Origin: Janthinobacterium sp. 17J80-10 | GTDB taxonomy: Bacteria > Pseudomonadota > Gammaproteobacteria > Burkholderiales > Burkholderiaceae_D | Direction: 5' to 3' | Length of the DNA stretch: 64,000 bases | NCBI RefSeq assembly: GCF_004114795.1 | Contig: NZ_CP035311.1 | Coordinates: 372,001-436,000 of the forward strand | Part shown: piece after piece, positions 1 through 64,000 of the stretch | Layout of the letters: the number at the start of each line of letters is the position of its first letter | Position numbering within the stretch: position 1 is the stretch's first letter | Made by a program: the position numbers and the translations under genes | The notes under the pieces: generated by a model | The model's database searches: none | What the model saw: only the letters and a program-made list of their open reading frames with translations | Told to the model about the DNA's origin: nothing

Positions 1-430
1 CGATGTTTTGGCCGGCATTGACCGCATCGGCCATGGTCTGGATCGATTGCTGGCGCGAGGCCGGGTCGTCCCGGTCGACATACAAGGTGCCGGCGGCGCG
101 GCTGATGCGTCCGACAATGAACCAGTCCTGCACCTGCAGCTTGGCCAGCGACACCACGTCAAACAGCGCAGGGATGCCGATATCCTCGAAGGCGCTCGGA
201 TGGTTGGCGATCAGGATGTAGCGCTGCGGCAGGGGCTTGCGGTTTTTCTGGTGCAGGTGCAGGTCGACGCCGAGCGCGCGCACGAAGGCGCGGCACCACG
301 CATGGAACAGGCGCGCCACCGGATGCCGGCCCGGCCAGGGCAGCCAGGTCAGCAGGTAGAGCAGCGCGGTGAATACAATGAAATCCAGCCAGCCTGCGAT
401 TCTTCGCAGGAGGCGCAGCAATGGCAGCAT
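1..430 (-). CDS. 1-acyl-sn-glycerol-3-phosphate acyltransferase family protein (partial, 3' end outside window)
   Basis: The frame opens at an ATG at 430 and runs off the left edge after about 143 codons. A hydrophobic N-terminal segment (about residues 15-33) is followed by the acyltransferase motif I sequence NHPSAFED near residue 77; family members carry an H-x4-D motif, and here H, F, E and D are all visible. Further on, the VGRISRAAGTLYVDRD stretch resembles the substrate-binding region of PlsC-like enzymes. The likely role is acylation of a lysophospholipid at the inner membrane. It lies 43 bp downstream of the MuiA-like gene on the same strand. Which lysophospholipid acyltransferase it is (PlsC or an ornithine-lipid or LPS-type acyltransferase) cannot be said from the fragment. 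Confidence 0.8.
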   Translation of the reverse strand, partial: MLPLLRLLRRIAGWLDFIVFTALLYLLTWLPWPGRHPVARLFHAWCRAFVRALGVDLHLHQKNRKPLPQRYILIANHPSAFEDIGIPALFDVVSLAKLQVQDWFIVGRISRAAGTLYVDRDDPASRQQSIQTMADAVNAGQNI

Positions 431-472
431 GAGGTGGCCCCTGTTTTTTGCCAGTCTACTGCCACATGTGCA

Positions 473-2083
473 TCAGGGCAATCCCGTAACGCGACCTTCC
501 TGGGGATAGGTGATGGTGTAATTGACGCCGAACTTCAAGGCCTGGTTCGGATTGATCGTCGTTTCCCAGGCAACCACGCCACGGCGGCTTTCCCAGGACG
601 TGTTCGACGGCTGCGGTTGGTAAATGGCCTCTACCTGGATTTCCTCGGCAGTGGAAACCGGCGACGATTCCAGCACCAGCAGCTCCACCGGCGTCTTGTG
701 GAAGCTCGTGACAGTGTAGACATCGGCGATCTTGCGCTGGTTTTGGCGCGTGAGGAGACCGGTGCTGCCGGATTGCTCGCCAGTGCGGTCGACTGCCACG
801 CGGATCAGGTCATCGCGGCCGAACGGGAAGATGAATTTGTCCGAGGCTTGTGCATCCCAACGGGTTGCGCCCACATAGCTGCCATCGCGAAACAGCTGGA
901 TGCCGCCCGGCAGCCATACGCCCGCCGGCCTGGCTGCCTCGGCGGTGACCACGGCAGATTTGTCCATGCGCGGCACCACGCGCACGCGCTGCTTGACCGG
1001 GAGCGTCTGTTTCGCCAGCGCCACCGATACTTCCCGGCCATCGGCTGCCAGGTTGACGCGGGCGGGGACGGCAAACTCGGTGGCGAAGGCGCCTTGGGTT
1101 TCAAGCACGGGCGGCTGGTAATTGTCGGCGGCTTCTTCCTTCGCCAGTGCGCGCAGGCTCGCCGCGGCACTCGGCGCTGGTGCGGCGGCAGGTGCGGCAT
1201 ATCCGCTTAGCTGCTGCGGCATCGGCTTGCGATATCCCAGCAGCCACGGTTGCGGCTCCGGCGCCTGCGGCGACAGGCGCGGTTGGCCGGTCGACAGCGT
1301 CAGCTTGACGTTGGACCAGTCCTCACCGGTTTTTTGCGACACCGTCGCCAGGCGTTCGAGTTCCACGGTCGATGCAGCAGAATCCAGCAGCGCGCGGTAG
1401 CCTGGCTTCCAGCCGGCGCCGTTCACCTGGTAGCGCAGTTTCAGGGCGCCGGCCTGGCGCACCACCAGGTTGACCGTGATGGTGCGGGTATCCCTTGCAC
1501 CGCTTTGTACCTTGGCCAGGTCGCGTTGCAGCGCCTCGATCTGCTTGTTGACTTCACGTTTTTGCACCTCGACTTTCTGGATGCGCTCGAAGGCGTCGCT
1601 GCCGCCGCGGCGGATCGTATCCAGCAGCGTTGCCATCGACCTGGCGTCGATGTAGGGCATTTGCCTGCCGCCCGCGGTGGCGTCGGCGCCGTGCATGTTC
1701 TCAAGAAATTTTTGCACCAGCGCGGCCGATTTGGCATCGACATCGAGTTCCGCCAGTTTGTCCTGCAAGGCCTGGATTTTCGCCTCGAGTTCCGCTTCGC
1801 GCGCGCCCGCGCTTTCTGTGCGGCCGATCTCCCGCGTCACGATCTGGCCGATCTGGATGCCGGCGTCGGCTTGCGCGCGCAAGGTTTGCATGTCGAAGTT
1901 CGCCGGCAAGTCGGCGATTTCCAGCCGGGTCATGCCGGGTGCGACCTGCGCTGTGCGCTCCACCGTGGCGCTGCCCGGATACAGCACCACGGCAGTGATG
2001 GGCGTGCGGCTGTCGGCAGCGGCATGGCTTAGGGAGACAAAGCACAGTGCGAGGGCGAGGCTGATGCGGGTCGGGTTGGGCAT
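473..2083 (-). CDS. MuiA-like (DUF4139/DUF4140) exported protein
   Basis: The 536-residue product begins MPNPTRISLALALCF and has a classical signal peptide ending near the AAADS segment, so I chose the ATG at 2083; the frame stays open for 66 more codons upstream but those lack a signal. An N-terminal DUF4140-like part (SATVERTAQV, ADLPANFD) leads into a coiled-coil stretch around residues 90-180 and then a DUF4139 beta-rich C-terminal half with LRYQVNGAGWKPGYRALLD and the ending RVTGLP. Family members are called mucoidy-inhibitor A homologues, but the biochemical role is not known. Probably periplasmic or outer-membrane associated. It is followed on the same strand by an acyltransferase and preceded 63 bp upstream by ppk2. 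Confidence 0.82.
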   Translation of the reverse strand: MPNPTRISLALALCFVSLSHAAADSRTPITAVVLYPGSATVERTAQVAPGMTRLEIADLPANFDMQTLRAQADAGIQIGQIVTREIGRTESAGAREAELEAKIQALQDKLAELDVDAKSAALVQKFLENMHGADATAGGRQMPYIDARSMATLLDTIRRGGSDAFERIQKVEVQKREVNKQIEALQRDLAKVQSGARDTRTITVNLVVRQAGALKLRYQVNGAGWKPGYRALLDSAASTVELERLATVSQKTGEDWSNVKLTLSTGQPRLSPQAPEPQPWLLGYRKPMPQQLSGYAAPAAAPAPSAAASLRALAKEEAADNYQPPVLETQGAFATEFAVPARVNLAADGREVSVALAKQTLPVKQRVRVVPRMDKSAVVTAEAARPAGVWLPGGIQLFRDGSYVGATRWDAQASDKFIFPFGRDDLIRVAVDRTGEQSGSTGLLTRQNQRKIADVYTVTSFHKTPVELLVLESSPVSTAEEIQVEAIYQPQPSNTSWESRRGVVAWETTINPNQALKFGVNYTITYPQEGRVTGLP

Positions 2084-2145
2084 GTGGGCAATCCTGAATG
2101 AGGGCGATGGGTTGCGGGATGGTCTGCTGCGGCGCTGGCGGCTTT

Positions 2146-2952
2146 CTATTTCACTTGCGTCTTGAAATAATCCGGGTTCGGCGCCGGGTACGCCAGTTTC
2201 ATTGCCTTCATGGTCTCGCCGACCACCGAGGCGATCGCCAGGTTGCGGTGGGTCTTGCTGTCGGCAGGGATCACGTACCATGGCGCTTCGTCGGTATCGG
2301 TTTCGCCGATCGCCTTTTCATAGAGGTGCTGGTAATCGTTCCAGTACTTGCGCTCCTCCAGGTCGTTGAGGTCGACTTTCCAGTGCTTTTCGGGGTCGGC
2401 CAGGCGTTCTTCCAGGCGTTTTTTCTGTTCATCGCGCGAGATGTGCAGAAAAAATTTCAGCAGCACGGTGCCGGTTTCGGCCAGCATGCGTTCGAATTCC
2501 TGGATCTGCCGGTAGCGGCGCTTGCATTCCTTCGCATCGATCTGGTCATGCACCGCCGGCCACAGCACGTCTTCGTAATGGCTGCGGTTGAAAATGACCA
2601 GTTCGCGCTGCGCCGGCACTTCGCGGTGGACGCGCCAGAGATAGTCGTGCGCCAGTTCCGCCGCGGTGGGCGACTTGAAGGAAACGGTGCGCACGCCCAG
2701 CGGATCGAGGCGATGGAACACGCCGCGTACTGTCCCGTCCTTGCCGCTGGTGTCCATGCCTTGCAATACCACCAGCAACTTGCGGCGGTTTTCAGCATAG
2801 AAGATATCCTGCCAGGTGCTGATTTCCTCGGCCAGTTCGGCAGTGCGGGCCTGGTCCGCAGCCTTGTCGCCGCTGGAAAGCGGCTTGTCTCCTGCGGCTT
2901 CTTCTTTCAGCTTGAGCGGGAGGCTGGCGCGGAAAAGTGCTTTTGCATTCAT
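2146..2952 (-). CDS. ppk2: Polyphosphate kinase 2 family protein (PPK2)
   Basis: This 268-residue single-domain protein has the PPK2 signature: a Walker-A-like GMDTSGKDG around residue 66, the lid and Walker-B region FNRSHYEDVLWP around residue 123, and a C-terminal TDEAPWYVIPADSKTHRNLA segment typical of the family. PPK2 enzymes transfer phosphate between polyphosphate and nucleoside mono- or diphosphates in the cytoplasm. The one-domain length matches the ADP- or AMP-phosphorylating classes; the exact class cannot be decided here. The gene stands between an Lrp regulator and the MuiA-like gene, all on the same strand. No dedicated terminator is evident after it. Confidence 0.9.
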   Translation of the reverse strand: MNAKALFRASLPLKLKEEAAGDKPLSSGDKAADQARTAELAEEISTWQDIFYAENRRKLLVVLQGMDTSGKDGTVRGVFHRLDPLGVRTVSFKSPTAAELAHDYLWRVHREVPAQRELVIFNRSHYEDVLWPAVHDQIDAKECKRRYRQIQEFERMLAETGTVLLKFFLHISRDEQKKRLEERLADPEKHWKVDLNDLEERKYWNDYQHLYEKAIGETDTDEAPWYVIPADSKTHRNLAIASVVGETMKAMKLAYPAPNPDYFKTQVK

Positions 2953-3007
2953 GCTGAGGTCCTTTTAATGGTGACAACTGCCTGGCCGCTACAGCATAGC
3001 GCCGCTT

Positions 3008-3478
3008 TCAGATGCCGTCGAGCGGCAAGGAAGTCTTGCTGAGCACGCGCCGCAGCACGAAGCTTGAATGCACGCCGGAGACGCCCTCGATGCGGGTGAT
3101 CTTGTTGAGCAGGAGCTCATGGTAGGCATCCATGTCGCGCACCACCACCTTCAACTGGTAGTCGGCATCCTGGCCGGTGATCAGCAGGCATTCCAGCACT
3201 TCCGGCAGGCTGCCGACGATGCTTTCGAAATTGGCGAAGCGCTCCGGCGTGTGGCGGTCCATCGAGATATGCACGAGCGCCATCAGCGACAGGCCCAGCT
3301 TCTTGGCATCGAGCAGGGTGCGATAGCCCGTGATCAGGCCGCTTTCTTCCAGGGTGCGCAGGCGGCGCAGGCAGGACGAGGGTGACAGGCCGATGCGGTC
3401 GGCCAGGTCCTGGTTGCTGATGCGGCCATCCTGTTGCAGGACTTCCAGAAGATGGCGGTCGTAGCGGTCCAGTTGCAT
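3008..3478 (-). CDS. Lrp/AsnC family transcriptional regulator
   Basis: The 156-residue protein starts MQLDRYDRHLLEVLQQDG, the usual start of the AsnC-type helix-turn-helix, with the recognition segment IGLSPSSCLRRLRTLEESG. The C-terminal half (about 75-145) is the RAM ligand-binding domain, with TGQDADYQLKVVVRDMDAYHELL. It is transcribed away from leuA, and a pair of palindromes (3531-3552) lies 53-74 bp upstream of its start codon, consistent with autoregulation and control of leuA. The amino-acid effector is not visible; leucine is a reasonable guess from the neighbour. Confidence 0.9.
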   Translation of the reverse strand: MQLDRYDRHLLEVLQQDGRISNQDLADRIGLSPSSCLRRLRTLEESGLITGYRTLLDAKKLGLSLMALVHISMDRHTPERFANFESIVGSLPEVLECLLITGQDADYQLKVVVRDMDAYHELLLNKITRIEGVSGVHSSFVLRRVLSKTSLPLDGI

Positions 3479-3530
3479 GAGATTGGGCGAAATTCGTTTT
3501 GATCGGCTAAGTATGCCGTATAATCATTGA

Positions 3531-3552
3531 ATATTGCAATATTATTGCAATA
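3531..3552. promoter_or_regulatory. Tandem 10-bp palindromes, candidate Lrp/AsnC operator
   Basis: The palindrome TATTGCAATA occurs twice, at 3532-3541 and 3543-3552, exactly 11 bp apart; the first copy extends to a perfect 12-bp palindrome at 3531-3542. The spacing places both copies on the same face of the helix, as expected for an octameric Lrp-type regulator. The element sits between the divergent Lrp gene and leuA. Confidence 0.6.
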
Positions 3553-3662
3553 TAAGTCAATTCAGGCCAATCTTTGCAAGCACATTGCGCGGCAGCTGCG
3601 TTAATCTTTCACTGTCCGTTACCTACGGTTTCGTTCGATGAATATCACTTCGATCGGGCATG

Positions 3663-3689
3663 CGCGCCCGGCTCACAAGGCCGGGCGCG
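3663..3689 (+). promoter_or_regulatory. GC-rich stem-loop in the leuA leader
   Basis: A perfect 10-bp stem (3663-3672 with 3680-3689) closes a 7-base loop about 60 bp upstream of the leuA start. It is not followed by a T tract, so it is not a complete intrinsic terminator. I found no leucine-rich leader peptide in front of it. It could be an attenuator remnant, an RNA stability element or chance in GC-rich DNA. Confidence 0.35.
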
Positions 3690-3751
3690 GTCATGGCCTT
3701 ACCCGGGCAAGACGGCAACAATAATGATGACTACTGAATCTGAAAGAAAAC

Positions 3752-5428
3752 ATGAAAGCCTTTGACCATCGCAAGTACCGCGCAGCCCCCGTCGTCAACC
3801 TTCCCGCCCGCCAGTGGCCGAGCCGCACGATTACGCGTGCGCCGCGCTGGGCCAGCGTCGACCTGCGTGACGGCAATCAGGCTCTGCTGGAACCGATGAA
3901 TGTCGGCCAGAAGCGCCGGCTGTGGGCCTTGCTGGTCAAGCTCGGTTTCAAGGAAATCGAGGTGGGCTTTCCTTCGGCGTCGCAGCCGGATTACGATTTC
4001 GTGCGCTGGCTGATCGAGGCGAAACAGATTCCCGACGATGTCACGGTGCAGGTGCTGGTGCAGGCGCGCGAGGATTTGATCGTGCGTACCTTTGAAGCCT
4101 TGCAAGGCGCCAAGCGGGCGATTGTCCACGTGTACAACTCGACATCGACGGTGCAGCGCGAGCGCGTCTTTGGCCTCGATCGTGCCGGCATCGCCGACAT
4201 CGCCCGCAAGGGCGCGGCCATGGTCAAACGCGAGGCCGACAAGCATCCCGAATGCGACTGGACTTTCGAGTATTCGGCGGAAAGCTTTTCCAATACCGAG
4301 ATGGATTTCGTCGTCGAGGTATGCGAGGCCGTGATGGATGTGTGGCAGCCGACCGCGGCAAAACCCTGCATCATCAATCTGCCCGCCACCGTCGAAAGCA
4401 CCACGCCGAATGTGTATGCCGACCAGATCGAGTATTTCGCCACACACGTCAGCCGGCGCGACGCCCTGATCCTTTCGGTGCATACGCATAACGACCGGGG
4501 CTGCGGCGTGGCGGCGGCCGAGCTGGCTGTTTTGGCCGGCGCCGATCGCGTCGAGGGCACCTTGCTGGGCAATGGCGAGCGCACCGGCAATATGGATATC
4601 ACCACCATGGCGATGAACCTGTATAGCCAGGGCATCGACCCCGAGCTCGACTTGTCCAACCCCGACGAGATCATTGCCGTCACCACCGAATGCACCGGCA
4701 TCCCCCTGCATCCGCGTCATCCCTGGTTTGGCGAACTGGTCTACACGGCGTTTTCCGGCAGCCACCAGGATGCCATTCGCAAGTGCCTGCACCAGCAACA
4801 GGAAGAGGAGGCATGGCAGGTGGCTTACCTGCCGATCGATCCAAAAGACCTCGGCCGCGATTACCAGGCGGTGATTCGCGTCAATAGCCAGTCCGGCAAG
4901 GGCGGCGTCGCCTTCGTGCTGGAACGCGACTTTGGCCTGGTGTTGCCGCGCTGGATGCAGGTGGACCTGGCGCAGGTGGTGCAAAAGGCCAGCGAAGCCG
5001 TCAGCGGCGAGATCGATGGCGCCACCATCCATGCCCTGTTCCGCAAGAATTTCGTCGTTGAAAGCGGCGCGCTGGTCCTGCAGGGTTACCAGATCCGCCA
5101 TGAAGGTGGCCATGACGCCATCGAGGCGGCCATTGACGAAAATGGTGCAACGCGCCAGTTGCGCGGCGAAGGTGAAGGCGCCCTGTCGGCCTTCGTCGAT
5201 GCCCTGATGCGTCACAGCGGCCGGCAAATCAACGTGGTCGATTACAGCGAACATGCCATCGGCGCCGGCACCGATGCCGAAGCGGCGGCCTATGTGCAGC
5301 TCAATATCGATGGCCAGCGCTATTCCGGTGCCGCTTTCGACCACGATACCGTGAGTGCCTCGCTGAAAGCCGTATTGGCAGCATTGAACCGGGCGCGTTC
5401 AAGTAGCGGCGAGGCGCTGGCAGCCTGA
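3752..5428 (+). CDS. leuA: 2-isopropylmalate synthase (long form)
   Basis: The 558-residue product matches long-form LeuA enzymes, which condense acetyl-CoA with 2-oxoisovalerate as the first committed step of leucine synthesis. The TIM-barrel catalytic half carries WASVDLRDGNQAL near residue 35 (metal-binding Asp), LSVHTHNDRGCG near 245 (metal-binding His pair) and LLGNGERTGNMD. The C-terminal regulatory domain (about 430-545) contains the region that binds leucine in the family. The start is ATG 3752 after a weak GAAAG. It is monocistronic and ends at a strong bidirectional terminator. Feedback by leucine is known for the family; transcription control by the divergent Lrp protein is inferred. 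Confidence 0.95.
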   Translation: MKAFDHRKYRAAPVVNLPARQWPSRTITRAPRWASVDLRDGNQALLEPMNVGQKRRLWALLVKLGFKEIEVGFPSASQPDYDFVRWLIEAKQIPDDVTVQVLVQAREDLIVRTFEALQGAKRAIVHVYNSTSTVQRERVFGLDRAGIADIARKGAAMVKREADKHPECDWTFEYSAESFSNTEMDFVVEVCEAVMDVWQPTAAKPCIINLPATVESTTPNVYADQIEYFATHVSRRDALILSVHTHNDRGCGVAAAELAVLAGADRVEGTLLGNGERTGNMDITTMAMNLYSQGIDPELDLSNPDEIIAVTTECTGIPLHPRHPWFGELVYTAFSGSHQDAIRKCLHQQQEEEAWQVAYLPIDPKDLGRDYQAVIRVNSQSGKGGVAFVLERDFGLVLPRWMQVDLAQVVQKASEAVSGEIDGATIHALFRKNFVVESGALVLQGYQIRHEGGHDAIEAAIDENGATRQLRGEGEGALSAFVDALMRHSGRQINVVDYSEHAIGAGTDAEAAAYVQLNIDGQRYSGAAFDHDTVSASLKAVLAALNRARSSSGEALAA

Positions 5429-5447
5429 AGCCTGCGGCACAATAAAG

Positions 5448-5480
5448 AAAAGGCTCCCGACTTGGCAGGGAGCCTTTTTT
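5448..5480. terminator. Bidirectional intrinsic terminator between leuA and the alpha/beta hydrolase gene
   Basis: The stem AGGCTCCC / GGGAGCCT (5451-5458 and 5468-5475) closes a 9-base loop. A T run follows on the plus strand and an A-rich stretch precedes it, which gives a U run on the minus strand. It serves both converging genes. Confidence 0.9.
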
Positions 5481-5508
5481 AATGGGGCCCGTTTTTGACG
5501 GGTGCTGC

Positions 5509-6294
5509 TCAGGCGTGTATGTCGAGAAAATTCCGGAGCACTGCATTGAACTGCGCCGGTTTTTCCATCGGCAGTGCATGGCGCGCATCGGCCACCACTT
5601 CCAGGCGCGCGCCGGGAATTTTGGCGACATACGCTTCTTTCATCGATAGCGGCGTGTAATCCCGGTCGGCAGCAATCGCCAAGACCGGGCAGGTGATCGT
5701 GCCGATGCGTTCTGCCACGCTCCAGCCGATCAGCGCGCGAAATGCCTGCAGGTAGGCTTGCGGGTCGTTGCGCGCAGTGCGTTCGATGAAGCGCTCGCGC
5801 ACTGCGCGGCTTTCCGGTTTCGGGAACAGGTGCGGACCGATAAGGTTGGCCAGCTTGGCCATGCCTTTGCGCCTGACCACGTACTGGCGCATCCACACCG
5901 CGAATTTTTCCTTCAAGGTGCGCACCGTCGCATCCGGGCCGCTGTTGACGATGGTAAGCGTCTTGACCATCGCGGGATGGTCGAGCGCAAGCTGGAAAGC
6001 GACCGCGCCTCCCAGCGATATGCCGACCACGTGCGCGGCATCGATTCCAAGCGCATGCAGCAGGCCGGCGGCGTCGGCGGCGAACTGCGCAATGCTGTAG
6101 GATGCCGCCGGCTTGTCAGACTGGCCGTGGCCGCGCAGGTCGAAGCTGATGACCTGGTAGCCCTGCGCGAACGGCTCGCGCTGCGCTTCCCAATCCTCCT
6201 TGCAGGAACCCAGTCCATGGATCAGCAGCAGCGCCGGTCCCGCGCCGTGGATATCGTATTCGACGCCGATGCCGTTGACTTCAATGCGTGCCAT
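5509..6294 (-). CDS. Alpha/beta hydrolase fold protein
   Basis: The 261-residue protein has the oxyanion-hole motif HGLGSCKEDW near residue 26, the nucleophile elbow GISLGG near residue 94 (Ser), an acid in AADRDYTPL near 210 and the catalytic His in DARHALP near 238. These give a complete Ser-Asp-His triad. It resembles 3-oxoadipate enol-lactonase and haloperoxidase-like esterases, but the residues seen do not fix a substrate. It has no signal peptide and is presumably cytoplasmic. It lies 66 bp downstream of the DUF3095 gene on the same strand, so the two may be cotranscribed. Confidence 0.85.
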   Translation of the reverse strand: MARIEVNGIGVEYDIHGAGPALLLIHGLGSCKEDWEAQREPFAQGYQVISFDLRGHGQSDKPAASYSIAQFAADAAGLLHALGIDAAHVVGISLGGAVAFQLALDHPAMVKTLTIVNSGPDATVRTLKEKFAVWMRQYVVRRKGMAKLANLIGPHLFPKPESRAVRERFIERTARNDPQAYLQAFRALIGWSVAERIGTITCPVLAIAADRDYTPLSMKEAYVAKIPGARLEVVADARHALPMEKPAQFNAVLRNFLDIHA

Positions 6295-6360
6295 AACAAG
6301 TTCCCCTCTTTCTGATGCAATGTCCTGTTGCCACTATAGCGGTTTTGCATCAGCCCGCCA

Positions 6361-7593
6361 CTAGCCGGGCGGGGAGGCGCGCGCACTTGACAGGCGCTGT
6401 TTCAGCTGACGTGCAGCCAGCGCATAACCGCCCTCGCTGCCATCGACAAAGTGCTGGTGCTGGCCATTGTAGGATTGGACGATGCAGGTCAGCAGCGCCT
6501 GGCTCGACTTGTGCATGCCGTAGGCCAGGCGGCCGGCGCGGGACTCGGATTCCAGCCATTGCGCCAGTCGGGCTGCCTGGGCATCGCTGCCGTCGATCAC
6601 CATGCGCAGCATGCCGTCGAACTTGCGGAAGTCGGAATTTTGCACCAGGTCCTCGCGGTAGCGGCTCCAGCGCACGCTTTCTGTGTCGCGCCCGAGCGCG
6701 AACAGCAGGCGGCCCGCAAGGTTGAGCCCGACCATGCGGGCGAGATGGCCAAGCCGTTGCAGCGGCGGCTGGCCCTGCGTATGCACCCGCCATTCCTGCG
6801 AAAGCCAGCGCGGGCGCAGCGCCAGGCGCATGCGGTCGACCCGCAACGGATGGTATTGCGCCACATCGCCGTAAATGGCGTCGATCTGGCGCAGCACGTT
6901 GCCATAAGTATCGAGGTTGGATTGCGTATCGGCAGCAGTCGCTGCCACCAGCAAAGCCAGCTTGTGGCCATTGAAACTGGGGACCCCTTGCCAGCGGCAT
7001 TCGAACCCTGCGAAACTGCCTGCGGCCGGGCCATCTACTTCCATGACCCGCAACACCCCCTCGGCATTGGCGCTCTTGACGCGCCTCTCGGCTTCTTCCC
7101 AGCCGCGGCCATACAGCACCGGCTGCGTCACCTGCGCGGATATGCGCAGCTTGCCCAGTTTCACCCACTGGTCCTGCGCCACCAGGTCACCTACGCGTAC
7201 CAGCCCGACGCGCAGGTGCAGGTTGAATGCCTGCCGCGCAAGCTTTTGCGCCGCGCGCAGTGCCGGCAGCACGGCGTCCCGCAGCCGCCCCGGCACGGCG
7301 AAGGTGGCGCCGTCGCCGCCAAAGACATAAGGCAGCTCAAGCGAACGGTCGACATTGACCACCGCCGCAATGCAGGCAACGCCGACCGTGTTGACATCCT
7401 TGTAAGCGCCTGCCTCGATCGCTTTCGTCGAGCCGGCGACATCGGCGATCACGATCCACCAGTCGGGCGGCAAATCCGCCTGGAGGCGGCCCTGCGCAGC
7501 TTCGGCAAAGGAAGTCAGGGCCGGCAGCGCCCGGTAAAAATCGGCGTTGTCTGCGGCATTTCCGGCGGCGGTATGGGCGGCGGTGCTGGGCAT
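6361..7593 (-). CDS. DUF3095 protein, class III nucleotide-cyclase-like
   Basis: The 410-residue protein matches DUF3095, an uncharacterised family distantly related to class III adenylyl cyclases. Two cyclase-like landmarks are visible in the N-terminal third: VIADVAGSTKAIEAG around residue 48, where the Asp would bind metal, and YVFGGDGATFAVP around residue 89, resembling the second metal-binding strand turn. The C-terminal half contains SRYREDLVQNSDFRKFDGMLRM, typical of the family. No membrane segment or signal peptide is seen. No product has been assigned to this family as far as I know; it might be a cyclase, a degenerate cyclase or a nucleotide sensor. It is upstream of an alpha/beta hydrolase. 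Confidence 0.78.
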   Translation of the reverse strand: MPSTAAHTAAGNAADNADFYRALPALTSFAEAAQGRLQADLPPDWWIVIADVAGSTKAIEAGAYKDVNTVGVACIAAVVNVDRSLELPYVFGGDGATFAVPGRLRDAVLPALRAAQKLARQAFNLHLRVGLVRVGDLVAQDQWVKLGKLRISAQVTQPVLYGRGWEEAERRVKSANAEGVLRVMEVDGPAAGSFAGFECRWQGVPSFNGHKLALLVAATAADTQSNLDTYGNVLRQIDAIYGDVAQYHPLRVDRMRLALRPRWLSQEWRVHTQGQPPLQRLGHLARMVGLNLAGRLLFALGRDTESVRWSRYREDLVQNSDFRKFDGMLRMVIDGSDAQAARLAQWLESESRAGRLAYGMHKSSQALLTCIVQSYNGQHQHFVDGSEGGYALAARQLKQRLSSARASPPG

Positions 7594-7808
7594 GGCGTGA
7601 ATGCGGGCTCGGTCGGTGGAAACATTGAATTTACCGCAAGCCCCGTTCGCCGTGCCGGTTTATTTCATGTTTAACCGACAATTGGTTACTAGCGCATTGC
7701 CGGGACTCCCAGCACGCGCCCGATAGCACATCGTTTTGCTCGGCATCGTACGGTGCGCCCCTGCTTTGCTTTACACTGTCGCTCTGAACGAGACCGGATT
7801 TCCCGCTG

Positions 7809-8951
7809 ATGTCGAGCGCACTGACCATTTTCTTGATTGCAGCATTGCTGTGCATCGCCATGCTGCTGATGTTGCGCTATTTTATGCGCAGCGGGATCGC
7901 CGGTATCCGGGAATGGGGTTATGCCAACCTTCTGGCCTGCATCGCCTTCATCCTGTACGCATTTGGCCGTGAATTGCCGCCGCTGATCGCTTACGAAGCC
8001 GCCAACGTCCTGTACGCGGCGGCCAGTGCGTTCATGCTGGCCGGTTTCCAGCGGTTTTTTGCCCGTCCGTCGCGCAAGATGGTGCTGAGTGGGACGGTAC
8101 TGGCCGTCGGCCTGGGCATCGCATTTTTCCACTATGTGCGCGACTCCTTTGACGGGCGCTCGATTGTCGTGTCGCTGTTCCAGGCGGCCATTGCGCTGGG
8201 CATTGGCATGACCGTGCTGCGGGCTATCAAGGTCAAGCGGCGCTCCCGTTATCCCTACCATTTCACCATGGCGATGGCGCTGGTAGTCGCGCTCGGTCAT
8301 TTGCTGCGCGTCGCGGTCCATATGGGCCAGTCCGGCGACATGACGTCGCTGCTGCAACCTTCGCCCTGGAACCTGTTTTTCGTCAGCGCCGGCACCATGG
8401 CGCTGCCGGCGCTGACGCTGGGCGGCGTGATGATGGTGCACGATGTCATGCTGGCCAAGGCCGAACACGCCGCCAACCGAGATTTCCTGACAGGTGCGTG
8501 GTCGCGCAGGGCTTTCTTTGCCCTGGCGGAGGTGGATTTGAAGCGTGCCCGGCGCAGCCATCGCGATGTCTCGCTGTTGCTCTTCGATGTAGACCATTTC
8601 AAGGCGATCAATGACAGTCTCGGGCACGCGGCGGGTGACCGCGTGCTGGTGGATGCCGTGGCGCGCGCCGAGGGCGTGATTCGCAACGGCGATTACCTCG
8701 GGCGTATCGGCGGCGAGGAATTCGCAGTGCTGCTGCCGGAAACCGGCATCGATGCTGCTCTGGCCGTTGCCGAGCGCCTGCGCGCCGGCCTGCAGGTGCG
8801 CGCCGATGAAGGGATCGAGTTCACGGTCAGCATTGGCGTGGCGGTGTTGCGCCACGAAGAGTCGGTTGCTGACATGATGCGGCGTGCAGACGCCGCGCTT
8901 TACCGTGCCAAGATCGGCGGACGCAACCGGGTTGAGCGCGAGCTTGCCTGA
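7809..8951 (+). CDS. Membrane-anchored diguanylate cyclase (GGDEF)
   Basis: The 380-residue protein starts with a hydrophobic N-terminal half (about residues 5-200) that I read as six or more membrane helices, then a GGDEF domain at about 215-378. The active-site motif is RIGGEEFAVLLPE near residue 299 (GGEEF variant, which is catalytically competent in the family), preceded by LLFDVDHFKAINDSLGH. No clear RxxD inhibitory site stands five residues before GGEEF. The expected reaction is synthesis of c-di-GMP from two GTP at the inner membrane. The input signal sensed by the membrane part is unknown. Confidence 0.9.
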   Translation: MSSALTIFLIAALLCIAMLLMLRYFMRSGIAGIREWGYANLLACIAFILYAFGRELPPLIAYEAANVLYAAASAFMLAGFQRFFARPSRKMVLSGTVLAVGLGIAFFHYVRDSFDGRSIVVSLFQAAIALGIGMTVLRAIKVKRRSRYPYHFTMAMALVVALGHLLRVAVHMGQSGDMTSLLQPSPWNLFFVSAGTMALPALTLGGVMMVHDVMLAKAEHAANRDFLTGAWSRRAFFALAEVDLKRARRSHRDVSLLLFDVDHFKAINDSLGHAAGDRVLVDAVARAEGVIRNGDYLGRIGGEEFAVLLPETGIDAALAVAERLRAGLQVRADEGIEFTVSIGVAVLRHEESVADMMRRADAALYRAKIGGRNRVERELA

Positions 8952-8976
8952 AGCGTGTGCGCCCTGCAAAGACGCC

Positions 8977-9798
8977 TCAGTTGTGCAATGCCACTACGCC
9001 GGAGATGCGCTGGGCTGCAGCCTGAAGCGGCTCAAGAAACGCCTTGACCATCTGCTTGGCGGAATTGCGCTGGGCATTGCCGCTGATATTGACCGCGGCA
9101 ATGATGCGGCCCTGGCGGTTGCGGATCGGCGCCGACAGCGATATGAGGCCGCCCTCCAGTTCCTGATCCACCACCGCCCAGCCCTGCTGGCGCACCAGGG
9201 CGATCGCCCGGCGCAAATCCTCCGGGTCAGTCAGGGTCCGCGGCGTGTGCGCGCGCAAGTCTGATTCTGCCAGCACCGCGTCCAGCTGTGCATCTTCCAG
9301 TCCCGATAGCAGCACCCGTCCCATCGACGTGCAATACGCAGGCAGGCGGCTGCCGATCGACAGGTTGATCGCCATGATCTTGTGGGTCGGCACCCGTACC
9401 ACATAGACGATTTCGGTGCGGTCGAGCACCGCTGCAGAACTGCTTTCGTGCACCTGCTCGACCAGGTCTTCCATCACCGGGCCTGCGCCATTCCACAGCG
9501 GCATCGACGTCAGATAGGCAAAGCCGAGGTCGAGAATCTTCGGCGTCAGACGGAACAACCGCCCTTCGGACTCGACATAACCAAGCGTTTGCAAGGTCAA
9601 TAGGATGCGCCGCGCGCCGGCGCGCGACAGGCCGGTGGCGGCCGCCACATCGGACAGGGTTTGCGCCGGCCGGCTGGCGTTAAACGAGCGGATGACGGCC
9701 AGGCCGCGGGCAAACGACGTGACATAGGAGTCACCAGGGCGTTCCGGCTGGTCGTCGGCAAATGCGGGATTCGCGGAAAAAACGTCGCTCATGGCCAA
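8977..9798 (-). CDS. IclR-family transcriptional regulator (PcaR/PobR-like)
   Basis: The 273-residue protein has an N-terminal winged helix (about 27-88, with SFARGLAVIRSFN and ATGLSRAGARRILLTL) and a C-terminal IclR effector domain (about 100-265, with SSAAVLDRTEIVYVVRVPT and YCTSMGRVLLSG). It reads like the subgroup that controls protocatechuate/beta-ketoadipate genes (PcaR, PcaU, CatR). It diverges from pcaI, and two 15-bp operators between them support local control. The gene end lies 25 bp from the end of the convergent diguanylate cyclase gene. A second ATG two codons downstream (9792) could also be the start. Confidence 0.88.
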   Translation of the reverse strand: MAMSDVFSANPAFADDQPERPGDSYVTSFARGLAVIRSFNASRPAQTLSDVAAATGLSRAGARRILLTLQTLGYVESEGRLFRLTPKILDLGFAYLTSMPLWNGAGPVMEDLVEQVHESSSAAVLDRTEIVYVVRVPTHKIMAINLSIGSRLPAYCTSMGRVLLSGLEDAQLDAVLAESDLRAHTPRTLTDPEDLRRAIALVRQQGWAVVDQELEGGLISLSAPIRNRQGRIIAAVNISGNAQRNSAKQMVKAFLEPLQAAAQRISGVVALHN

Positions 9799-9958
9799 AT
9801 GTACAAAGATAGGTGCGAATTATACCAATCCGCACAGTGTTGCATGGTGACATTGTTAATGTTCATTTGCTCACAAAAGGAAAAAAGACGGCACTTTGCT
9901 GCAAGTTGATGCAAGAACGATGCCATTTTGCGGATGTCGAAAGAATTATGACAGTCTC

Positions 9959-9987
9959 TTGACAGTCGATTTTTTCGCGCCTAGAAT
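9959..9987 (+). promoter_or_regulatory. Near-consensus sigma-70 promoter for the pca operon
   Basis: TTGACA (9959-9964), a 17-bp spacer and TAGAAT (9982-9987) form an almost ideal sigma-70 promoter about 100 bp upstream of pcaI. Transcription would start near 9994, directly at the first operator repeat. Confidence 0.7.
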
Positions 9988-9997
9988 CCCGGCACGT

Positions 9998-10031
9998 GTT
10001 CGCTATTAGAACATTAGTTCGCAATACGAAC
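9998..10031. promoter_or_regulatory. Two direct 15-bp operator repeats, candidate IclR-family binding site
   Basis: GTTCGCTATTAGAAC (9998-10012) and GTTCGCAATACGAAC (10017-10031) are near-identical and spaced by 19 bp. Each is an inverted repeat with GTTC/GAAC arms, extended to GTTCG/CGAAC in the second. Their location just downstream of the -10 box suits a repressor, or an activator acting on the divergent promoter. Confidence 0.6.
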
Positions 10032-10090
10032 AAATTATACAGTCCTATTCCTGGCCTGGTGTACCTCGGGTACCTCAACAAGGCAAATAA

Positions 10091-10777
10091 ATGATTAATA
10101 AAATCGTTTCTTCCCTGTCAGCTGCGGTCGCTGACATCCACGACGGCGCCACCATCATGATCGGCGGTTTCGGCACGGCCGGCATGCCCTCCGAACTGAT
10201 CGATGCCCTGATCGACCACGGTGCGCGCGAGCTCACCATCATCAATAACAATGCCGGCAACGGTGAAACCGGCCTGGCGGCGCTGCTGAAGGCCAAGCGC
10301 GTGCGCAAGATCGTGTGCTCGTTTCCGCGCCAGGCCGATTCGCACCATTTCGATGCGCTTTATCGCGCCGGTGAAATCGAACTGGAATTGGTTCCACAAG
10401 GCAACTTGGCCGAGCGCATTCGCGCCGCCGGCGCCGGCATCGGCGGCTTCTTCACGCCGACCGGGTACGGCACCCTGCTGGCCGAAGGCAAGGAAACCCG
10501 CGAAATCAACGGCCGCCAGTATGTCTTCGAGACGCCGCTGCATGCCGACTTTGCGCTGGTCAAGGCACTGGTGGGCGACCGCTGGGGCAACCTGGTGTTT
10601 CGCAAGACCGCCCGCAACTTCGGGCCGATCATGGCCATGGCCGCCAAGACTGCCATCATCCAGGTCGAGCGCGTCGTCGAGCTGGGTGAACTGGATCCGG
10701 AAGCCATCGTCACGCCGGGCATTTTCGTGCAGCGCGTCGTCGCAATCGGCGCCGCCACAAACAAGGAGGCCGCGTAA
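10091..10777 (+). CDS. pcaI: 3-oxoacid (3-oxoadipate) CoA-transferase subunit A
   Basis: The 228-residue product matches the alpha subunit of family I CoA-transferases, with GATIMIGGFGTAGMP near residue 18 and the glycine-rich GIGGFFTPTGYGT near residue 117. With PcaJ it moves CoA from succinyl-CoA to 3-oxoadipate in the beta-ketoadipate pathway. The ATG follows AAGG at suitable distance. Its TAA stop overlaps the pcaJ start by one base, so the two are translationally coupled. Assignment to 3-oxoadipate rather than acetoacetate rests on the adjacent pcaF and pcaD. Confidence 0.92.
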   Translation: MINKIVSSLSAAVADIHDGATIMIGGFGTAGMPSELIDALIDHGARELTIINNNAGNGETGLAALLKAKRVRKIVCSFPRQADSHHFDALYRAGEIELELVPQGNLAERIRAAGAGIGGFFTPTGYGTLLAEGKETREINGRQYVFETPLHADFALVKALVGDRWGNLVFRKTARNFGPIMAMAAKTAIIQVERVVELGELDPEAIVTPGIFVQRVVAIGAATNKEAA

Positions 10778-11436
10778 TGGGTGACCAAATGAAACGACTG
10801 ACCCGCGATGAAATGGCGCAAAAAGTCGCCCGCGACATCCCCGAAGGTTCCTATGTCAACCTGGGCATTGGCGTGCCGACCCTGGTCGCCAACCACATCG
10901 GCAGCGACAAGGAAATCATCCTGCACAGCGAAAACGGCGTGCTCGGCATGGGGCCGGCGCCAGCGGCCGGCAGCGAAGACGCCGACCTGATCAACGCCGG
11001 CAAGCAATTCGTCACGCTCCTGCCGGGCGGCGCCTATTTTCATCATGCCGATTCGTTCGCCATGATGCGCGGCGGCCACCTCGACTATTGCGTGCTGGGC
11101 GCCTTCCAGGTGTCGCAGCACGGCGACCTGGCCAACTGGCATACCGGCGCGCCCGACGCGATTCCGGCCGTCGGCGGCGCCATGGACCTGGCGCTCGGCG
11201 CCAAGAAGGTCTTCGTGATGATGGACCATCTGACCAAGCAGGGCGAAAGCAAGATTGTCGCCGCCTGCAGCTATCCGCTCACAGGACAAGCCTGTGTCGA
11301 CCGCATCTATACCGATTTGGCGATGATCGACATTACCGACGAGGGCCTGGTGGTGCGCGAGATTTATTCCGACATGGCATTCGACGCGCTGGTGGAACTG
11401 AGTGGCGTGCCCATGAAGAACGGCATCCAGCAATAA
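10777..11436 (+). CDS. pcaJ: 3-oxoacid (3-oxoadipate) CoA-transferase subunit B
   Basis: The 219-residue beta subunit carries the catalytic glutamate in SENGVLGMGP near residue 51, where the enzyme-CoA thioester forms in this family. YVNLGIGVPTLVANH and GGAMDLALGAKKVFVMM are further family blocks. It overlaps pcaI by one base and is followed 19 bp later by pcaF. The N-terminal five residues before MKRLTRDEMA may be an over-call, since an internal ATG at 10789 is possible. Confidence 0.92.
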   Translation: MGDQMKRLTRDEMAQKVARDIPEGSYVNLGIGVPTLVANHIGSDKEIILHSENGVLGMGPAPAAGSEDADLINAGKQFVTLLPGGAYFHHADSFAMMRGGHLDYCVLGAFQVSQHGDLANWHTGAPDAIPAVGGAMDLALGAKKVFVMMDHLTKQGESKIVAACSYPLTGQACVDRIYTDLAMIDITDEGLVVREIYSDMAFDALVELSGVPMKNGIQQ

Positions 11437-11455
11437 CCGATCCAGGAGACACCCG

Positions 11456-12658
11456 ATGAAAGACGTATTTATCTGCGACGCCATTCGCACCCCGATCGGC
11501 CGTTATGCCGGCAGCCTGTCTTCGGTGCGTGCCGACGACCTCGGCGCCGTGCCGATCCGTGCCTTGATGGCGCGCAATTCCAATGTCGACTGGCGCGCTG
11601 TCGATGAAGTGATCTACGGCTGCGCCAACCAGGCAGGCGAAGACAACCGCAACGTCGCCCGCATGTCGGGTCTGCTCGCCGGCTTGCCGCAGGAAGTCGC
11701 CGGCAGCACCATCAACCGCCTGTGCGGCTCGGGCATGGATGCCATCGGCAGCGCCGTGCGCGCCATCAAGGCGGGAGAAGCCTCGCTGATCATTGCCGGC
11801 GGCGTCGAGAGCATGAGCCGCGCGCCCTTCGTGCAGGGCAAGGCCACTGCCGCCTTTGCGCGCAGCGCCGAGATCCATGACACCACGATCGGCTGGCGCT
11901 TCGTCAATCCCCTGATGAAAAAACTGCATGGCGTCGATTCGATGCCGGAAACCGCGGAAAACGTCGCCGACGACTATGGCGTCAACCGCGCCGACCAGGA
12001 TGCCTTTGCCCTGCGCAGCCAGCAAAAAGCGGCCCGCGCCCAGCGCGACGGCACTCTGGCCGAAGAAATTGTCGGCGTCGAAGTGGCCGGCAAAAAAGGC
12101 GAGGTCACGCTGGTCGACAAGGACGAGCATCCGCGCGAAACCACCATCGAAGCGCTGGGAAAGCTGAAACCAATCGTCCGCCCTGATGGCACTGTTACCG
12201 CCGGAAACGCATCCGGCGTCAACGACGGCGCTTGCGCCGTGCTTCTCGCCGATGCGGAAACCGTCAAGCGCTTCAACCTGACACCGCGTGCACGCGTGCT
12301 CGGCATGGCCACCGCCGGCGTGGCGCCACGCGTCATGGGCATCGGCCCGGCGCCGGCCAGCAAGAAATTGCTGGAACGCCTGGGCATGACCATCGACCAG
12401 TTCGATGTCATCGAACTCAACGAAGCCTTCGCATCCCAGGGCCTGGCGGTTCTGCGCGAGCTCGGCGTGGCTGATGACGACGCCCGCGTCAATCCGAACG
12501 GCGGCGCGATCGCCCTGGGCCATCCGCTAGGCATGAGCGGGGCGCGCCTGGTGACGACCGCCATGTATGAATTGCAGCGCAAGCAGGGCCGTTTCGCCCT
12601 GTGCACCATGTGCATCGGCGTCGGACAGGGAATTGCCCTGGCAATCGAGCGCGTGTGA
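11456..12658 (+). CDS. pcaF: 3-oxoadipyl-CoA thiolase
   Basis: The 400-residue protein has the full thiolase signature set: the nucleophilic Cys in INRLCGSGMDAIGS near residue 90, NEAFASQ near 322, GGAIALGHPLGMSGAR near 350 (His) and CTMCIGVGQG near 387 (Cys). It cleaves 3-oxoadipyl-CoA to succinyl-CoA and acetyl-CoA. A strong AGGAG precedes the ATG. It follows pcaIJ directly, which supports PcaF rather than a general acetyl-CoA acetyltransferase. Confidence 0.93.
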   Translation: MKDVFICDAIRTPIGRYAGSLSSVRADDLGAVPIRALMARNSNVDWRAVDEVIYGCANQAGEDNRNVARMSGLLAGLPQEVAGSTINRLCGSGMDAIGSAVRAIKAGEASLIIAGGVESMSRAPFVQGKATAAFARSAEIHDTTIGWRFVNPLMKKLHGVDSMPETAENVADDYGVNRADQDAFALRSQQKAARAQRDGTLAEEIVGVEVAGKKGEVTLVDKDEHPRETTIEALGKLKPIVRPDGTVTAGNASGVNDGACAVLLADAETVKRFNLTPRARVLGMATAGVAPRVMGIGPAPASKKLLERLGMTIDQFDVIELNEAFASQGLAVLRELGVADDDARVNPNGGAIALGHPLGMSGARLVTTAMYELQRKQGRFALCTMCIGVGQGIALAIERV

Positions 12659-12792
12659 GCGCGCCGGCAAGAAAAGAAGTTGTATCGGCAGTAGCAGGCA
12701 GTACCGGAGTTGCATGGCGGTCATCGCAGTAAGCGGCTTTGCAATACATCGTTCAAGAAGCAAGACCAGAACCTGAAATAATTGGAGAGATC

Positions 12793-14043
12793 ATGAATAA
12801 CAAGTTCAACAAGCTGTGCCGCCGCCCGCTGGCTGCCGCAATTGCAACCCTCGCACTGGGCGCCGCCAGCGGCACCGCCCTGGCGCAGGCCAAGACCGGC
12901 ATTTCCGATGACGTCGTCAAGATCGGCCTGCTGCTCGACCTGTCCGGTGTCTACGCCGACATCGCCGGCCAGGGCACCGCCACTGCCGTGCAGATGGCGA
13001 TCGACGACTTCGGCGGCAAGGTCAATGGCAAGAAGATCGAACTGATCTTTGCCGACCATAACAACAAGGCCGATATCGCCGCTGCCAAGGCGCGCGAATG
13101 GTTCGACACCGCCAAGGTCGACGCCGTGCTGGACGTCGCCGGTTCCGCCACCGCCCTGTCGGCGCTGGAAGTTGCCCGCTCCAAGCACAAGATCATGTTC
13201 TTCAACGGCCCAGGCGTGCAGCGCATCACCACCGACCTGTGCGCACCGACCGCCGTTCACTACGCCTACGACACCTATTCGCTGGCCAACGTGACCGCCA
13301 AGGCCATGGCCAAGCGCGGCGGCGACAGCTGGTACTTCATCGCCGTGGACTGGGCCTTCGGCGCGTCCCTGCAAAAGGCGGCAGAAGATGTGGTCAAGGA
13401 ATCCGGTGGCAAAGTGCTGGGTGGCGTCAAGCATCCGAGCAGCCCCCCGGATTTCTCGTCCTACATCTTGCAGGCGCAATCGAGCGGCGCCAAGGTGATT
13501 GGCCTGGCCAACTCGGGCGCCGATACTGTCAACTCGATCAAGGCAGCGCAGGAATTCGGCCTGATGAAGTCGGACAAGCAGAAACTGGCCGCACTGCTCC
13601 TGTTCATTAACGACATTCACGCCATCGGCTTGCAGAGCGCACAAGGCTTGATTTTGTCGGAAGCATTCTACTGGGACCTGAACCCGGAAACCCGCGCCTG
13701 GTCGCAACGCTATTTCGCCAAAGCCAAGCGCATGCCGAACATGATCCAGGCTGGCGCCTACTCGTCGACCATGCAATACCTGAATGCGATCAAGGCAACC
13801 GGCACCGACGATACCGATACCGTCATGAAGAAACTGAAGTCCACGCCGATCAACGACTTCTTCGCCAAGAATGGCAAGATCCGCGAAGACGGACGCATGG
13901 TCCATGACATGTACTTGTTCGAAGTCAAGAAGCCGTCCGAGTCCAAGACGCCTTGGGATTACTACAAGGTGCTGGGCACGGTGCCGGGCGACCAGGCATT
14001 CATGCCGCTGTCCAAGTCGACCTGCCCGCTGGTCAAGAAGTAA
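12793..14043 (+). CDS. ABC transporter substrate-binding protein (branched-chain amino acid type)
   Basis: The 416-residue product starts MNNKFNKLCRRPLAAAI and has a signal peptide cleaved near ALAQA; GGAGA lies just upstream of this ATG at 12793, which decides the start against a longer open frame from 12739. The mature part is a type I periplasmic binding protein (KIGLLLDLSGVYADIAGQG, then IDDFGGKVNGKKIEL). Such proteins in aromatic clusters often bind aromatic acids. No permease or ATPase gene is adjacent, so it must use a transporter encoded elsewhere. Confidence 0.88.
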   Translation: MNNKFNKLCRRPLAAAIATLALGAASGTALAQAKTGISDDVVKIGLLLDLSGVYADIAGQGTATAVQMAIDDFGGKVNGKKIELIFADHNNKADIAAAKAREWFDTAKVDAVLDVAGSATALSALEVARSKHKIMFFNGPGVQRITTDLCAPTAVHYAYDTYSLANVTAKAMAKRGGDSWYFIAVDWAFGASLQKAAEDVVKESGGKVLGGVKHPSSPPDFSSYILQAQSSGAKVIGLANSGADTVNSIKAAQEFGLMKSDKQKLAALLLFINDIHAIGLQSAQGLILSEAFYWDLNPETRAWSQRYFAKAKRMPNMIQAGAYSSTMQYLNAIKATGTDDTDTVMKKLKSTPINDFFAKNGKIREDGRMVHDMYLFEVKKPSESKTPWDYYKVLGTVPGDQAFMPLSKSTCPLVKK

Positions 14044-14069
14044 TCATTGACCAGACCGCTACGCACCGT

Positions 14070-14090
14070 GCGCCGGGGATCTTCCGGCGC
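14070..14090 (+). other. Intercistronic stem-loop after the binding-protein gene
   Basis: GCGCCGG (14070-14076) pairs with CCGGCGC (14084-14090) around a 7-base loop, 26 bp after the stop codon. There is no T run. Such a stem could protect the binding-protein mRNA from 3' decay and allow higher expression than the downstream enzymes. Confidence 0.4.
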
Positions 14091-14129
14091 CGGGCACTGC
14101 GTAGTGACTTTTGAGCCAAGGAACGCGTC

Positions 14130-15182
14130 ATGAGCAATCCACGCTGGAAGCAACGCCCGCCCGGGTCCAACTGGGGGGATTTCGGTGTTGACGACCAGCT
14201 GGGCCGCTTGAACCTGATTACGCCGGAAAAGCTCAAGCAGGGTTTGGCGGAAGTGCAGGATGGCCGTGCCTTTTGCCTCAGCCTGCCGCTGGATTATCCC
14301 GGCGGCAGCGCCCTCAATCCCAACCGCCATCCGCCGATCCTGCGCCCGACCCTGCGGCGCGGCAAGGTGAATGTGAATTGTCAGTTGGGTGAACTGGAGC
14401 CCGGCCGCCCCGACGTGCTGTCGGATGACCTGGCAATCCTGCATTTGCAGTATTCGACGCAATGGGATGGCTTGCCGCACGTCGGCTCGCTGTTCGACGT
14501 TTACGGCGACGGTATTGCCCGCCCCGTCTATTACAACGGCTATGCCGCCGGCACCGACCTGCTTGGCCCAGACGATGTGGCTGACGCTGGTCTGTCGCCC
14601 AATATCAAACTTGAAAGCACTTCCTGCGCGCGCGCACTGGGCATCGAGCACATGGCCCAGACCTGCGTGCAGGGGCGTGCCGCCCTGATCGATCTGCGCG
14701 CCCATTATGGCGATGCGCATACCCTGGTCGGCTACGACGAAATGATGCGCGTGCTGGACCGGGATGGCGTCGAGATCGAGGCCGGCGACATTGTCTGCAT
14801 CCACACGGGTTTTGCCGACGTGGTGCTGGGCATGAACCGGCAACCTGATCCAGCAGTGCTCAAGCAAAGCTGTGCCGTTCTGGATGGGCGCGACGAGCGC
14901 CTGCTGCAGTGGATCACCGACAGCAACCTGGCGGCAATTGCGACCGACAACTACGCCGTCGAAGCCTATCCGGCGCGCGATGACGATCACTGCTGCGCCT
15001 CCCTGCCGCTGCATGAACATTGCCTGTTCAAGCTGGGCGTGCATCTGGGTGAGTTGTGGCACCTGACACCGCTGGCGGCCTGGTTGCGCGCGCGCGGCCG
15101 TTACCGTTTCCTGCTGACCGCGCCGCCGCTGAAGCTGCCCGGCGCTTTCGCGTCGCCGGTCACGCCGGTGGCGACCGTTTGA
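14130..15182 (+). CDS. Cyclase-family (PF04199) metal-dependent hydrolase
   Basis: The 350-residue protein belongs to the long branch of the cyclase/kynurenine-formamidase-like superfamily. The short-form metal motif HxGTHxDxPxH appears here in the long-branch form STQWDGLPHVGSLFD near residue 112, followed by RAALIDLRAHYG and GDIVCIHTGF. Family members hydrolyse amides or lactones using a divalent metal. No signal peptide is present. It is preceded by AAGGA and sits inside the beta-ketoadipate cluster, so the natural substrate may be a lactone or ring-opened aromatic product, but this is inference. Confidence 0.82.
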   Translation: MSNPRWKQRPPGSNWGDFGVDDQLGRLNLITPEKLKQGLAEVQDGRAFCLSLPLDYPGGSALNPNRHPPILRPTLRRGKVNVNCQLGELEPGRPDVLSDDLAILHLQYSTQWDGLPHVGSLFDVYGDGIARPVYYNGYAAGTDLLGPDDVADAGLSPNIKLESTSCARALGIEHMAQTCVQGRAALIDLRAHYGDAHTLVGYDEMMRVLDRDGVEIEAGDIVCIHTGFADVVLGMNRQPDPAVLKQSCAVLDGRDERLLQWITDSNLAAIATDNYAVEAYPARDDDHCCASLPLHEHCLFKLGVHLGELWHLTPLAAWLRARGRYRFLLTAPPLKLPGAFASPVTPVATV

Positions 15183-15212
15183 TGCCGTCCACCGGCGACC
15201 AAGGAAGATGAC

Positions 15213-15914
15213 ATGCAAAAACAACGTGTTTTGATTACCGGCGGTGCCGCCGGCATTGGCGCGGCCGCCGCCGAGCGCTGCCGCCAGGATGGCTACGAAG
15301 TCGTCATCATCGACCGCGTCGGCGATGGCATCATCGCCGATCTGGCCGATACGGTGGCGACCGGCCGGGCCTTGGCGACAGCGCTGGAAGGCGGTCCGAT
15401 CACGCGCCTGCTCAACAATGTCGGCATGGTATGCCCGGCGGATGCGGAAAACCAGACACTTGAGGAACTCGAACGGGCCTGGGCATTGAATGTGCGCTCC
15501 TCCATGCAATGTATGCAGGCACTCTTGCCTGGCATGAAAGACGCCGGTTTTGGACGCATCATCAACATGTCTTCCCGCGCGGCGCTGGGAAAGCAATTGC
15601 GCACCGCCTACGCCGCCACCAAGGCTGGCCTGATCGGCATGACGCGTGTCTGGGCGCTGGAGCTGGGGGCGTATGGCATTACGGCCAACGCGATTGGCCC
15701 GGGACCGATTGCCACAGAACTGTTCGAGCGTGCCAACCCGCCAGGCAGTCCGCGTACCCAGGCCATCATCGACTCTGTGCCGGTCAAGCGCATCGGTACG
15801 CCCGACGACGTGGCCCAGGCAGTCTCGTTTTTCCTTGACGAGCGCAGCGGTTTCATTACCGGCCAGGTGCTGTATGTCTGCGGCGGCATGACCGTCGGCG
15901 TGGCGGGCGTCTGA
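15213..15914 (+). CDS. Short-chain dehydrogenase/reductase
   Basis: The 233-residue protein is a classical SDR: cofactor motif TGGAAGIG near residue 9, LLNNVG near 67, the catalytic Ser in NMSSRAA near 116 and the YAATK active site (Tyr and Lys both present) near 131. The C-terminal RSGFITGQVLYVCGGM is the usual SDR ending. It uses NAD(P)H. The substrate is not evident; it is cotranscribed with the cyclase-family gene and the following dehydrogenase, whose ATG lies one base after its stop codon. Confidence 0.88.
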   Translation: MQKQRVLITGGAAGIGAAAAERCRQDGYEVVIIDRVGDGIIADLADTVATGRALATALEGGPITRLLNNVGMVCPADAENQTLEELERAWALNVRSSMQCMQALLPGMKDAGFGRIINMSSRAALGKQLRTAYAATKAGLIGMTRVWALELGAYGITANAIGPGPIATELFERANPPGSPRTQAIIDSVPVKRIGTPDDVAQAVSFFLDERSGFITGQVLYVCGGMTVGVAGV

Positions 15915-15915
15915 G

Positions 15916-16881
15916 ATGAGTGCGCACTTCGCAAGCGGCAATGAAAAGACGGTCGCCATTGTTGGCGCCGGCAGCATTGGCGTCGCCTTCGCGCTGGTGT
16001 TTGCCCGCGCCGGCTGGCAAGTGCGCCTGCAGGATCCGGATGCGGCAAGGCTTGCTGCCGTGCCGGCGGAAGTCGCCGAGCGCGCAGCAGCCCTGAAAAC
16101 TTTTGAACTGGTGGAGGAGTCGCCGCAAGTGTTGTGCGACCGCGTTGGCACCGTCACCGATCTTGCTGACGCCGTGGCCGGCGTGCCGCTGGTGCTGGAA
16201 TGCGCGCCGGAGCGCCTTGATCTCAAGCGGGCACTGTTTGCCCAGCTCGACAATCTTGCTCGCCCGAACGCCATTCTGGCCAGCGTGTCGTCGGCACTGC
16301 CGGTGTCGTCCTTCGCCAGCGACCTGCCAGGACGTGCGCGCTGCCTGATCGCCCATCCCGGCAATCCACCTTACCTGATTCCGGTGGTCGAGATCGTTCC
16401 TGCCGACTTCACCGACGCCCAGGTGGCGCAGCGCGCCGAAGACCTGTTCGCCAGTCTCGGCATGGCACCGGTACGGGTTGCCCGCGAAGTCGAGGGCTTC
16501 ATCTTCAACCGGCTCCAGGGCGCCGTGCTGCGCGAGGCGTATTGCCTGGTGCGCGACGGCGTCGCCTCCGTGGCCGATATCGATCGCGTCATGCGAGAAG
16601 GCCTGGCGCCGCGCTGGTCCGTCATCGGCCCGTTCGAGACGGTCGACCTGAACACGCGCGGCGGCATCGCCTCGCATGCAGAGAAGATGGGGCCGGCTTA
16701 TGCCAGAATGGGCAAGGAGCGCGGCCAGGATGATCCCTGGACGCCCGAGCTGGTCGCGGAAGTCGAACGCCAGCGGCGCGCCTTGCTGCCGCTGGACCAG
16801 TGGAAGGCACGTGTTTCCTGGCGCGACATCGAATTGATGGCGCTGAAGCGCGATCGCAACAAACGCGCAGCCAAGAATTAA
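15916..16881 (+). CDS. 3-hydroxyacyl-CoA dehydrogenase family protein (lambda-crystallin/L-gulonate dehydrogenase-like)
   Basis: The 321-residue product has a Rossmann motif VAIVGAGSIGVAFA at residues 13-26, the catalytic-His region IAHPGNPPYLIPVVEIVP near 152, and EGFIFNRLQGAVLREAY near 193. At this length it is the short branch that includes lambda-crystallin and carnitine or gulonate dehydrogenases. It probably oxidises a beta-hydroxy acid with NAD. The start codon lies right after the stop of the SDR gene. Its role within the beta-ketoadipate cluster is unknown. Confidence 0.85.
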   Translation: MSAHFASGNEKTVAIVGAGSIGVAFALVFARAGWQVRLQDPDAARLAAVPAEVAERAAALKTFELVEESPQVLCDRVGTVTDLADAVAGVPLVLECAPERLDLKRALFAQLDNLARPNAILASVSSALPVSSFASDLPGRARCLIAHPGNPPYLIPVVEIVPADFTDAQVAQRAEDLFASLGMAPVRVAREVEGFIFNRLQGAVLREAYCLVRDGVASVADIDRVMREGLAPRWSVIGPFETVDLNTRGGIASHAEKMGPAYARMGKERGQDDPWTPELVAEVERQRRALLPLDQWKARVSWRDIELMALKRDRNKRAAKN

Positions 16882-16958
16882 CTGCTTCTTCGCTTCACAA
16901 AGCGGCAACAGATTCCAGGCACGACATTTTTGACAGACTGATTATTGAAAGGTGAACC

Positions 16959-17243
16959 ATGCTTTATATCGTACACATGCAGGTCAACATTCCCGATACC
17001 TTGCCGGCCGAGCGCGCCGCCCAGCTGAAGGCCGATGAAAAGGCCCTGGCGCAGGAACTGCAAAAGAGCGGCAAGTGGCGTCACCTGTGGCGCGTGGCTG
17101 GCCAGTACGCCAACTACAGCGTGTTCGATGTCGCATCCAACGACGAGCTGCACGATTTGCTGATGAGCTTGCCGCTGTATCCGTTCATGAAAATCGAAGT
17201 CACCCCGCTGGCACAGCATCCCTCGGCCATCGCCAAGAACTGA
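16959..17243 (+). CDS. catC: Muconolactone Delta-isomerase
   Basis: The 94-residue protein has the length and blocks of CatC: MLYIVHMQVNIPDTLP at the start, KWRHLWRVAGQYANYSVFDV in the middle and LPLYPFMKIEVTPLAQHPSA at the end. CatC converts muconolactone to 3-oxoadipate enol-lactone in the catechol branch. An AAGGTG precedes the ATG. catA and catB are not in the window, so the ring-cleavage and cycloisomerase steps must be encoded elsewhere. Confidence 0.93.
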   Translation: MLYIVHMQVNIPDTLPAERAAQLKADEKALAQELQKSGKWRHLWRVAGQYANYSVFDVASNDELHDLLMSLPLYPFMKIEVTPLAQHPSAIAKN

Positions 17244-17257
17244 AGCAGGTCCGCGCC

Positions 17258-17554
17258 ATGCCCTACATGATCGAAACCTGGGACAAGCCGAATCGCCAGG
17301 ACTTGCGCAAACAGACGCGCGACGAGCACCTCGCCTACCTGGAAGCGCACGCCGGCCTGTTGCTGGCCTGCGGCGCCAAGCTGAACGACGATGGCAGCGA
17401 TGCCGGCGGCGGCATCTACATCGTCGATGTGGACACCCGTGCCGAAGCCGAAGCCTTCATCGCCGCCGATCCGTTTTCGCGGGCAGACCTGTTCCGCGAA
17501 GTGCGGGTCACGCGCTGGCGCAAGGCTTACCTTGCCGGCCAGTGCTGCCTGTAA
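17258..17554 (+). CDS. YciI-family protein
   Basis: The 98-residue product begins MPYMIETWDKPNRQDLRKQ and has the YciI core: HLAYLEAHAGLLLACGAKL, GGGIYIVDVDTRAEAEAF and DPFSRADLFREVRVTRW. The ATG at 17258, 14 bp after catC, fits the family; the open frame extends further upstream only inside catC. YciI proteins share the ferredoxin-like fold of muconolactone isomerase, and a characterised relative (TftG) removes HCl from a chlorinated aromatic intermediate. It probably acts on a pathway intermediate or side product. Confidence 0.8.
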   Translation: MPYMIETWDKPNRQDLRKQTRDEHLAYLEAHAGLLLACGAKLNDDGSDAGGGIYIVDVDTRAEAEAFIAADPFSRADLFREVRVTRWRKAYLAGQCCL

Positions 17555-17586
17555 CGCAACGCCCTATTTTCAATTCAGAGGTAACC

Positions 17587-18366
17587 ATGCCCCAAGCCAA
17601 GCTCGCCGACGTCAGCATCCATTACCAGCTCGACGGCGATGAAAAAAGTCCCGTGCTGGTGATGTCCAACTCGCTCGGCACCACCCTCGACATGTGGGCG
17701 CCGCAAGTCGAAGCGCTCTCGGCACGTTTCCGCCTGCTGCGCTACGACACCCGTGGCCACGGTCAGTCGCAAGTCACGCCCGGCCCGTACTCGATTCCCC
17801 AGCTGGGCGGCGACGTGCTCGGCCTGCTCAACCATCTCGGCATCGAGAAAGCCCATTACTGCGGCTTGTCGATGGGCGGCATTACCGGCATGTGGCTGGC
17901 TATTTCGCATCCGCAGCGCATCGATCGCCTGGTGCTTGCCAATACCGCCGCCTATATCGGCCCGCCGGAAAACTGGACCACGCGCGTCGCCAAGGTGCAG
18001 CAGGACGGCATCGCATCGATTGCTTCGGCCGTGGTGTCGCGCTGGCTGACGCCCGACTATGCGGAACAGCATCCCGAGCAGGTGGCCTACCTGGAAGACA
18101 TGCTCAAGGCCACTCCCGCAGAAGGCTATGCCGCCAACTGCATCGCCGTGCGCGACGCCGATTACCGCGAGGCGGTCAGGAAGATTACCGCGCCGACCCT
18201 GGTGATTGCAGGCGCCGGCGACTTGCCGACGCCGCCGTCCGATGGCCGCTACCTGGCTGAATCGATTCCCGGCGCGAAGTATGTCGAATTGGCGGGCGCG
18301 CACCTGTCGAACCAGCAGGAGCCGCAGCGCTTTTCCAGCAGCGTGCTGGAATTCCTGCAAGCCTGA
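17587..18366 (+). CDS. pcaD: 3-oxoadipate enol-lactonase
   Basis: The 259-residue protein starts MPQAKLADVSIHYQLDG after AGAGG; an upstream ATG at 17542 lies within the YciI gene and is less likely. The alpha/beta-hydrolase triad is visible: nucleophile in CGLSMGGITG near residue 95, acid in AGAGDLPTPP near 215 and His in AGAHLSNQQ near 240. NSLGTTLDMWAPQ is typical of PcaD. It hydrolyses 3-oxoadipate enol-lactone to 3-oxoadipate, the substrate of PcaIJ. It is the last gene of the cluster, 46 bp before a strong terminator. Confidence 0.93.
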   Translation: MPQAKLADVSIHYQLDGDEKSPVLVMSNSLGTTLDMWAPQVEALSARFRLLRYDTRGHGQSQVTPGPYSIPQLGGDVLGLLNHLGIEKAHYCGLSMGGITGMWLAISHPQRIDRLVLANTAAYIGPPENWTTRVAKVQQDGIASIASAVVSRWLTPDYAEQHPEQVAYLEDMLKATPAEGYAANCIAVRDADYREAVRKITAPTLVIAGAGDLPTPPSDGRYLAESIPGAKYVELAGAHLSNQQEPQRFSSSVLEFLQA

Positions 18367-18411
18367 ACCGTATTACCCCTGCCTTCCTCCCGCAACGGGC
18401 TGGAAGTTTTT

Positions 18412-18447
18412 ATGCCCTGGCATCGTCAAGATGCCAGGGCATTTTTT
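18412..18447 (+). terminator. Strong intrinsic terminator of the pca cluster
   Basis: A perfect 13-bp stem (18412-18424 with 18430-18442) closes a 5-base loop GTCAA and runs into six T residues. Confidence 0.93.
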
Positions 18448-18905
18448 ATGATGGCGGCAATCTGCTGCTGTACGCTTCACTGCCATACATCTTCATCCTG
18501 GTGCTGAAATCTGGAATTACCTGTGGCACTGTCCGTCTCTGTCACAAACGTCATTTTTGTGAAATTCGCAAAAGGTACAAATTAACAACGTCGAGATAGA
18601 ATCAATGGTTTTATTGCAAGGTAAATTAAGGTAATTTTGGAAATTATTAATTTATTGCCGCAGTAACTCGAGGTCGCTCAATTGGAAATACTGGCACTTC
18701 AGATTGGCAACGGGCTGGCTCGACGATGAGCCTTGCATAACATACGCGAGTCATTTACTGTCTACAACGGTCTAATTAAATTGGAACAATTACTTCAGGT
18801 TACTCGGATAATTTGCGTATCGGGAGATCGTTTCTCAGGGCCTGTCTCAATGCTTGTTGATGTTTTGTATCCTAAAAAAATTTCGCACTGAGGCGCCTCT
18901 TTCTT
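18448..18905. other. AT-rich intergenic region upstream of the PAS-GGDEF-EAL gene
   Basis: About 460 bp with clearly lower GC than the flanking pca cluster and no convincing open reading frame on either strand. It holds a 21-bp inverted repeat at 18542-18562. No confident promoter or RNA gene was recognised, although several A/T-rich boxes could serve as -10 elements for the gene at 18906. Confidence 0.6.
18542..18562. promoter_or_regulatory. 21-bp inverted repeat, possible operator
   Basis: TCACAAA (18542-18548) and TTTGTGA (18556-18562) are perfect inverted arms separated by 7 bp. It lies 344 bp upstream of the PAS-GGDEF-EAL start. No family of regulator is assigned. Confidence 0.3.
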
Positions 18906-20960
18906 ATGTTTCATGTCCGTGGCATGTTTGATGAATCGCCGATCGCGTGCGAGATCTTTTCTCCCGAGGGAAAAGTTATTTATGTGAATGCGGCTTTTCA
19001 AAAATTGTGGGGTGTGTCACAGGACGTCGTCGATAACTATATTCTTTCTGAATATAATATTTTGGCCGATGCGCAAGTCGCCGCTTTAGGCGTGCTGCCG
19101 TTTTTACAGCGAGCTATTGCTGGCGAATCGGTTCAAATTCCCCCGGTCATATACTTTCCTGAAAATGTCAATATTCCTGGCCGACGTCGATTGGTCAGCG
19201 CCTATGCTTATCCCGTTAAAAACCATGACGGGCAGGTAGAGGAAGTCATCATTTTGCAGGAAGATATAACCGATCAAAAACAAGCCGAAGAAGATCTTCG
19301 CCAAGCGGCCATTCGCTATGAGACATTGACTCAGGCAGTCCCCGTCGGAATATTCGAGACTGACGCGAACGGCGACTGTCTTTATGTTAATCAGCAATGG
19401 TGTGATATGGCAGGCATGACCCGGGAGCAGGCTGTCGGGACTGGCTGGAAATCGGCGTTGCATCCCGAGGATGCCGAAGGAGTGGTTGCCCTGTGGTATG
19501 AAACTGCACGAAAAGGTGAAATTTTTAAGGCTGAATTTCGACTACAACGTCAGGATGGTGTAGTTACCTGGGTATATGGGCAAGCAGTTGCAAAGAAAAA
19601 CGAGCGAGGTGAAATTACGCGCTATGTAGGTACCACAACTGATATTTCCGATCGCAAGAAATATGAGGGAATACTAAGACACAAAGCCACTACTGATGAC
19701 CTTACTGGCTTGCCAAACCGCGCGACCGCACTCGACCACTTGACACTTGCAATTAACCAGGCACACCGCGATCGACATAGTGCGGTACTGATGTTTGTGG
19801 ATCTCGACAATTTCAAGCATATCAACGATAGCTTAGGTCATCATGTTGGCGATCGATTGCTCAGGCAGAGCGCGGGTCGTTTGCAGGCGTGTGTGAGGGA
19901 AGGCCACACAGTGGCACGATTTGGCGGCGATGAATTTCTGATTGTTATTCCCGCCATCGATAAAACAGAATATGCAGAATTGGTTGCCCAGCGAATCATC
20001 AAGGCGTTTGGGCAGCCTTTTCACCTGGATGGCCATGAGATTTTTATTTCCGCAAGCTTGGGCCTTGCCGTTTATCCCGATGATGGCTGTGACGCAGAAA
20101 GTCTTTTACGACACGCGGATGCTGCGATGTATCGGGCCAAGGATGCAGGACGCAATACGTACCGCTTCTTTCTGCAAGAGATGAACCGCAAGGCTCAGAC
20201 ACGCATTGAGCTTGAAACTCAGCTCAGGCATGCATTGGAGCGCAATGAGCTGTCTGTTCATTACCAACCCGTCGTCGATTCATATACAGGGGATCTTATC
20301 TCTGTTGAAGCGCTCCTGCGCTGGCAAAATTTAAAATTTGGCGAAATACCCCCGGAACGGTTTATTCCTTTGGCCGAGGAGACTGGACTGATTGTTCCAA
20401 TTGGAAACTGGGTGCTGAATACAGCGTGTCAGGATATCCAAAATTGGATGGAACAAACAGGGAAGAAAATAAAATTGGCTGTCAATTTATCACCGCGTCA
20501 ATTTGTTGGTGAGGATTTCATCAATTCGGTGAGAGGGGCAATCGACAAATCGAAACTTCCGGCTGCCTGCCTGGATCTCGAATTAACCGAGCGTATGTTT
20601 ATTTCCGGAGAGTCCAGTAAAGACTTGCAAACTTTACGAGATCTCGGTATCCAGTTTTCGATTGACGATTTTGGCACCGGCTACTCCTCCCTCAGTTATC
20701 TTGCAAAGTTGCCCGTCAGTTATATCAAAGTCGATCGAAGTTTTCTTCAGAATGTTGCGGACCAGCCAGGCAGCGGCATTCTTGCAAGGGGTATTATTGC
20801 GTTAAGCCATAGCCTGGGGTTTCAGGTAATCGCTGAAGGTGTAGAGACTGATGAACAACTGCAGTTTCTTCAAGAGCATGGCTGTAACTATGTTCAAGGA
20901 TTTTATATTAGTGCGGCACTACCGATAGACCAGTTAAGCAGCTGGGCAACGATGCATTAA
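18906..20960 (+). CDS. PAS-PAS-GGDEF-EAL c-di-GMP signalling protein
   Basis: The 684-residue protein has two PAS domains (about 5-125 and 135-255; the second ends with ITRYVGTTTDISDRKK), a GGDEF domain with ARFGGDEFLIV near residue 340, and an EAL domain with SVEALLRWQ near 466, NLSPRQF, ELTERMF and DDFGTGYSS. Both GGDEF and EAL motifs look intact, so it could make or break c-di-GMP. No membrane segment is seen, so it is a cytoplasmic sensor. Base composition is visibly poorer in GC than its neighbours and codon use is less biased, which suggests recent transfer. No clear ribosome binding site precedes 18906; ATG 18924 is an alternative start. Confidence 0.88.
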   Translation: MFHVRGMFDESPIACEIFSPEGKVIYVNAAFQKLWGVSQDVVDNYILSEYNILADAQVAALGVLPFLQRAIAGESVQIPPVIYFPENVNIPGRRRLVSAYAYPVKNHDGQVEEVIILQEDITDQKQAEEDLRQAAIRYETLTQAVPVGIFETDANGDCLYVNQQWCDMAGMTREQAVGTGWKSALHPEDAEGVVALWYETARKGEIFKAEFRLQRQDGVVTWVYGQAVAKKNERGEITRYVGTTTDISDRKKYEGILRHKATTDDLTGLPNRATALDHLTLAINQAHRDRHSAVLMFVDLDNFKHINDSLGHHVGDRLLRQSAGRLQACVREGHTVARFGGDEFLIVIPAIDKTEYAELVAQRIIKAFGQPFHLDGHEIFISASLGLAVYPDDGCDAESLLRHADAAMYRAKDAGRNTYRFFLQEMNRKAQTRIELETQLRHALERNELSVHYQPVVDSYTGDLISVEALLRWQNLKFGEIPPERFIPLAEETGLIVPIGNWVLNTACQDIQNWMEQTGKKIKLAVNLSPRQFVGEDFINSVRGAIDKSKLPAACLDLELTERMFISGESSKDLQTLRDLGIQFSIDDFGTGYSSLSYLAKLPVSYIKVDRSFLQNVADQPGSGILARGIIALSHSLGFQVIAEGVETDEQLQFLQEHGCNYVQGFYISAALPIDQLSSWATMH

Positions 20961-20993
20961 GTTGCATTTTTCGGCAGCCTGGCCCAATATTTT

Positions 20994-23438
20994 TTAAGGC
21001 AATGCCAATGGCGTTGGTTGCTGTTGCCTGTTGTTAGCCCCGGCCTGCGGCTGATCCCGTGCTGGCCCCGAAGGGGGCGAGCCGCTGCCGAACAGGCGGT
21101 TCCACAGGTTGCTGATCGGGTCGCGTTCTTCCATGCCAACTGTGCGCACCGCACCCTGCTCGGCAAATTCCTGATATGCGAGATCGCCATTGACCTGCAC
21201 CAGGCCGCCCGGCAGGGGACGCTGGCCGTCCGGCTTGCCGCGCACCGCCACGCGCATGTAATCGATCCAGATCGGCAGCGCCAGGGTGCTGCCGAACTCG
21301 CGGCCGCCGAGCGACTTCGGCGTGTCGTACCCCATCCAGGCCACGGCCACGACATCGCCGGCATAACCGGCGAACCAGCCATCCATGGAGTCGTCGGTGG
21401 TGCCGGTCTTGCCGGCCAGGTCGGCGCGGCCCAGTTTTTGTCCGGCGGCTGCGGCCGTGCCGGAATGGGCGACGTCGCGCAACATGCTGTCCATGAGCCA
21501 GGCGTTGCGCACATCGAGCACCCGCTCGCTGTCGCTGCCGGCCGGCGGCTTTTGCGCCAGCACATTACCGCGCGCATCGGTCACCTTGGCGATCAGGTAA
21601 GGCTCGCGCTGATAGCCGCCATTGGCAAACACGGCGTAGGCGGACGCCATCTGCAGCGGCGTGACCGAGCCGGTGCCCAGTGCAAGGGTCAGGTTGTCAG
21701 GATGCTTGTCCGGCGCAAAGCCGAAACGCCCCAGATACGACTGCGCATATTGCGGCGAGATTTGCTGCAGGATGCGGATCGATACCAGGTTTTTGGAGCG
21801 CTTCAAGCCATAGCGCATCGTCACCGGCCCGTCGTAGCTGCCATTGTCGTTTTGCGGATTCCACGACTTGCCGCCATTGTCGGCGTCGGCGCTTGCCAGC
21901 GGCGCATCGTTGATCATGGTACCCGGCGACAACCCCTTTTCCAGTGCTGCAGAATAGACAAAGGGCTTGATGGTCGAGCCCGGCTGGCGCCACGCCTGGC
22001 TGACATGGTCGAACTGGCTGAGGCCGAAATCAAAGCCGCCGACCAGCGCCCGGTAGGAGCCGTCGTGGGCGTTCAGGGCGACGAATGCCGCCGCCACTTC
22101 CGGTAATTGCGCAATCGCCCATTTTTGTTTTGCGTCGCGCACCACGCGGACCACCGCGCCGGCACGGATGGCGTTTTGCGCCTTGGCTGCCAGTTTTGCC
22201 GCGGCAAAGCGCAAGCCGTCGCCGGCAATTGCGATCTCTTCGCCCGACAGCAGTTGCGCGCGCACGCCCTTGCTCGATGCCGCCAGTACCACGGCCGACT
22301 CCAGTTCGACGCTATTTGGATATTTCAACAGCGTTTCAGCGATGGCTTCGTCGCGCTCCTCTTCGTCGGCGGGCAGCTTGATGAAGGCTTCCGGGCCGCG
22401 GTAGCCGTGGCGGCGATCGTAATCCAGCACGCCGCGCCGCAGGGCGGCGTACGCCGCATCCTGGTCGGCTTTCAGCAGGGTCGTGGTGACATTGAAGCCG
22501 CGCGTATACGTCTCCTCCTTGAATTGCGCGTACATGAACTTGCGCACCTGTTCGGCGGCGTATTCGGCATGCGTGCCATAGCGCTGGGCGCTGCCGCGGA
22601 TGACCAGTTTTTCCTCGACGGCATGGCTGTGCTCGGCTGCGCTGATGAAGTTGAGCTCGCGCATGCGCTTCAGGATATATAACTGGCGCTGCCGCGCGCG
22701 CTTGGGATTGACCACCGGGTTCATGGTCGATGGCGCCTTCGGCAAGCCGGCCAGCATGGCGGCCTCGGCGGCGCTGATGTCGCGGATCGGCTTGCCGAAA
22801 TAGGTATTGGCGGCGGCGGCAAAACCGTAGGCGCGCTCGCCCAGGTAAATCTGGTTCATGTACAGCTCGAGGATCTGGTCCTTGGACAATTCGCGTTCGA
22901 TCTTGTAGGACAGCAGGACTTCATTGATCTTGCGCGCATAGGACTTTTCGCGCGTCAGGAAAAAATTGCGCGCCACTTGCATGGTGATGGTCGATGCGCC
23001 CTGGCCATTGCCGCCGCTGACCACATTGGACAGCGCAGCGCGCAGCACGCCCTTGTAATCGACGCCGTCATGGCGGTAGAAATTTTCATCCTCGATGGCC
23101 AGCAGCGCCCGCGTCATCAGCGGCGGCATTTGCTTGATCGGCACAAATTCGCGCCGTTCCTCGCCGAATTCGCCGATCAGCACATTGTCCGCGGTATACA
23201 CCCGCAGCGGAATCTTGGGGCGGTAATCGGTGAGCGCATCCAGCTTCGGTAGGGACGGCACCACCAGTACCAGCGCATACGCTGCCAGCAAGCCGGCCAG
23301 CACGGTCACCACCAGCAGCGAGGCGAGCATGAAGCCGCCCAGGCGCCAGCGCCATGTGCGTGCGCCGGACGGGGACTTTTTCGATCCTCTCGGCGATTGC
23401 GGTGAGGACGAAGGCTTGGAAGATTTGGATGATTTCAT
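20994..23438 (-). CDS. mrcA: Penicillin-binding protein 1A
   Basis: The 814-residue bifunctional enzyme has a basic N-terminus, one membrane anchor (about 33-58), a GT51 transglycosylase domain with the catalytic Glu in AIEDENFYRHDGVD near residue 117 and GASTITMQVARNFFL, then an OB-like insertion and the transpeptidase domain with the active Ser in RQPGSTIKPF near 488 and KTGTTDDSMDGWF near 677. It polymerises and crosslinks peptidoglycan at the periplasmic side. A proline- and glutamine-rich tail follows. It converges with the PAS-GGDEF-EAL gene, 33 bp apart. Confidence 0.95.
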   Translation of the reverse strand: MKSSKSSKPSSSPQSPRGSKKSPSGARTWRWRLGGFMLASLLVVTVLAGLLAAYALVLVVPSLPKLDALTDYRPKIPLRVYTADNVLIGEFGEERREFVPIKQMPPLMTRALLAIEDENFYRHDGVDYKGVLRAALSNVVSGGNGQGASTITMQVARNFFLTREKSYARKINEVLLSYKIERELSKDQILELYMNQIYLGERAYGFAAAANTYFGKPIRDISAAEAAMLAGLPKAPSTMNPVVNPKRARQRQLYILKRMRELNFISAAEHSHAVEEKLVIRGSAQRYGTHAEYAAEQVRKFMYAQFKEETYTRGFNVTTTLLKADQDAAYAALRRGVLDYDRRHGYRGPEAFIKLPADEEERDEAIAETLLKYPNSVELESAVVLAASSKGVRAQLLSGEEIAIAGDGLRFAAAKLAAKAQNAIRAGAVVRVVRDAKQKWAIAQLPEVAAAFVALNAHDGSYRALVGGFDFGLSQFDHVSQAWRQPGSTIKPFVYSAALEKGLSPGTMINDAPLASADADNGGKSWNPQNDNGSYDGPVTMRYGLKRSKNLVSIRILQQISPQYAQSYLGRFGFAPDKHPDNLTLALGTGSVTPLQMASAYAVFANGGYQREPYLIAKVTDARGNVLAQKPPAGSDSERVLDVRNAWLMDSMLRDVAHSGTAAAAGQKLGRADLAGKTGTTDDSMDGWFAGYAGDVVAVAWMGYDTPKSLGGREFGSTLALPIWIDYMRVAVRGKPDGQRPLPGGLVQVNGDLAYQEFAEQGAVRTVGMEERDPISNLWNRLFGSGSPPSGPARDQPQAGANNRQQQPTPLALP

Positions 23439-23716
23439 AGGGGTTCAACTCTAGCAGGCAAGGTGACCTGCAGGAATGTTGATTACTTTTTGTAACGAAG
23501 AGATCCGTGCCATTGTGGCTTGTTTGCACGAAATGCACGATAACGATGACGTTAGGCAACAAGATCATATAAAAGTTGCTTAATATTCATACAATATTTC
23601 CATTGTGGCGTAGAAGGATACGGTACTGCGATGGCGTGTTCTATGATTAAATGCCGACTTTGCGCTGATGCGTATCCCCACGCCTGACGGGCCGTTGCCT
23701 GTATCTTTTGTCTTTC

Positions 23717-24931
23717 ATGCCACCTTCCTCCCCATTGCCGGATAACGCGCCTGCCGGCGCTGCTGATTCCCCGCCCGTCATTCACTGGACTGAAGCCGGT
23801 GAAGCGCGCTCTGCGCGCTGGCGCGCCGAAGGCAGCACAGCGCCGCCCAAGCGCGTCGTGGTCGGCGACGATACCCTGGGCGCCGATGCAGCCTACCGGC
23901 TGGCTTGCGAAGGCACGGCCATCCTGTGGCGGGGCGACTTCCAGAATGCGCGGCAATTGCTGCAGGCGCTGGCGCGCCGCGCTGATGGCAAGGGGCGCCG
24001 CAAGTCCGGCAAGCCAGGCAAGGATGCCGCCACAGTTAGCGGACCTGCCGACGCGTTCCACTTGCATCGCCAGGCGCAAGCCCAGCGTGCCCGCGTACTC
24101 GGTTCCCTGCTGCTGCCTTTCGAAGCCGATTATGGCATTCCCCTGCGGCGCGCACCGGATGTCCGGCAAGCCTGCCACGAGGCCTATGGCGAGAATGCCG
24201 TTGCTTTCGTGGCATCGCTGCGTGAATTGCAGGGCATCATCGGCGCGCACGAATGGCGCAAAAAAGGCGTCGAGATCCCGGCACTGGGCGCGCGCATCCA
24301 TCCGCATTACGGCGTGTTTTCGCCAGTGCGCGGCGAATACCTGGACCTCGTGGCGCAAGCACTGCAAACCACCAGTCCCCCGCCGCTGGCGTTCGATATC
24401 GGCACCGGAACCGGCGTGCTGGCGGCATTGCTGGCGCAGCGCGGCATCGAGCGTGTCGTGGCCACCGATTGCGCGCCACGTGCGCTTGCCTGCGCGCGTG
24501 CCAATCTCGCCCTGCTGAACTTGTCCGACCGCGTGCAGGTCGCCGAAGCCGACCTCTTTCCCGAGGGGCGCGCGCCGCTGGTGGTATGTAACCCGCCTTG
24601 GGTGCCAGCCCGTCCCAGCTCCGCCATTGAACAAGCCGTATACGACCCGGACAGCCGCATGCTGCGCGGCTTTCTGGATGGCGTGGCGGCGCACCTGACG
24701 CCTGGCGGCGAAGCCTGGCTGATCCTGTCCGATCTCGCCGAGCACCTGGGCCTGCGCTCGCGCGAACAATTGCTGGCGATGATCGAGGCCGCCGGGCTGT
24801 CGGTGTCTGGCCGGCTGGACGCGCGGCCGCACCACGCCAAGGCAAGCGACCCGAACGATCCTCTGCACGCGGCGCGCGCCGCTGAAGTTACGTCCCTGTG
24901 GCGCCTGCAAGCCACACCAGCGGCGCCGTGA
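23717..24931 (+). CDS. Class I SAM-dependent methyltransferase (HemK/RlmG-like)
   Basis: The 404-residue protein has an N-terminal half of about 200 residues without a recognised motif and a C-terminal Rossmann methyltransferase: FDIGTGTGVLAALLAQRG near residue 222 (SAM motif I), VVATDCAPRALACARANL, and the catalytic NPPW motif in VVCNPPWVP near 290. NPPY/NPPW enzymes methylate amide or exocyclic amine nitrogens of proteins or nucleic acids. I chose ATG 23717; a TTG at 23708 is also in frame. It is a lone gene; substrate unknown. Confidence 0.82.
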   Translation: MPPSSPLPDNAPAGAADSPPVIHWTEAGEARSARWRAEGSTAPPKRVVVGDDTLGADAAYRLACEGTAILWRGDFQNARQLLQALARRADGKGRRKSGKPGKDAATVSGPADAFHLHRQAQAQRARVLGSLLLPFEADYGIPLRRAPDVRQACHEAYGENAVAFVASLRELQGIIGAHEWRKKGVEIPALGARIHPHYGVFSPVRGEYLDLVAQALQTTSPPPLAFDIGTGTGVLAALLAQRGIERVVATDCAPRALACARANLALLNLSDRVQVAEADLFPEGRAPLVVCNPPWVPARPSSAIEQAVYDPDSRMLRGFLDGVAAHLTPGGEAWLILSDLAEHLGLRSREQLLAMIEAAGLSVSGRLDARPHHAKASDPNDPLHAARAAEVTSLWRLQATPAAP

Positions 24932-24952
24932 GCGCCGCCTTCACTGATCAAT

Positions 24953-25513
24953 TCAGGTTCGCGGCCCTGCGCTGCCAAAGGTGCGTTGCCACCAGCCGCG
25001 CAAGCCGGCAGGCGCATGGCGCCGTTCAGTTGCTGTCGGTGGGGCGGATTGCGCCGGCCTGGCGGCCGGGGATGGCGTTTGCTGCGGTTCCAGTGTCGGT
25101 TCCGGGCGTGTCTGGCGGTCGTATTCCAGAAACAGGACCTTACTTTCCAGAATCTTGATCAGGTTGTCCTTGTCGGACAGGCGGGCCCGCAATTCCGTGG
25201 TGACCTGATCTTTTACCCGCCGCAGTTCCGCTTCCAGCACGATGATGCGCTCCAGGGAACGGATCCGTTCTTCGAGCAAGACAATCCTGGTTTTGTCGGT
25301 ACTATTCTTGCGCACCGGTTCCTTGGGCGCTGCCTGCGGACTGTGCAAGCGGCCATAGGTCCGCAACAGCTCTGCCGTATCGATGCGCACGTCGCCATCT
25401 TGCAGGATAGTCGGGGACAGATGGCCATTTTCAATATCGCGTGCCAGGGTGGTGCGCGCCTTGCGCACCAGTTTTGCCGCGTCAGAAATACTCACGAGCG
25501 CCATGTTTTGCAT
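24953..25513 (-). CDS. HTH and coiled-coil DNA-binding protein, plasmid accessory-like
   Basis: The 186-residue protein starts with a MerR/excisionase-like helix-turn-helix (SISDAAKLVRKARTTLARDI, then NGHLSPTI and RIDTAELLRTYG at about 7-55), followed by a coiled coil (about 75-140) and a Pro/Ala/Thr-rich tail ending in a basic segment. This layout resembles DNA-binding accessory proteins found beside rep genes on plasmids, where the short HTH is followed by a dimerisation coil. No rep, par or mobility gene lies nearby, so here it is either domesticated or has a chromosomal role. An internal ATG four codons in (25501) is an alternative start. Confidence 0.65.
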   Translation of the reverse strand: MQNMALVSISDAAKLVRKARTTLARDIENGHLSPTILQDGDVRIDTAELLRTYGRLHSPQAAPKEPVRKNSTDKTRIVLLEERIRSLERIIVLEAELRRVKDQVTTELRARLSDKDNLIKILESKVLFLEYDRQTRPEPTLEPQQTPSPAARPAQSAPPTATERRHAPAGLRGWWQRTFGSAGPRT

Positions 25514-25820
25514 TTTGAATTGCTAAAGTATTAATTGACCAGGCAAAGTCGAAAAAATTCTTTCACGGGCAGGGAAATGTCAGTGGGAAGAGCGTTTGGA
25601 CAAGTAACACGCCAAGGCAGCAACACGAGGCTTGTGATTTCCACAAAATATGTGGTGCTAGCAACACTTATTTTGTATCAGGCCGATAAACCGCCTTATT
25701 CCACGCATCACAAGCGCAGTGATAGTGATAATCTGCAACTTTTCCCGGTGAAATTTACAAAGATTAACAATCGCAGGGAGCGCGCCGGGGTGCGTGGCAA
25801 GTTTTACCTTTTGAGGCGGC
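25514..25820. other. Intergenic region upstream of the rod-AsmA gene
   Basis: About 307 bp between two divergent genes. A 97-codon frame crosses it but has no coding character or ribosome binding site. The promoters of both genes must lie here; I could not pick out a clear one. CCACA/TGTGG arms around 25650 form a short 15-bp inverted repeat of uncertain meaning. Confidence 0.5.
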
Positions 25821-28800
25821 ATGGATAATTACACCATCTTTACCAAAACAGCCAAGGGCTTGGGGGAAACGCTCGGCAAGACCAAGAACCTGTCACGTGA
25901 GCAGCGCAAGATTCTCAAGGAAATCGACGGCAAGGCCAGCCTGGGCGATGTGATCGCGCAGATCGGCACCGACGAGCCGAAACTGCAAGCCGCAATCGCC
26001 AAGCTGCTGGCAGACGATTACATTCGCGAATTCGGCTCTTCTGCGCCGCCAGAAGCCCGCGCGGCTGGCGACACCGTGTTCGGCCTGACCATGCCCGCCA
26101 AAATCGAGGCCGCCAATAGCCAGTTGACCATCGGCGATTTTTTCCGTGCCATGGAGCAGCCGCAATCGCAGGGCGCCAGCCTCGACTTCCGTAACTTGCC
26201 GCAGGTTGATGATGCCGCCGCAAGGCTCTCCCTGGAGAATGCGGTGGCGCAAGTCGAGCAAACGCGCCGTGCCATCGAGGAAGAAGCACAGCGCATTACC
26301 CGGCAGGTACAGCAGCAGGCCGCAGATGCGGCGCGCCTGCAGGCCGAGCAGCAATCGCGTCGCGCTGCAGAGGAAGCGGCCCGTCGCGCAGCGGAAGAAC
26401 AGGCGCGCAAGGAAGTCGAGGCAAAGGCAGCGCGCGAAGCGGAACTGGCCCGGCAACAGGCTGTCGAGCAGGCACGATTGAAAGCTGAGGAGCAGGCGCG
26501 TCGGGAAGTCCGGGAAGCCGGAGAGGCCCAGGCGCGTGCCAAAAAAGCGGCAGACGACCAGGCTCGCCGCGAGGCTGAGGCGCTTGCGATGCGCGAAGCG
26601 CAGGCCAAGGCCGAAGCCGAACGCCAGGCCCGCGAGCGCGCCGAAGCAGAGGCGCGCATGGCAGCTGAAGAACGCGCGAGGAAAGAAGAACAAGAGCGGC
26701 AGGCCCAGGAGCAGGCGCGCATCGAGGCGGAGCAGGCCCAGCAGGAGGCGCGTCGCGCCGCGGAAGAAGCGGCCCGGCGCGAAGCCGAAGAGCGTGCGCG
26801 CCAGGACGCCGCGGAGCGCGAACGTCAGGCAGCCGAAGATACGGCGCGCCGTGCGGTGGAAGAGCAGGCGCGCAAAGAAGCTCAAGAAGCTGCGCGGATA
26901 GCGGCCGAGGCGCGGGCTCTCGAGGAGGCGCAAGCCGCGCAGGAGCGTGCCCGCAAAGAAGCTGAAGAGCAGATGCAGCGCGAAGCCGAGGATCTCGTCC
27001 GCCGCCAGGCCGAAGAAGCTGCACGCCGCCTGGCCGACGAACAGGCGAAGAAGGAAGCGCAGGAGCAGGCGCGCATGAAGGCGCGCGAGGCAGCCCGCCG
27101 TGTCGCCGAAGAGCTTGCCAGGCGCGAGGCCGAAGCACAGGCAAAGGCCGAGGCGGAACGCCAGGCACGCGAGCATGCCGAAGAAGAGGTACGCCTGGCA
27201 GCCGAAGAACGTACGCGCCGCGAAGCGGAAGATCAGGCCCGCAAGCTCGCTGAGGAAGAAGCGCGGCGCGCAGCCGAAGAGCAGATGCGTTTGCAGGCGC
27301 AAGAACAGGCGCGGCTGGCGGCGGAAGAGCAGGCAAGGCGTGACGCCGAGGCGCTGGCGAAAAAGGCCGAACAGGAGCGTGCGCGCCAAGAAGCCGAGGA
27401 AGCAGCGCGCCTCAAGGCAGAAGAAAAGGCGCGGCAAAAGGCAGAAGAAAAAGCCCGCAAGGACGCAGAAGCGCAGGCAAAGCAGGAAGCCCGCGAGCAG
27501 GCGCGGCGAGAAGCGGAAGAAAAAGCCAGGCAAGAAGCAGCCCAGAAAGCGCAACTGGCGGCTGAAGCCAAGGCAATAAAGGAAGCAGAACAACAAGCCC
27601 GGCACGCAGCCAAGGAACAAGCGCGGCAGGCGGGGGCGGAAGCCGCACGCCTGAAAGCCGAGGAGGCGGCACGCGTCAAGGCGGAGAAGGCTGCCGAAAA
27701 GCAGGCGCAACGCGAGGCCCGGGATGCAGAAAAGGCTGCCGCTTCGTCGGGCAATGGTGCCAGCCTGGTCATGTTGCCGGCAAATATCGGCAAGCTGGCG
27801 CGACTTGGTGCCCTCGCGCTGGTGGTCGTGGCCGCGGTGGGCGTGGGGCTGTTGCACGTGGTGCCATTCAATGGCCGGCTGGCGCAGCTTGAGCAAGCCG
27901 CCACCGCCCAGTTCGGGCAACCCGTCAAAGTCGGCAGTCTCAAGCTGGCTTTGCTGCCAACGCCGCAGTGGCGGTTGCAACAGGTGGCTATCGGCAATGA
28001 AGGGCAGATCACCGTGCGCGAGGTCGATGTTCGCGTCGCACTGGGCAGCGTGTTTTCCGATGCCATGCAATTCAAGTCAGTTACGCTGGTATCTCCCGTC
28101 GTCAATGACGAAGGCATGGGCTGGCTGCTGTTCGGACAAGCGCAAAACCCGGCGTGGCAATCGGCATCGATAAATGCAACCGATCTGCAGTTACGCTCCC
28201 GGCATGTCCGGCTGCCGACGTTTACGGCCTCTGCCGAACTGGGCGAGGATGGCAGTTGGCGCAAGCTCGTGCTGGATGCAGCCGGCAGCTCGACGCGCCT
28301 GGATTTGCAGCGCGCCGACGCCACGGTGCGCTTTGAGCTGACAGCAAGCGGCCTGGTCCTGCCGTTTGGCGGCACGCAGGCCTTCGATACATTCAATGCC
28401 AGCGGCAAGGTGATGCCGGATGCGCTCGAGGTCAGCAAGTTTACGGCTGTCCTGTACGACGGCACCGTCAGCGGCAACGGCATGCTGGGCTGGCGCGATG
28501 GCTGGAGCCTCAAGGGCGAGGCGCAGGCCAGGCAAATCGCCTTGTCAAGGCTGATGCCGGCATTGCTGCAAAGCGGCGCCATGGATGGCAGTTTCAGGTA
28601 TACGATGCAGGCAGACGCGGCTGGCAAGCTGTTCGCTTCGCCGCAAGCCAGGGGCAGCTTCAGTATCGGCAATGGCATGCTGGTTGGCGTGGATTTGGCC
28701 AGCCAGGTGATGGGCCAGGCCGGCAGCGGCAGGTCAGCGTTCAATGAAATGAGCGGCGAATTTGCGCTGGTCGGTGGCAAGGTTCAGGTGTCGCGCATGC

Positions 28801-28961
28801 GCATGTCGGCAGGTTTGCTGTCGGCGACGGGCGATGCCACCGCCGATGCCAATGACAAGCTGGATGGACGTTTTGCGGTTGACTTGCGCACCGCATCGAG
28901 GCAGGCCCACGCCAACCTGAATCTGTCCGGCACCCTGGCATCACCGCGCTTCAGCCGCTAA
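25821..28961 (+). CDS. Chimeric protein: N-terminal helical domain, about 500-residue coiled-coil rod, membrane segment, AsmA-like C-terminal domain
   Basis: The 1046-residue protein has four parts. Residues 1-75 (LSREQRKILKEIDGKASLGD, then LLADDYIREFG) look like a small winged-helix-type domain. Residues about 133-640 are almost only Ala, Glu, Arg, Lys and Gln in repeats such as EEQARREAE, a TolA-like or single-alpha-helix rod. Residues about 657-682 (ALALVVVAAVGVGLLHVV) are one membrane helix. Residues 683-1046 resemble AsmA: FGQPVKVGSLKLALLPTPQW near 700 and GSFSIGNGMLVGVDLASQVM further on. Without a signal peptide the rod is predicted cytoplasmic and the AsmA-like part periplasmic. Known AsmA-like proteins work in outer-membrane lipid transport or biogenesis. 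Function unknown; a PilZ gene follows convergently. Confidence 0.75.
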   Translation: MDNYTIFTKTAKGLGETLGKTKNLSREQRKILKEIDGKASLGDVIAQIGTDEPKLQAAIAKLLADDYIREFGSSAPPEARAAGDTVFGLTMPAKIEAANSQLTIGDFFRAMEQPQSQGASLDFRNLPQVDDAAARLSLENAVAQVEQTRRAIEEEAQRITRQVQQQAADAARLQAEQQSRRAAEEAARRAAEEQARKEVEAKAAREAELARQQAVEQARLKAEEQARREVREAGEAQARAKKAADDQARREAEALAMREAQAKAEAERQARERAEAEARMAAEERARKEEQERQAQEQARIEAEQAQQEARRAAEEAARREAEERARQDAAERERQAAEDTARRAVEEQARKEAQEAARIAAEARALEEAQAAQERARKEAEEQMQREAEDLVRRQAEEAARRLADEQAKKEAQEQARMKAREAARRVAEELARREAEAQAKAEAERQAREHAEEEVRLAAEERTRREAEDQARKLAEEEARRAAEEQMRLQAQEQARLAAEEQARRDAEALAKKAEQERARQEAEEAARLKAEEKARQKAEEKARKDAEAQAKQEAREQARREAEEKARQEAAQKAQLAAEAKAIKEAEQQARHAAKEQARQAGAEAARLKAEEAARVKAEKAAEKQAQREARDAEKAAASSGNGASLVMLPANIGKLARLGALALVVVAAVGVGLLHVVPFNGRLAQLEQAATAQFGQPVKVGSLKLALLPTPQWRLQQVAIGNEGQITVREVDVRVALGSVFSDAMQFKSVTLVSPVVNDEGMGWLLFGQAQNPAWQSASINATDLQLRSRHVRLPTFTASAELGEDGSWRKLVLDAAGSSTRLDLQRADATVRFELTASGLVLPFGGTQAFDTFNASGKVMPDALEVSKFTAVLYDGTVSGNGMLGWRDGWSLKGEAQARQIALSRLMPALLQSGAMDGSFRYTMQADAAGKLFASPQARGSFSIGNGMLVGVDLASQVMGQAGSGRSAFNEMSGEFALVGGKVQVSRMRMSAGLLSATGDATADANDKLDGRFAVDLRTASRQAHANLNLSGTLASPRFSR
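26220..27750 (+). repeat. Degenerate repeats coding for the coiled-coil rod
   Basis: Imperfect short repeats code for variants of EEQARREAE. A longer internal duplication is visible: about 35 codons starting near 26600 (QAKAEAERQARERAEAE) recur near 27138 (QAKAEAERQAREHAEEE), with the following AAEERARKE / AAEERTRRE also conserved. The duplication is degenerate at the base level, so it is not a recent event. Confidence 0.6.
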
Positions 28962-28988
28962 GCGGCGGCGCGCGCCAGGGCAGGTGCC

Positions 28989-29405
28989 TCAGGGCGCCAT
29001 GCCGAACAGCTTGCGCACGTGACCGAAAAAATTAATCTCCGGCGTTGAGGTCCCCGCCATTCCACCCACATATTCACGCAGCAGCTCGCGGTGGGCGGGA
29101 TTCAGGCCGATGAACTGTACGCCGAAAGAATCGCCCAGCACATGGCGGATGCGCCCGCGCGCAGTGAAATGGCGGGCGACCGGAGCCGGCAGGTAAATGA
29201 TGACCGAGGCCGGCAAGTCGACATGGCAGCCGGCGAAATGGTGCTTGACGCTGATGCGGATACCGCCCTCGCTGATATCGACCGCATTGGTGACTTCAAT
29301 AAAGTCATTGCCGTTGATGTCGACGCGCACCGGCGCCCGACGGTCCGGCGCGACGCGGACGTACTCGCGCCGGTTTGCCCCCTGCATATTGGTCTTGTCA
29401 GGCAT
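28989..29405 (-). CDS. PilZ-domain protein, predicted c-di-GMP receptor
   Basis: The 138-residue single-domain protein has both halves of the PilZ c-di-GMP binding signature: RREYVR at residues 12-17 (RxxxR type) and DISEGGIRI near residue 43 (D/NxSxxG). The rest (GDSFGVQFIGLNPAHRELLREYV) follows the family pattern. It should bind c-di-GMP in the cytoplasm and act on an unknown partner. It converges with the rod-AsmA gene with a 27-bp gap. Confidence 0.88.
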   Translation of the reverse strand: MPDKTNMQGANRREYVRVAPDRRAPVRVDINGNDFIEVTNAVDISEGGIRISVKHHFAGCHVDLPASVIIYLPAPVARHFTARGRIRHVLGDSFGVQFIGLNPAHRELLREYVGGMAGTSTPEINFFGHVRKLFGMAP

Positions 29406-29603
29406 GGGTTGTCTCCCCCTTTTGATGCCAGTGTACGAACAGAAATTTCCTTTGTCTATTTGCAGTGACGCAAACTGCTGCCTGCGACACAGTCTTTAAC
29501 AAACTGTGGTGCCACCGCCCTTATGCCGGAAGGTCCGCCAGCAGAAAAAGCGCGGACATCGTTGAACAAAGCAGTTTTGATAATGTCCTATGGGCTATAA
29601 GTC

Positions 29604-29840
29604 ATGAACTCGCAAAGAACGATGGAACCTACACGGGAAGAATTGCTGGCCCACCTGGCCAAGGATGTATTCAACAAGCGGCAACGCCTGCTGCAAGCTG
29701 GCCAAGCCAGTGTGCACATGCCCGGCAGCGAGGCCGCGCAGGCGCTGGAAGCCGAATACCGTAGCGCCGAACTCGAATACGCCCAGGCCAGGGCCGCGTT
29801 CGCGCGCGCCATGAAGCTCGACAAACCTGCCGTCGGTTAG
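29604..29840 (+). CDS. Small helical protein of unknown function
   Basis: A 78-residue protein that is mostly helical (REELLAHLAKDVFNKRQRLL, ALEAEYRSAELEYAQARAAF) with no cysteine and no membrane segment. Coding bias in third positions fits the surroundings. The ribosome binding site is weak; ATG 29622 is an alternative start. It ends 14 bp before the next small gene, which has a good ribosome binding site, so the two are probably cotranscribed. Confidence 0.55.
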   Translation: MNSQRTMEPTREELLAHLAKDVFNKRQRLLQAGQASVHMPGSEAAQALEAEYRSAELEYAQARAAFARAMKLDKPAVG

Positions 29841-29854
29841 CCAAGGAGACGATC

Positions 29855-30100
29855 GTGCCTGCATGCCCAGCCTGTATTGCCCTGGAAGGCGCACCCGTCG
29901 CCACGGCGCCGCATGCCAACCTGCTGCTGTACTCCGAGGCGGGCATCAACTTCTGGGAAAAGGCGACCGGCGTGGCTGAGTACTACGTTTGCCATGCCTG
30001 CGGTCTGGCGTGGGAACGCGACCTCGCGCGCAGCGAGCCCGACGCTGTCTGGAAGCATGCCTCCCGGCCGCTCGAAGGCGCAAAAGTCCTCAGCGGCTAG
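29855..30100 (+). CDS. Small zinc-ribbon-like protein, GTG start
   Basis: The 81-residue product starts at a GTG eight bases after a clear AAGGAG. It has two Cys pairs, CPAC near residue 4 and CHAC near residue 48, a spacing that would form a zinc ribbon. No function is recognised. Its 3' end overlaps by 11 bp the 3' end of the convergent gene ending at 30090, which also carries zinc-ribbon cysteines. Confidence 0.6.
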   Translation: MPACPACIALEGAPVATAPHANLLLYSEAGINFWEKATGVAEYYVCHACGLAWERDLARSEPDAVWKHASRPLEGAKVLSG

Positions 30101-30614
30101 ACAGTCGTACCACCGGCATATCGCTGGGTAACTTCGCCTTGAAATTCTTGTGTACCTTGAAATGGTAGATACTGCCCTCGATGGTAATGGGGGCATAAGT
30201 CGCCTTGGCTGGCAGGCAATCCGGACAAAACGGCAGGTTGATGGCGTATGTCATTTTCCGGTAATTGCGCAACCGCTTTCTGTATTGCGGCAGGAATAGC
30301 AGCGCCACGCCGGCGGTCAGCACCGAAAACATCACAAACGCCATGTAGGCGGCGTCGTCGAGCCGGTCGCCAAGATGCGAATCGTAATGAAAGACGAATT
30401 CTTCCATGTGGTCCGTGTCCTTGCCACACAAGACGCAGCATTCCGGAAAGTCCTGGTCGACGGCCAGTTCGGCGGCGGTGTATTGAAAGTTCTCCGGCGG
30501 CGCGGTGCGGGTATTCTTGCGGCATGCCGGGCAGGTGCCATCTTCCAGGGGATGGATGGGGGCATAGCAAAACGGACATTCGGTCAGATTCATGCGCATC
30601 CCTGTCATTGTCAT
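30090..30614 (-). CDS. Zinc-ribbon membrane protein of unknown function
   Basis: The 174-residue protein has an N-terminal CPFC and CPAC pair (near residues 13 and 28), a second pair of Cys motifs, CCVLC near 59 and CPDC near 130, and one or two hydrophobic segments at about 88-108 (MAFVMFSVLTAGVALLFL). This is a zinc-binding, membrane-attached hypothetical. ATG 30590 (MNLTECPF) is the most natural start, since the first eight residues of the longer frame contain several Met codons. No function can be assigned. Confidence 0.65.
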   Translation of the reverse strand: MTMTGMRMNLTECPFCYAPIHPLEDGTCPACRKNTRTAPPENFQYTAAELAVDQDFPECCVLCGKDTDHMEEFVFHYDSHLGDRLDDAAYMAFVMFSVLTAGVALLFLPQYRKRLRNYRKMTYAINLPFCPDCLPAKATYAPITIEGSIYHFKVHKNFKAKLPSDMPVVRLSSR

Positions 30615-30688
30615 CGCAGGTCAAGCTTGCTGCGTTTCTTATGCTAGTGTTTTGCGCACAAGGACACAATTAATTTTTTGACTGTTGT

Positions 30689-30721
30689 AAAAAACAAGCC
30701 CAGCATGGAAGCGGGGCTTGT
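30689..30721 (-). terminator. Intrinsic terminator of the secreted hydrolase operon
   Basis: On the minus strand ACAAGCCC (30721-30714) pairs with GGGCTTGT (30701-30694), closing a 12-base loop, and runs into a T stretch at 30694-30689. It lies 28 bp after the stop codon of the hydrolase gene. Confidence 0.9.
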
Positions 30722-30748
30722 TGATTTGTCAGCGAATCAGGCGCTGGC

Positions 30749-32575
30749 TTATTTGGTGACCTGGATATTGTCGAGCAGGACGCGGCCAGTCGGCTTCTGG
30801 TTGAACTTGAAGACGATACCCTTGATCTGGCTAAGCGCAAGCGTCGGCTTGCCCGCCACAAAATCAGCCAGCGGGATGCGCACCGTGCGCAGCATGGAAT
30901 GGCTGAAATCGCTGCCGAGATTGTCTTCGCCGGCGACCTGGTAGGCACGGTCTGGATACGGCAGACGCGCATAGTTCGACACCGCCAGCGTATTGCTGGT
31001 GTAGGTGGTGCCGAGATAATTGACCAGCAAGTGCACGGTGAAATCCTGATCCACACCCTTCGGATTCTTGTCCTGGGTGAATTCGTACATCTGGCCGGCA
31101 TCGAACGAAAGTACCGGGTTACTGCTTACCAGCGAGCCGACTGTGGTGGTGGTGGCAAAATTCAGGCGGTATTCGGCCGTACTATTTTGCCAGGCGAGCC
31201 GCAGCGCATTGGTGGCCAGGTAGCTGTGCGGATAATCCTGGTACGCCATCGGGATGCCGAAGAACCAGACTTCGTTCGGGAACAGGTACATTTCCTGCAT
31301 CTCGAACAGGTTGCTGCCGGCATTGGTCACGCCGCTGCGTGAACCGGTCGAGGCTGATGTATCTTCCTGGTAGTGATTCAACAACACCCTGCCCTTGCTC
31401 TGGTAGCGCGGCACGATCGTCACGCCCGCAGGCAGGCTGGCGTCCGGCGTCCGGTTGGTCAGCACATTGGTGGTGTCGACCGTGCGCAGCACGTTTTCCA
31501 GGTAGGCGGTCAGGTACACCTTCAACGCCTGCTGGCTTTGGTCGGGACGAATCAGGCCGGCCAGTGGACGCACATGGAAATAGCCGTCGGCGCAGGCTTC
31601 GGATGTATAGCCAGCCACGCAAGGTGCCGCCCACACGCTATTGAAATGCTTGTGGTTGGCGCCATTGACCATGTAGGCGGCCTTGATATGGGTCGGCGTC
31701 GCCAGCGTTGCGCGCTGCGCACGCTCATACTGGTTCTGCCCGTAGAAAAACCCGACGTCTTCATCACGGCTGCCCTGCAGCGTTGCGTAAGCAGCATCAT
31801 CCAGCACGATCGGGGTCGACTGCGACGGATCATCCGGGTTCGCCGCATTCGCAAAGTAGGGCTTTTGCGTCTTCGGATCGATTTCCATCAGGATGTACTT
31901 GTCGGTCGGCGCGATCGAGAACAGCGCTGCGATGTTGAACTTGTAGTAATCCGGGGAAGTCGTGAGACTCGAGGAATGCGTGGTATTCAGCACCTTGGCC
32001 ACCGCAATCGCTTCACCGCCGCGCGAATGTCCGACCAGGGCGATCTTGGTCATGTCGACCTTGTTGTAATACTGGTTGCCGAAGGTCGTGCTCCACTTGC
32101 GCCACAGTTGCATGTGGCGCAGCAGGACAATGGCACGCGCATCCATTTCGCCGACCGCGCCGTTCAGGAAATCCTCGTCGATCGCGACAGCGATATAGCC
32201 CTGGCTGGCCAGGTGTTGCTGCAGGTAGGCGTAGCCCTGGAAGCTGGCTTCTTCGGGCGCGTGGTTGCCGTGCAGGATAAAGACGATCGGGAATTTTCCG
32301 GTGGCGGAAGGGCGAAAGACGGTTGCGCGCAGCGGCGCCTTGTCCATCGTGATGCCCAGCACGTCGGTGACATGGGATGCCGGCGAATCGAAGTAGCTGC
32401 GGATGTCGGTGGTGGTGTTGGCGCCGCCAGTCCAGCTGCCGTAGGATTCCTGGATGACGCTATAGGTGCCGGGGTCGCCGTAGCCGGCATGGGCCATCGG
32501 CGAAGCGCCCAGCAGCGCCAGCAGCAGGCTTGCGGTGCGCGCGGCGTTCGTGATGAGATTTTTGAACAAAGCCAT
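30749..32575 (-). CDS. Secreted alpha/beta hydrolase (lipase/cutinase-like fold)
   Basis: The 608-residue protein has a signal peptide (SLLLALLGASPMAHAGYG) and an alpha/beta-hydrolase domain with FPIVFILHGNHAP near residue 96 and the nucleophile elbow VGHSRGGEA near residue 184; a His in NGANHKHFNS near 312 could complete the triad. The C-terminal 170 residues look like a beta-sandwich (NKNPKG-like turns, KGRVLLDNIQV ending), perhaps a carbohydrate- or polymer-binding module. Its substrate is unknown: ester polymer, lipid or polysaccharide ester. It follows a small periplasmic protein gene with a 13-bp gap, and both are probably one operon. Confidence 0.78.
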   Translation of the reverse strand: MALFKNLITNAARTASLLLALLGASPMAHAGYGDPGTYSVIQESYGSWTGGANTTTDIRSYFDSPASHVTDVLGITMDKAPLRATVFRPSATGKFPIVFILHGNHAPEEASFQGYAYLQQHLASQGYIAVAIDEDFLNGAVGEMDARAIVLLRHMQLWRKWSTTFGNQYYNKVDMTKIALVGHSRGGEAIAVAKVLNTTHSSSLTTSPDYYKFNIAALFSIAPTDKYILMEIDPKTQKPYFANAANPDDPSQSTPIVLDDAAYATLQGSRDEDVGFFYGQNQYERAQRATLATPTHIKAAYMVNGANHKHFNSVWAAPCVAGYTSEACADGYFHVRPLAGLIRPDQSQQALKVYLTAYLENVLRTVDTTNVLTNRTPDASLPAGVTIVPRYQSKGRVLLNHYQEDTSASTGSRSGVTNAGSNLFEMQEMYLFPNEVWFFGIPMAYQDYPHSYLATNALRLAWQNSTAEYRLNFATTTTVGSLVSSNPVLSFDAGQMYEFTQDKNPKGVDQDFTVHLLVNYLGTTYTSNTLAVSNYARLPYPDRAYQVAGEDNLGSDFSHSMLRTVRIPLADFVAGKPTLALSQIKGIVFKFNQKPTGRVLLDNIQVTK

Positions 32576-32588
32576 TTTATTTTTCCCC

Positions 32589-32978
32589 TTATTCGGCAGG
32601 CGCCTTGAAAATCAGCGCGCTCTGGCGTGTAGCTTTTGCGTCGGCGGCGTAGCGGAACGGCTTGCCATGCATTTGCTTCAAGACCAGCGGGTCATATACC
32701 TTGAAGTAAATGCCATCGCGGGTCGCGCCGTATTCGCGGATCGGCATATCGCCGATGAAAAGCTGCACCGGTTGCGCATAGTTGGTCGGTATCACGCCTT
32801 TTACTTTGACGAGGTACACCTTATCGAAGGCGCGCTCGGCGCCAGCGGCATCCCTTGCTGCCATCGCAGCCGGCAGCTGCTTTTTTTCAACCGAATAGGA
32901 ATCGAGGCGGACATTCGCCGCAAATAACCCTGGAGCTGCCAGGCATCCCAGCACAAGCATCGGCATTGTCAATTTCAT
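32589..32978 (-). CDS. Small periplasmic protein of unknown function
   Basis: The 129-residue product has a signal peptide (MKLTMPMLVLGCLAAPGLFA) and a mature part of about 109 residues with no recognised domain; it contains VQLFIGDMPIREYG and IYFKVYDPLVLKQMHG. GGAG precedes the ATG. The next gene downstream encodes the secreted hydrolase, so it may be a chaperone, an inhibitor or a partner for that enzyme, but nothing in the sequence proves it. Its leader contains the terminator-like hairpin at 33051-33077. Confidence 0.7.
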   Translation of the reverse strand: MKLTMPMLVLGCLAAPGLFAANVRLDSYSVEKKQLPAAMAARDAAGAERAFDKVYLVKVKGVIPTNYAQPVQLFIGDMPIREYGATRDGIYFKVYDPLVLKQMHGKPFRYAADAKATRQSALIFKAPAE

Positions 32979-33050
32979 GTTTTTCTCCGACAGTTTTTAA
33001 AAAGCGCACGAGGCAACGCTGTTTATGCGGCGCTGCAGCATGCTGGTGTC

Positions 33051-33077
33051 AAAAAAAAGCCTGCATAGGGAGCAGGC
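33051..33077 (-). terminator. Intrinsic terminator inside the leader of the periplasmic-protein gene
   Basis: On the minus strand GCCTGC (33077-33072) pairs with GCAGGC (33064-33059), closing a 7-base loop, and is followed by eight T residues (33058-33051). It stands 73 bp upstream of the start codon at 32978 and downstream of a candidate promoter, so it may be an attenuator or the 3' end of a short RNA. Confidence 0.65.
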
Positions 33078-33113
33078 CAGTCCATATCGGATAGATACGG
33101 CAGAGACGGGCAA

Positions 33114-33142
33114 ATTATGATGCGTTGCAACTTGCAAAACAA
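33114..33142 (-). promoter_or_regulatory. Candidate sigma-70 promoter feeding the leader terminator
   Basis: On the minus strand TTGTTT (33142-33137), a 17-bp spacer and CATAAT (33119-33114) form a plausible promoter. Transcription would begin near 33107 and reach the terminator after about 55 bases. Confidence 0.4.
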
Positions 33143-33182
33143 TTAACTTTATGTGATATCAGTTATACAACATTTGAATAAC

Positions 33183-33213
33183 AAAAAAGCCCGCAGATTC
33201 CTGTCTGCGGGCT
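33183..33213 (-). terminator. Intrinsic terminator of the EamA transporter gene
   Basis: On the minus strand a perfect 10-bp stem (33213-33204 with 33197-33188) closes a 6-base loop and runs into six T residues, 22 bp after the stop codon. Confidence 0.93.
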
Positions 33214-33234
33214 CATTCGAAAAGCGTGCGGATA

Positions 33235-34134
33235 TCAGCGGCGTGACGACAGCACAATGCCACCGACGATCAACATGAAGGCCGCGCCATGATAGAGCTG
33301 TGGCAGCTCGCCCAGAAAGGCCGATGACATCAGCGCGGTAAACAGTGGAATCAGGTTGGAAAAGAACGAGGCAATGTTCGGCCCGACGCGCGCTACGCCG
33401 GCGCCCCACAAACCCAGGGCGATGATGGCCGGGGCGGTTGATACATACAGCAGGGCCAGCGCCAGCGGCCAGCCCCAGTCGAATTGCGGCTGTCCCAGCG
33501 TCCATTCGCCCGTCGCAAAGACGGCGGACCAGGCGACGCCGAAAATGACCTGCGCCAGTAAATAGCCGCTCCAGTTCTTGCGGATTGCCGCCGGCTCGGT
33601 GGGGCGGGCCAGGAGCCAGCTGTAGACGGACCAGATGATGGTGGCGACGATCATGATGACGTCGCCTGGCACCAGCCGCAGCGTCAGCAGGGCGTGCCAG
33701 TCGCCGCGGCACAGGACCACCACCACGCCGGTAACTGACAACAAGGCACCGAGGATCTGCATGGGTAAAAAGCGCACGCCGAAAAACACGCGGCCGATTG
33801 CCATCATAAAGATCGGCATGCTTGCGCCTACCAGCGTGACGTTGATGGGCGAAGAAGTGCGCAGTGCCAGATAAAGCAGAGCGTTATAGGAGCCGACACC
33901 CAACAGGCCGAGCACGACAAAGCGCTTCCAGTGCGGCCACAGGCCGCTGTCGCGACGCAGTACGTTGCGTCCCAAAGGCAGCAGTATCAGCAATGCGACC
34001 GACCAGCGGATCAGGTTGACGGTAAATGGCGATGCCAAATGGCTCATCATGCGTCCGGCGATGGCATTGCCAGCCCACAGGAATGGCGGAGTGGCCAGCA
34101 TCAGGGCGGTGGTGAGGTTCAGCGGATGGCTCAT
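33235..34134 (-). CDS. EamA-family (DMT) transporter
   Basis: The 299-residue protein begins MSHPLNLTTALMLATPPFLW; the frame is open 23 codons further upstream, but those residues are Pro/Arg-rich and unlikely. About ten hydrophobic helices are arranged as two EamA repeats, with WAGNAIAGRM in helix 1, RTSSPINVTLVGASMPIF in repeat 1 and GLWGAGVARVGPNIASFFS in repeat 2. Such proteins export or import amino acids and other metabolites across the inner membrane; the substrate cannot be predicted. Confidence 0.88.
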   Translation of the reverse strand: MSHPLNLTTALMLATPPFLWAGNAIAGRMMSHLASPFTVNLIRWSVALLILLPLGRNVLRRDSGLWPHWKRFVVLGLLGVGSYNALLYLALRTSSPINVTLVGASMPIFMMAIGRVFFGVRFLPMQILGALLSVTGVVVVLCRGDWHALLTLRLVPGDVIMIVATIIWSVYSWLLARPTEPAAIRKNWSGYLLAQVIFGVAWSAVFATGEWTLGQPQFDWGWPLALALLYVSTAPAIIALGLWGAGVARVGPNIASFFSNLIPLFTALMSSAFLGELPQLYHGAAFMLIVGGIVLSSRR

Positions 34135-34225
34135 GAGGCGGGGAAAATCAGCTGGCAGGGGCAAACGAGGCGGCCCGATTCTCGCAGGGCGCGCAGGCGG
34201 CAAAGACTAAGAGGATACCCGATTT

Positions 34226-34256
34226 CCGCGACAGGCGAATGACACGCCTGCCGCGG
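34226..34256 (-). other. Stem-loop after the GGDEF-EAL sensor gene
   Basis: A 12-bp stem with one G-T wobble (34226-34237 with 34245-34256) closes a 7-base loop, 18 bp beyond the stop of the sensor gene. There is no T run, so it is not a standard intrinsic terminator; it may protect the mRNA 3' end. Confidence 0.4.
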
Positions 34257-34273
34257 CTGTGATGCGCAAATGG

Positions 34274-37200
34274 TCAGACCGGCATGCCTTCCGGCGCTAG
34301 CGGCGTGGCTGCGGCCACGTTGCGGTATTGTTGCAGCCAGAGTGCGAATGCCTGGACAGGCATAGGCCGGGCAAAATAATATCCCTGGAATTCATCGCAT
34401 CCCGCTGCCCGCAGCACCGTCACATCGATTTCATGTTCTACGCCTTCGGCGACTACCTCCAGGCCGAGCGTGTGGCCCAGGCCGATGATTGCCTTGGTCA
34501 CTGCCAGATGATGTGGTTCAACATGAATATTCTGGATGAAGGAGCGGTCGACTTTCAGCTTGTCGATGGGGAATCGGTACAGGTAATTCAGGCTTGAATA
34601 GCCGGTGCCAAAATCATCGACAGACAGCGTGAACCCCAGCGCCTTGATTTTTTCCAGCACCGCGATGGTCTTGGTAACGTCGTCCATCAGGATGGACTCG
34701 GTCAGCTCCAGTTCAAAATCGCGTGCCTGCACAGGGAACTCCGCCAGGGCATTGCTGAGTACGCCGGCCAGGTCGCCGTTCTTGATCTGCATCCCGGACA
34801 GGTTGATGGAGACAGGAATGTTGCCCAAGCCGTTTTCCCGCCAGGCCAGGTGCTGGCGAAACGCTTCCCGGATGATCCAGTCGCCGATCGGGATGATCAG
34901 CCCAGACTCTTCCGCAATCGAAATAAAGCTGTCCGGTGCGACCATGCCATCGGCGGGATGCTGCCAGCGCACCAGGGCCTCTACCCCGGCCAGCGCGCCG
35001 GTGCGGGCGCAGACGCGTGGCTGGTAATACAGCAGCAGCTCGTTGCGTTCGGTCGCATGGCGCAAGTCATTCTCCAGGCGCAATCGACGTACGACCCGCT
35101 CGTTGAGCTGCGGGGTGAAGAATTGCACATTGTTCCTGCCCTGTTCCTTGGCCTGGTACATTGCCGCATCCGAATGACGCATAAGGCTGCCGATGTCCTT
35201 GCCATCATCCGGAAACACCGCGACGCCGACGCTGCAGGAAATGAACAGCTCAGCGCCATCGATGTCATGCTGGCGCAGGATCAGCGGCAGCATGCGCCGC
35301 TCGACCACCGTGCCGATCTCGTCCACGCTGGCGATGCCGTTAAGGATGACAACGAATTCGTCGCCGCCCAAACGGGAAACGGTATCGCCTTCACGCACCG
35401 CCTGCGACAGCCGTTCCGCCACCGAGCACAATAGCCGATCGCCGACATGATGGCCCAGGGAGTCATTGATATTTTTGAAGCGGTCCAGGTCGATAAACAG
35501 CACAGCCACCATCTTGTCTGTGCGGCTGGCTTGCTGGATCGATAATTGCAACCGCTCCGCGCACAGGATGCGGTTGGGCAAGCCGGTCAATGCATCATGA
35601 TGTGCCAGGTAATGGATGCGCTGCTCGTTTTCCTTGCGCTCGGTGATATCGAAGGAAATCGCGATGAAGTGTGTGATGTTGCCATGATTGTTTCTGACCG
35701 CATTTAATACCAGCCATGCCGGATAGGCAGTGCCTTCCTTGCGATTGATCCAGATTTCCCCTTGCCAGAAGCCTTTGCCGGCGGCGGTCTGATGAATCGT
35801 GTTCACAAATTCGCTGCCGTGCCTGTCGGCGAGCAGGGGCATGGGGGATGTGCCGATCAGTTCCTCCAGGCTGAAACCCGTATTGCGGCAAAATGCCCGG
35901 TTGACGATGGCGATCTTGCTATCCGCATCAATGATTACAATACTCTCGGATGACGCTTCAAACACCTTGGCCCAAAGCTCCAGGCGCTTTTCCATTTGCT
36001 TCATGTTGTTGGTCGGGGTGAAGGTCGTCAGCACCGCATCCTGGCCTTGGTAATCCAGGCGCCGCGCCGACACCAGCGCCCAGGATGGCTTATCGCCGCC
36101 GCGCCAGCGCACCTCAAATTCACTCACCGAGCCAAGGTCGCTCAGTCCTTGGAAAAAGCGCGCGCGCGAGGATTGGTCCATGCCGGCGTGCCAGGGATTT
36201 TCAACCTGGTCGGATAGCCAGGCGCGGGCGGCGTCATTGGCATGCAGCACTTCGTGGTTCGGAATTGCCGTGACCATCAGCGGAATGGGAATTGCCTCTA
36301 CCAATTCCCGTTGCGCTTGCGCCGCGCGGGTTTGCGCTACCAGCTCTTGCTGGACCACGCGGTGATGGTCCAGTTGCTCGAGCATGTTATTGAAACTGGC
36401 GACGAGCCGGCCGATTTCATCGTCGCTGTCCCAGTTGGCCCGCAATGAATAGTCGCCGGAATGCCGCACACGGTCTGTCAGGCGTTCGAGCCGCACGATC
36501 GGCAAGGCAATTTGCCTGGCGACGAAAAAAACGATACTCAGGATCACCAGCAGCAGTACGCCAGCCACGCCCAGATGAGTCCACATGCGTGAGAACGCAT
36601 GGTCGATCCGTGCATGCAGCAGCCGCTCGATTTCGGCGGCGGCGTCGAGCCAAGCGGCGTCCAGCGCCTGCAAGGCCGCATGCCGTATCTGTGGATAGTT
36701 GCCGACCGTTGCCGGCTGCGCGTTGATGCCAGCCAGTTCCTGACTGGCATTGCGGAACTCCCGTGTCGCCGCGAGCAAGGTGTCCTGCGAGCGCGTCAGA
36801 TTCGCTTTCAGCAATGGTGTGCTGGCTGAAAAAGCCTCGGCATAGTCACTGCGTATGCTTCGTACGATCGCATCCAGCCTGCCGGCCAGGATCAGAAAAC
36901 GCGGCTGGTTGATTTGCCGGTCCCGCGTGGAGGCGCCTGCCATCTGGCTGGTCAGGGTGGCTGTCTGGTGCAGCACCTCCAGCAGTTCCGGGAAACGCAG
37001 CACGATCAGCGACATCGTGTAGTAGCTGTCCAGATCCGGGTCGAGAATCAGGTTCGACTGGTTGCCCACACGTGTCAGCAATTCGCGGCCGGTGGCAAAT
37101 GCCGCGGCTGACTGGGGCGAAATCCCGGCTTGGCCTGCCAGGCCTGCGGCTGCAGCCCGCTTCAGGTTGTCGGCCAGTTCTACGCTCAGGGTTGCACTGT

Positions 37201-37507
37201 CCATCGCGGCACCATGGCGTTTTTCGGCTTGCGTAATTGCATCGGCAAGGCGGTCGTAACTTCGCCGTGGCCGGGTGTCGTCTGCAAGGCTTGATGCCGG
37301 ATCGACGATGGTCATCAGCGTATCGCGTATCGCAGCGATATAGTAGTTGCCGACAATTTCCTTGCGGGCAAAGTCAATGGCGATGAATTTTTCATTGATC
37401 AGGATGGCTGAGACGAAAATGACCGCCGTCAGGTCCAGGAAGTAGATCAATGCGAGTTTGCGTCCGACTGTAAGACTTCGTATCAGCCGGAAAAATTTAT
37501 TTTTCAT
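34274..37507 (-). CDS. Membrane sensor with HAMP, PAS, GGDEF and EAL domains
   Basis: The 1077-residue protein starts MKNKFFRLIRSLTVGRKL; the first membrane helix spans about 18-37 and the second about 310-333, with a large periplasmic domain between. Then come HAMP (about 335-390), a redox- or ligand-type PAS region (about 400-650, with SIVIIDADSKIAIVNRAF), GGDEF with SRLGGDEFVVIL near 712, and EAL with AGVEALVRWQHP near 842, ELTESIL and DDFGTGYSSLNYL. Both catalytic motifs look intact. It probably senses an external signal and sets local c-di-GMP. The open frame continues 34 codons upstream but lacks family-like sequence. Confidence 0.88.
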   Translation of the reverse strand: MKNKFFRLIRSLTVGRKLALIYFLDLTAVIFVSAILINEKFIAIDFARKEIVGNYYIAAIRDTLMTIVDPASSLADDTRPRRSYDRLADAITQAEKRHGAAMDSATLSVELADNLKRAAAAGLAGQAGISPQSAAAFATGRELLTRVGNQSNLILDPDLDSYYTMSLIVLRFPELLEVLHQTATLTSQMAGASTRDRQINQPRFLILAGRLDAIVRSIRSDYAEAFSASTPLLKANLTRSQDTLLAATREFRNASQELAGINAQPATVGNYPQIRHAALQALDAAWLDAAAEIERLLHARIDHAFSRMWTHLGVAGVLLLVILSIVFFVARQIALPIVRLERLTDRVRHSGDYSLRANWDSDDEIGRLVASFNNMLEQLDHHRVVQQELVAQTRAAQAQRELVEAIPIPLMVTAIPNHEVLHANDAARAWLSDQVENPWHAGMDQSSRARFFQGLSDLGSVSEFEVRWRGGDKPSWALVSARRLDYQGQDAVLTTFTPTNNMKQMEKRLELWAKVFEASSESIVIIDADSKIAIVNRAFCRNTGFSLEELIGTSPMPLLADRHGSEFVNTIHQTAAGKGFWQGEIWINRKEGTAYPAWLVLNAVRNNHGNITHFIAISFDITERKENEQRIHYLAHHDALTGLPNRILCAERLQLSIQQASRTDKMVAVLFIDLDRFKNINDSLGHHVGDRLLCSVAERLSQAVREGDTVSRLGGDEFVVILNGIASVDEIGTVVERRMLPLILRQHDIDGAELFISCSVGVAVFPDDGKDIGSLMRHSDAAMYQAKEQGRNNVQFFTPQLNERVVRRLRLENDLRHATERNELLLYYQPRVCARTGALAGVEALVRWQHPADGMVAPDSFISIAEESGLIIPIGDWIIREAFRQHLAWRENGLGNIPVSINLSGMQIKNGDLAGVLSNALAEFPVQARDFELELTESILMDDVTKTIAVLEKIKALGFTLSVDDFGTGYSSLNYLYRFPIDKLKVDRSFIQNIHVEPHHLAVTKAIIGLGHTLGLEVVAEGVEHEIDVTVLRAAGCDEFQGYYFARPMPVQAFALWLQQYRNVAAATPLAPEGMPV

Positions 37508-37739
37508 GGGAATGGATGCAGGCCGTGGTATAGGCTTGCAGCAAGTGGCGTGCCAGAAATTGCTTATCAGTAACTTATTTATTTTTACGCACGCACACAA
37601 AACAGGCAATTATTGCCCCAAGAGGAGGCATGGTCGGGGAGCGGGGAACAATTGTCGACACAGCATCGGCCCTAAAAGAGGGAGAACTGTTTTTAAAGCT
37701 ACAATCAGTTTTAAATAAACTTCTTGCCCAAGCCCTGAC

Positions 37740-38564
37740 GTGAAAATCCAGTTCGCTTCCGATCTGCACTATGAATTTCTGGAAAAGCAGTTTCCCGACT
37801 ATCGCATCATCTCCCCTGCCGACGCTGATGTCCTGGTAATTGCCGGCGACATTCACCGGGCCACGATGGCGATCCAGACTTTCGCCGACTGGCCGGTGCC
37901 GGTCGTGTATATCCATGGCAATCATGAGGCCTACTATCAGCAATATGACGACTTGCTGGAAGAATTGCGCGAACAGGCGCACGGCAGCAATGTGCATTTC
38001 CTGGAAAACGATGAATTGGTGCTGAATGGCGTGCGCTTCCTGGGGTGCTGCCTGTGGACCGACTACGAGCTGGCGCCATTCGATCCGGCCGAAGCCATGC
38101 TGGCAGCGGAAAAATTCTTGCCGGACCATAAAGTGATACACACCGGGCAGCGCGACCACGATGACAAGGAGTGCGAAAGTGGCGAGATCAGTTTTCCCGC
38201 CAAGGCAGCGCAACAACTGCATGCCGCCTCGCGCGCCTGGCTGGCGACAAAGCTCGCGGAAGAATTCGATGGCGCCACCGTCGTCGTCAGCCATCACGGC
38301 CCGCATCCGGATTCGGTGCACGAGCGCTTTGCCGGCTCGATCATCAATGCCGCCTTTGTCAGCGACCTGACGCCGCTGATGGGTCGCGCCGAGCTGTGGA
38401 TCCATGGCCATGTGCACAACAGCTTCGACTATACGGTCGCCGGCACGCGCATCGTCACCAACCCGCGCGGCTACGCCACGAACCGCCTGGCGGCGGCTTC
38501 CCCCGAGCAGCTGACCTGGGAAAATCCGGAGTTCGACCCGCAGCGCGTGGTCGAGGTCGGCTAG
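37740..38564 (+). CDS. Calcineurin-like metallophosphoesterase, GTG start
   Basis: The 274-residue protein starts at GTG 37740 and has all blocks of the family: ASDLHYEF (D-x-H) near residue 7, VIAGDIH near 33, HGNHEAYY near 59, VSHHGPHP near 182 and IHGHVHNS near 220. These residues bind two divalent metals. Enzymes of this branch hydrolyse phosphoesters such as nucleotides or cyclic nucleotides. There is no signal peptide. It diverges from the sensor gene and is followed convergently by the LysR gene 28 bp away. Confidence 0.88.
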   Translation: MKIQFASDLHYEFLEKQFPDYRIISPADADVLVIAGDIHRATMAIQTFADWPVPVVYIHGNHEAYYQQYDDLLEELREQAHGSNVHFLENDELVLNGVRFLGCCLWTDYELAPFDPAEAMLAAEKFLPDHKVIHTGQRDHDDKECESGEISFPAKAAQQLHAASRAWLATKLAEEFDGATVVVSHHGPHPDSVHERFAGSIINAAFVSDLTPLMGRAELWIHGHVHNSFDYTVAGTRIVTNPRGYATNRLAAASPEQLTWENPEFDPQRVVEVG

Positions 38565-38592
38565 CGCGCTTTATTCTGGGGTCGCGCCAGAA

Positions 38593-39498
38593 TCAAAGAC
38601 CATGAGGGGTTTGCGATTTGCAGTACACCCGCGCCACATTCAAAAAATTATGCAGGATGGGCGATTGGTCGTCATTCCGGTACAGGCAGCTCAGGTCCAC
38701 GGTCGGCGCCGGCACCTTCTTGATCGGCCGGTAAACCACATTGGGAATCTGCAGGGCGGTGGCTGACTCCGGCACCAGGCAGATGCCGAAGCCGCCGCCT
38801 ACCAGGGCAACGCCAGTGACGGCGTCAGCCACTTCCTGCGTTTCCTGCATATGGAAGCCTTCGGCGTGACAAAGTTCCATCACGTAGTCGATGAAATTCG
38901 GCCGCGAGGCGCTGGGGAATAACACCACAGGATTGCTTGCCAGTTCAGAGAATGCGATTTCCTTCTGCCGCGCCAGCGCATGGGTTTGATTCACGGCGAC
39001 ATAAAGCCGCTCGTTCATCAGCACTTCCGCCGTGATGTCCGGCGTGTCCCAGACCAGCCGGTTAAAGCCCACCGCCAGTGTGCGGTTTCGCAGCGCGTCG
39101 ATCTGCTCCTTCTTGCCCATCGTATGGAGCACGATTTTCACATCCGGATAGATGGTGCGGTAACTCAGCAGCAGTCCCGGGATCAGGCTCAGGATGCTGG
39201 AGCCGAAGATGCCGACATCGATACGGCCGAGTTGGCCGGCCTCGGCGCGCTGGGTCCGCTCGGTGGTCTGTTCGATCAGCGCAAAAATATTGCGCACACC
39301 GTCAAGAAACAACTGCCCGGCATCGGTCAACTCCATGCCCTTGGCGGTGCGCAAGAACAGCGTCGCGCCGATGGTTTCTTCCAGCAGCTGGATCTGACGC
39401 GTCAGCGGCGGCTGCGAGATATGCAGGCGCGCTGCAGCGCGGCCCATGTTCGACTCTTCGGCGACCGCCATGAAGTACTTAAGCTGACGAAAATCCAT
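38593..39498 (-). CDS. LysR-type transcriptional regulator (CatM/BenM/CatR-like)
   Basis: The 301-residue protein begins MDFRQLKYFMAVAEESNMGR with the LysR winged helix (RLHISQPPLTRQIQLLE) and continues with an effector-binding domain (about 90-295). The HTH and the PLTRQI linker are close to the CatM/BenM/ClcR group that responds to muconates. The ATG at 39498 is the family start; the frame reaches ten codons further upstream. It diverges from the meta-pathway operon and a perfect ATAC-N7-GTAT site lies between them, 25 bp upstream of its start. Confidence 0.9.
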   Translation of the reverse strand: MDFRQLKYFMAVAEESNMGRAAARLHISQPPLTRQIQLLEETIGATLFLRTAKGMELTDAGQLFLDGVRNIFALIEQTTERTQRAEAGQLGRIDVGIFGSSILSLIPGLLLSYRTIYPDVKIVLHTMGKKEQIDALRNRTLAVGFNRLVWDTPDITAEVLMNERLYVAVNQTHALARQKEIAFSELASNPVVLFPSASRPNFIDYVMELCHAEGFHMQETQEVADAVTGVALVGGGFGICLVPESATALQIPNVVYRPIKKVPAPTVDLSCLYRNDDQSPILHNFLNVARVYCKSQTPHGL

Positions 39499-39522
39499 GA
39501 ACTGGCAAGTCTCTGGTGACGC

Positions 39523-39545
39523 TCTCATACCATTTTTGTATGAGA
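39523..39545. promoter_or_regulatory. LysR-type operator, perfect ATAC-N7-GTAT palindrome
   Basis: TCTCATAC (39523-39530) and GTATGAGA (39538-39545) are perfect 8-base inverted arms around a 7-base spacer. The core ATAC-N7-GTAT is the binding site known for BenM and CatM. It sits between the divergent LysR gene and the operon. Confidence 0.8.
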
Positions 39546-39562
39546 TGGGAGCAAATTTGGTA

Positions 39563-39592
39563 TTGGAAAGTATTGTCTGTAGCCGCTAATTT
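39563..39592 (+). promoter_or_regulatory. Candidate promoter of the meta-pathway operon
   Basis: TTGGAA (39563-39568), an 18-bp spacer and TAATTT (39587-39592) form a weak sigma-70-like promoter that begins 17 bp after the LysR site. This is the layout of an activated LysR promoter. Confidence 0.4.
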
Positions 39593-39669
39593 ATCACATA
39601 CGCGCTGCCGCCGATTTTGGAACCGGCGCAAAAACGCCATCAATACAAGACGATACGAGAGACCACACC

Positions 39670-39990
39670 ATGCAATTTTTAATTTTCCTGTACGACGCCA
39701 CAGATGCCGGTGCGCAAGAGCGCCGCGCCAGGATCCGCCCCGACCACCTCAAGCGCGCAGAGCATTTCCAGCATGCAAACCACCTGCTGATTGGCGGCGC
39801 ATTGCTGAATGACGCCGGCGACGTGATCGGCTCGGCTGCCGCAATCCAGTTCGACACCCGCGCCGAGCTCGACGAATGGTTCAACACCGATCCTTACAAG
39901 CTCGGCAATGTCTGGGCGCGCATGGAAGTGCACAACTTCCGCGTCGCGCCTCACTACAACATCCAGCCAATCATCAAGGAGACCCACTAA
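39670..39990 (+). CDS. YciI-family protein, first gene of the meta-pathway operon
   Basis: The 106-residue protein has the YciI core: MQFLIFLYDATDAGAQERR, RPDHLKRAEHFQHANHLLIG with a conserved His, and FDTRAELDEWFNTDPYKLGN. Members of this fold include dehydrochlorinases and putative isomerases. Its stop codon overlaps the start codon of the bicupin gene by one base, so the two are translationally coupled. It is a second YciI gene in a catabolic cluster of this window (the other is at 17258). Confidence 0.82.
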   Translation: MQFLIFLYDATDAGAQERRARIRPDHLKRAEHFQHANHLLIGGALLNDAGDVIGSAAAIQFDTRAELDEWFNTDPYKLGNVWARMEVHNFRVAPHYNIQPIIKETH

Positions 39991-40673
39991 TGGCAATCAA
40001 GGAAAATCTCAAGCTGCGCGTCGTGCACGACAAGCTGGAAGCCGGCGCCAGCATTACCCTGCGCCCTGAAATGCGTGTCGTGTACTGCCGCACCGGTACC
40101 GTCCGCATTATCGAAGGCGGCCGGCGTCGCATTCTTAGCGAAGACAATGCCCAGCTGGTGCAGGCCGAAACCATCATCGAAGCCGCCGTCGGCCCGGCAA
40201 CAGTCTGGCGTTGGGAACTGGTGCCGGTGGACTCTGACGACGCCGCCACGCTGTCACACGGCGCCGGCGTCGACAGTCAGAACAAGGGCGCGTACGCGCT
40301 GCCGCTGCCGGATGACGAGCGGCAGTTTGCTATCCGCTGCGACCAGGTCTCCTTCCCGCCAGGCGGCGAAGCGTTGACCCACATCCATGCGGCACCGGGC
40401 GTGCGATGCCTGCATACCGGCGAAATCTTCATCGATTCGCTCGGCAAACAGTGGACGGCAACGCCCGGCGTGACCTGGCTGGAACGCGGGCCGGAACATG
40501 TCTACGCCAAAACCTGGGATCAGGGTCCCGCCAATTTCATACGCGTGATGGTGATTCCGAGCGCGTATTCCGGCAAATCGACAATCTCTTACGTCAAGCC
40601 GGAAGACGCACAAAAGCCGAAGTCGCAGCAGTATTACCGCTACCTGGAAGAGGAAATCCAGCTGCCAGGCTAG
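39990..40673 (+). CDS. Bicupin protein, candidate dioxygenase or metal-dependent isomerase
   Basis: The 227-residue protein has two cupin halves. The C-terminal half carries the metal motif FPPGGEALTHIHAAPG near residue 118 (HxH), HTGEIF near 142 (Glu) and RGPEHVYA near 165 (His). The N-terminal half (MRVVYCRTGTVRIIEGG) lacks the histidines. It has no close resemblance to known ring-cleavage cupins that I recognise, but its place before the transport and meta-pathway genes makes it a candidate for a missing upper step. The function remains unknown. Confidence 0.72.
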   Translation: MAIKENLKLRVVHDKLEAGASITLRPEMRVVYCRTGTVRIIEGGRRRILSEDNAQLVQAETIIEAAVGPATVWRWELVPVDSDDAATLSHGAGVDSQNKGAYALPLPDDERQFAIRCDQVSFPPGGEALTHIHAAPGVRCLHTGEIFIDSLGKQWTATPGVTWLERGPEHVYAKTWDQGPANFIRVMVIPSAYSGKSTISYVKPEDAQKPKSQQYYRYLEEEIQLPG

Positions 40674-40705
40674 AGCGAGCAAGGGACATAAAAAATTCAA
40701 TTAAA

Positions 40706-40727
40706 AGGCCATGCTCGCACATGGCCT
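40706..40727 (+). other. Stem-loop before the ABC transporter ATPase gene
   Basis: AGGCCATG (40706-40713) pairs with CATGGCCT (40720-40727) around a 6-base loop, directly before the GGAG and ATG at 40738. It lacks a T run. It could regulate translation or mRNA processing of the transporter genes. Confidence 0.45.
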
Positions 40728-40737
40728 GGAGACAAAC

Positions 40738-41544
40738 ATGGTAGAGAACGTGGCACGGCTTATGCCCAACCCGGGGATAACGCCTTTCATTGAGGTGAAT
40801 AGCCTGGAGAAATGTTACGACACCCGTAACGGCCCCATCAATGCGGTCGAAAAGGTTTCGTTCAACGTCAGCAAAGGCGAGTTCATTTCCATCGTCGGCC
40901 CTTCCGGCTGCGGCAAAAGCACGCTGATGAAAATGATCGGCAAGCTTTTGAAGCCCACCAGTGGCTCGATCGAGTTCCATGGCTTGCCCGCCGGCGCTTC
41001 CAGCCCGGACCTCGGCATGGTATTCCAGGATGCAGTGCTGCTGCCATGGCGCACCGTTTTCCAGAATGTCTGCCTGCCGATCGAGGTGATGGGCCTGGAA
41101 CGGCGCAAGCATGAGCAGCGCGCCCGCGATCTGATCGAGCTGGTCGGGCTCAAGGGATTCGAGAACAAGTACCCGACCGAGCTGTCCGGCGGCATGCAGC
41201 AGCGCACATCGATTGCCCGGGCGCTGGTCAGCGACCCATCGCTGCTGCTGATGGACGAGCCCTTCGGTGCGCTCGATGCCCTGACGCGTGAAACCATGAC
41301 CCAGGAGCTCCAGCGGATCTGGATGGAGAGCAAAAAGACCGTGCTCTTCATTACCCACTCGATTCCCGAATCCGTGCTGCTGTCGGATCGTGTCGTCGTG
41401 ATGTCGGCCCGGCCGTCCCGGGTGCAGGAAATCATCGACATCGACTTGCCGCGTCCGCGCCAGCTGACCGACACCACCTCGATGGCTTTCGGCAAGTATG
41501 TCGCGCACATCCGCAGCCTGTTATCTGCCACTACGGAGTTATGA
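40738..41544 (+). CDS. ABC transporter ATP-binding protein (NitT/TauT type)
   Basis: The 268-residue protein has Walker A GPSGCGKST near residue 55, signature LSGGMQQR near 148 and Walker B LLLMDEPFGALD near 168. I chose ATG 40738 because it has GGAG upstream; ATG 40711 lies within the hairpin. The family (with SsuB, TauB) imports nitrate, sulfonates, or aromatic acids. Its stop codon overlaps the permease start (ATGA). Confidence 0.92.
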   Translation: MVENVARLMPNPGITPFIEVNSLEKCYDTRNGPINAVEKVSFNVSKGEFISIVGPSGCGKSTLMKMIGKLLKPTSGSIEFHGLPAGASSPDLGMVFQDAVLLPWRTVFQNVCLPIEVMGLERRKHEQRARDLIELVGLKGFENKYPTELSGGMQQRTSIARALVSDPSLLLMDEPFGALDALTRETMTQELQRIWMESKKTVLFITHSIPESVLLSDRVVVMSARPSRVQEIIDIDLPRPRQLTDTTSMAFGKYVAHIRSLLSATTEL

Positions 41545-42368
41545 ACGTCATGAACCAGGTCATATCAAACACCGCTACTCCTGTGCGCCGCTTGCCACGC
41601 TACGATCTTGGCAGCGTTCTCTCGATCGTGGTCGCCGTCATTCTGCTGGGCGGATGGGAGCTCAGCGTCCAGGCCGGATTGATCCCGGGTTACCTGCTGC
41701 CAGCGCCTTCCAAAGTCATCATGCAGTTATACGCAGATTTGACGCAGGAAAGCGTGCGCGTCGATATCTACTACACGCTGGCCGAGATCCTGCTGGGGTT
41801 TGCGCTTGCGACCGTGCTGGGGCTGATTTGCGGCGCCGCCATTGCACTGATTCCGATAGCCGACAAAATCCTGTCGCCCTACATCACCTGCTTGCAGACC
41901 ATTCCCAAGCCCGCGATTGCGCCGCTGCTGATCATCTGGTTCGGATTCGGCATCAGTTCCAAGGTCGTCATCGTGGCGCTGATCGCCTTTTACCCGATCG
42001 TGGTAAATGCGGTGGTGGGTTTTCGCGGCTCGGACCCGCGCCAGATCCTGCTGATGCGCGTGATGAAAGCCTCGCGCTGGCAAATCTTCCGCATGGTGCA
42101 GCTGCCGAACGCGCTTCCTTTCCTGATGGCCGGCCTGCAGATCGCCATGGTGTTTTCGGTGATCGGCGCGATCGTCGGCGAATTCCTCGGCGCATCCCGT
42201 GGCCTGGGCGCCTTGATCATCCAGCGGCAGTCGGCGATGGATGTGGCGGGCGTGTTTTCTGTGCTGGTAGTGCTCTCGACTGTCGGCATCGTTTTGAGCG
42301 TGATCATTAAAGCCCTTTCCAAAAAGCTGGTTTTCTGGGGCCCAGCGGAAGAAATTCGCGGCGTTTAA
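41541..42368 (+). CDS. ABC transporter permease (NitT/TauT type)
   Basis: The 275-residue protein has about six membrane helices and the permease EAA-loop-like segment (QILLMRVMKASRWQIFRMVQ near residue 170 and LPNALPFLMAGLQIAMV after it). It forms the membrane channel of the importer with the ATPase upstream and the binding protein downstream. Its start overlaps the ATPase stop by four bases. Confidence 0.92.
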   Translation: MNVMNQVISNTATPVRRLPRYDLGSVLSIVVAVILLGGWELSVQAGLIPGYLLPAPSKVIMQLYADLTQESVRVDIYYTLAEILLGFALATVLGLICGAAIALIPIADKILSPYITCLQTIPKPAIAPLLIIWFGFGISSKVVIVALIAFYPIVVNAVVGFRGSDPRQILLMRVMKASRWQIFRMVQLPNALPFLMAGLQIAMVFSVIGAIVGEFLGASRGLGALIIQRQSAMDVAGVFSVLVVLSTVGIVLSVIIKALSKKLVFWGPAEEIRGV

Positions 42369-42397
42369 AACTTACTCAAACTAATAACGGAGATGCA

Positions 42398-43477
42398 ATG
42401 AAAAACAACCTGATTCGCCATATCAAAAATTCGACCCTCACCTCGGTGGCGATCGCTCTCGCCTTCACAGGCGGCGCCGCGCAGGCCCAGACTAAGCTCA
42501 CGGTGCAGGGGGGTGCTCCGGTGCCGACCTATTCCCTGCTCCCGTTGTATGTCGGACAGCAGCTTGGTTATTTCAAGGCCGAGGGCATCGACCTGGAAAT
42601 TCGCAATACTGCCAATGCCTCGACCGCCGTGCAACTGATGGCCGCCAATAATGCCGACATTGCCCTCGCGACGGTCGAGCCGTTGCTGCTCGGCCAGGAT
42701 AGCGGTGTAAAGGCCAAGGTATTCCTGCAAAACCACAAGACGCTGATGTACAGCATCGGTGTACCGAAGGGATCAAACATCACGACGCCGGCCAGCCTCA
42801 AGGGCGCGAAGATTGGCGTCAGCAACCTCGGCAGTGCCTCGCTCACCGTGGCCAAGTCGATATTGTTAAGTGCAGGCATTACGCCCACCGCTGATACCTT
42901 CGTGCCGGTTGGCGTGGGCGACCAGGCTCTCACAGCGCTGCGCAACGGCAACGTGCAGGCATTGGCAATGTGGGACGTGATGTACGCAGCGATGGAGCGC
43001 AACGGCCAGCAATTCACCTACTTCACCCATCCGACCCTTGGTACGTTCGGCAATCTGGCCTCGATGGCATCGGACACCACCATTGCCACCAAGCAGAAGG
43101 CTCTGTGCGGCTATGGGCGGGCGCTGGCAAAAGCCTCGCTGTTCGCCGCTGAAAATCCGGAAGCTGCGGTGGAACTGTATTGGGATTTTAATCCCGCCGC
43201 ACGTGTTCCAGCCAGCAAACCTGAAGAGATTAAAAAAGCAGTCGTCGAATTGAAGTACATCGCCGATATCTTCAACGTCGGCTTCGGCCCCGGCGAAAAA
43301 TATGGCGTGATCGATGAAAATAAATTCAAGCAATATGCCGAGCTGCTCTACAAGGACAAAGGCACACCGGAAAAAACCCCGGCGATCTCCGCTGTCGCCA
43401 CCATGGCGCTGAATAACTGCATCAATGAATTCGACCGTGCAGCGGTACGCAAGGCGGCCAAAGAGTGGAAAAACTGA
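42398..43477 (+). CDS. ABC transporter substrate-binding protein (NMT1/THI5-like)
   Basis: The 359-residue protein has a signal peptide ending near AQAQT and a periplasmic-binding fold with [20 protein letters not shown] near residue 45 and [14 protein letters not shown] near 130. Such proteins bind sulfonates, pyrimidines or aromatic acids. It completes the transporter and probably recognises the substrate of this operon. GGAG precedes the ATG. Confidence 0.9.
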
Positions 43478-43493
43478 GCGCCAGGGGAACCAG

Positions 43494-44414
43494 ATGAAAA
43501 AAATTAAATGCGCCCTGATCGGTTCCGGCAACATCGGCACCGATCTGATCTACAAGCTGCAACGCAGCCCCTTGCTGGAACCGGTGTGGATGGTCGGCAT
43601 CGATGCCGATTCGGAGGGGCTCAAGCGTGCCCGCGAGATGGGCCTGAAGACCACCGCCGCAGGGCTCGACGGCCTGCTGCCGCATGTGCATGCAGACGGC
43701 ATCCAGATTGCTTTCGACGCCACTTCAGCCTACGTGCATGCCGATAATTCGCGCAAGCTCAATGCGCTGGGCGTGCTGATGATCGACCTGACGCCGGCGG
43801 CCATCGGCCCGCTGTGCGTTCCGCCGATCAACCTGCGCGAACATGCCGGCAAAGGGGAAATGAACGTCAACATGATTTCCTGCGCCGGGCAGGCGACGAT
43901 CCCGATGGTGTATGCGGTCTCCAGCATTCAACCGGTGAGCTACGGTGAAATCATCGCCAGCCTGTCGTCGAAATCGGTCGGCCCCGGCACGCGCAAGAAC
44001 CTCGACGAGTTCACTTACACCACGTCGGATGCGATTGAAAGAATCGGCGGCGCCAGGCTCGGCAAGGCAATGGCGATCATTAATCCGGCGGAACCGCCGA
44101 TGGTCATGCGTAACACGATCTATTGCGAGACCGATACGCTGCCCGATCAGGAAGCCATCACAAAGTCCGTGAAAGCCATGATCCTCGAGGTGCAGAAATA
44201 TGTGCCGGGTTACCGGCTGGTGAATGGTCCGGTGTTCGACGGCCACCAGGTCTCGATTTACATGGAAGTGACGGGGCTGGGCGATTTCCTGCCGACCTAT
44301 GCGGGCAACCTCGACATCATGACGGCTGCCGCCACGCGCACCGCTGAAATGTTTGCCGAAGAAATCAACGCCGGGCGTTTCAAAGCCCAACCGAAAACTA
44401 TGGAGCCAGCATGA
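43494..44414 (+). CDS. Acetaldehyde dehydrogenase (acetylating)
   Basis: The 306-residue protein begins [18 protein letters not shown] with a Rossmann motif; the frame runs upstream into the binding-protein gene but GGGGAA precedes this ATG. The catalytic Cys is in [13 protein letters not shown] near residue 129 and [13 protein letters not shown] is near the end. It oxidises acetaldehyde to acetyl-CoA with NAD and CoA, and in the family forms a channelling complex with the aldolase. Its stop overlaps the aldolase start by four bases, as for DmpF/DmpG. Confidence 0.94.
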
Positions 44415-45448
44415 TGTCACTCAAGGGAAGAAAGGTCATGTTGCATGACATGTGCCTGCGCGACGGCATGCATGCCAAACGTCATCAGATGACGCTGGAT
44501 GAAATGGTGCGCGTGGCAACCGCGCTGGATGATGCCGGCGTGCCGCTGATCCAGGTCACGCATGGCGACGGCCTGGGTGGGGCGTCGCTCAACTACGGCC
44601 GCCCGCGCCATAGCAACGAGGAATACCTGAACGCGGTCATCCCCAAGCTCAAGCGCGCCAAGGTGTCCGTCCTGCTGGTGCCGGGTCTGGGCACCATGGA
44701 CCAGTTGCGTTCGGCGCGGGAATGCGGCGTGCACAGCGTCCATGTGGCGACCCATTGCACCGAAGCCGACGTCGCCGAGCAGCACATCGCCTACGCCCGC
44801 GGAATGGGCATGGACACCACCGGGTTCCTGATGATGTCGCACCTGAATTCGCCGGAAGGGCTGCTCAAGCAGGGCTTGCTGATGGAATCCTATGGCGCCA
44901 ACTGCATTTACGTGACCGACTCGGCCGGCTACATGCTGCCGGACGACGTACGCGCCCGCATTGCGCTGCTGCGCAATGCGCTGGACCCAAAGACGCAACT
45001 GGGCTTCCATGGCCACCATAACCTCGGCATGGGCATCGCCAATTCCATCGCGGCTATCGAAGCCGGCGCCAACCGTATCGATGGCTCGGTCGGCGGCCTT
45101 GGCGCCGGCGCCGGCAATACGCCACTGGAAGTGTTCGCCGCCGTGTGCGAACGCATGGGCATTCATACCGGCGTTGACCTGTTCAAGATGATGGATGTGG
45201 CAGAAGACGTGATCCTGCCGCTGATGGACCAGCTGGTGCGGGTTGACCGCGAGTCGCTGACCATCGGTTATGCCGGGGTGTATTCGACCTTCCTGTTGTT
45301 CGCGCGCCGCGCTGCAGCCAAATACGGCGTGTCAGCGCGTGAAATCCTGATCGAACTTGGCAAGAAAAAGCTGATCGGCGGCCAGGAAGACATGATCGAA
45401 GACACCGCGATGACCATGGCCAAGGAACGCGGCCTGCTGCCGAGCTGA
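44411..45448 (+). CDS. 4-hydroxy-2-oxovalerate aldolase
   Basis: The 345-residue protein has the DmpG/BphI features: [16 protein letters not shown] near residue 12 (metal-binding Asp), [15 protein letters not shown] near 198 (metal-binding His pair) and [16 protein letters not shown] near 227. It cleaves 4-hydroxy-2-oxovalerate to pyruvate and acetaldehyde, which the preceding dehydrogenase takes over. It overlaps that gene by four bases. Confidence 0.95.
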
Positions 45449-45463
45449 GCGATTTTTTGGGAA

Positions 45464-46225
45464 ATGGCCATGAAAAATTATAAAGAGCTGGCAGTCGTCG
45501 TCGGCGCGACCGGATCGTTCGGCACGGAGATCGTCGCCGCGCTGACTGCCGCAGGACTTGGCGTGGTTGCCGTGGCGAGGACAGAAACTTCGCTGGCCTC
45601 GTTGCAGGAACGCTTTCCCGATCTGATTCCGTGCGCGGCCGACATTGCTAACGACAGTTCGATCGAGAAGATCCGTACCGTGCTGGACCGGCCGGTACGG
45701 ATGGTTGTGCATGGCCCCGGCGTGGCGGTCGCCGGCGGCATCCTGGCGGCACCGACCTCGGCGGTGGTCGATTCGGTCAACATCAAGGTAGGCGGCATGT
45801 TGCGCCTGGCGCGCGCCGTGGATGCACGGCTGGCGCCGCATTCACGGCTGGTCGCCATTGGCGGCCACTATGGCCTGGAGCCGACCGCCTATGCGGCGGC
45901 GGCTGGCATTGCCAATGCCGCCCTGATCAACCTGATGCGCCAGTTAAGCCTGGCCTACGGCGAACGCGGCGTGACGGCCCATCTGATCGCGCCCGGCCCG
46001 GCCGATACCGAACGCCTGCATCGCGTCGCCGCTGACCGCGCCGCCAGCCGTGGCATCAGCGTCGAGCAGGTATTGACCGAGATGAAGGCAGAATCCTCCA
46101 TCAAGGCATTCACCACGCCGAAGCAGGTCGCCTGGGCAGTCGCCACACTGCTGGCGGAAGAAGCAGACTCAATGACCGGTTCCACCCTCATGCTCGATTC
46201 CGGACGCCGGCGCGGCCTGCCTTGA
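45464..46225 (+). CDS. SDR-fold protein lacking the catalytic Ser and Lys
   Basis: The 253-residue protein has an SDR Rossmann motif (VVVGATGSFGTEIV near residue 10) and an SDR ending (SMTGSTLMLDSGRRRG). The active-site strand reads VAIGGHYG where classical SDRs carry Ser, and the helix reads AYAAAAGIANAAL where YxxxK is expected, so Ser and Lys are both missing and only the Tyr remains. It may be catalytically dead, or an atypical enzyme. The Met at 45470 is an alternative start. Confidence 0.78.
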   Translation: MAMKNYKELAVVVGATGSFGTEIVAALTAAGLGVVAVARTETSLASLQERFPDLIPCAADIANDSSIEKIRTVLDRPVRMVVHGPGVAVAGGILAAPTSAVVDSVNIKVGGMLRLARAVDARLAPHSRLVAIGGHYGLEPTAYAAAAGIANAALINLMRQLSLAYGERGVTAHLIAPGPADTERLHRVAADRAASRGISVEQVLTEMKAESSIKAFTTPKQVAWAVATLLAEEADSMTGSTLMLDSGRRRGLP

Positions 46226-46250
46226 ATCGCGAAAAAAACGGAGACATTTC

Positions 46251-46670
46251 ATGCCAGTCATTAATTTTCATATTGTCGAAGACAAGTACACACAAGGCCA
46301 GCTGGAATGCCTGCTGCTGGAGTCGAGCAAGCTCTACGCGGAAGTTCTGAATGCGCCGATGGAGCGGGTGCGTGCTTTCGTCACGCTGCACAAGAAATCG
46401 CTGTTCGCCGTCGCAGGAAAAATGGTTTCCTCCGGCCAGGCCGATGCGCCCTATTTCAGCTTCATCGTACTGGAAGGTCGTCCGCTTGAAGAACGTCATC
46501 GGCTGCTGACCGGCTTCACCGAGTTGGTCGTCGATATCCTGGGCGCCAGGCGTGAACTGGTGCGTGGCGGCTGCACACCGATTCATCCGGAAAACTGGTG
46601 CATTGGCGGCGCACCTGCCAGCGTGGTGCGCAAAACTGAAATACGTGCTCGCGACCAGAGCGTGTCCTGA
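46251..46670 (+). CDS. Tautomerase-superfamily protein, longer than 4-oxalocrotonate tautomerase
   Basis: The 139-residue product begins MPVINFHIVE, so after removal of Met it exposes the catalytic Pro1 of the tautomerase superfamily. At 138 residues it is about twice the length of classical 4-oxalocrotonate tautomerase (about 62), matching the MSAD/cis-CaaD branch or a fused tautomerase. In the operon it would ketonise 2-hydroxymuconate (4-oxalocrotonate) ahead of the decarboxylase. GGAGA precedes the ATG. Confidence 0.75.
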   Translation: MPVINFHIVEDKYTQGQLECLLLESSKLYAEVLNAPMERVRAFVTLHKKSLFAVAGKMVSSGQADAPYFSFIVLEGRPLEERHRLLTGFTELVVDILGARRELVRGGCTPIHPENWCIGGAPASVVRKTEIRARDQSVS

Positions 46671-46709
46671 GCCGGCATTTCCTTTTCCTAAATAACGATT
46701 TTAAAGATC

Positions 46710-47507
46710 ATGGATACCAAAAAAATAGAACAGTACGGAGACGAGCTGTACATGGCCTTCTTGCGCCAGACGACAGTTCCGCCGCTGCTGGAACGTGAGC
46801 CCGATATCACGATAGAAGATGCTTACAAAATCCAGAAGCGCATGGTGGATCGCCGGGTCGCGGCGGGCGAGAAAATCGTCGGCAAGAAAATCGGCGTCAC
46901 CAGCAAAGCGGTGCAGGATTTTCTTGGTGTATTCCAGCCCGACTTCGGTCAGCTCACCTCGGGCATGATTTATCAGGAAGGTGACACCATCGATCTTGGT
47001 AACCTCATTCAGCCCAAAGCGGAGGCCGAACTGGCATTCGTGTTGAAGGAAGACTTGAAAGGGCCGGGCATCACCGCGATGGACGTGATCCGCGCGACCG
47101 ATTATGTGGTGCCTTGCTTCGAGATCGTCGATTCGCGCATCAAGGACTGGAACATCAAGATTCAGGACACCGTTGCGGACAATGCGTCTTGTGGCGTCTA
47201 CGTCCTGGGTAAGACGAGGGGTGATCCACGGGTACTGGATATCACCATGGCTGGCATGGTGCTGGAAAAAAATGGCGAACTGTTTTCCACCGGTGTCGGT
47301 GCTGCCGTGCAGGGCTCCCCGGCCAATGCGGTTGCCTGGCTGGCCAATACGCTGGGCGCGTTGGGGATTCCATTCAAGGCGGGTGAAGTGATCCTCTCCG
47401 GTTCACAGTCTGCGCTGGTACCTGTCGTCGACGGCGACGAACTCGTATGCACCGTCGGCGGCCTCGGCAGCTGCCATGTCAAATTTGCAGGAAGGAGCGC
47501 AGCATGA
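46710..47507 (+). CDS. 2-oxopent-4-enoate hydratase / 4-oxalocrotonate decarboxylase family, hydratase-like
   Basis: The 265-residue protein belongs to the DmpE/DmpH/MhpD family: KIVGKKIGVTSKAVQ near residue 55, PKAEAELAFVL near 102 (metal-binding Glu pair) and ATDYVVPCFEIVDSRI near 130. The GKKIGVTSKAVQDFLGV form fits the hydratase member. It adds water to 2-oxopent-4-enoate, giving the aldolase substrate. It overlaps the start of the decarboxylase gene by four bases (ATG at 47504). Confidence 0.88.
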   Translation: MDTKKIEQYGDELYMAFLRQTTVPPLLEREPDITIEDAYKIQKRMVDRRVAAGEKIVGKKIGVTSKAVQDFLGVFQPDFGQLTSGMIYQEGDTIDLGNLIQPKAEAELAFVLKEDLKGPGITAMDVIRATDYVVPCFEIVDSRIKDWNIKIQDTVADNASCGVYVLGKTRGDPRVLDITMAGMVLEKNGELFSTGVGAAVQGSPANAVAWLANTLGALGIPFKAGEVILSGSQSALVPVVDGDELVCTVGGLGSCHVKFAGRSAA

Positions 47508-48301
47508 GTACCCCTACATTATCTCGCGAAGAAGTTGTTCGTTTGACCGAGCGCGTTGAAGGCGCGCAAATTCGCGCTTATGAAATTCCCAAGCTGACCG
47601 AGGAATATCCGGGCATGAACATCGCCGATGGCTATGCGGTGCAAAAGGAATTGCGTCAGCGTTCGATTGCGCGTGGAAATCGCCTGATCGGCTGGAAGGT
47701 CGGCCTGACTTCCAAAGCCAAGATGGTCCAGATGGGCATCCATGAACCGAGCATCGGCTTTCTGATGAATGACATGGCCTGTCCGGAGAATTCAGCGATC
47801 GACATCTCGAAACTGGTGCATCCGCGCGTCGAATGCGAAGTTGCATTTGTGACGAAAAAGGACTTGCAGGGTCCGAACTGCACTAAAGAACAGGTGCTCG
47901 ATGCGACCGACTTCGTGCTGCCGGCGATCGAAGTCATCGACTCGCGCTTCAAGGCCTTCAAGTTCGACCTGCCCAGCGTAATTGCCGATAACGGCTCCAG
48001 CGCCCGGGTTGTCAGCGGTGGCCGGGCGCGTTATCCCCAGGATGTCGATTTGCGTACGCTGGGCGCAGTGATGGAAAAGAACGGCGAGATTGTTTCACTC
48101 GGGGCTTCTGCCGCGGTGCTCGGTCATCCTGCAGAAGCCATCGCTTGCCTTGTCAATATCCTCAGTACCCAGGGCGAGACCCTGCCGGCAGGTAGTTTTG
48201 TGATGAGCGGCGGCATTACCGAAGCGATTCACGTGAAAGCCGGCGACAGCATCATCGCGCGATTCCAGGAGCTGGGCAGTGTGTCGGTGCGTTTTGTCTA
48301 A
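47504..48301 (+). CDS. 2-oxo-3-hexenedioate (4-oxalocrotonate) decarboxylase
   Basis: The 265-residue protein is a homologue of the previous gene, with LIGWKVGLTSKAKMVQMGI near residue 62, HPRVECEVAFVTKKDL near 106 and ATDFVLPAIEVIDSRF near 135. The GWKVGLTSKAKM form is that of DmpH/XylI decarboxylases, which act as a complex with the hydratase. AGGAG precedes the ATG at 47504, inside the 3' end of the hydratase gene; a longer frame starts at 47447 but is less likely. Confidence 0.88.
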   Translation: MSTPTLSREEVVRLTERVEGAQIRAYEIPKLTEEYPGMNIADGYAVQKELRQRSIARGNRLIGWKVGLTSKAKMVQMGIHEPSIGFLMNDMACPENSAIDISKLVHPRVECEVAFVTKKDLQGPNCTKEQVLDATDFVLPAIEVIDSRFKAFKFDLPSVIADNGSSARVVSGGRARYPQDVDLRTLGAVMEKNGEIVSLGASAAVLGHPAEAIACLVNILSTQGETLPAGSFVMSGGITEAIHVKAGDSIIARFQELGSVSVRFV

Positions 48302-48313
48302 AGGCGGATATCC

Positions 48314-49036
48314 ATGAAAGTCCTGATCGTCTTTGCGCATAACGAAGAAAAGTCTTTCAACACCGCCATGAAAAACCTGGCGGTGGAGCGCCTGCGCAGC
48401 AATGGTCATGAAGTCATCGTCTCCGATTTGTATGCGATGAAGTTCAAGGCGGTCGCGGATGGCGACGATTTCCTTGAACGCGCCAACCCCGAGTACCTGG
48501 TGTACGCCATGGAACAGCGCCTCGCCTATAAAAACGGCACGCTGGCGCCGGACATCATGGCTGAACTGGAAAAGGTGAAATGGGCTGACCTGATCATCTT
48601 TAACTTTCCGATTTACTGGTATTCAATGCCGGCGATCATGAAAGGCTGGGTCGATCGCGTGCTGGTGTCCGGCTACTGCTATGGTGGGATGCGGTTCTAT
48701 GACCGGGGCGGGCTGGCGGGGAAGAAAGCGCTGGTGGCGACCAGCCTGGGCGGGCAGCCACATATGTTCCAAAAGGGCAGTATTCACGGCGAGCTTGAGC
48801 TGATGCTGAAGCCCATTTTGCAGGGCACGCTCGCCTATACGGGTTTGGCTGTGCTGCCGCCGTTTGTGGCGTTTCATGTACCGTATGTTTCGGCTGAGGC
48901 GCGCGCCCGATATCTGGATGACTATACAGCGCGCTTGGATGCGCTGGCGTTAGCTGAGGCGCTGCGGTTTCCCAGCATGGATGACTTCGATGAGAAATTG
49001 CATCCCAGGGCGGCGATGTCTGCTGCGACCGGTTAA
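48314..49036 (+). CDS. Flavodoxin-fold NAD(P)H quinone reductase-like protein
   Basis: The 240-residue protein has the flavodoxin_2/NQO fold: MKVLIVFAHNEEKSFNTAM at the start, IFNFPIYWYSMPAIMKGWVDR near residue 96 (FMN/FAD-binding region) and ALVATSLGGQPHMFQKG near 145. Members reduce quinones, azo or nitro groups with NAD(P)H. As the last gene of the operon it may reduce a quinone-type starting compound or protect against quinone side products. Confidence 0.85.
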   Translation: MKVLIVFAHNEEKSFNTAMKNLAVERLRSNGHEVIVSDLYAMKFKAVADGDDFLERANPEYLVYAMEQRLAYKNGTLAPDIMAELEKVKWADLIIFNFPIYWYSMPAIMKGWVDRVLVSGYCYGGMRFYDRGGLAGKKALVATSLGGQPHMFQKGSIHGELELMLKPILQGTLAYTGLAVLPPFVAFHVPYVSAEARARYLDDYTARLDALALAEALRFPSMDDFDEKLHPRAAMSAATG

Positions 49037-49113
49037 AACAGAATTTGCGTTTCCTTTGACGGTTGAAAGCCCGGCGGTCCACCTGAAACCGGGCAGTGTG
49101 GCGGTATCGTTCG

Positions 49114-49581
49114 TTACAGGAAGCGGTCGAGGATCTTGCGGCTGTGGCGGTCCAGCGCCGGCAAGTCGCGCACCAGGAAGTGGATGCCGTGGCTGTCGGA
49201 AATCAGCAGCGCATTGCCGCCGATGCGGCGGATATCTTCTTCGCCGCGCAGCACGAAGCTGGTTGGCCCGCGGTCAGTGGCCACGGTCCAGGTGCAGGGC
49301 GTGGCAAAACTGCTGACGGATTCGATCCGGGCGATCTCGGGCATGAATTCGCGCCCGCCCAGTTCTTCCTCGATCAGCGCCCGGGCCGCTTGCGGCAGGT
49401 CGGCCAGGCGCTCGATCCATGCCACTTCGGCGCCGTCGGCATTGACCAGGGCGATGCCATTGTCCGGCGCCTGGATGGGAAAGGCGCGCACCGGCGTCAC
49501 GCCTTCGTGGGTGACGCCGCCGCTGGTCAGCACCAGGCGGCCGAAAGGATTGCGGACGAGTTCGAAACTGGTATTGGTCAT
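49114..49581 (-). CDS. DUF1854 protein associated with cyanophycin metabolism
   Basis: The 155-residue protein begins MTNTSFELVRNPFGRLVLT; the frame extends 12 codons upstream into the ABC gene, but this ATG fits the family. NPFGRLVL, VRAFPIQAPDNGIALVNADG and ARIESVSSFATPCTWTV are typical of DUF1854 proteins found next to cyanophycin genes. It ends just before the end of the quinone-reductase gene on the other strand. The biochemical role is unknown; its upstream neighbour is the ABC transporter, four bp away. Confidence 0.82.
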   Translation of the reverse strand: MTNTSFELVRNPFGRLVLTSGGVTHEGVTPVRAFPIQAPDNGIALVNADGAEVAWIERLADLPQAARALIEEELGGREFMPEIARIESVSSFATPCTWTVATDRGPTSFVLRGEEDIRRIGGNALLISDSHGIHFLVRDLPALDRHSRKILDRFL

Positions 49582-49585
49582 TGCT

Positions 49586-51850
49586 TCATTCTCCCTGCAG
49601 CGCCATCTCGGCGGCATTCCTGGCTTGCGCCTGGTACAGGCGGTAATACGCTCCCTCTTGCGCCATCAATGCATCGTGCGCGCCCTCTTCGACCACCTGG
49701 CCGCGGTCCAGCACCACCAGGCGGTCGGCGCGCTGCAGCGTCGACAGGCGGTGTGCAATGGCGATCGTGGTGCGGCCCTGCACCAGGTTGTCGAGCGCCT
49801 TCTGGATTTCTTTCTCGGTTTCGGAATCGACCGAGGACGTCGCCTCGTCCAGGATCAGGATGCGCGGGTTGATCAGCAGCGCGCGGGCAATCGAGATGCG
49901 CTGGCGCTCGCCGCCGGACAGGCCCTGGCCGCGTTCGCCCACCATCGAGTCGTAGCCCTGCGGCAGGCGCAGGATGAATTCGTGCGCATGCGCCGCGCGC
50001 GCCGCCGCCATGATCTCGGCGCGGGTGGCGTCAGGCTTGCCATAGGCGATGTTCTCCGCAATCGTGCCGAAAAACAGGAAAGGCTCCTGCAGCACCAGGC
50101 CGATGTTGCGCCGGTAATCGGCCAGCGCGTAGGAGCGGATATCGACGCCGTCAACCTTGATGGCGCCTTCGGCTACATCGTAGAAGCGGCAGATCAGGTT
50201 GACCAGGGTGCTCTTGCCCGAGCCGCTGTGGCCGACTAGGCCGACCATTTCGCCCGGTTTGATATTTAGGCTGATGCCGCGGTTGACGGCGCGGTTGCCA
50301 TAGCGGAAACCCACATCGACGATCTCGATGCCGCCCTTGACCTCCTTTAGCGGCACCGGGTTGGCCGGCTCCGGCACGCTCGAGACGTGGTCAAGGATAT
50401 CGAAGATCCGCTTGGCGGCCGAAGCCGACTTTTGCGTCACCGAGACGATCCGGCTCATCGAGTCCAGCCGCCCATAAAAGCGGCTGATGTAGGCGATGAA
50501 GGCCGTCAGCACGCCCACGGTGATTTCGCCCTTCGACACCTGCCAGATGCCAAAGCCCCATACCACCAGCAAGCCCAGTTCGGTCAGGAGCGACACCGTC
50601 GGTGAAAACAGCGACCAGGTCTTGTTCAGGCGGTCATTCACCGCCAGGTTTTGCTTGTTGGCTTCGCGGAAGCGGTCGGCTTCGCGCTTTTCCTGGGCAA
50701 AGGCCTTGACCACGCGGATGCCGGGAATGGTATCGGCTAGCACATTGGTCACCTCGCCCCAGACCCGGTCGATTTTCTCGAAGCCGGTGCGCAGCTTGTC
50801 GCGCACCACGTGGATCATCCAGGCGATGATCGGCAGCGGCAAGAGCGTCACCAGCGCCAGCCAGGGGTTGATCGAGAACAGGATGGTCGCCGTCATCACG
50901 ATCATCAGGACGTCTGTCGCAAAGTCGAGCAGGTGCAGCGACAGAAACACGCAGATACGGTCGCTTTCGGAACCGATGCGCGACATCAGGTCGCCGGTAC
51001 GCTTGCCCCCGAAGTATTCGAGCGACAGCCGCAGCAGGTGTTCATAAGTGGTAGTGCGCAGGTCGGCGCCGATGCGCTCGGACACCAGCGCCAGGATATA
51101 GGTCTTGGCCCAGGACAGGCCCCAGGCCAGGATCGCCGCGCCGAACAGCCCGGACAGATAGAGCGCCACCAGCGACGGATCGATTTTCTGGCCATTCTGA
51201 TATGGAATCAGGATGTCGTCCATCAGCGGAATTGTCAGGTAGGGCGGCACCATCGACGCGGCGGTGCCCAGCATCGTGAGGATGAAGCCGGCCAGCAGCT
51301 GGCCCTTGTAGGGACGGGCGAAGCGCCACAGGCGCAACAGCGTCCAGGTCGAAGGCGGCGTGTGGATGACCCGGGTGCAGACCGTGCAGACATCCTGGTC
51401 CGGTTCCAGCGGCGCCTTGCAGCTTGGGCAAAAGTCGCCTTCCGGTTCGGCTGCCGGCGCACCGGAGACGTGGCTGGCCTGCAGCAGGTCGAACTGGTCG
51501 ATCAGCCGGATCGCCTGCAGGTTTTGCCCGAGCGTGAAGCGCCAGCTGGCCAGGAGGCCGTCGCCGTCGACCAGTTCCAGGTGGCCCACGCCGGCATGGT
51601 CATGATGCTGCAATGCCAAGCCAGCCTGGAACGGCCAGCTGCTCCAGCCGGTTTCGCCGGGCGCCTGGGTCAAGAGGCGGCGCTCGGTTAAGGCCAGCAA
51701 GCCTTTTTTGAAGTGCAGCCGCCGATCGAGGTCAACCTGAACCCAGGCCAGCACGTTCTCTCCGGGAGCAAGCTGAGTTGCTACCGAGGTGCGCCATTCG
51801 AGCGGAAGGTCGTTACGGGAAAGATCGGATACGGGAGATGGGCTTGTCAT
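49586..51850 (-). CDS. ABC exporter with N-terminal PH-like and zinc-ribbon domains (cyanophycin-associated)
   Basis: The 754-residue protein has a soluble N-terminal part (about 1-130, with ENVLAWVQVDLDRRLHFKKG) resembling a bacterial PH domain, a CPSCKAPLEPDQDVCTVC zinc ribbon near residue 141, a six-helix type I exporter domain (about 180-470) and an ATPase with Walker A GHSGSGKST near 545, signature LSGGERQR near 645 and Walker B ILILDEATSSVDSE near 668. It is the known cyanophycin-locus ABC transporter; its transported substrate is not established. It diverges from the synthetase genes. Confidence 0.88.
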   Translation of the reverse strand: MTSPSPVSDLSRNDLPLEWRTSVATQLAPGENVLAWVQVDLDRRLHFKKGLLALTERRLLTQAPGETGWSSWPFQAGLALQHHDHAGVGHLELVDGDGLLASWRFTLGQNLQAIRLIDQFDLLQASHVSGAPAAEPEGDFCPSCKAPLEPDQDVCTVCTRVIHTPPSTWTLLRLWRFARPYKGQLLAGFILTMLGTAASMVPPYLTIPLMDDILIPYQNGQKIDPSLVALYLSGLFGAAILAWGLSWAKTYILALVSERIGADLRTTTYEHLLRLSLEYFGGKRTGDLMSRIGSESDRICVFLSLHLLDFATDVLMIVMTATILFSINPWLALVTLLPLPIIAWMIHVVRDKLRTGFEKIDRVWGEVTNVLADTIPGIRVVKAFAQEKREADRFREANKQNLAVNDRLNKTWSLFSPTVSLLTELGLLVVWGFGIWQVSKGEITVGVLTAFIAYISRFYGRLDSMSRIVSVTQKSASAAKRIFDILDHVSSVPEPANPVPLKEVKGGIEIVDVGFRYGNRAVNRGISLNIKPGEMVGLVGHSGSGKSTLVNLICRFYDVAEGAIKVDGVDIRSYALADYRRNIGLVLQEPFLFFGTIAENIAYGKPDATRAEIMAAARAAHAHEFILRLPQGYDSMVGERGQGLSGGERQRISIARALLINPRILILDEATSSVDSETEKEIQKALDNLVQGRTTIAIAHRLSTLQRADRLVVLDRGQVVEEGAHDALMAQEGAYYRLYQAQARNAAEMALQGE

Positions 51851-52100
51851 TCTGGAATTGCTTTGAGTGTCTACCGGCGTTGGCCAGGGCGATCATGGAA
51901 AAACGGCAAGGGCCGGCACACGTCCGGACAGCACTATAAACGGATGAGACGCGAACCGGTTGAACCGAACGGCAAATATTTATCTCGGCACCCAGGCATG
52001 TTTTTTTGCCAATATGCGTGCCAGGGTTTTATCCCGGTTTCGTTACCAATCAACAAATCAGCAAAATTTTTTACTTGTAGCTTAAGCGAAACTTAAAGAA

Positions 52101-54314
52101 ATGGCTAATAATGCGAAGGCTGCGCTGCCTGCCAACAAGTACCAAGACATGAGCAAAAAAGACATCCAATTCCTGCGCGTGACGCATCTGCGTGGCCCGA
52201 ACATCTGGACCTACCGTCCTGTCATCGAAGCCTGGGTCGACATCGGCCTGCTTGAAGACGCTCCTTCCAATACCATTTCCGGCCTGTACGAGCGCCTGAC
52301 TGCCTGGCTGCCCGGCCTGGTCGAGCACCGCTGCGGCGTCGGCACCCGGGGCGGTTTCCTGGAGCGGCTGCGCGACGGCACCTGGGCCGGCCACATCCTC
52401 GAACACGTGACGCTGGAGCTGCAAACCATGGCCGGCATGAAGACCGGCTTTGGCAAGGCGCGCGAGACCGGCGTACGCGGCGTCTACAAGGTCGTCTTCC
52501 GCACCCGCCAGGAAAAAGTCGGCCGCGCCGCGCTCGCCGCCGCGCGCGAACTGCTGCTGGCCGCGATCAATGATACGCCCTACGACGTCGCCGCGACGAT
52601 AGCGACATTGCGCGACATGGTCGACGACCTGTGCCTGGGCCCTTCTACCGCCCACATCGTCGATGCCGCCATCGACCGCAACATTCCCTTCATTCGCCTG
52701 ACCGACGGCAACCTGGTCCAGCTCGGCTACGGCGATGTCCAGCGCCGCATCTGGACAGCCGAGACCGACCGCACCAGCGCGATTGCCGAAGGCATCGCCA
52801 GCGACAAGGACATGACCAAGTCGCTGTTGCAATCCTGCGGCGTGCCGGTACCGCAGGGCGTCATCGTCGACAATGCCGAATCAGCCTGGGAAGAAGCCCA
52901 GGATATCGGCTTGCCTGTCGTGTTGAAGCCGCAGGACGGCAACCACGGCCGCGGCGTTTCGCTCGACCTGAAGACCCGCGAGGAAGTGCTGGGCGCGTTC
53001 GAGCTGGCTGCGAAGGAAGGCGACGGCAACGTGATCGTCGAACAATTCATCGCCGGTAACGAGCACCGCCTGCTGGTGGTCGGCAACCGCCTGGTGGCGG
53101 TCGCCCGCGGCGAGACCGCCTGGGTGACCGGCGACGGCGCCGCCACCGTCACGCAACTGGTGGATAGCCAGTTGAACTCCGACCCGCGCCGCGGCGACAG
53201 CGAGGAATTCCCCTTAAGCCTGATAAAGCCGGCCGAGTGGGGCGAAATCCTGCTGGAACTGCAGCGCCAGCGCTTGACGCCGGACTCGGTGCCGGCTGCC
53301 GGGCAAAAGGTGCTGATCCAGCGTAACGGCAACGTTGCCTTTGACGTCACCGACGATGTCCACCCGGAAGTCGCCGCCCGTGCCACGCTGGCAGCGCGCG
53401 TCGTGGGGCTGGACATTGCCGGCATCGACCTGGTTGCCGAAGACATCGGCCGCCCGCTGGAAGCCCAGCGCGGCGCCATCATTGAAGTTAACGCCAGCCC
53501 GGGACTCCTGGCCCATATCAAGCCGGCCAGCGGCAAGCCGCGCGAAGTGGGTGCTGCCATCGTCGAGCACCTGTTTGGCGCCGGCAGCAATGGCCGCATG
53601 CCCATCGTCGGCATTGCCGGCAGCCAGGATACGACGCTGATCGCGCGCCTGACAGCGTGGCTGCTGTATGTCGGCGGCCGCCATGTCGGTCTCGCCTGCG
53701 GACAAGAGGTGCATGTCAATGGCCGCAAGATGCCCAAGGGCGTCGGCACCGCCTTTGACGCTGCCCAGCGCCTGCTGATCAATCGCGCCATGGAAGCCGC
53801 CGTATTTGAAAACAGCGCCCGCATGATCCTGGCCGAAGGCCTGCCTTATGACAAGTGCACCGTTGGCGTAGTGACCGATGTAACCGTCACGCCCGATCTG
53901 GCCGAATTCTATATCGCCGAGCCGCAGCAGGCCTATACGGTCATGCGCACGCAGGTCGACGTGGTACTGCCGCAGGGCGCCGCCGTGCTCAATGCCGCCG
54001 ATCCGCTGGTTGCCGGGATGGCGGGCCTTTGCGATGGCAGCGTCCTGTTCTATGCGCTCGACGAAGATACTGCGGCGCTGGCCGCGCATCGCGCCGAGGG
54101 CGGCCGCGCCGCATTCCTGCGTCACGACGCCGTGGTGCTGGCCGAAGGGCAAGGCGAACTGGCGCAATTGCCGCTGCCGCCGTTTGCGGCCGGCGTCGCA
54201 CCGGCTGCGGTGGTTGCTGCAGTCACCGCAGCCTGGGCCGCGGGCGTGGAGCCGCAGCTGCTCAGTGCCGGCCTGCGCACTTTTGCTACCCAGTCAGGCA
54301 AAGCCGCTTATTGA
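52101..54314 (+). CDS. Cyanophycin synthetase paralogue with degenerate Mur-ligase domain (CphA-prime)
   Basis: The 737-residue protein has the CphA N-domain (LRGPNIWTYRPVIEAW near residue 30) and a complete ATP-grasp domain (LPVVLKPQDGNHGRGVS near 274, GAIIEVNASPGLL near 458). Its Mur-ligase-like domain has lost the P-loop: GIAGSQDTTLI near 504 replaces GTNGKTTT of the partner, and the sequence ends before the Mur C-terminal domain. It may be a CphA2-type enzyme that uses beta-Asp-Arg, or an accessory subunit. ATG 52149 is an alternative start. Confidence 0.88.
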   Translation: MANNAKAALPANKYQDMSKKDIQFLRVTHLRGPNIWTYRPVIEAWVDIGLLEDAPSNTISGLYERLTAWLPGLVEHRCGVGTRGGFLERLRDGTWAGHILEHVTLELQTMAGMKTGFGKARETGVRGVYKVVFRTRQEKVGRAALAAARELLLAAINDTPYDVAATIATLRDMVDDLCLGPSTAHIVDAAIDRNIPFIRLTDGNLVQLGYGDVQRRIWTAETDRTSAIAEGIASDKDMTKSLLQSCGVPVPQGVIVDNAESAWEEAQDIGLPVVLKPQDGNHGRGVSLDLKTREEVLGAFELAAKEGDGNVIVEQFIAGNEHRLLVVGNRLVAVARGETAWVTGDGAATVTQLVDSQLNSDPRRGDSEEFPLSLIKPAEWGEILLELQRQRLTPDSVPAAGQKVLIQRNGNVAFDVTDDVHPEVAARATLAARVVGLDIAGIDLVAEDIGRPLEAQRGAIIEVNASPGLLAHIKPASGKPREVGAAIVEHLFGAGSNGRMPIVGIAGSQDTTLIARLTAWLLYVGGRHVGLACGQEVHVNGRKMPKGVGTAFDAAQRLLINRAMEAAVFENSARMILAEGLPYDKCTVGVVTDVTVTPDLAEFYIAEPQQAYTVMRTQVDVVLPQGAAVLNAADPLVAGMAGLCDGSVLFYALDEDTAALAAHRAEGGRAAFLRHDAVVLAEGQGELAQLPLPPFAAGVAPAAVVAAVTAAWAAGVEPQLLSAGLRTFATQSGKAAY

Positions 54315-54357
54315 GGCATTTGCCGCACATCGAGACACCAACAGGACCTGGCTCAAC

Positions 54358-56931
54358 ATGCAAGTTTCACGCATCCGCGCGCTGCGCGGCCCCAATCTCT
54401 GGACCCACCATACCGCCATCGAGGCGGTCGTTGCCTGCAGCGAGAGCAAGATCGCCATCGGCAGCATCCCCGGTTTCGAGGAAAGGCTGCGGGCCCGTTT
54501 CCCGCAATTGCCGCCGCTGCAGCCGAACGGCCATAACGGCATCGTCTCCATTGCCCAGGTGCTGGAGCTGGCCACCTTGGGCCTGCAGGCCCAGGCTGGC
54601 TGCCCCGTGACATTCAGCCGCACCACGCCGACGCTCGAAGCGGGCGTCTTCCAGGTGGTGGTGGAGTACAGCGAGGAAGCAGTGGGCCGCCTGGCGATGG
54701 AGCTGGCCCAGGAATTGTGCCGCGCCGCTGACGAGGATCGCCCGTTCGACCTCGAAGCTGCATTGGCGCAACTACGTGAGCTGGACGAAGATGTGCGCCT
54801 GGGGCCGAGCACCGGCTCCATTGTCGACGCGGCCATCGCACGCAATATTCCGTACCGCCGCATGACCGAGGGCAGCATGGTGATGTTCGGCTGGGGCAGC
54901 CGTCAGCGCCGCATCCAGGCGGCCGAAACCGATGCCACCAGCGCGATTGCGGAATCCATCGCGCAGGACAAGGAACTGACCAAGACGCTTCTGGCCGCCG
55001 CCGGCGTGCCGGTGCCGCACGGCCGCATCGTCACCAGCGCCGACGACGCCTGGGCCGCCGCCTGCGAGATCGGCCTGCCGGTCGTGATCAAGCCGCGCGA
55101 CGGCAACCAGGGCAAGGGCGTCACCGTCAACATCAACAGCCGCGAAGAGACCGAAGCAGCCTACGCGGCTGCGGAAGCATTCCGCGACGACATCATCGTC
55201 GAGCGCTACCTGCCGGGCAACGATTTCCGCCTGCTGGTGGTTGGCGACAAGCTGATCGCCGCAGCGCGGCGCGACCCGCCGCTGGTCATCGGCGACGGCA
55301 CCCATACCGTGCGCGAACTGGTCGATATCGTCAACAGCGACCCCAAGCGCGGCAGCGGCCATGCCACCTCGCTGACCAAGATCCGTTTCGACGACATCGC
55401 GCTGGCGCGCCTGGCGCTGGAGGGCATGGATGCCAACAGCGTGCCGGCGCGCGGCCAGCGCGTGCTGTTGCGCAATAACGCCAACCTTTCTACCGGCGGC
55501 ACCGCTACCGATGTCACCGACGATGTCCATCCCGACGTGGCCGCTTGCGCGGTTGCAGCGGCACAGATGGTCGGGCTCGATATCTGCGGCGTCGACCTGG
55601 TGTGCGACAGCGTCTTGAAGCCCGTCGAGGAACAGCGCGGCGGCATCGTCGAAGTCAATGCCGCGCCGGGCCTGCGCATGCACCTGTCGCCATCCTATGG
55701 CAAGGGCCGTGCGGTGGGCGAGGCAATCGTCAATGAAATGTTCGCCGAAGGCGACAACGGCCGCATTCCCGTGGTGGCCGTGACCGGCACCAACGGCAAG
55801 ACCACCACCGTGCGCCTGATCGCCCACATCTTTACCCAGGCCGGCCTGCGCACGGGCATGACCAATACCGATGGCGTCTATATCGAAGGGCGCCAGATCG
55901 ACAGCGGCGATTGCAGCGGGCCCAGAAGCGCGCGCAACGTGTTGCTGCATCCGGATGTCGATGCCGCGGTGTTCGAGACCGCGCGCGGCGGCGTGCTGCG
56001 CGAAGGCCTGGCCTTCGACCGCTGCCAGGTGGCGGTGGTGACCAATATCGGCAGCGGCGACCACCTGGGCCTGAACTACATCACGACCGTCGAGGACCTG
56101 GCGGTGTTGAAGCGTGTAATCGTGCAAAATGTCGCCGATGACGGCATGGCAGTATTGAACGCCGCCGACCCGATCGTGGCCGCCATGGCAGGCAAGTGCC
56201 GCAGCGCAGTCACCTTCTTCGCCGCCGATCCCCACCACCCGCTGCTGGCACGGCATCGCGCCCACGGCAGCCGCGTCGTCTATGTCGACAATGGCGCGCT
56301 GGTCGCGGTCGAAGGCGCATCCGAGCAGCGCATTGCACTGGCCGAAGTACCGATCACGGCCAATGGCGCAATCGGCTTCCAGGTCGAGAACGTCATGGCG
56401 GCGCTGGCAGGCGCCTGGGGCGCCGGCGTCAGCTGGGAAGCGATCCGCAAGGGTCTCGCCACGTTCGCCAATGACAGCGACAACGCGCCGGGACGCTTCA
56501 ACATGTTCGATTACCGCGGCGCCTCCGTGATCGCCGACTACGGCCACAATCCGGACGCCATCACGGCGCTGGTGCAGGCGGTCGAGTCGATGCCGGCCAA
56601 GCGCCGTTCGGTGGTCATCAGCGGCGCCGGCGACCGCCGCGACGAGGATATCAGCGACCAGACCCGCATCCTGGGCAAGGCTTTCGACGACGTCCTGCTG
56701 TACCAGGACCAGTGCCAGCGCGGCCGCGCCGACGGCGAAGTGATTGCGCTGCTGCGCCAGGGCCTGCAAGGCGCCACGCGCACCAGCCACGTCGAGGAAA
56801 TCAACGGCGAATTCATCGCCATCGACCGCGCACTGGCGCGCCTGCAGCCTGGCGACCTGTGCCTGATCCTGGTGGACCAGGTCGAGGAAGCGCTGGCGCA
56901 CATTGCCAAACGGGTCGCCGAGGCGTCATAA
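54358..56931 (+). CDS. cphA: Cyanophycin synthetase
   Basis: The 857-residue enzyme has the N-domain (RGPNLWTHHTAIEAVV near residue 12), ATP-grasp domain (LPVVIKPRDGNQGKGVTVN near 242) and a full Mur-ligase domain with P-loop VTGTNGKTTTVRLIAH near 475 and the C-terminal lobe (GRFNMFDYRGASVIADYGHN near 715). It adds Asp to the backbone and Arg to the side chain, using ATP at two sites, to make cyanophycin, a nitrogen store. An AGGA lies upstream of ATG 54358, in the gap after the paralogue gene. Confidence 0.95.
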   Translation: MQVSRIRALRGPNLWTHHTAIEAVVACSESKIAIGSIPGFEERLRARFPQLPPLQPNGHNGIVSIAQVLELATLGLQAQAGCPVTFSRTTPTLEAGVFQVVVEYSEEAVGRLAMELAQELCRAADEDRPFDLEAALAQLRELDEDVRLGPSTGSIVDAAIARNIPYRRMTEGSMVMFGWGSRQRRIQAAETDATSAIAESIAQDKELTKTLLAAAGVPVPHGRIVTSADDAWAAACEIGLPVVIKPRDGNQGKGVTVNINSREETEAAYAAAEAFRDDIIVERYLPGNDFRLLVVGDKLIAAARRDPPLVIGDGTHTVRELVDIVNSDPKRGSGHATSLTKIRFDDIALARLALEGMDANSVPARGQRVLLRNNANLSTGGTATDVTDDVHPDVAACAVAAAQMVGLDICGVDLVCDSVLKPVEEQRGGIVEVNAAPGLRMHLSPSYGKGRAVGEAIVNEMFAEGDNGRIPVVAVTGTNGKTTTVRLIAHIFTQAGLRTGMTNTDGVYIEGRQIDSGDCSGPRSARNVLLHPDVDAAVFETARGGVLREGLAFDRCQVAVVTNIGSGDHLGLNYITTVEDLAVLKRVIVQNVADDGMAVLNAADPIVAAMAGKCRSAVTFFAADPHHPLLARHRAHGSRVVYVDNGALVAVEGASEQRIALAEVPITANGAIGFQVENVMAALAGAWGAGVSWEAIRKGLATFANDSDNAPGRFNMFDYRGASVIADYGHNPDAITALVQAVESMPAKRRSVVISGAGDRRDEDISDQTRILGKAFDDVLLYQDQCQRGRADGEVIALLRQGLQGATRTSHVEEINGEFIAIDRALARLQPGDLCLILVDQVEEALAHIAKRVAEAS

Positions 56932-57122
56932 GTCACCGCCTGCAGTAAGCACTCACCCTTCGGGTGCGCCGGGCCATGTGGTCCGGTGCACGCCGTCTCC
57001 CGGCGCTGCGCCACTCCCTGCTTGTGTGAATATTTACGTGGTTTTTTGTAAAGATTTCGGCATACTTGCGCCTGCAAGTTACAGAAATCGTACAACAATC
57101 ATTTACGCAAAAAGGGAATCAA

Positions 57123-58301
57123 ATGCCTATCACCCCGCGTCTCACCCTGACCCTATTGATGTCCGCCTGCGCCGTCGGCGCGCATGCGCAGTCGCGCGGG
57201 CCTGCTGCGCAATACTGGATCGACCTGTCGACTACCAGCAGCGCGCTGCCCGGCATGTCCGGCGGCGGCCTGCTCGGCAGCATCATGGGCGCCTCCATGG
57301 GCGGCAGCGGCAAGACGCTGGATGCCGAACTGCAGGTGCGTGCCCATCCGGCCGGCGTGGAAGCGAACCATGCCATTCCTGCGGCGATGGACATGGGCGC
57401 TGCGCTGCCGCTGTTGCCGGTGCGTGCGGCCGAAGCAGGCCGCGGATCGGATCGGCACGAGGCCGGTGAACAGGATAAGCCCAAGGGACGCATCCTGTTG
57501 TACTGGGGGTGCGGCGACACGATCGGCGCCGGCCAGCCCAAGGTGCTGGACCTGGCAAAGCAGAACTATGGCGAGTTTGCCCAGTTCTTTTCCAGCCGCG
57601 GCGGCTATAGCAAGGGCGTGCAGCACAAGCCGGGCAATTCGGTCTGGCCCAACGAGCGCGACAGCAAGCGCGTGCCCGACAATGCCTCGCTGCTGGGCGA
57701 CCATGCCGTCAGCGGCGACGGCGTGCCGGCCAGCCTGAAATTCCAGGTCGGCGCCGCGCATGATTTCCTGCCGCCGGTGCGCCTGTCCAGCAAGGGCCAG
57801 CCCAGGGATGGCGTGCGGCTCGAATGGCAGTCGCTGCAGCATGCCCAGGCTTACTTCCTGCACGCCCAGGGCGCGGTCAAGGGTACGAATGGCGCCGACG
57901 ACATGATTTTCTGGAGTTCCAGTGAAAAAGCCGACAATGGCTGGTCGCTGATGAGCTACCAGTCGCCGGCGCAAATCGCCAAGCTCTTGCAGCAAAAAGT
58001 GGTGCTGTCGCCCGCCACGGTCAATTGCACCGTGCCCAAGGGGATCTTCGACAAGGCCGAGGGCGCCATGCTCAACATGATCGCCTACGGCCCGGAACTG
58101 AATCTGGCCTATCCGCCGCGCCCCACCAAGGCGCCCGCCGGCTGGCAGCCTGAGTGGACTGCGCGCGTGCGCATCAAGTCCACCGGCATGACCATGCTGG
58201 GTATGGAGGGCGCCGGCGCGGCAGAATCCGGTGGCGAGCAAGACAATGCCGCCGAGACGCCAAATCCGTTCAAGCTATTAAAGGGAATCTTCTCCAGGTG
58301 A
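57123..58301 (+). CDS. Exported protein of unknown function downstream of cphA
   Basis: The 392-residue protein has a signal peptide (MPITPRLTLTLLMSACAVGA, cleaved near AHAQS). A Gly/Met/Ser-rich segment (GMSGGGLLGSIMGASMGG) follows, then GRILLYWGCGDTIGAGQPK near 120, a block found in uncharacterised exported proteins. There are few cysteines and no lipobox. The start at 57123 fits the signal peptide; the frame runs 19 codons further upstream. No function is recognised. It is 191 bp downstream of cphA, so operon membership is uncertain. Confidence 0.7.
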   Translation: MPITPRLTLTLLMSACAVGAHAQSRGPAAQYWIDLSTTSSALPGMSGGGLLGSIMGASMGGSGKTLDAELQVRAHPAGVEANHAIPAAMDMGAALPLLPVRAAEAGRGSDRHEAGEQDKPKGRILLYWGCGDTIGAGQPKVLDLAKQNYGEFAQFFSSRGGYSKGVQHKPGNSVWPNERDSKRVPDNASLLGDHAVSGDGVPASLKFQVGAAHDFLPPVRLSSKGQPRDGVRLEWQSLQHAQAYFLHAQGAVKGTNGADDMIFWSSSEKADNGWSLMSYQSPAQIAKLLQQKVVLSPATVNCTVPKGIFDKAEGAMLNMIAYGPELNLAYPPRPTKAPAGWQPEWTARVRIKSTGMTMLGMEGAGAAESGGEQDNAAETPNPFKLLKGIFSR

Positions 58302-58467
58302 CAGGCATAGATGCAGGCGCGCCACAGAAATGTTAAAAATGTTAAATTCTGCGACACGCCTGCCCCGCAGGCAAAACGATGCTGATAAGATGAATTGAAG
58401 AGGTTTGATAAAAAAATAATGAACGAGACACCAGGCGCAGTTTGCCTGCCTACCACACCGAGAACCC

Positions 58468-59487
58468 ATGGTGAATGTCGATACCCGCAAACTGCTGCGT
58501 TCCCTTGCCAAGCTGATCGAAAAGCCGGAAATCAAGGCGATGCAAGTCTCCCTGGTGCAAACCCTGCAACAGCTGGTGGACGCGCAATCCATCTCTCTGT
58601 TCGATATCCGCACCTTGAAACAGGTGGATACCGACCGGGCGGATGATTTCCTGATTCCGGTCGGTATCGACGACGCGTTCGATGACGATGACGCCCCGCT
58701 GATCCTGTTGCGCGAAGAAGCGCAGTTCATGGAATGCTACCGCACCCAGGAAGTGGTGGTCGCGCCTGGCAGCGCCGGCGGTTCGCTGCGCTTCATCCAT
58801 CCGATCCTCGGCATGAAAGGCGTTTCAGGCTTTCTGGTGATCGAGGCCGCCGAGCACGTCGAGCGCGACCAGGAGATGGCGGCGATCTTCCTCGGCTTCA
58901 TCCGCAACTACATCCTGCTGCTCAACGATAACCAGCGCGACCATCTGACCGGACTCCTGAACCGCAAGTCCTTCGACGACAAGGTCATGAAAATGATCCT
59001 GTCGCTGGGCAGCATCAACAAGCGCCATGCCGACAAGGTGTGCTACTGCCTCGCCGTGCTGGACATTGACCATTTCAAGCGGGTCAACGACACTTACGGC
59101 CACTTGATGGGCGACGAAGTGCTGCTGCATTTTTCCCAGTGCATGAACGAGACGTTCCGCGACTACGACTTGCTGTTCCGAGTCGGCGGCGAGGAATTCG
59201 TGGTTGTCTTGCGCAACGTTGATGCGGCGCGCGCGCAGGCAGTGATGGAGCGTTTCCGTAAAGTGGTGGAAACCCACTACTTCCCCCAGGTCGGGCAAAT
59301 CACGGCCAGCATTGGCGTGACCTTCATCGGCGCGCATGATTTGCCCGGCATGGTCATGGACCGAGCCGACCAGGCCCTGTATTACGTCAAGGAGCATGGC
59401 CGTAACCAGGTCGCTTTTTACGAGCACCTGGTCGAGCAAGGCAAGCTGCTGCAAAAACAGGTCGAGAGTGACGTCGAACTGTTTTGA
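58468..59487 (+). CDS. GGDEF diguanylate cyclase with GAF-like N-terminal domain
   Basis: The 339-residue cytoplasmic protein has a GAF-like sensory domain (about 10-155, with LVDAQSISLFDIRTLKQVD and PILGMKGVSGFLVIEAAEH) and a GGDEF domain with DIDHFKRVNDTYGHLMGDE near 200 and RVGGEEFVVVL near 239. The GGEEF site is intact, so c-di-GMP synthesis is expected. It is 20 bp upstream of the next c-di-GMP gene on the same strand, probably one operon. Confidence 0.88.
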   Translation: MVNVDTRKLLRSLAKLIEKPEIKAMQVSLVQTLQQLVDAQSISLFDIRTLKQVDTDRADDFLIPVGIDDAFDDDDAPLILLREEAQFMECYRTQEVVVAPGSAGGSLRFIHPILGMKGVSGFLVIEAAEHVERDQEMAAIFLGFIRNYILLLNDNQRDHLTGLLNRKSFDDKVMKMILSLGSINKRHADKVCYCLAVLDIDHFKRVNDTYGHLMGDEVLLHFSQCMNETFRDYDLLFRVGGEEFVVVLRNVDAARAQAVMERFRKVVETHYFPQVGQITASIGVTFIGAHDLPGMVMDRADQALYYVKEHGRNQVAFYEHLVEQGKLLQKQVESDVELF

Positions 59488-59507
59488 CGAAGAATAAATA
59501 GATAACC

Positions 59508-61967
59508 ATGGCTTTTTTCTCCACCGAACAAAAATGTGCGCTGCTTGAACGCATCACCCGCGCCGGCAGTTTGCCAAGCTTGCTGGATCTGCTGGGCGAC
59601 GAGATCGATAAACTGGGCCTGGTCGATGGTTATATCGTCAACCTGTGCGAACCTGCCGGCGAGAATCTCCATAGCCGCAAGATTCGCCTGCCGTTCGAAT
59701 TCCGTTATCTCGACAAGACCTATTACGGCTACAAGACGTCGCTCAAGGGCGACGTCCGCAATACCAACGTCAGGGCATTCCATGGCCGCTGCGTCGCCCG
59801 CCTGAATGCCGGCGAGGGGCCGGACAATGAACGGCAAATGCTGGCGCGCTGGAAGGTGGACGAGGTCGCGGCGCTGCCGCTGCTGCCGGACAATGATCCG
59901 GACGCAGTGCCGGTTGGCACCTTGCTGCTCATGAAGCAGGGTCCGAGGATGGAAGATCGCGTCTTCGAGATCCTGGGCGAGCTCGCCGGCCTGTTCCTGG
60001 CGCCGATCCGTTCGGCACTGGGCGCCGCCTTCCTGCAGGATTTTCACGAGCGTTTCCAGCGTGCCGCCGGCGAACATGCGCGCGCCCTGGATTTCGTCAT
60101 CGAAATTAACAACCTGACCGCGCTCGAAAGCGTCTTCGACAAGTTTGCCGGCGACGTCTTCCGCCAGGTGCCCTTCGAGTACATCGGCTTCTTCCTGCTG
60201 GAAGACAATGTCCTCAAAAACAAGATGGTGGCTTCCGTCAGCGAGCGCTTCAAGCCCGTCGGCGACGCCTGGGCAGCTTGGGTGCGCGACCGCGACTATG
60301 TCTTGCACAGCCTTGCCGGCGGCGTGCCGCACGCGTTCCTGAAAAATGCACCGCTGATGTTCCACGATGTCCAGGAGCTGCTGCATATTCCCATGTCCGA
60401 AACGGATACGCAGACCCTGAAGATCATGGAAACCCCGCGCACCCTGCTGGTGCTGCCGATCCGCTACCAGGGCAAGCCGATCGGCAGCCTGGCTTTCTTC
60501 AGCGTGACCGAGCCGATTGTGGTGGGCGAATCGGACCTGCAATTGCTGGAAAAGCTTTCTGCCTTCCTCGGCACGGCCATCATCAACTGCAAGAATTTCG
60601 CCCTCAACCAGGCGCAGAACGCCGAACTCGAACGCCTGGCCACGCACGACGTGCTGACCGGCTTGCCCAACCGCGCCCTGCTGCGCGACCGCTTGCAGCA
60701 AGGTATCGCGCGCTGGACCCGGCAAGGCCAGAAAGCCACCGTCGCCTTCGTCGACCTCGACCATTTCAAGGATATCAACGACACCCTCGGCCACAGCGCC
60801 GGTGACCGCGCCCTGGTCTCCATCACCAACCGCCTGCGCGACTGTTTGCGCCAGAGCGATACGGTGGCGCGCTTCGGCGGCGACGAATTCGTCCTGATCC
60901 TGGAAGACCCGGACAACAATGGCGGCCACGAGATGGTGCTGCAGCGCGTCTTGGCGGCGCTGTGCGAGCCGATCCGCGACATGGTGCAGGACATCACCCT
61001 TTCCTGCAGCATCGGTTATTCCTGCTATCCGGACGATGGCGAGGATGTGGATACGCTGCTGAATGCGGCCGATGTCGCCATGTACCAGGCCAAGCAACTG
61101 GGCCGCTCCAACATCCAGTACTACAGCCCCGACATGCGGGTGGCAGCAGGCAAGCGCCTGACCCTGGAAGGCAAGCTGCGCCACGCCGCCGAAAACAATG
61201 AACTGCTCCTGCATTACCAGCCCAAGGCCGACCTGAAAACCGGCCGCATCGTTGGTGTCGAAGCCCTGGTGCGCTGGCAAAGCCCGGAGCTGGGCCTGGT
61301 TTCGCCCGGCGTCTTCATCCCGATCGCCGAGGAATCCGGCCTGATCGTGCCGATCGGCGACTGGATCCTGCGCACCGCCTGCAACCAGGCGCTGGCCTGG
61401 CAACGCGCGGGCCTGAATATTCCCGTGGCCGTCAACCTCTCCGCCAAGCAGTTCCAGGCGCCGGGCATCGCCGCACGCGTGCGCGATACGCTCGAAGCCA
61501 CGGGCCTCGATCCGCACTACCTGGAGCTGGAGCTGACCGAGAGCATGTCGATGGGGAATCCGGAAAAGAGCATTGAAATCATGCAGAGCTTCAAGGCGCT
61601 CGGCATTACCCTGACCATCGACGATTTCGGCACCGGTTATTCCAACTTAAGCTACCTGCAGCGCTTCCCGCTGGACAAGCTCAAGCTCGACCAATCCTTC
61701 GTGCGCGACATGGCGTTCAGCCCGGAGGCGCTGGCGATTTCCCAGGCGGTGCTGGCGGTGGCGCACAGCCTGCGTCTGAAGGTCGTCGCCGAAGGCGTGG
61801 AAACCCAGGAACAATTGCAAATACTCGCAAAAAGCAATTGCGAAGAGATGCAAGGCTATTACTTCAGCCGGCCGCTTCCGGCGGAAGAATGCACCCGCTT
61901 CCTGAGCGAAAAGCGCCGGCTGATCCTGCACGATACCGAACCCGCCACGGCAAGCGCCGCGCACTGA
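59508..61967 (+). CDS. GAF-GGDEF-EAL c-di-GMP signalling protein
   Basis: The 819-residue protein has an N-terminal region of about 170 residues, a GAF-like domain (about 200-375, with MVASVSERFKPVGDAW and SDLQLLEKLSAFLGTAI), GGDEF with ARFGGDEFVLILED near 459 and EAL with GVEALVRWQSPELGLV near 583, NLSAKQF, ELTESMS and DDFGTGYSN. Both catalytic motifs look intact. No membrane helix is present. It is paired with the upstream cyclase gene, which has a similar GAF-type sensor. Confidence 0.88.
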   Translation: MAFFSTEQKCALLERITRAGSLPSLLDLLGDEIDKLGLVDGYIVNLCEPAGENLHSRKIRLPFEFRYLDKTYYGYKTSLKGDVRNTNVRAFHGRCVARLNAGEGPDNERQMLARWKVDEVAALPLLPDNDPDAVPVGTLLLMKQGPRMEDRVFEILGELAGLFLAPIRSALGAAFLQDFHERFQRAAGEHARALDFVIEINNLTALESVFDKFAGDVFRQVPFEYIGFFLLEDNVLKNKMVASVSERFKPVGDAWAAWVRDRDYVLHSLAGGVPHAFLKNAPLMFHDVQELLHIPMSETDTQTLKIMETPRTLLVLPIRYQGKPIGSLAFFSVTEPIVVGESDLQLLEKLSAFLGTAIINCKNFALNQAQNAELERLATHDVLTGLPNRALLRDRLQQGIARWTRQGQKATVAFVDLDHFKDINDTLGHSAGDRALVSITNRLRDCLRQSDTVARFGGDEFVLILEDPDNNGGHEMVLQRVLAALCEPIRDMVQDITLSCSIGYSCYPDDGEDVDTLLNAADVAMYQAKQLGRSNIQYYSPDMRVAAGKRLTLEGKLRHAAENNELLLHYQPKADLKTGRIVGVEALVRWQSPELGLVSPGVFIPIAEESGLIVPIGDWILRTACNQALAWQRAGLNIPVAVNLSAKQFQAPGIAARVRDTLEATGLDPHYLELELTESMSMGNPEKSIEIMQSFKALGITLTIDDFGTGYSNLSYLQRFPLDKLKLDQSFVRDMAFSPEALAISQAVLAVAHSLRLKVVAEGVETQEQLQILAKSNCEEMQGYYFSRPLPAEECTRFLSEKRRLILHDTEPATASAAH

Positions 61968-62093
61968 CTTCCCAATGCGGTCGCTGCGGCGGCCGCTTCT
62001 CTTTTGTATCGCTGTCACGGCATTTCTTGTTTTCCTTGCAACCCGCCAGGAAAGCCGAGGCATGTCATGCAGCCTTCATACACATCGGTTACA

Positions 62094-62108
62094 ATAAATC
62101 CAAGCTAT
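62094..62108. promoter_or_regulatory. Possible OxyR half-site pair upstream of ahpC
   Basis: ATAA-N7-CTAT (62094-62108) resembles one half of the OxyR motif ATAG-N7-CTAT. The second half expected 7 bp later does not match well, so the call is weak. It lies about 125 bp upstream of ahpC. Confidence 0.25.
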
Positions 62109-62233
62109 TAGTAAATCAAGAAGCGATTAACTAAGACTATCAGACTCATGCAGATTATTCATTTCACAGCACGGGGGATAGTCGATAAGATTTGTCTCAT
62201 GCAGTTTTGATCAACCAACAGTGGAGTAAATAA

Positions 62234-62797
62234 ATGTCCCAGATTAATACCCAAGTCAAACCCTTTACCGCCACCGCTTTCCATAATGGCAAATTCGTTC
62301 CGGTCTCGGATGCCGACCTGAAAGGCAAGTGGTCCGTGGTGTTCTTTTACCCGGCCGACTTCACTTTCGTCTGCCCGACCGAACTGGGTGACCTGGCTGA
62401 CAACTATGCCGAATTCAAGAAGCTGGGCGTGGAAATCTACTCGGTCTCGACCGACACCCACTTCACCCACAAGGCATGGCACGACACTTCCGACACCATC
62501 GGCAAGATCCAGTACCCGATGATCGGCGACCCGACCGGCGTCATCTGCCGCAACTTCGACGTCATGATCGAAGCTGACGGCCTGGCTGACCGCGGCACCT
62601 TCGTGGTCGACCCGGAAGGCAAGATCCAGCTGGTCGAAGTGACCGCTGGCGGCATTGGCCGCGACGCTTCCGAGCTGCTGCGCAAGATCAAGGCAGCCCA
62701 GTACGTTGCAGCCCACCCGGGTGAAGTCTGCCCGGCCAAGTGGAAAGAAGGCGACAAGACCCTGGCACCGTCGCTGGACCTGGTCGGCAAGATCTAA
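62234..62797 (+). CDS. ahpC: Alkyl hydroperoxide reductase subunit C (typical 2-Cys peroxiredoxin)
   Basis: The 187-residue protein has the peroxidatic Cys in [12 protein letters not shown] near residue 47 and the resolving Cys in [10 protein letters not shown] near 167. [19 protein letters not shown] is the family C-terminal block. It reduces hydrogen peroxide and organic peroxides and is re-reduced by AhpF. GGAG precedes the ATG. It is followed by ahpF, 188 bp downstream, after two stem-loops. Confidence 0.96.
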
Positions 62798-62808
62798 GAC
62801 AGGCAACG

Positions 62809-62832
62809 GCGCGCAGCAGAAGCCCTGCGCGC
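62809..62832 (+). other. First stem-loop between ahpC and ahpF
   Basis: GCGCGCAG (62809-62816) pairs with CTGCGCGC (62825-62832) around an 8-base loop, 12 bp after the ahpC stop codon. No T run follows. Confidence 0.5.
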
Positions 62833-62851
62833 GCGCCGATCTTGCACCCCT

Positions 62852-62877
62852 TGCCGGTCGCGCTTCTGCGGCCGGCA
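62852..62877 (+). other. Second stem-loop between ahpC and ahpF
   Basis: TGCCGGTCGC (62852-62861) pairs with GCGGCCGGCA (62868-62877) with one G-T wobble, around the loop GCTTCT. No T run follows, so it probably attenuates rather than ends the transcript. Confidence 0.5.
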
Positions 62878-62985
62878 GGTCCACTCCCCGATCAGCCTGA
62901 AAACACCGGGAGCCACAAGCTCATCCGGCGGTGGATTTGCACACTCAAAAAAACGCAACGACACACTAAAGAAAGCGAGGACATC

Positions 62986-64000
62986 ATGTTGGAAACCAAT
63001 CTCAAGACCCAATTGAAAGCCTATCTCGAAAAGGTCACCCTCCCCATCGAGATCACCGCCAATATCGACGGCACCGAGGCCTCGCGTGAAATGCAGGGCC
63101 TGCTCACCGATATCGCCACCCTCTCCGACAAGATCACGCTGAAGGAAACCAGCGACGCCGCCGTGCGCGCGCCATCCTTCGCCATCAACCGCGCCGGCAG
63201 CGACATGGGCATCCGCTTTGCCGGCATCCCCATGGGCCATGAATTCACGTCGCTGGTGCTGGCGCTGCTGCAGGCCGGCGGCCACCCGCCCAAGCTCGAC
63301 GCCGATGTCATCGAGCAGATCCGCGCTCTCGAAGGCGAGTTCGTCTTCGAGACCTATATCTCGCTGTCGTGCCAGAACTGCCCGGATGTGGTGCAGGCGC
63401 TGAACCTGATGGCTGTGCTGAACCCCAACATCCGCCACGTCATGGTCGATGGCGCGCTGTACCAGGATGAAGTCGAGAAGCGCCAGATCATGGCCGTGCC
63501 GACCGTCGTCCTGAATGGCGAGGTATTCGGCCAAGGCCGCATGGGCACCGAGGAAATCCTCGCCAGGATCGATACCGGCGCCTCTGCGCGTGCCGCTGAA
63601 AAGCTGGCGCAGAAAGACGTGTTCGACGTGCTGGTGGTGGGCGGTGGCCCCGCCGGCGCCGCTGCGGCAATCTATGCAGCGCGCAAGGGCATCAACACGG
63701 GTGTTGTTGCCGAGCGCTTTGGCGGCCAGGTGCTCGACACCATGGCCATCGAAAACTTCATCTCGGTGAAGGAAACCGAAGGACCCAAGCTGGCCGTGGC
63801 GCTCGAGCAGCACGTCAAGGAATACGCCGTCGACATCATGAACGTGCAGCGCGCCGAAAAGCTCGTCGCCGGCGACATCATCGAAGTACAGCTGGCCAGC
63901 GGCGCCACCCTCAAGGCCAGGTCCGTCATCCTGGCCACCGGCGCGCGCTGGCGGCAGATGAACGTGCCCGGCGAAGAGCAGTACCGCAACAAGGGCGTGG
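62986..64000 (+). CDS. ahpF: Alkyl hydroperoxide reductase subunit F (partial, 3' end outside window)
   Basis: 338 codons are visible. The N-terminal thioredoxin-like pair of domains contains the Cxx[12 protein letters not shown] near residue 128, and the flavoprotein part starts with [21 protein letters not shown] near 215, followed by [14 protein letters not shown]. AhpF passes electrons from NADH through FAD and these disulfides to AhpC. The second CxxC next to FAD is beyond the window edge. GCGAGG lies upstream of the ATG. Confidence 0.95.

Follow-up and report, generated by a model that had tools for sequence, protein, structure and literature searches.

A 12-gene operon of Janthinobacterium sp. 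17J80-10, at positions 39670-49036 of the window (the whole stretch of 64,000 nucleotides that was analysed), contains a lower meta-cleavage pathway headed by genes that include a two-barrel cupin (bicupin). The gene content, its recurrence and the absence of the usual upstream genes are direct observations, and the sequence comparisons favour a new way into the pathway over upper genes that were lost or lie far away. We consider the bicupin to be probably the entry enzyme. The complete reading, an operon in which the bicupin replaces the extradiol dioxygenase and the semialdehyde dehydrogenase, most likely via pyrogallol-type cleavage, is proposed tentatively, at somewhat less than an even chance. 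The same bicupin-for-dioxygenase swap recurs in other bacteria, which marks the bicupin as a candidate new entry enzyme.

All named genes were open and intact (Table 1). As originally predicted, tautomerase, decarboxylase, hydratase, aldolase and acylating acetaldehyde dehydrogenase (AADH) were all present, four of them over the cut-off of an equivalog model; the tautomerase, with 4-OT-like matches at residues 1-60 and 73-127, scored just below that of its family model (53/57 bits). The likely starts of AADH and DmpH are at about 43494 and 47504. The YciI, bicupin and ABC importer genes do head the block in intact frames, recognised by the YCII and importer models and, for the bicupin, by its predicted fold; the ATG of the bicupin at 39990 overlaps the YciI stop codon. 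We found inside the block no extradiol ring-cleavage dioxygenase, 2-hydroxymuconic semialdehyde dehydrogenase or hydrolase, again as predicted. The supposed flavin reductase turned out to be a quinone reductase of the NQO1/NQO2 type (residues 2-226 match 1qrd, phmmer E 1e-53), and the prediction had not listed the SDR oxidoreductase. Upstream, both arms of the operator-like repeat are altered together in Paucimonas lemoignei (L034; CCCATAC-N7-GTATGGG). Solved relatives of the NMT1/THI5-type binding protein indicated no clear ligand. Sulfonate import was rejected as the main idea: the SsuA-family match reached 58/164 bits and no sulfite gene was recognised in the block.

Table 1. Genes and candidate operator of the bicupin operon and its divergent regulator (window positions).
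Feature	Position	Strand	Basis
Divergent LysR-type regulator	38593..39528	-	AlsR/BenM/CatM-like by model score, all under cut-off
Candidate LysR operator, inverted repeat CTCATAC-N7-GTATGAG	39524..39544	.	putative binding, from the repeat
YciI, YCII domain, 106 aa	39670..39990	+	family model
Bicupin, 227 aa, candidate entry enzyme	39990..40673	+	sequence, predicted fold
ABC importer ATPase	40711..41544	+	family model
ABC importer permease	41541..42368	+	family model
NMT1/THI5-type substrate-binding protein	42398..43477	+	family model
Acylating acetaldehyde dehydrogenase (AADH)	43425..44414	+	TIGR03215, 448 bits, over cut-off
4-Hydroxy-2-oxovalerate aldolase, DmpG type	44411..45448	+	TIGR03217, 552 bits, over cut-off
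SDR oxidoreductase	45464..46225	+	family models
Double 4-oxalocrotonate tautomerase-like protein, 139 aa	46251..46670	+	family models
2-Oxopent-4-enoate hydratase DmpE	46710..47507	+	TIGR03220, 449 bits, over cut-off
2-Oxo-3-hexenedioate (4-oxalocrotonate) decarboxylase DmpH	47447..48301	+	TIGR03218, 413 bits, over cut-off
NQO1/NQO2-type NAD(P)H quinone reductase	48314..49036	+	phmmer

The alternative that the ring-cleavage dioxygenase and semialdehyde dehydrogenase genes lie elsewhere in the single-contig genome of 4.02 Mb was rejected after searches that returned no catechol-2,3-dioxygenase (C23O)-type protein and no TIGR03216 semialdehyde dehydrogenase over cut-off (best 424/693 bits). Of the 10 glyoxalase-fold matches, one was HPPD and the other nine lay in open frames 121-185 aa long, to be compared with 310-311 aa for the C23Os of two relatives. 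A second aldolase/AADH pair (about 2.932 Mb) was discarded as a location for the missing genes, as the 85 kb read around it (2.890-2.975 Mb) contained no extradiol match. The genome has one LigB protein, DOPA-dioxygenase-like (206/233 bits); the second gene beyond it encodes a DmpH-like member of the FAH family. Its one intradiol dioxygenase gene is located about 35 kb from the second pair and about 2.5 Mb from the block; being single and adjoining a muconate-lactonizing-type gene, it was rejected as part of the route.

These searches bear on another explanation, an ordinary lower meta pathway whose C23O and semialdehyde dehydrogenase are elsewhere or lost, with the bicupin as an unrelated passenger. 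The window aldolase was nested (100/100) with aldolases from phenol operons of its own genus and family in which C23O and HMSDH are present, and AADH and hydratase are likewise closest to such operons, so that the ancestor probably had those enzymes. However, neither was found in the genome, and the combination is preserved in full in P. lemoignei (78-98% identity) and has separate origins in other families. We thus regard this explanation as already disfavoured and quite improbable.

Among 195 related genomes of the family, we obtained 33 DmpH places at E 1e-80 or better, at which dehydrogenase and dioxygenase were scored by tblastn with one probe each. A semialdehyde-dehydrogenase-type ALDH was present at 22 of the 29 places without a bicupin (23/29 if the 30%-identical one of L164, a locus without aldolase, is included) and at none of the four with a bicupin. 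The corresponding counts for a C23O-like gene (XylE probe, at least 40%) were 17/29 and 0/4. For the ALDH, the Fisher test gave p 0.008 over loci that are not phylogenetically independent, and p 0.0003 after omission of six of the seven loci that lack the dehydrogenase, four being cut short and two having a DmpH-like gene but no aldolase. In L145, L150, L152, L154, L159 and L163, the contig stops near the block. Model searches, made for L161, L162 and L140, confirmed the ALDH in all three and the dioxygenase in L161 and L162; gene calls in the related loci are composition-based, and names without a model were assigned by eye. The core of the predicted new entry route was thus retained, the lower block elsewhere occurring mostly with semialdehyde dehydrogenase/C23O or else with a bicupin.

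The bicupin family itself is larger than this association. One genome scan gave at least 215 relatives, and 80 of their loci were read. No aldolase and AADH were present in the DNA read for 71 of the 80, some loci being short, which suggests that, taken overall, the family has other roles or relies on genes located further away. Its members adjoin the same lower pathway in at least three separate combinations. Besides the window, we recovered 13 such bicupin/meta loci, 12 with aldolase and AADH and one (L087) with DmpE and DmpH only. None of the 13 had the ALDH. On the question whether dioxygenase genes ever join the block, a C23O/HpaD-like gene was found in one of the 13 (L096, the end of an HpaD-like gene at the locus edge) and a LigB gene in two (L022 and L077). 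In L054 and L063, too, the bicupin has a LigB gene close by, and a glyoxalase-fold protein of 318 aa lies some 5 kb from that of L065. The unusual tautomerase of the window, a probe that also misses the ordinary one of L161, detected no tautomerase in 12/13.

Proteins related to the YciI, the SDR and the quinone reductase of the window were found in one of the 13 bicupin/meta loci, that of P. lemoignei, so that YciI and the reductase, which the original prediction had made parts of the entry route, are not supported as general ones, nor is the SDR. YciI was found directly adjoining a bicupin in the window and P. lemoignei only, and it was rejected as a universal bicupin partner. The SDR of L087 is unrelated to that of the window, and L096 carries an FMN-reductase gene. 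The same MFS transporter type was present in 11/13, and an IclR gene was nearby in 24 members of a 27-row bicupin clade. In L030, the one MFS and the one IclR protein scanned were near the aromatic acid/H+ symport and the PcaR/PcaU/PobR models, respectively, both under cut-off. DcaP-type porins were found at L030 and L064, and a search with the TRAP-type binding protein of L096 gave no lead.

A further possibility gives the bicupin an accessory part, as a ligand sensor, a stabiliser or the catalyst of a side reaction; the real entry enzyme in the window would then be YciI, the SDR or an unlinked enzyme such as the LigB protein or catechol 1,2-dioxygenase. It could account for the many different neighbourhoods of the family and draw on the LigB protein, its DmpH-like neighbour and the intradiol dioxygenase of the genome; for a yeast catechol 1,2-dioxygenase, absorbance readings are reported to indicate that pyrogallol is cleaved to 2-hydroxymuconic acid (PMC9204233). 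Against it stand the rarity of YciI, SDR and quinone reductase relatives and the distant, muconate-lactonizing-type setting of the intradiol gene. We consider an accessory bicupin improbable.

In the bicupin tree, the window and P. lemoignei branched outside the 27-row clade, which has the tree's other 12 bicupin/meta loci as well as L054 and L063; the window group carries a long-branch warning and the deep fork is weak (69/89). The tree and the residue counts were obtained without L112, which contains a stop, and without L023, L029 and L031-L033. The nearest relatives of the window bicupin outside its genus (L035 and L036, 46% identical) are located next to a hydrolase of the FAH family rather than the meta pathway. 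The aldolase tree requires four changes of bicupin label, at least three of them forced by well-supported branches.

The window bicupin matched no Pfam family (E 0.001) and no NCBIfam model (E 0.01); at E 0.1 it touched Cupin_2 under cut-off (18.7/27.2 bits). It had no match in plasmids, and its search alone against solved structures was unproductive. No description of this bicupin appeared among the literature matches listed, which is weak evidence of absence given the thin coverage of subscription journals. AlphaFold2 predicted a two-barrel fold (pLDDT 94.3), and close folds among the matches listed included the DUF861 proteins 1sfn (E 2.4e-10, 19% identity) and 1rc6, BacB (Z 14.3, rmsd 2.7 over 158 residues, seed storage proteins scoring equally high), AerE and oxalate decarboxylase. 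The reaction cannot be told from the fold alone.

Cupin ring-cleaving dioxygenases have a three-His or three-His-one-Glu metal site. In the alignment of 84 bicupin relatives, the HxH pair H131 and H133 was present in all, whereas position 171, the place of the motif-2 His, was Val in 84/84, and the motif-1 Glu positions 137/138 were Gly, Ile or Val throughout, with no Glu. The adjacent position 170 was His in the window alone and Pro in 72/84. Judged from this alignment, the canonical cupin metal site is incomplete in the family. Four Arg (74, 116, 139 and 185) are invariant. The HxHxGPG motif resembles that of acetylacetone dioxygenase, at a non-significant E of 0.4.

The incomplete site and the invariant Arg favour a serious rival, in which the bicupin is a non-oxygenase entry enzyme, a metal-assisted isomerase, hydrolase, deaminase or decarboxylase that would convert an imported ring-opened or heterocyclic acid (such as 2-pyrone-6-carboxylate, 2-aminomuconate or carboxy-2-hydroxymuconate) to 4-oxalocrotonate. 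The close folds point in the same direction, the TRAP, ABC and MFS importers, like the DcaP porins, are suited to acids, and a ring-opened acid of this kind could be produced by the LigB-type enzymes encoded near some bicupins. On the other hand, these acids do not seem obvious nutrients, a LigB gene was seen in just two of the 13 bicupin/meta loci, and the fold by itself does not identify the reaction. This rival, serious as it is, seems to us on balance unlikely.

We return to the bicupin as an entry oxygenase in a dedicated catabolic operon, where it would stand in for the extradiol dioxygenase and semialdehyde dehydrogenase. The imported compound or a close derivative would be converted by the bicupin in one step to 2-hydroxymuconate/4-oxalocrotonate, from which tautomerase, DmpH, DmpE, aldolase and AADH would yield CO2, pyruvate and acetyl-CoA. 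The step could be an O2-dependent C1-C2 cleavage of a 1,2,3-trihydroxybenzene, either pyrogallol or a pyrogallol carboxylate losing CO2. Such cleavage is favoured because on paper it yields 2-hydroxymuconate directly and requires no semialdehyde dehydrogenase or hydrolase. The replacement pattern, the repeated assembly, the missing upstream enzymes, the recurrent IclR and MFS genes and the predicted fold, common to ring-cleaving cupins among others, argue for this reading, as does the reported pyrogallol cleavage by the yeast catechol 1,2-dioxygenase, and the NQO-type reductase would fit an autoxidisable polyphenol, which in the window it might return to the reduced form. The invariant Arg and DcaP-type porins suit a poly-acid better than neutral pyrogallol, and the incomplete metal site, the 71/80 loci without aldolase and AADH, the FAH-family setting of L035 and L036, the 12/13 loci without a detected tautomerase and the bicupins near other dioxygenase genes argue against this reading. 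Pyrogallol-type cleavage by the bicupin is possible but rather unlikely when taken by itself. It is doubtful that the family includes a new class of ring-cleaving dioxygenases whose metal site is built on two His, which converts pyrogallol-type rings directly to 2-hydroxymuconate and has repeatedly displaced C23O and semialdehyde dehydrogenase in front of the lower meta pathway. Gallate was rejected as the direct substrate by reasoning, its product on paper leading to two pyruvates and leaving AADH idle.

If the entry role is correct, the bicupin provides a concrete gene for a meta-pathway route bypassing two classic enzymes, and the ring-cleaving reading, if true, would supply the gene for a long-known pyrogallol-cleaving activity. 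Even with a wrong substrate guess, a widespread enzyme family lacking a curated name obtains a testable product, 4-oxalocrotonate.

Compared with known systems, the window shares DmpE, DmpH, aldolase and AADH with dmp/xyl/aph-type operons, the nearest being L161 and L162 (identities of 85-87% for the aldolase, 79-81% for AADH, 81-83% for the hydratase and 67-69% for the decarboxylase). L161 has a C23O (TIGR03211), a TIGR03216 dehydrogenase and a phenol hydroxylase, all three absent from the window, whereas the bicupin, YciI, ABC importer, SDR, double tautomerase and quinone reductase distinguish the window from these operons. The quinone reductase matches NQO1/NQO2 in sequence. Salicylate and gentisate 1,2-dioxygenases, quercetinase and acetylacetone dioxygenase Dke1 have the cupin fold of the bicupin, and the HxHxGPG motif of Dke1 can be aligned with its own, but none of these ring-cleaving cupins matched it significantly in sequence, and the third His and the motif-1 Glu are absent from the 84 relatives. 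BacB/AerE and DUF861 proteins, small two-barrel cupins of similar length, are among the close folds, but they belong to other pathways and are 8-19% identical. Routes through CbzE (3-chlorocatechol 2,3-dioxygenase) and 3-sulfocatechol 2,3-dioxygenase are said to reach 2-hydroxymuconate without a semialdehyde dehydrogenase; both are extradiol enzymes, whereas no C23O-type enzyme was found in the window's genome. A further precedent is pyrogallol 1,2-oxygenase (EC 1.13.11.35), an activity described in studies of resorcinol use by Azotobacter and known since the 1980s, to which, to our knowledge, no gene is assigned. Its product, oxalocrotonate, is the substrate of the window block, and pathway logic alone ties the bicupin to this activity. 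A 2019 paper on syringol use asks for a dioxygenase cleaving pyrogallol to a further-metabolisable product, and suggests that complete assimilation might work given efficient pyrogallol cleavage to 2-hydroxymuconate (PMC6628648).

The pathway gene names of the window's operon (see the table) were backed by matches of the proteins to family models. The original prediction had listed these genes correctly, except that it omitted the SDR and that the last gene encodes an NQO1/NQO2-type quinone reductase. The start codon of the bicupin overlaps the stop codon of YciI. Upstream of YciI, the two arms of the inverted repeat CTCATAC-N7-GTATGAG were changed in step in Paucimonas lemoignei (CCCATAC and GTATGGG), the pattern to be expected if a regulator binds there, and we infer that this repeat is a candidate regulator site. 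By eye, the double 4-OT-like tautomerase of the window differs from the short one (about 80 aa) in the phenol operons of loci L161 and L162. The lower pathway itself is ordinary and the novelty sits in the entry step.

Positions of the features discussed, in the window, in loci fetched from other genomes (L) or on the contig G000:C1 of the same genome
Feature	Location	Positions	Strand	Remarks
LysR gene	window	38593-39528		divergent from the operon
Inverted repeat	window	39524-39544		between LysR and YciI
Operon	window	39670-49036	+	first six genes: YciI, bicupin, ABC ATPase, ABC permease, NMT1-type binding protein, acylating acetaldehyde dehydrogenase; remainder: 4-hydroxy-2-oxovalerate aldolase, SDR, tautomerase, DmpE hydratase, DmpH decarboxylase, quinone reductase
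Bicupin gene	window	39990-40673	+	227 aa
Tautomerase gene	window	46251-46670	+	139 aa, double 4-OT-like
LigB-type gene	L054	8133-8795		PF02900
LigB-type gene	L063	2882-3631		PF02900
Amidohydrolase gene	L021	3305-4348		PF04909
Amidohydrolase gene	L054	7036-7917		PF04909
Amidohydrolase gene	L096	11760-12605		PF04909
Decarboxylase-like and LigJ/LigI-like genes	L060	11527-16321		by eye
DOPA-dioxygenase-like LigB gene	G000:C1 (L114)	about 3.468 Mb
Second aldolase/dehydrogenase pair	G000:C1 (L133)	about 2.932 Mb

The genome, a single contig of 4.02 Mb, was searched for the usual upstream enzymes. Among ten glyoxalase-fold matches, the sole long frame corresponded to 4-hydroxyphenylpyruvate dioxygenase (406 bits, cut-off 277), the nine others lying in frames of 121-185 aa, and the single LigB protein had 4,5-DOPA extradiol dioxygenase as its nearest model, with 206 bits against a cut-off of 233. 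No aldehyde dehydrogenase (ALDH) of the genome exceeded the cut-off for 2-hydroxymuconic semialdehyde dehydrogenase (HMSDH), the top score being 424 of 693 bits; for comparison, three ALDHs of related genomes scored 877-881 bits on the same model. With neither a frame of the catechol 2,3-dioxygenase (C23O) type nor an ALDH over the cut-off, the usual dioxygenase and dehydrogenase steps, which the original prediction already listed as absent from the block, were thus found neither there nor in the genome. Elsewhere on the contig, the LigB gene of L114 is followed by esterase-like and DmpH-like FAH-family genes (both by eye), and L133 combines its aldolase/acetaldehyde dehydrogenase pair with a permease-like gene (no Pfam match) and, by eye, a two-component system, with no extradiol dioxygenase match nearby.

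The reverse comparison started from DmpH, which was found (E 1e-80 or better) at 33 places in 27 of the 195 family genomes. Four of these are bicupin loci (the window, L020, L021 and L022), in which tblastn detected neither the semialdehyde-dehydrogenase-type ALDH nor a C23O-like gene. The other 29 were fetched and none was found to contain a bicupin; 22 carried this ALDH, not counting a 30%-identical one in L164, a locus devoid of aldolase. In 17 of the 22 a C23O-like gene of at least 40% identity was present as well, and one more had a weak match. Fisher's test gave p = 0.008 over all 33 loci, which are not phylogenetically independent. The ALDH was likewise found in none of the 13 bicupin loci with lower-pathway genes outside the window. 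As for whether dioxygenase genes ever join the block, a C23O/HpaD-like gene occurs in one of these 13 (L096, where the end of an HpaD-like gene lies at the locus edge) and a LigB gene in two.

The window's bicupin had no match in Pfam at E 0.001 or in NCBIfam at E 0.01, and fell below the Cupin_2 cut-off (18.7 of 27.2 bits); 48 of the 55 relatives scanned matched Cupin_2 at E 0.1 (best E 1e-8). Three single NCBIfam matches (E 0.057-0.097) were regarded as chance. The AlphaFold2 model (pLDDT 94.3, pTM 0.91) resembled bicupins of varied function, including DUF861 (1sfn), quercetinase, BacB, oxalate decarboxylase, and salicylate and gentisate dioxygenases, with Z reaching 15 and seed storage proteins highest. 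Since these matches span many functions, the predicted fold identifies a bicupin and not a reaction. The protein is rare, being present in 5 of the 195 family genomes (one weak) and 7 of 398 phylum genomes (three partial or weak), the window's included in both cases. The nearest among the relatives listed, 90% identical, comes from a member of the same genus, Paucimonas lemoignei DSM 7445, which holds the entire operon at 78-98% identity.

One scan of genome contigs gave at least 215 relatives. Among the best 80 of 215 loci, nine contained both aldolase and acetaldehyde dehydrogenase inside the fetched DNA (L034, L043, L064, L068, L069, L076, L077, L078 and L096), L087 had DmpE and DmpH, and L071 DmpH only. 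The block was also present in 4 of 10 further stretches around bicupin matches (L020, once more P. lemoignei like L034, and L021, L022 and L030); L023 and L031-L033 contained partial or weak relatives only, L032 and L033 being partly read. In the bicupin tree, a clade of 27 rows (100/100) contained 12 of the 14 bicupin/lower-pathway rows; the window and P. lemoignei grouped apart from it with L035 and L036 (100/100). An IclR gene lies nearby in 24 of these 27 rows, and a single MFS transporter type is common to 11 of the 13 bicupin/lower-pathway loci, L096 having a TRAP system. In L030, the MFS protein is near the aromatic acid/H+ symport model and the IclR protein near the PcaR/PcaU/PobR model, both below cut-off; DcaP porins adjoin L030 and L064. 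Only the window and P. lemoignei have YciI immediately adjacent to the bicupin. In L042, L050, L067 and L107 a NIPSNAP protein (PF07978) occupies the corresponding place upstream of the bicupin, a hint that the bicupin has a small barrel-type partner in some lineages.

Many remaining loci have BCAA-type ABC importers, TRAP, TctC, TPP-enzyme or FAH-hydrolase neighbours (names partly by eye). A second bicupin context is that of L037, L041 and L050, where the next gene encodes a TPP enzyme (in L037 matching the PRK08199 model) and an aldehyde dehydrogenase and a BCAA-type importer are also present; it likely corresponds to a different substrate. The PF04909 amidohydrolases near some bicupins belong to a family including aromatic-acid decarboxylases and could make or use the bicupin substrate. 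The L060 genes, located near a bicupin, include several that by eye resemble 4,5-dihydroxyphthalate decarboxylase or LigJ/LigI; Pfam gave no match for the one Pht5-like protein among them that was scanned.

The DmpH substrate, 4-oxalocrotonate, is the intermediate common to the bicupin/lower-pathway loci, and the bicupin is the sole recurring unexplained enzyme in those read in detail; it is the best candidate for the entry enzyme, a role that it probably has. We tentatively suggest, with considerable doubt, a pyrogallol-type substrate. Cleavage of pyrogallol between C1 and C2 would, on paper, yield 2-hydroxymuconate directly, making dehydrogenase and hydrolase unnecessary, and the quinone reductase would fit an autoxidising polyphenol. 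A pyrogallol 1,2-oxygenase (EC 1.13.11.35) has been described in Azotobacter; we know of no gene for it. For a yeast intradiol enzyme, such a cleavage of pyrogallol to 2-hydroxymuconate, judged by absorbance, has been reported (PMC9204233).

Alignment of 84 relatives showed H131, H133, E165, W163, D118, D206, Q213, Y215 and four Arg to be invariant. The third metal ligand, required in classic ring-cleaving cupins, is replaced at its His position by Val in 84/84, no Glu follows the HxH pair, and the HxHxGPG motif aligned with acetylacetone dioxygenase at E 0.4 only. A two-His metal site assisted by E165 is possible, and the four Arg would suit a di-acid ligand. Furthermore, two members of the 27-row clade, L054 and L063, have genes for a LigB-type dioxygenase and an amidohydrolase close to the bicupin, with no lower pathway in the fetched DNA, so that in these loci the bicupin may work downstream of ring cleavage and not in its place. 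The incomplete metal site, the Arg residues and these neighbours lend weight to an entry enzyme that is no oxygenase, a serious rival reading that we consider less likely than not.

That the bicupin, by whichever reaction, feeds the lower pathway is best supported by the history of the partner genes. The window's aldolase, acetaldehyde dehydrogenase and hydratase are 79-87% identical, and its decarboxylase 67-69%, to their counterparts in L161 (G062, of the same genus) and L162 (G112). Its aldolase shows just 69% identity to those of L021 and L022, and 51-55% to those of the bicupin loci from Lysobacterales, Alloalcanivorax and Azospirillum and of L030. Mapping the bicupin label onto the aldolase tree takes four changes, of which well-supported branches force at least three. 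G112 carries both kinds of loci (two dioxygenase operons and one bicupin locus). It follows from these identities and label changes that bicupin and lower pathway were joined more than once, and nothing else speaks as strongly for the one feeding the other as this convergence. As the usual upstream enzymes were not found and the pairing arose repeatedly, the new entry route originally proposed appears likely. The closest known systems are the phenol-type operons of L161 and L162, whose C23O and HMSDH score over the cut-off, with phenol hydroxylase subunits in L161, whereas the window's operon does without both enzymes.
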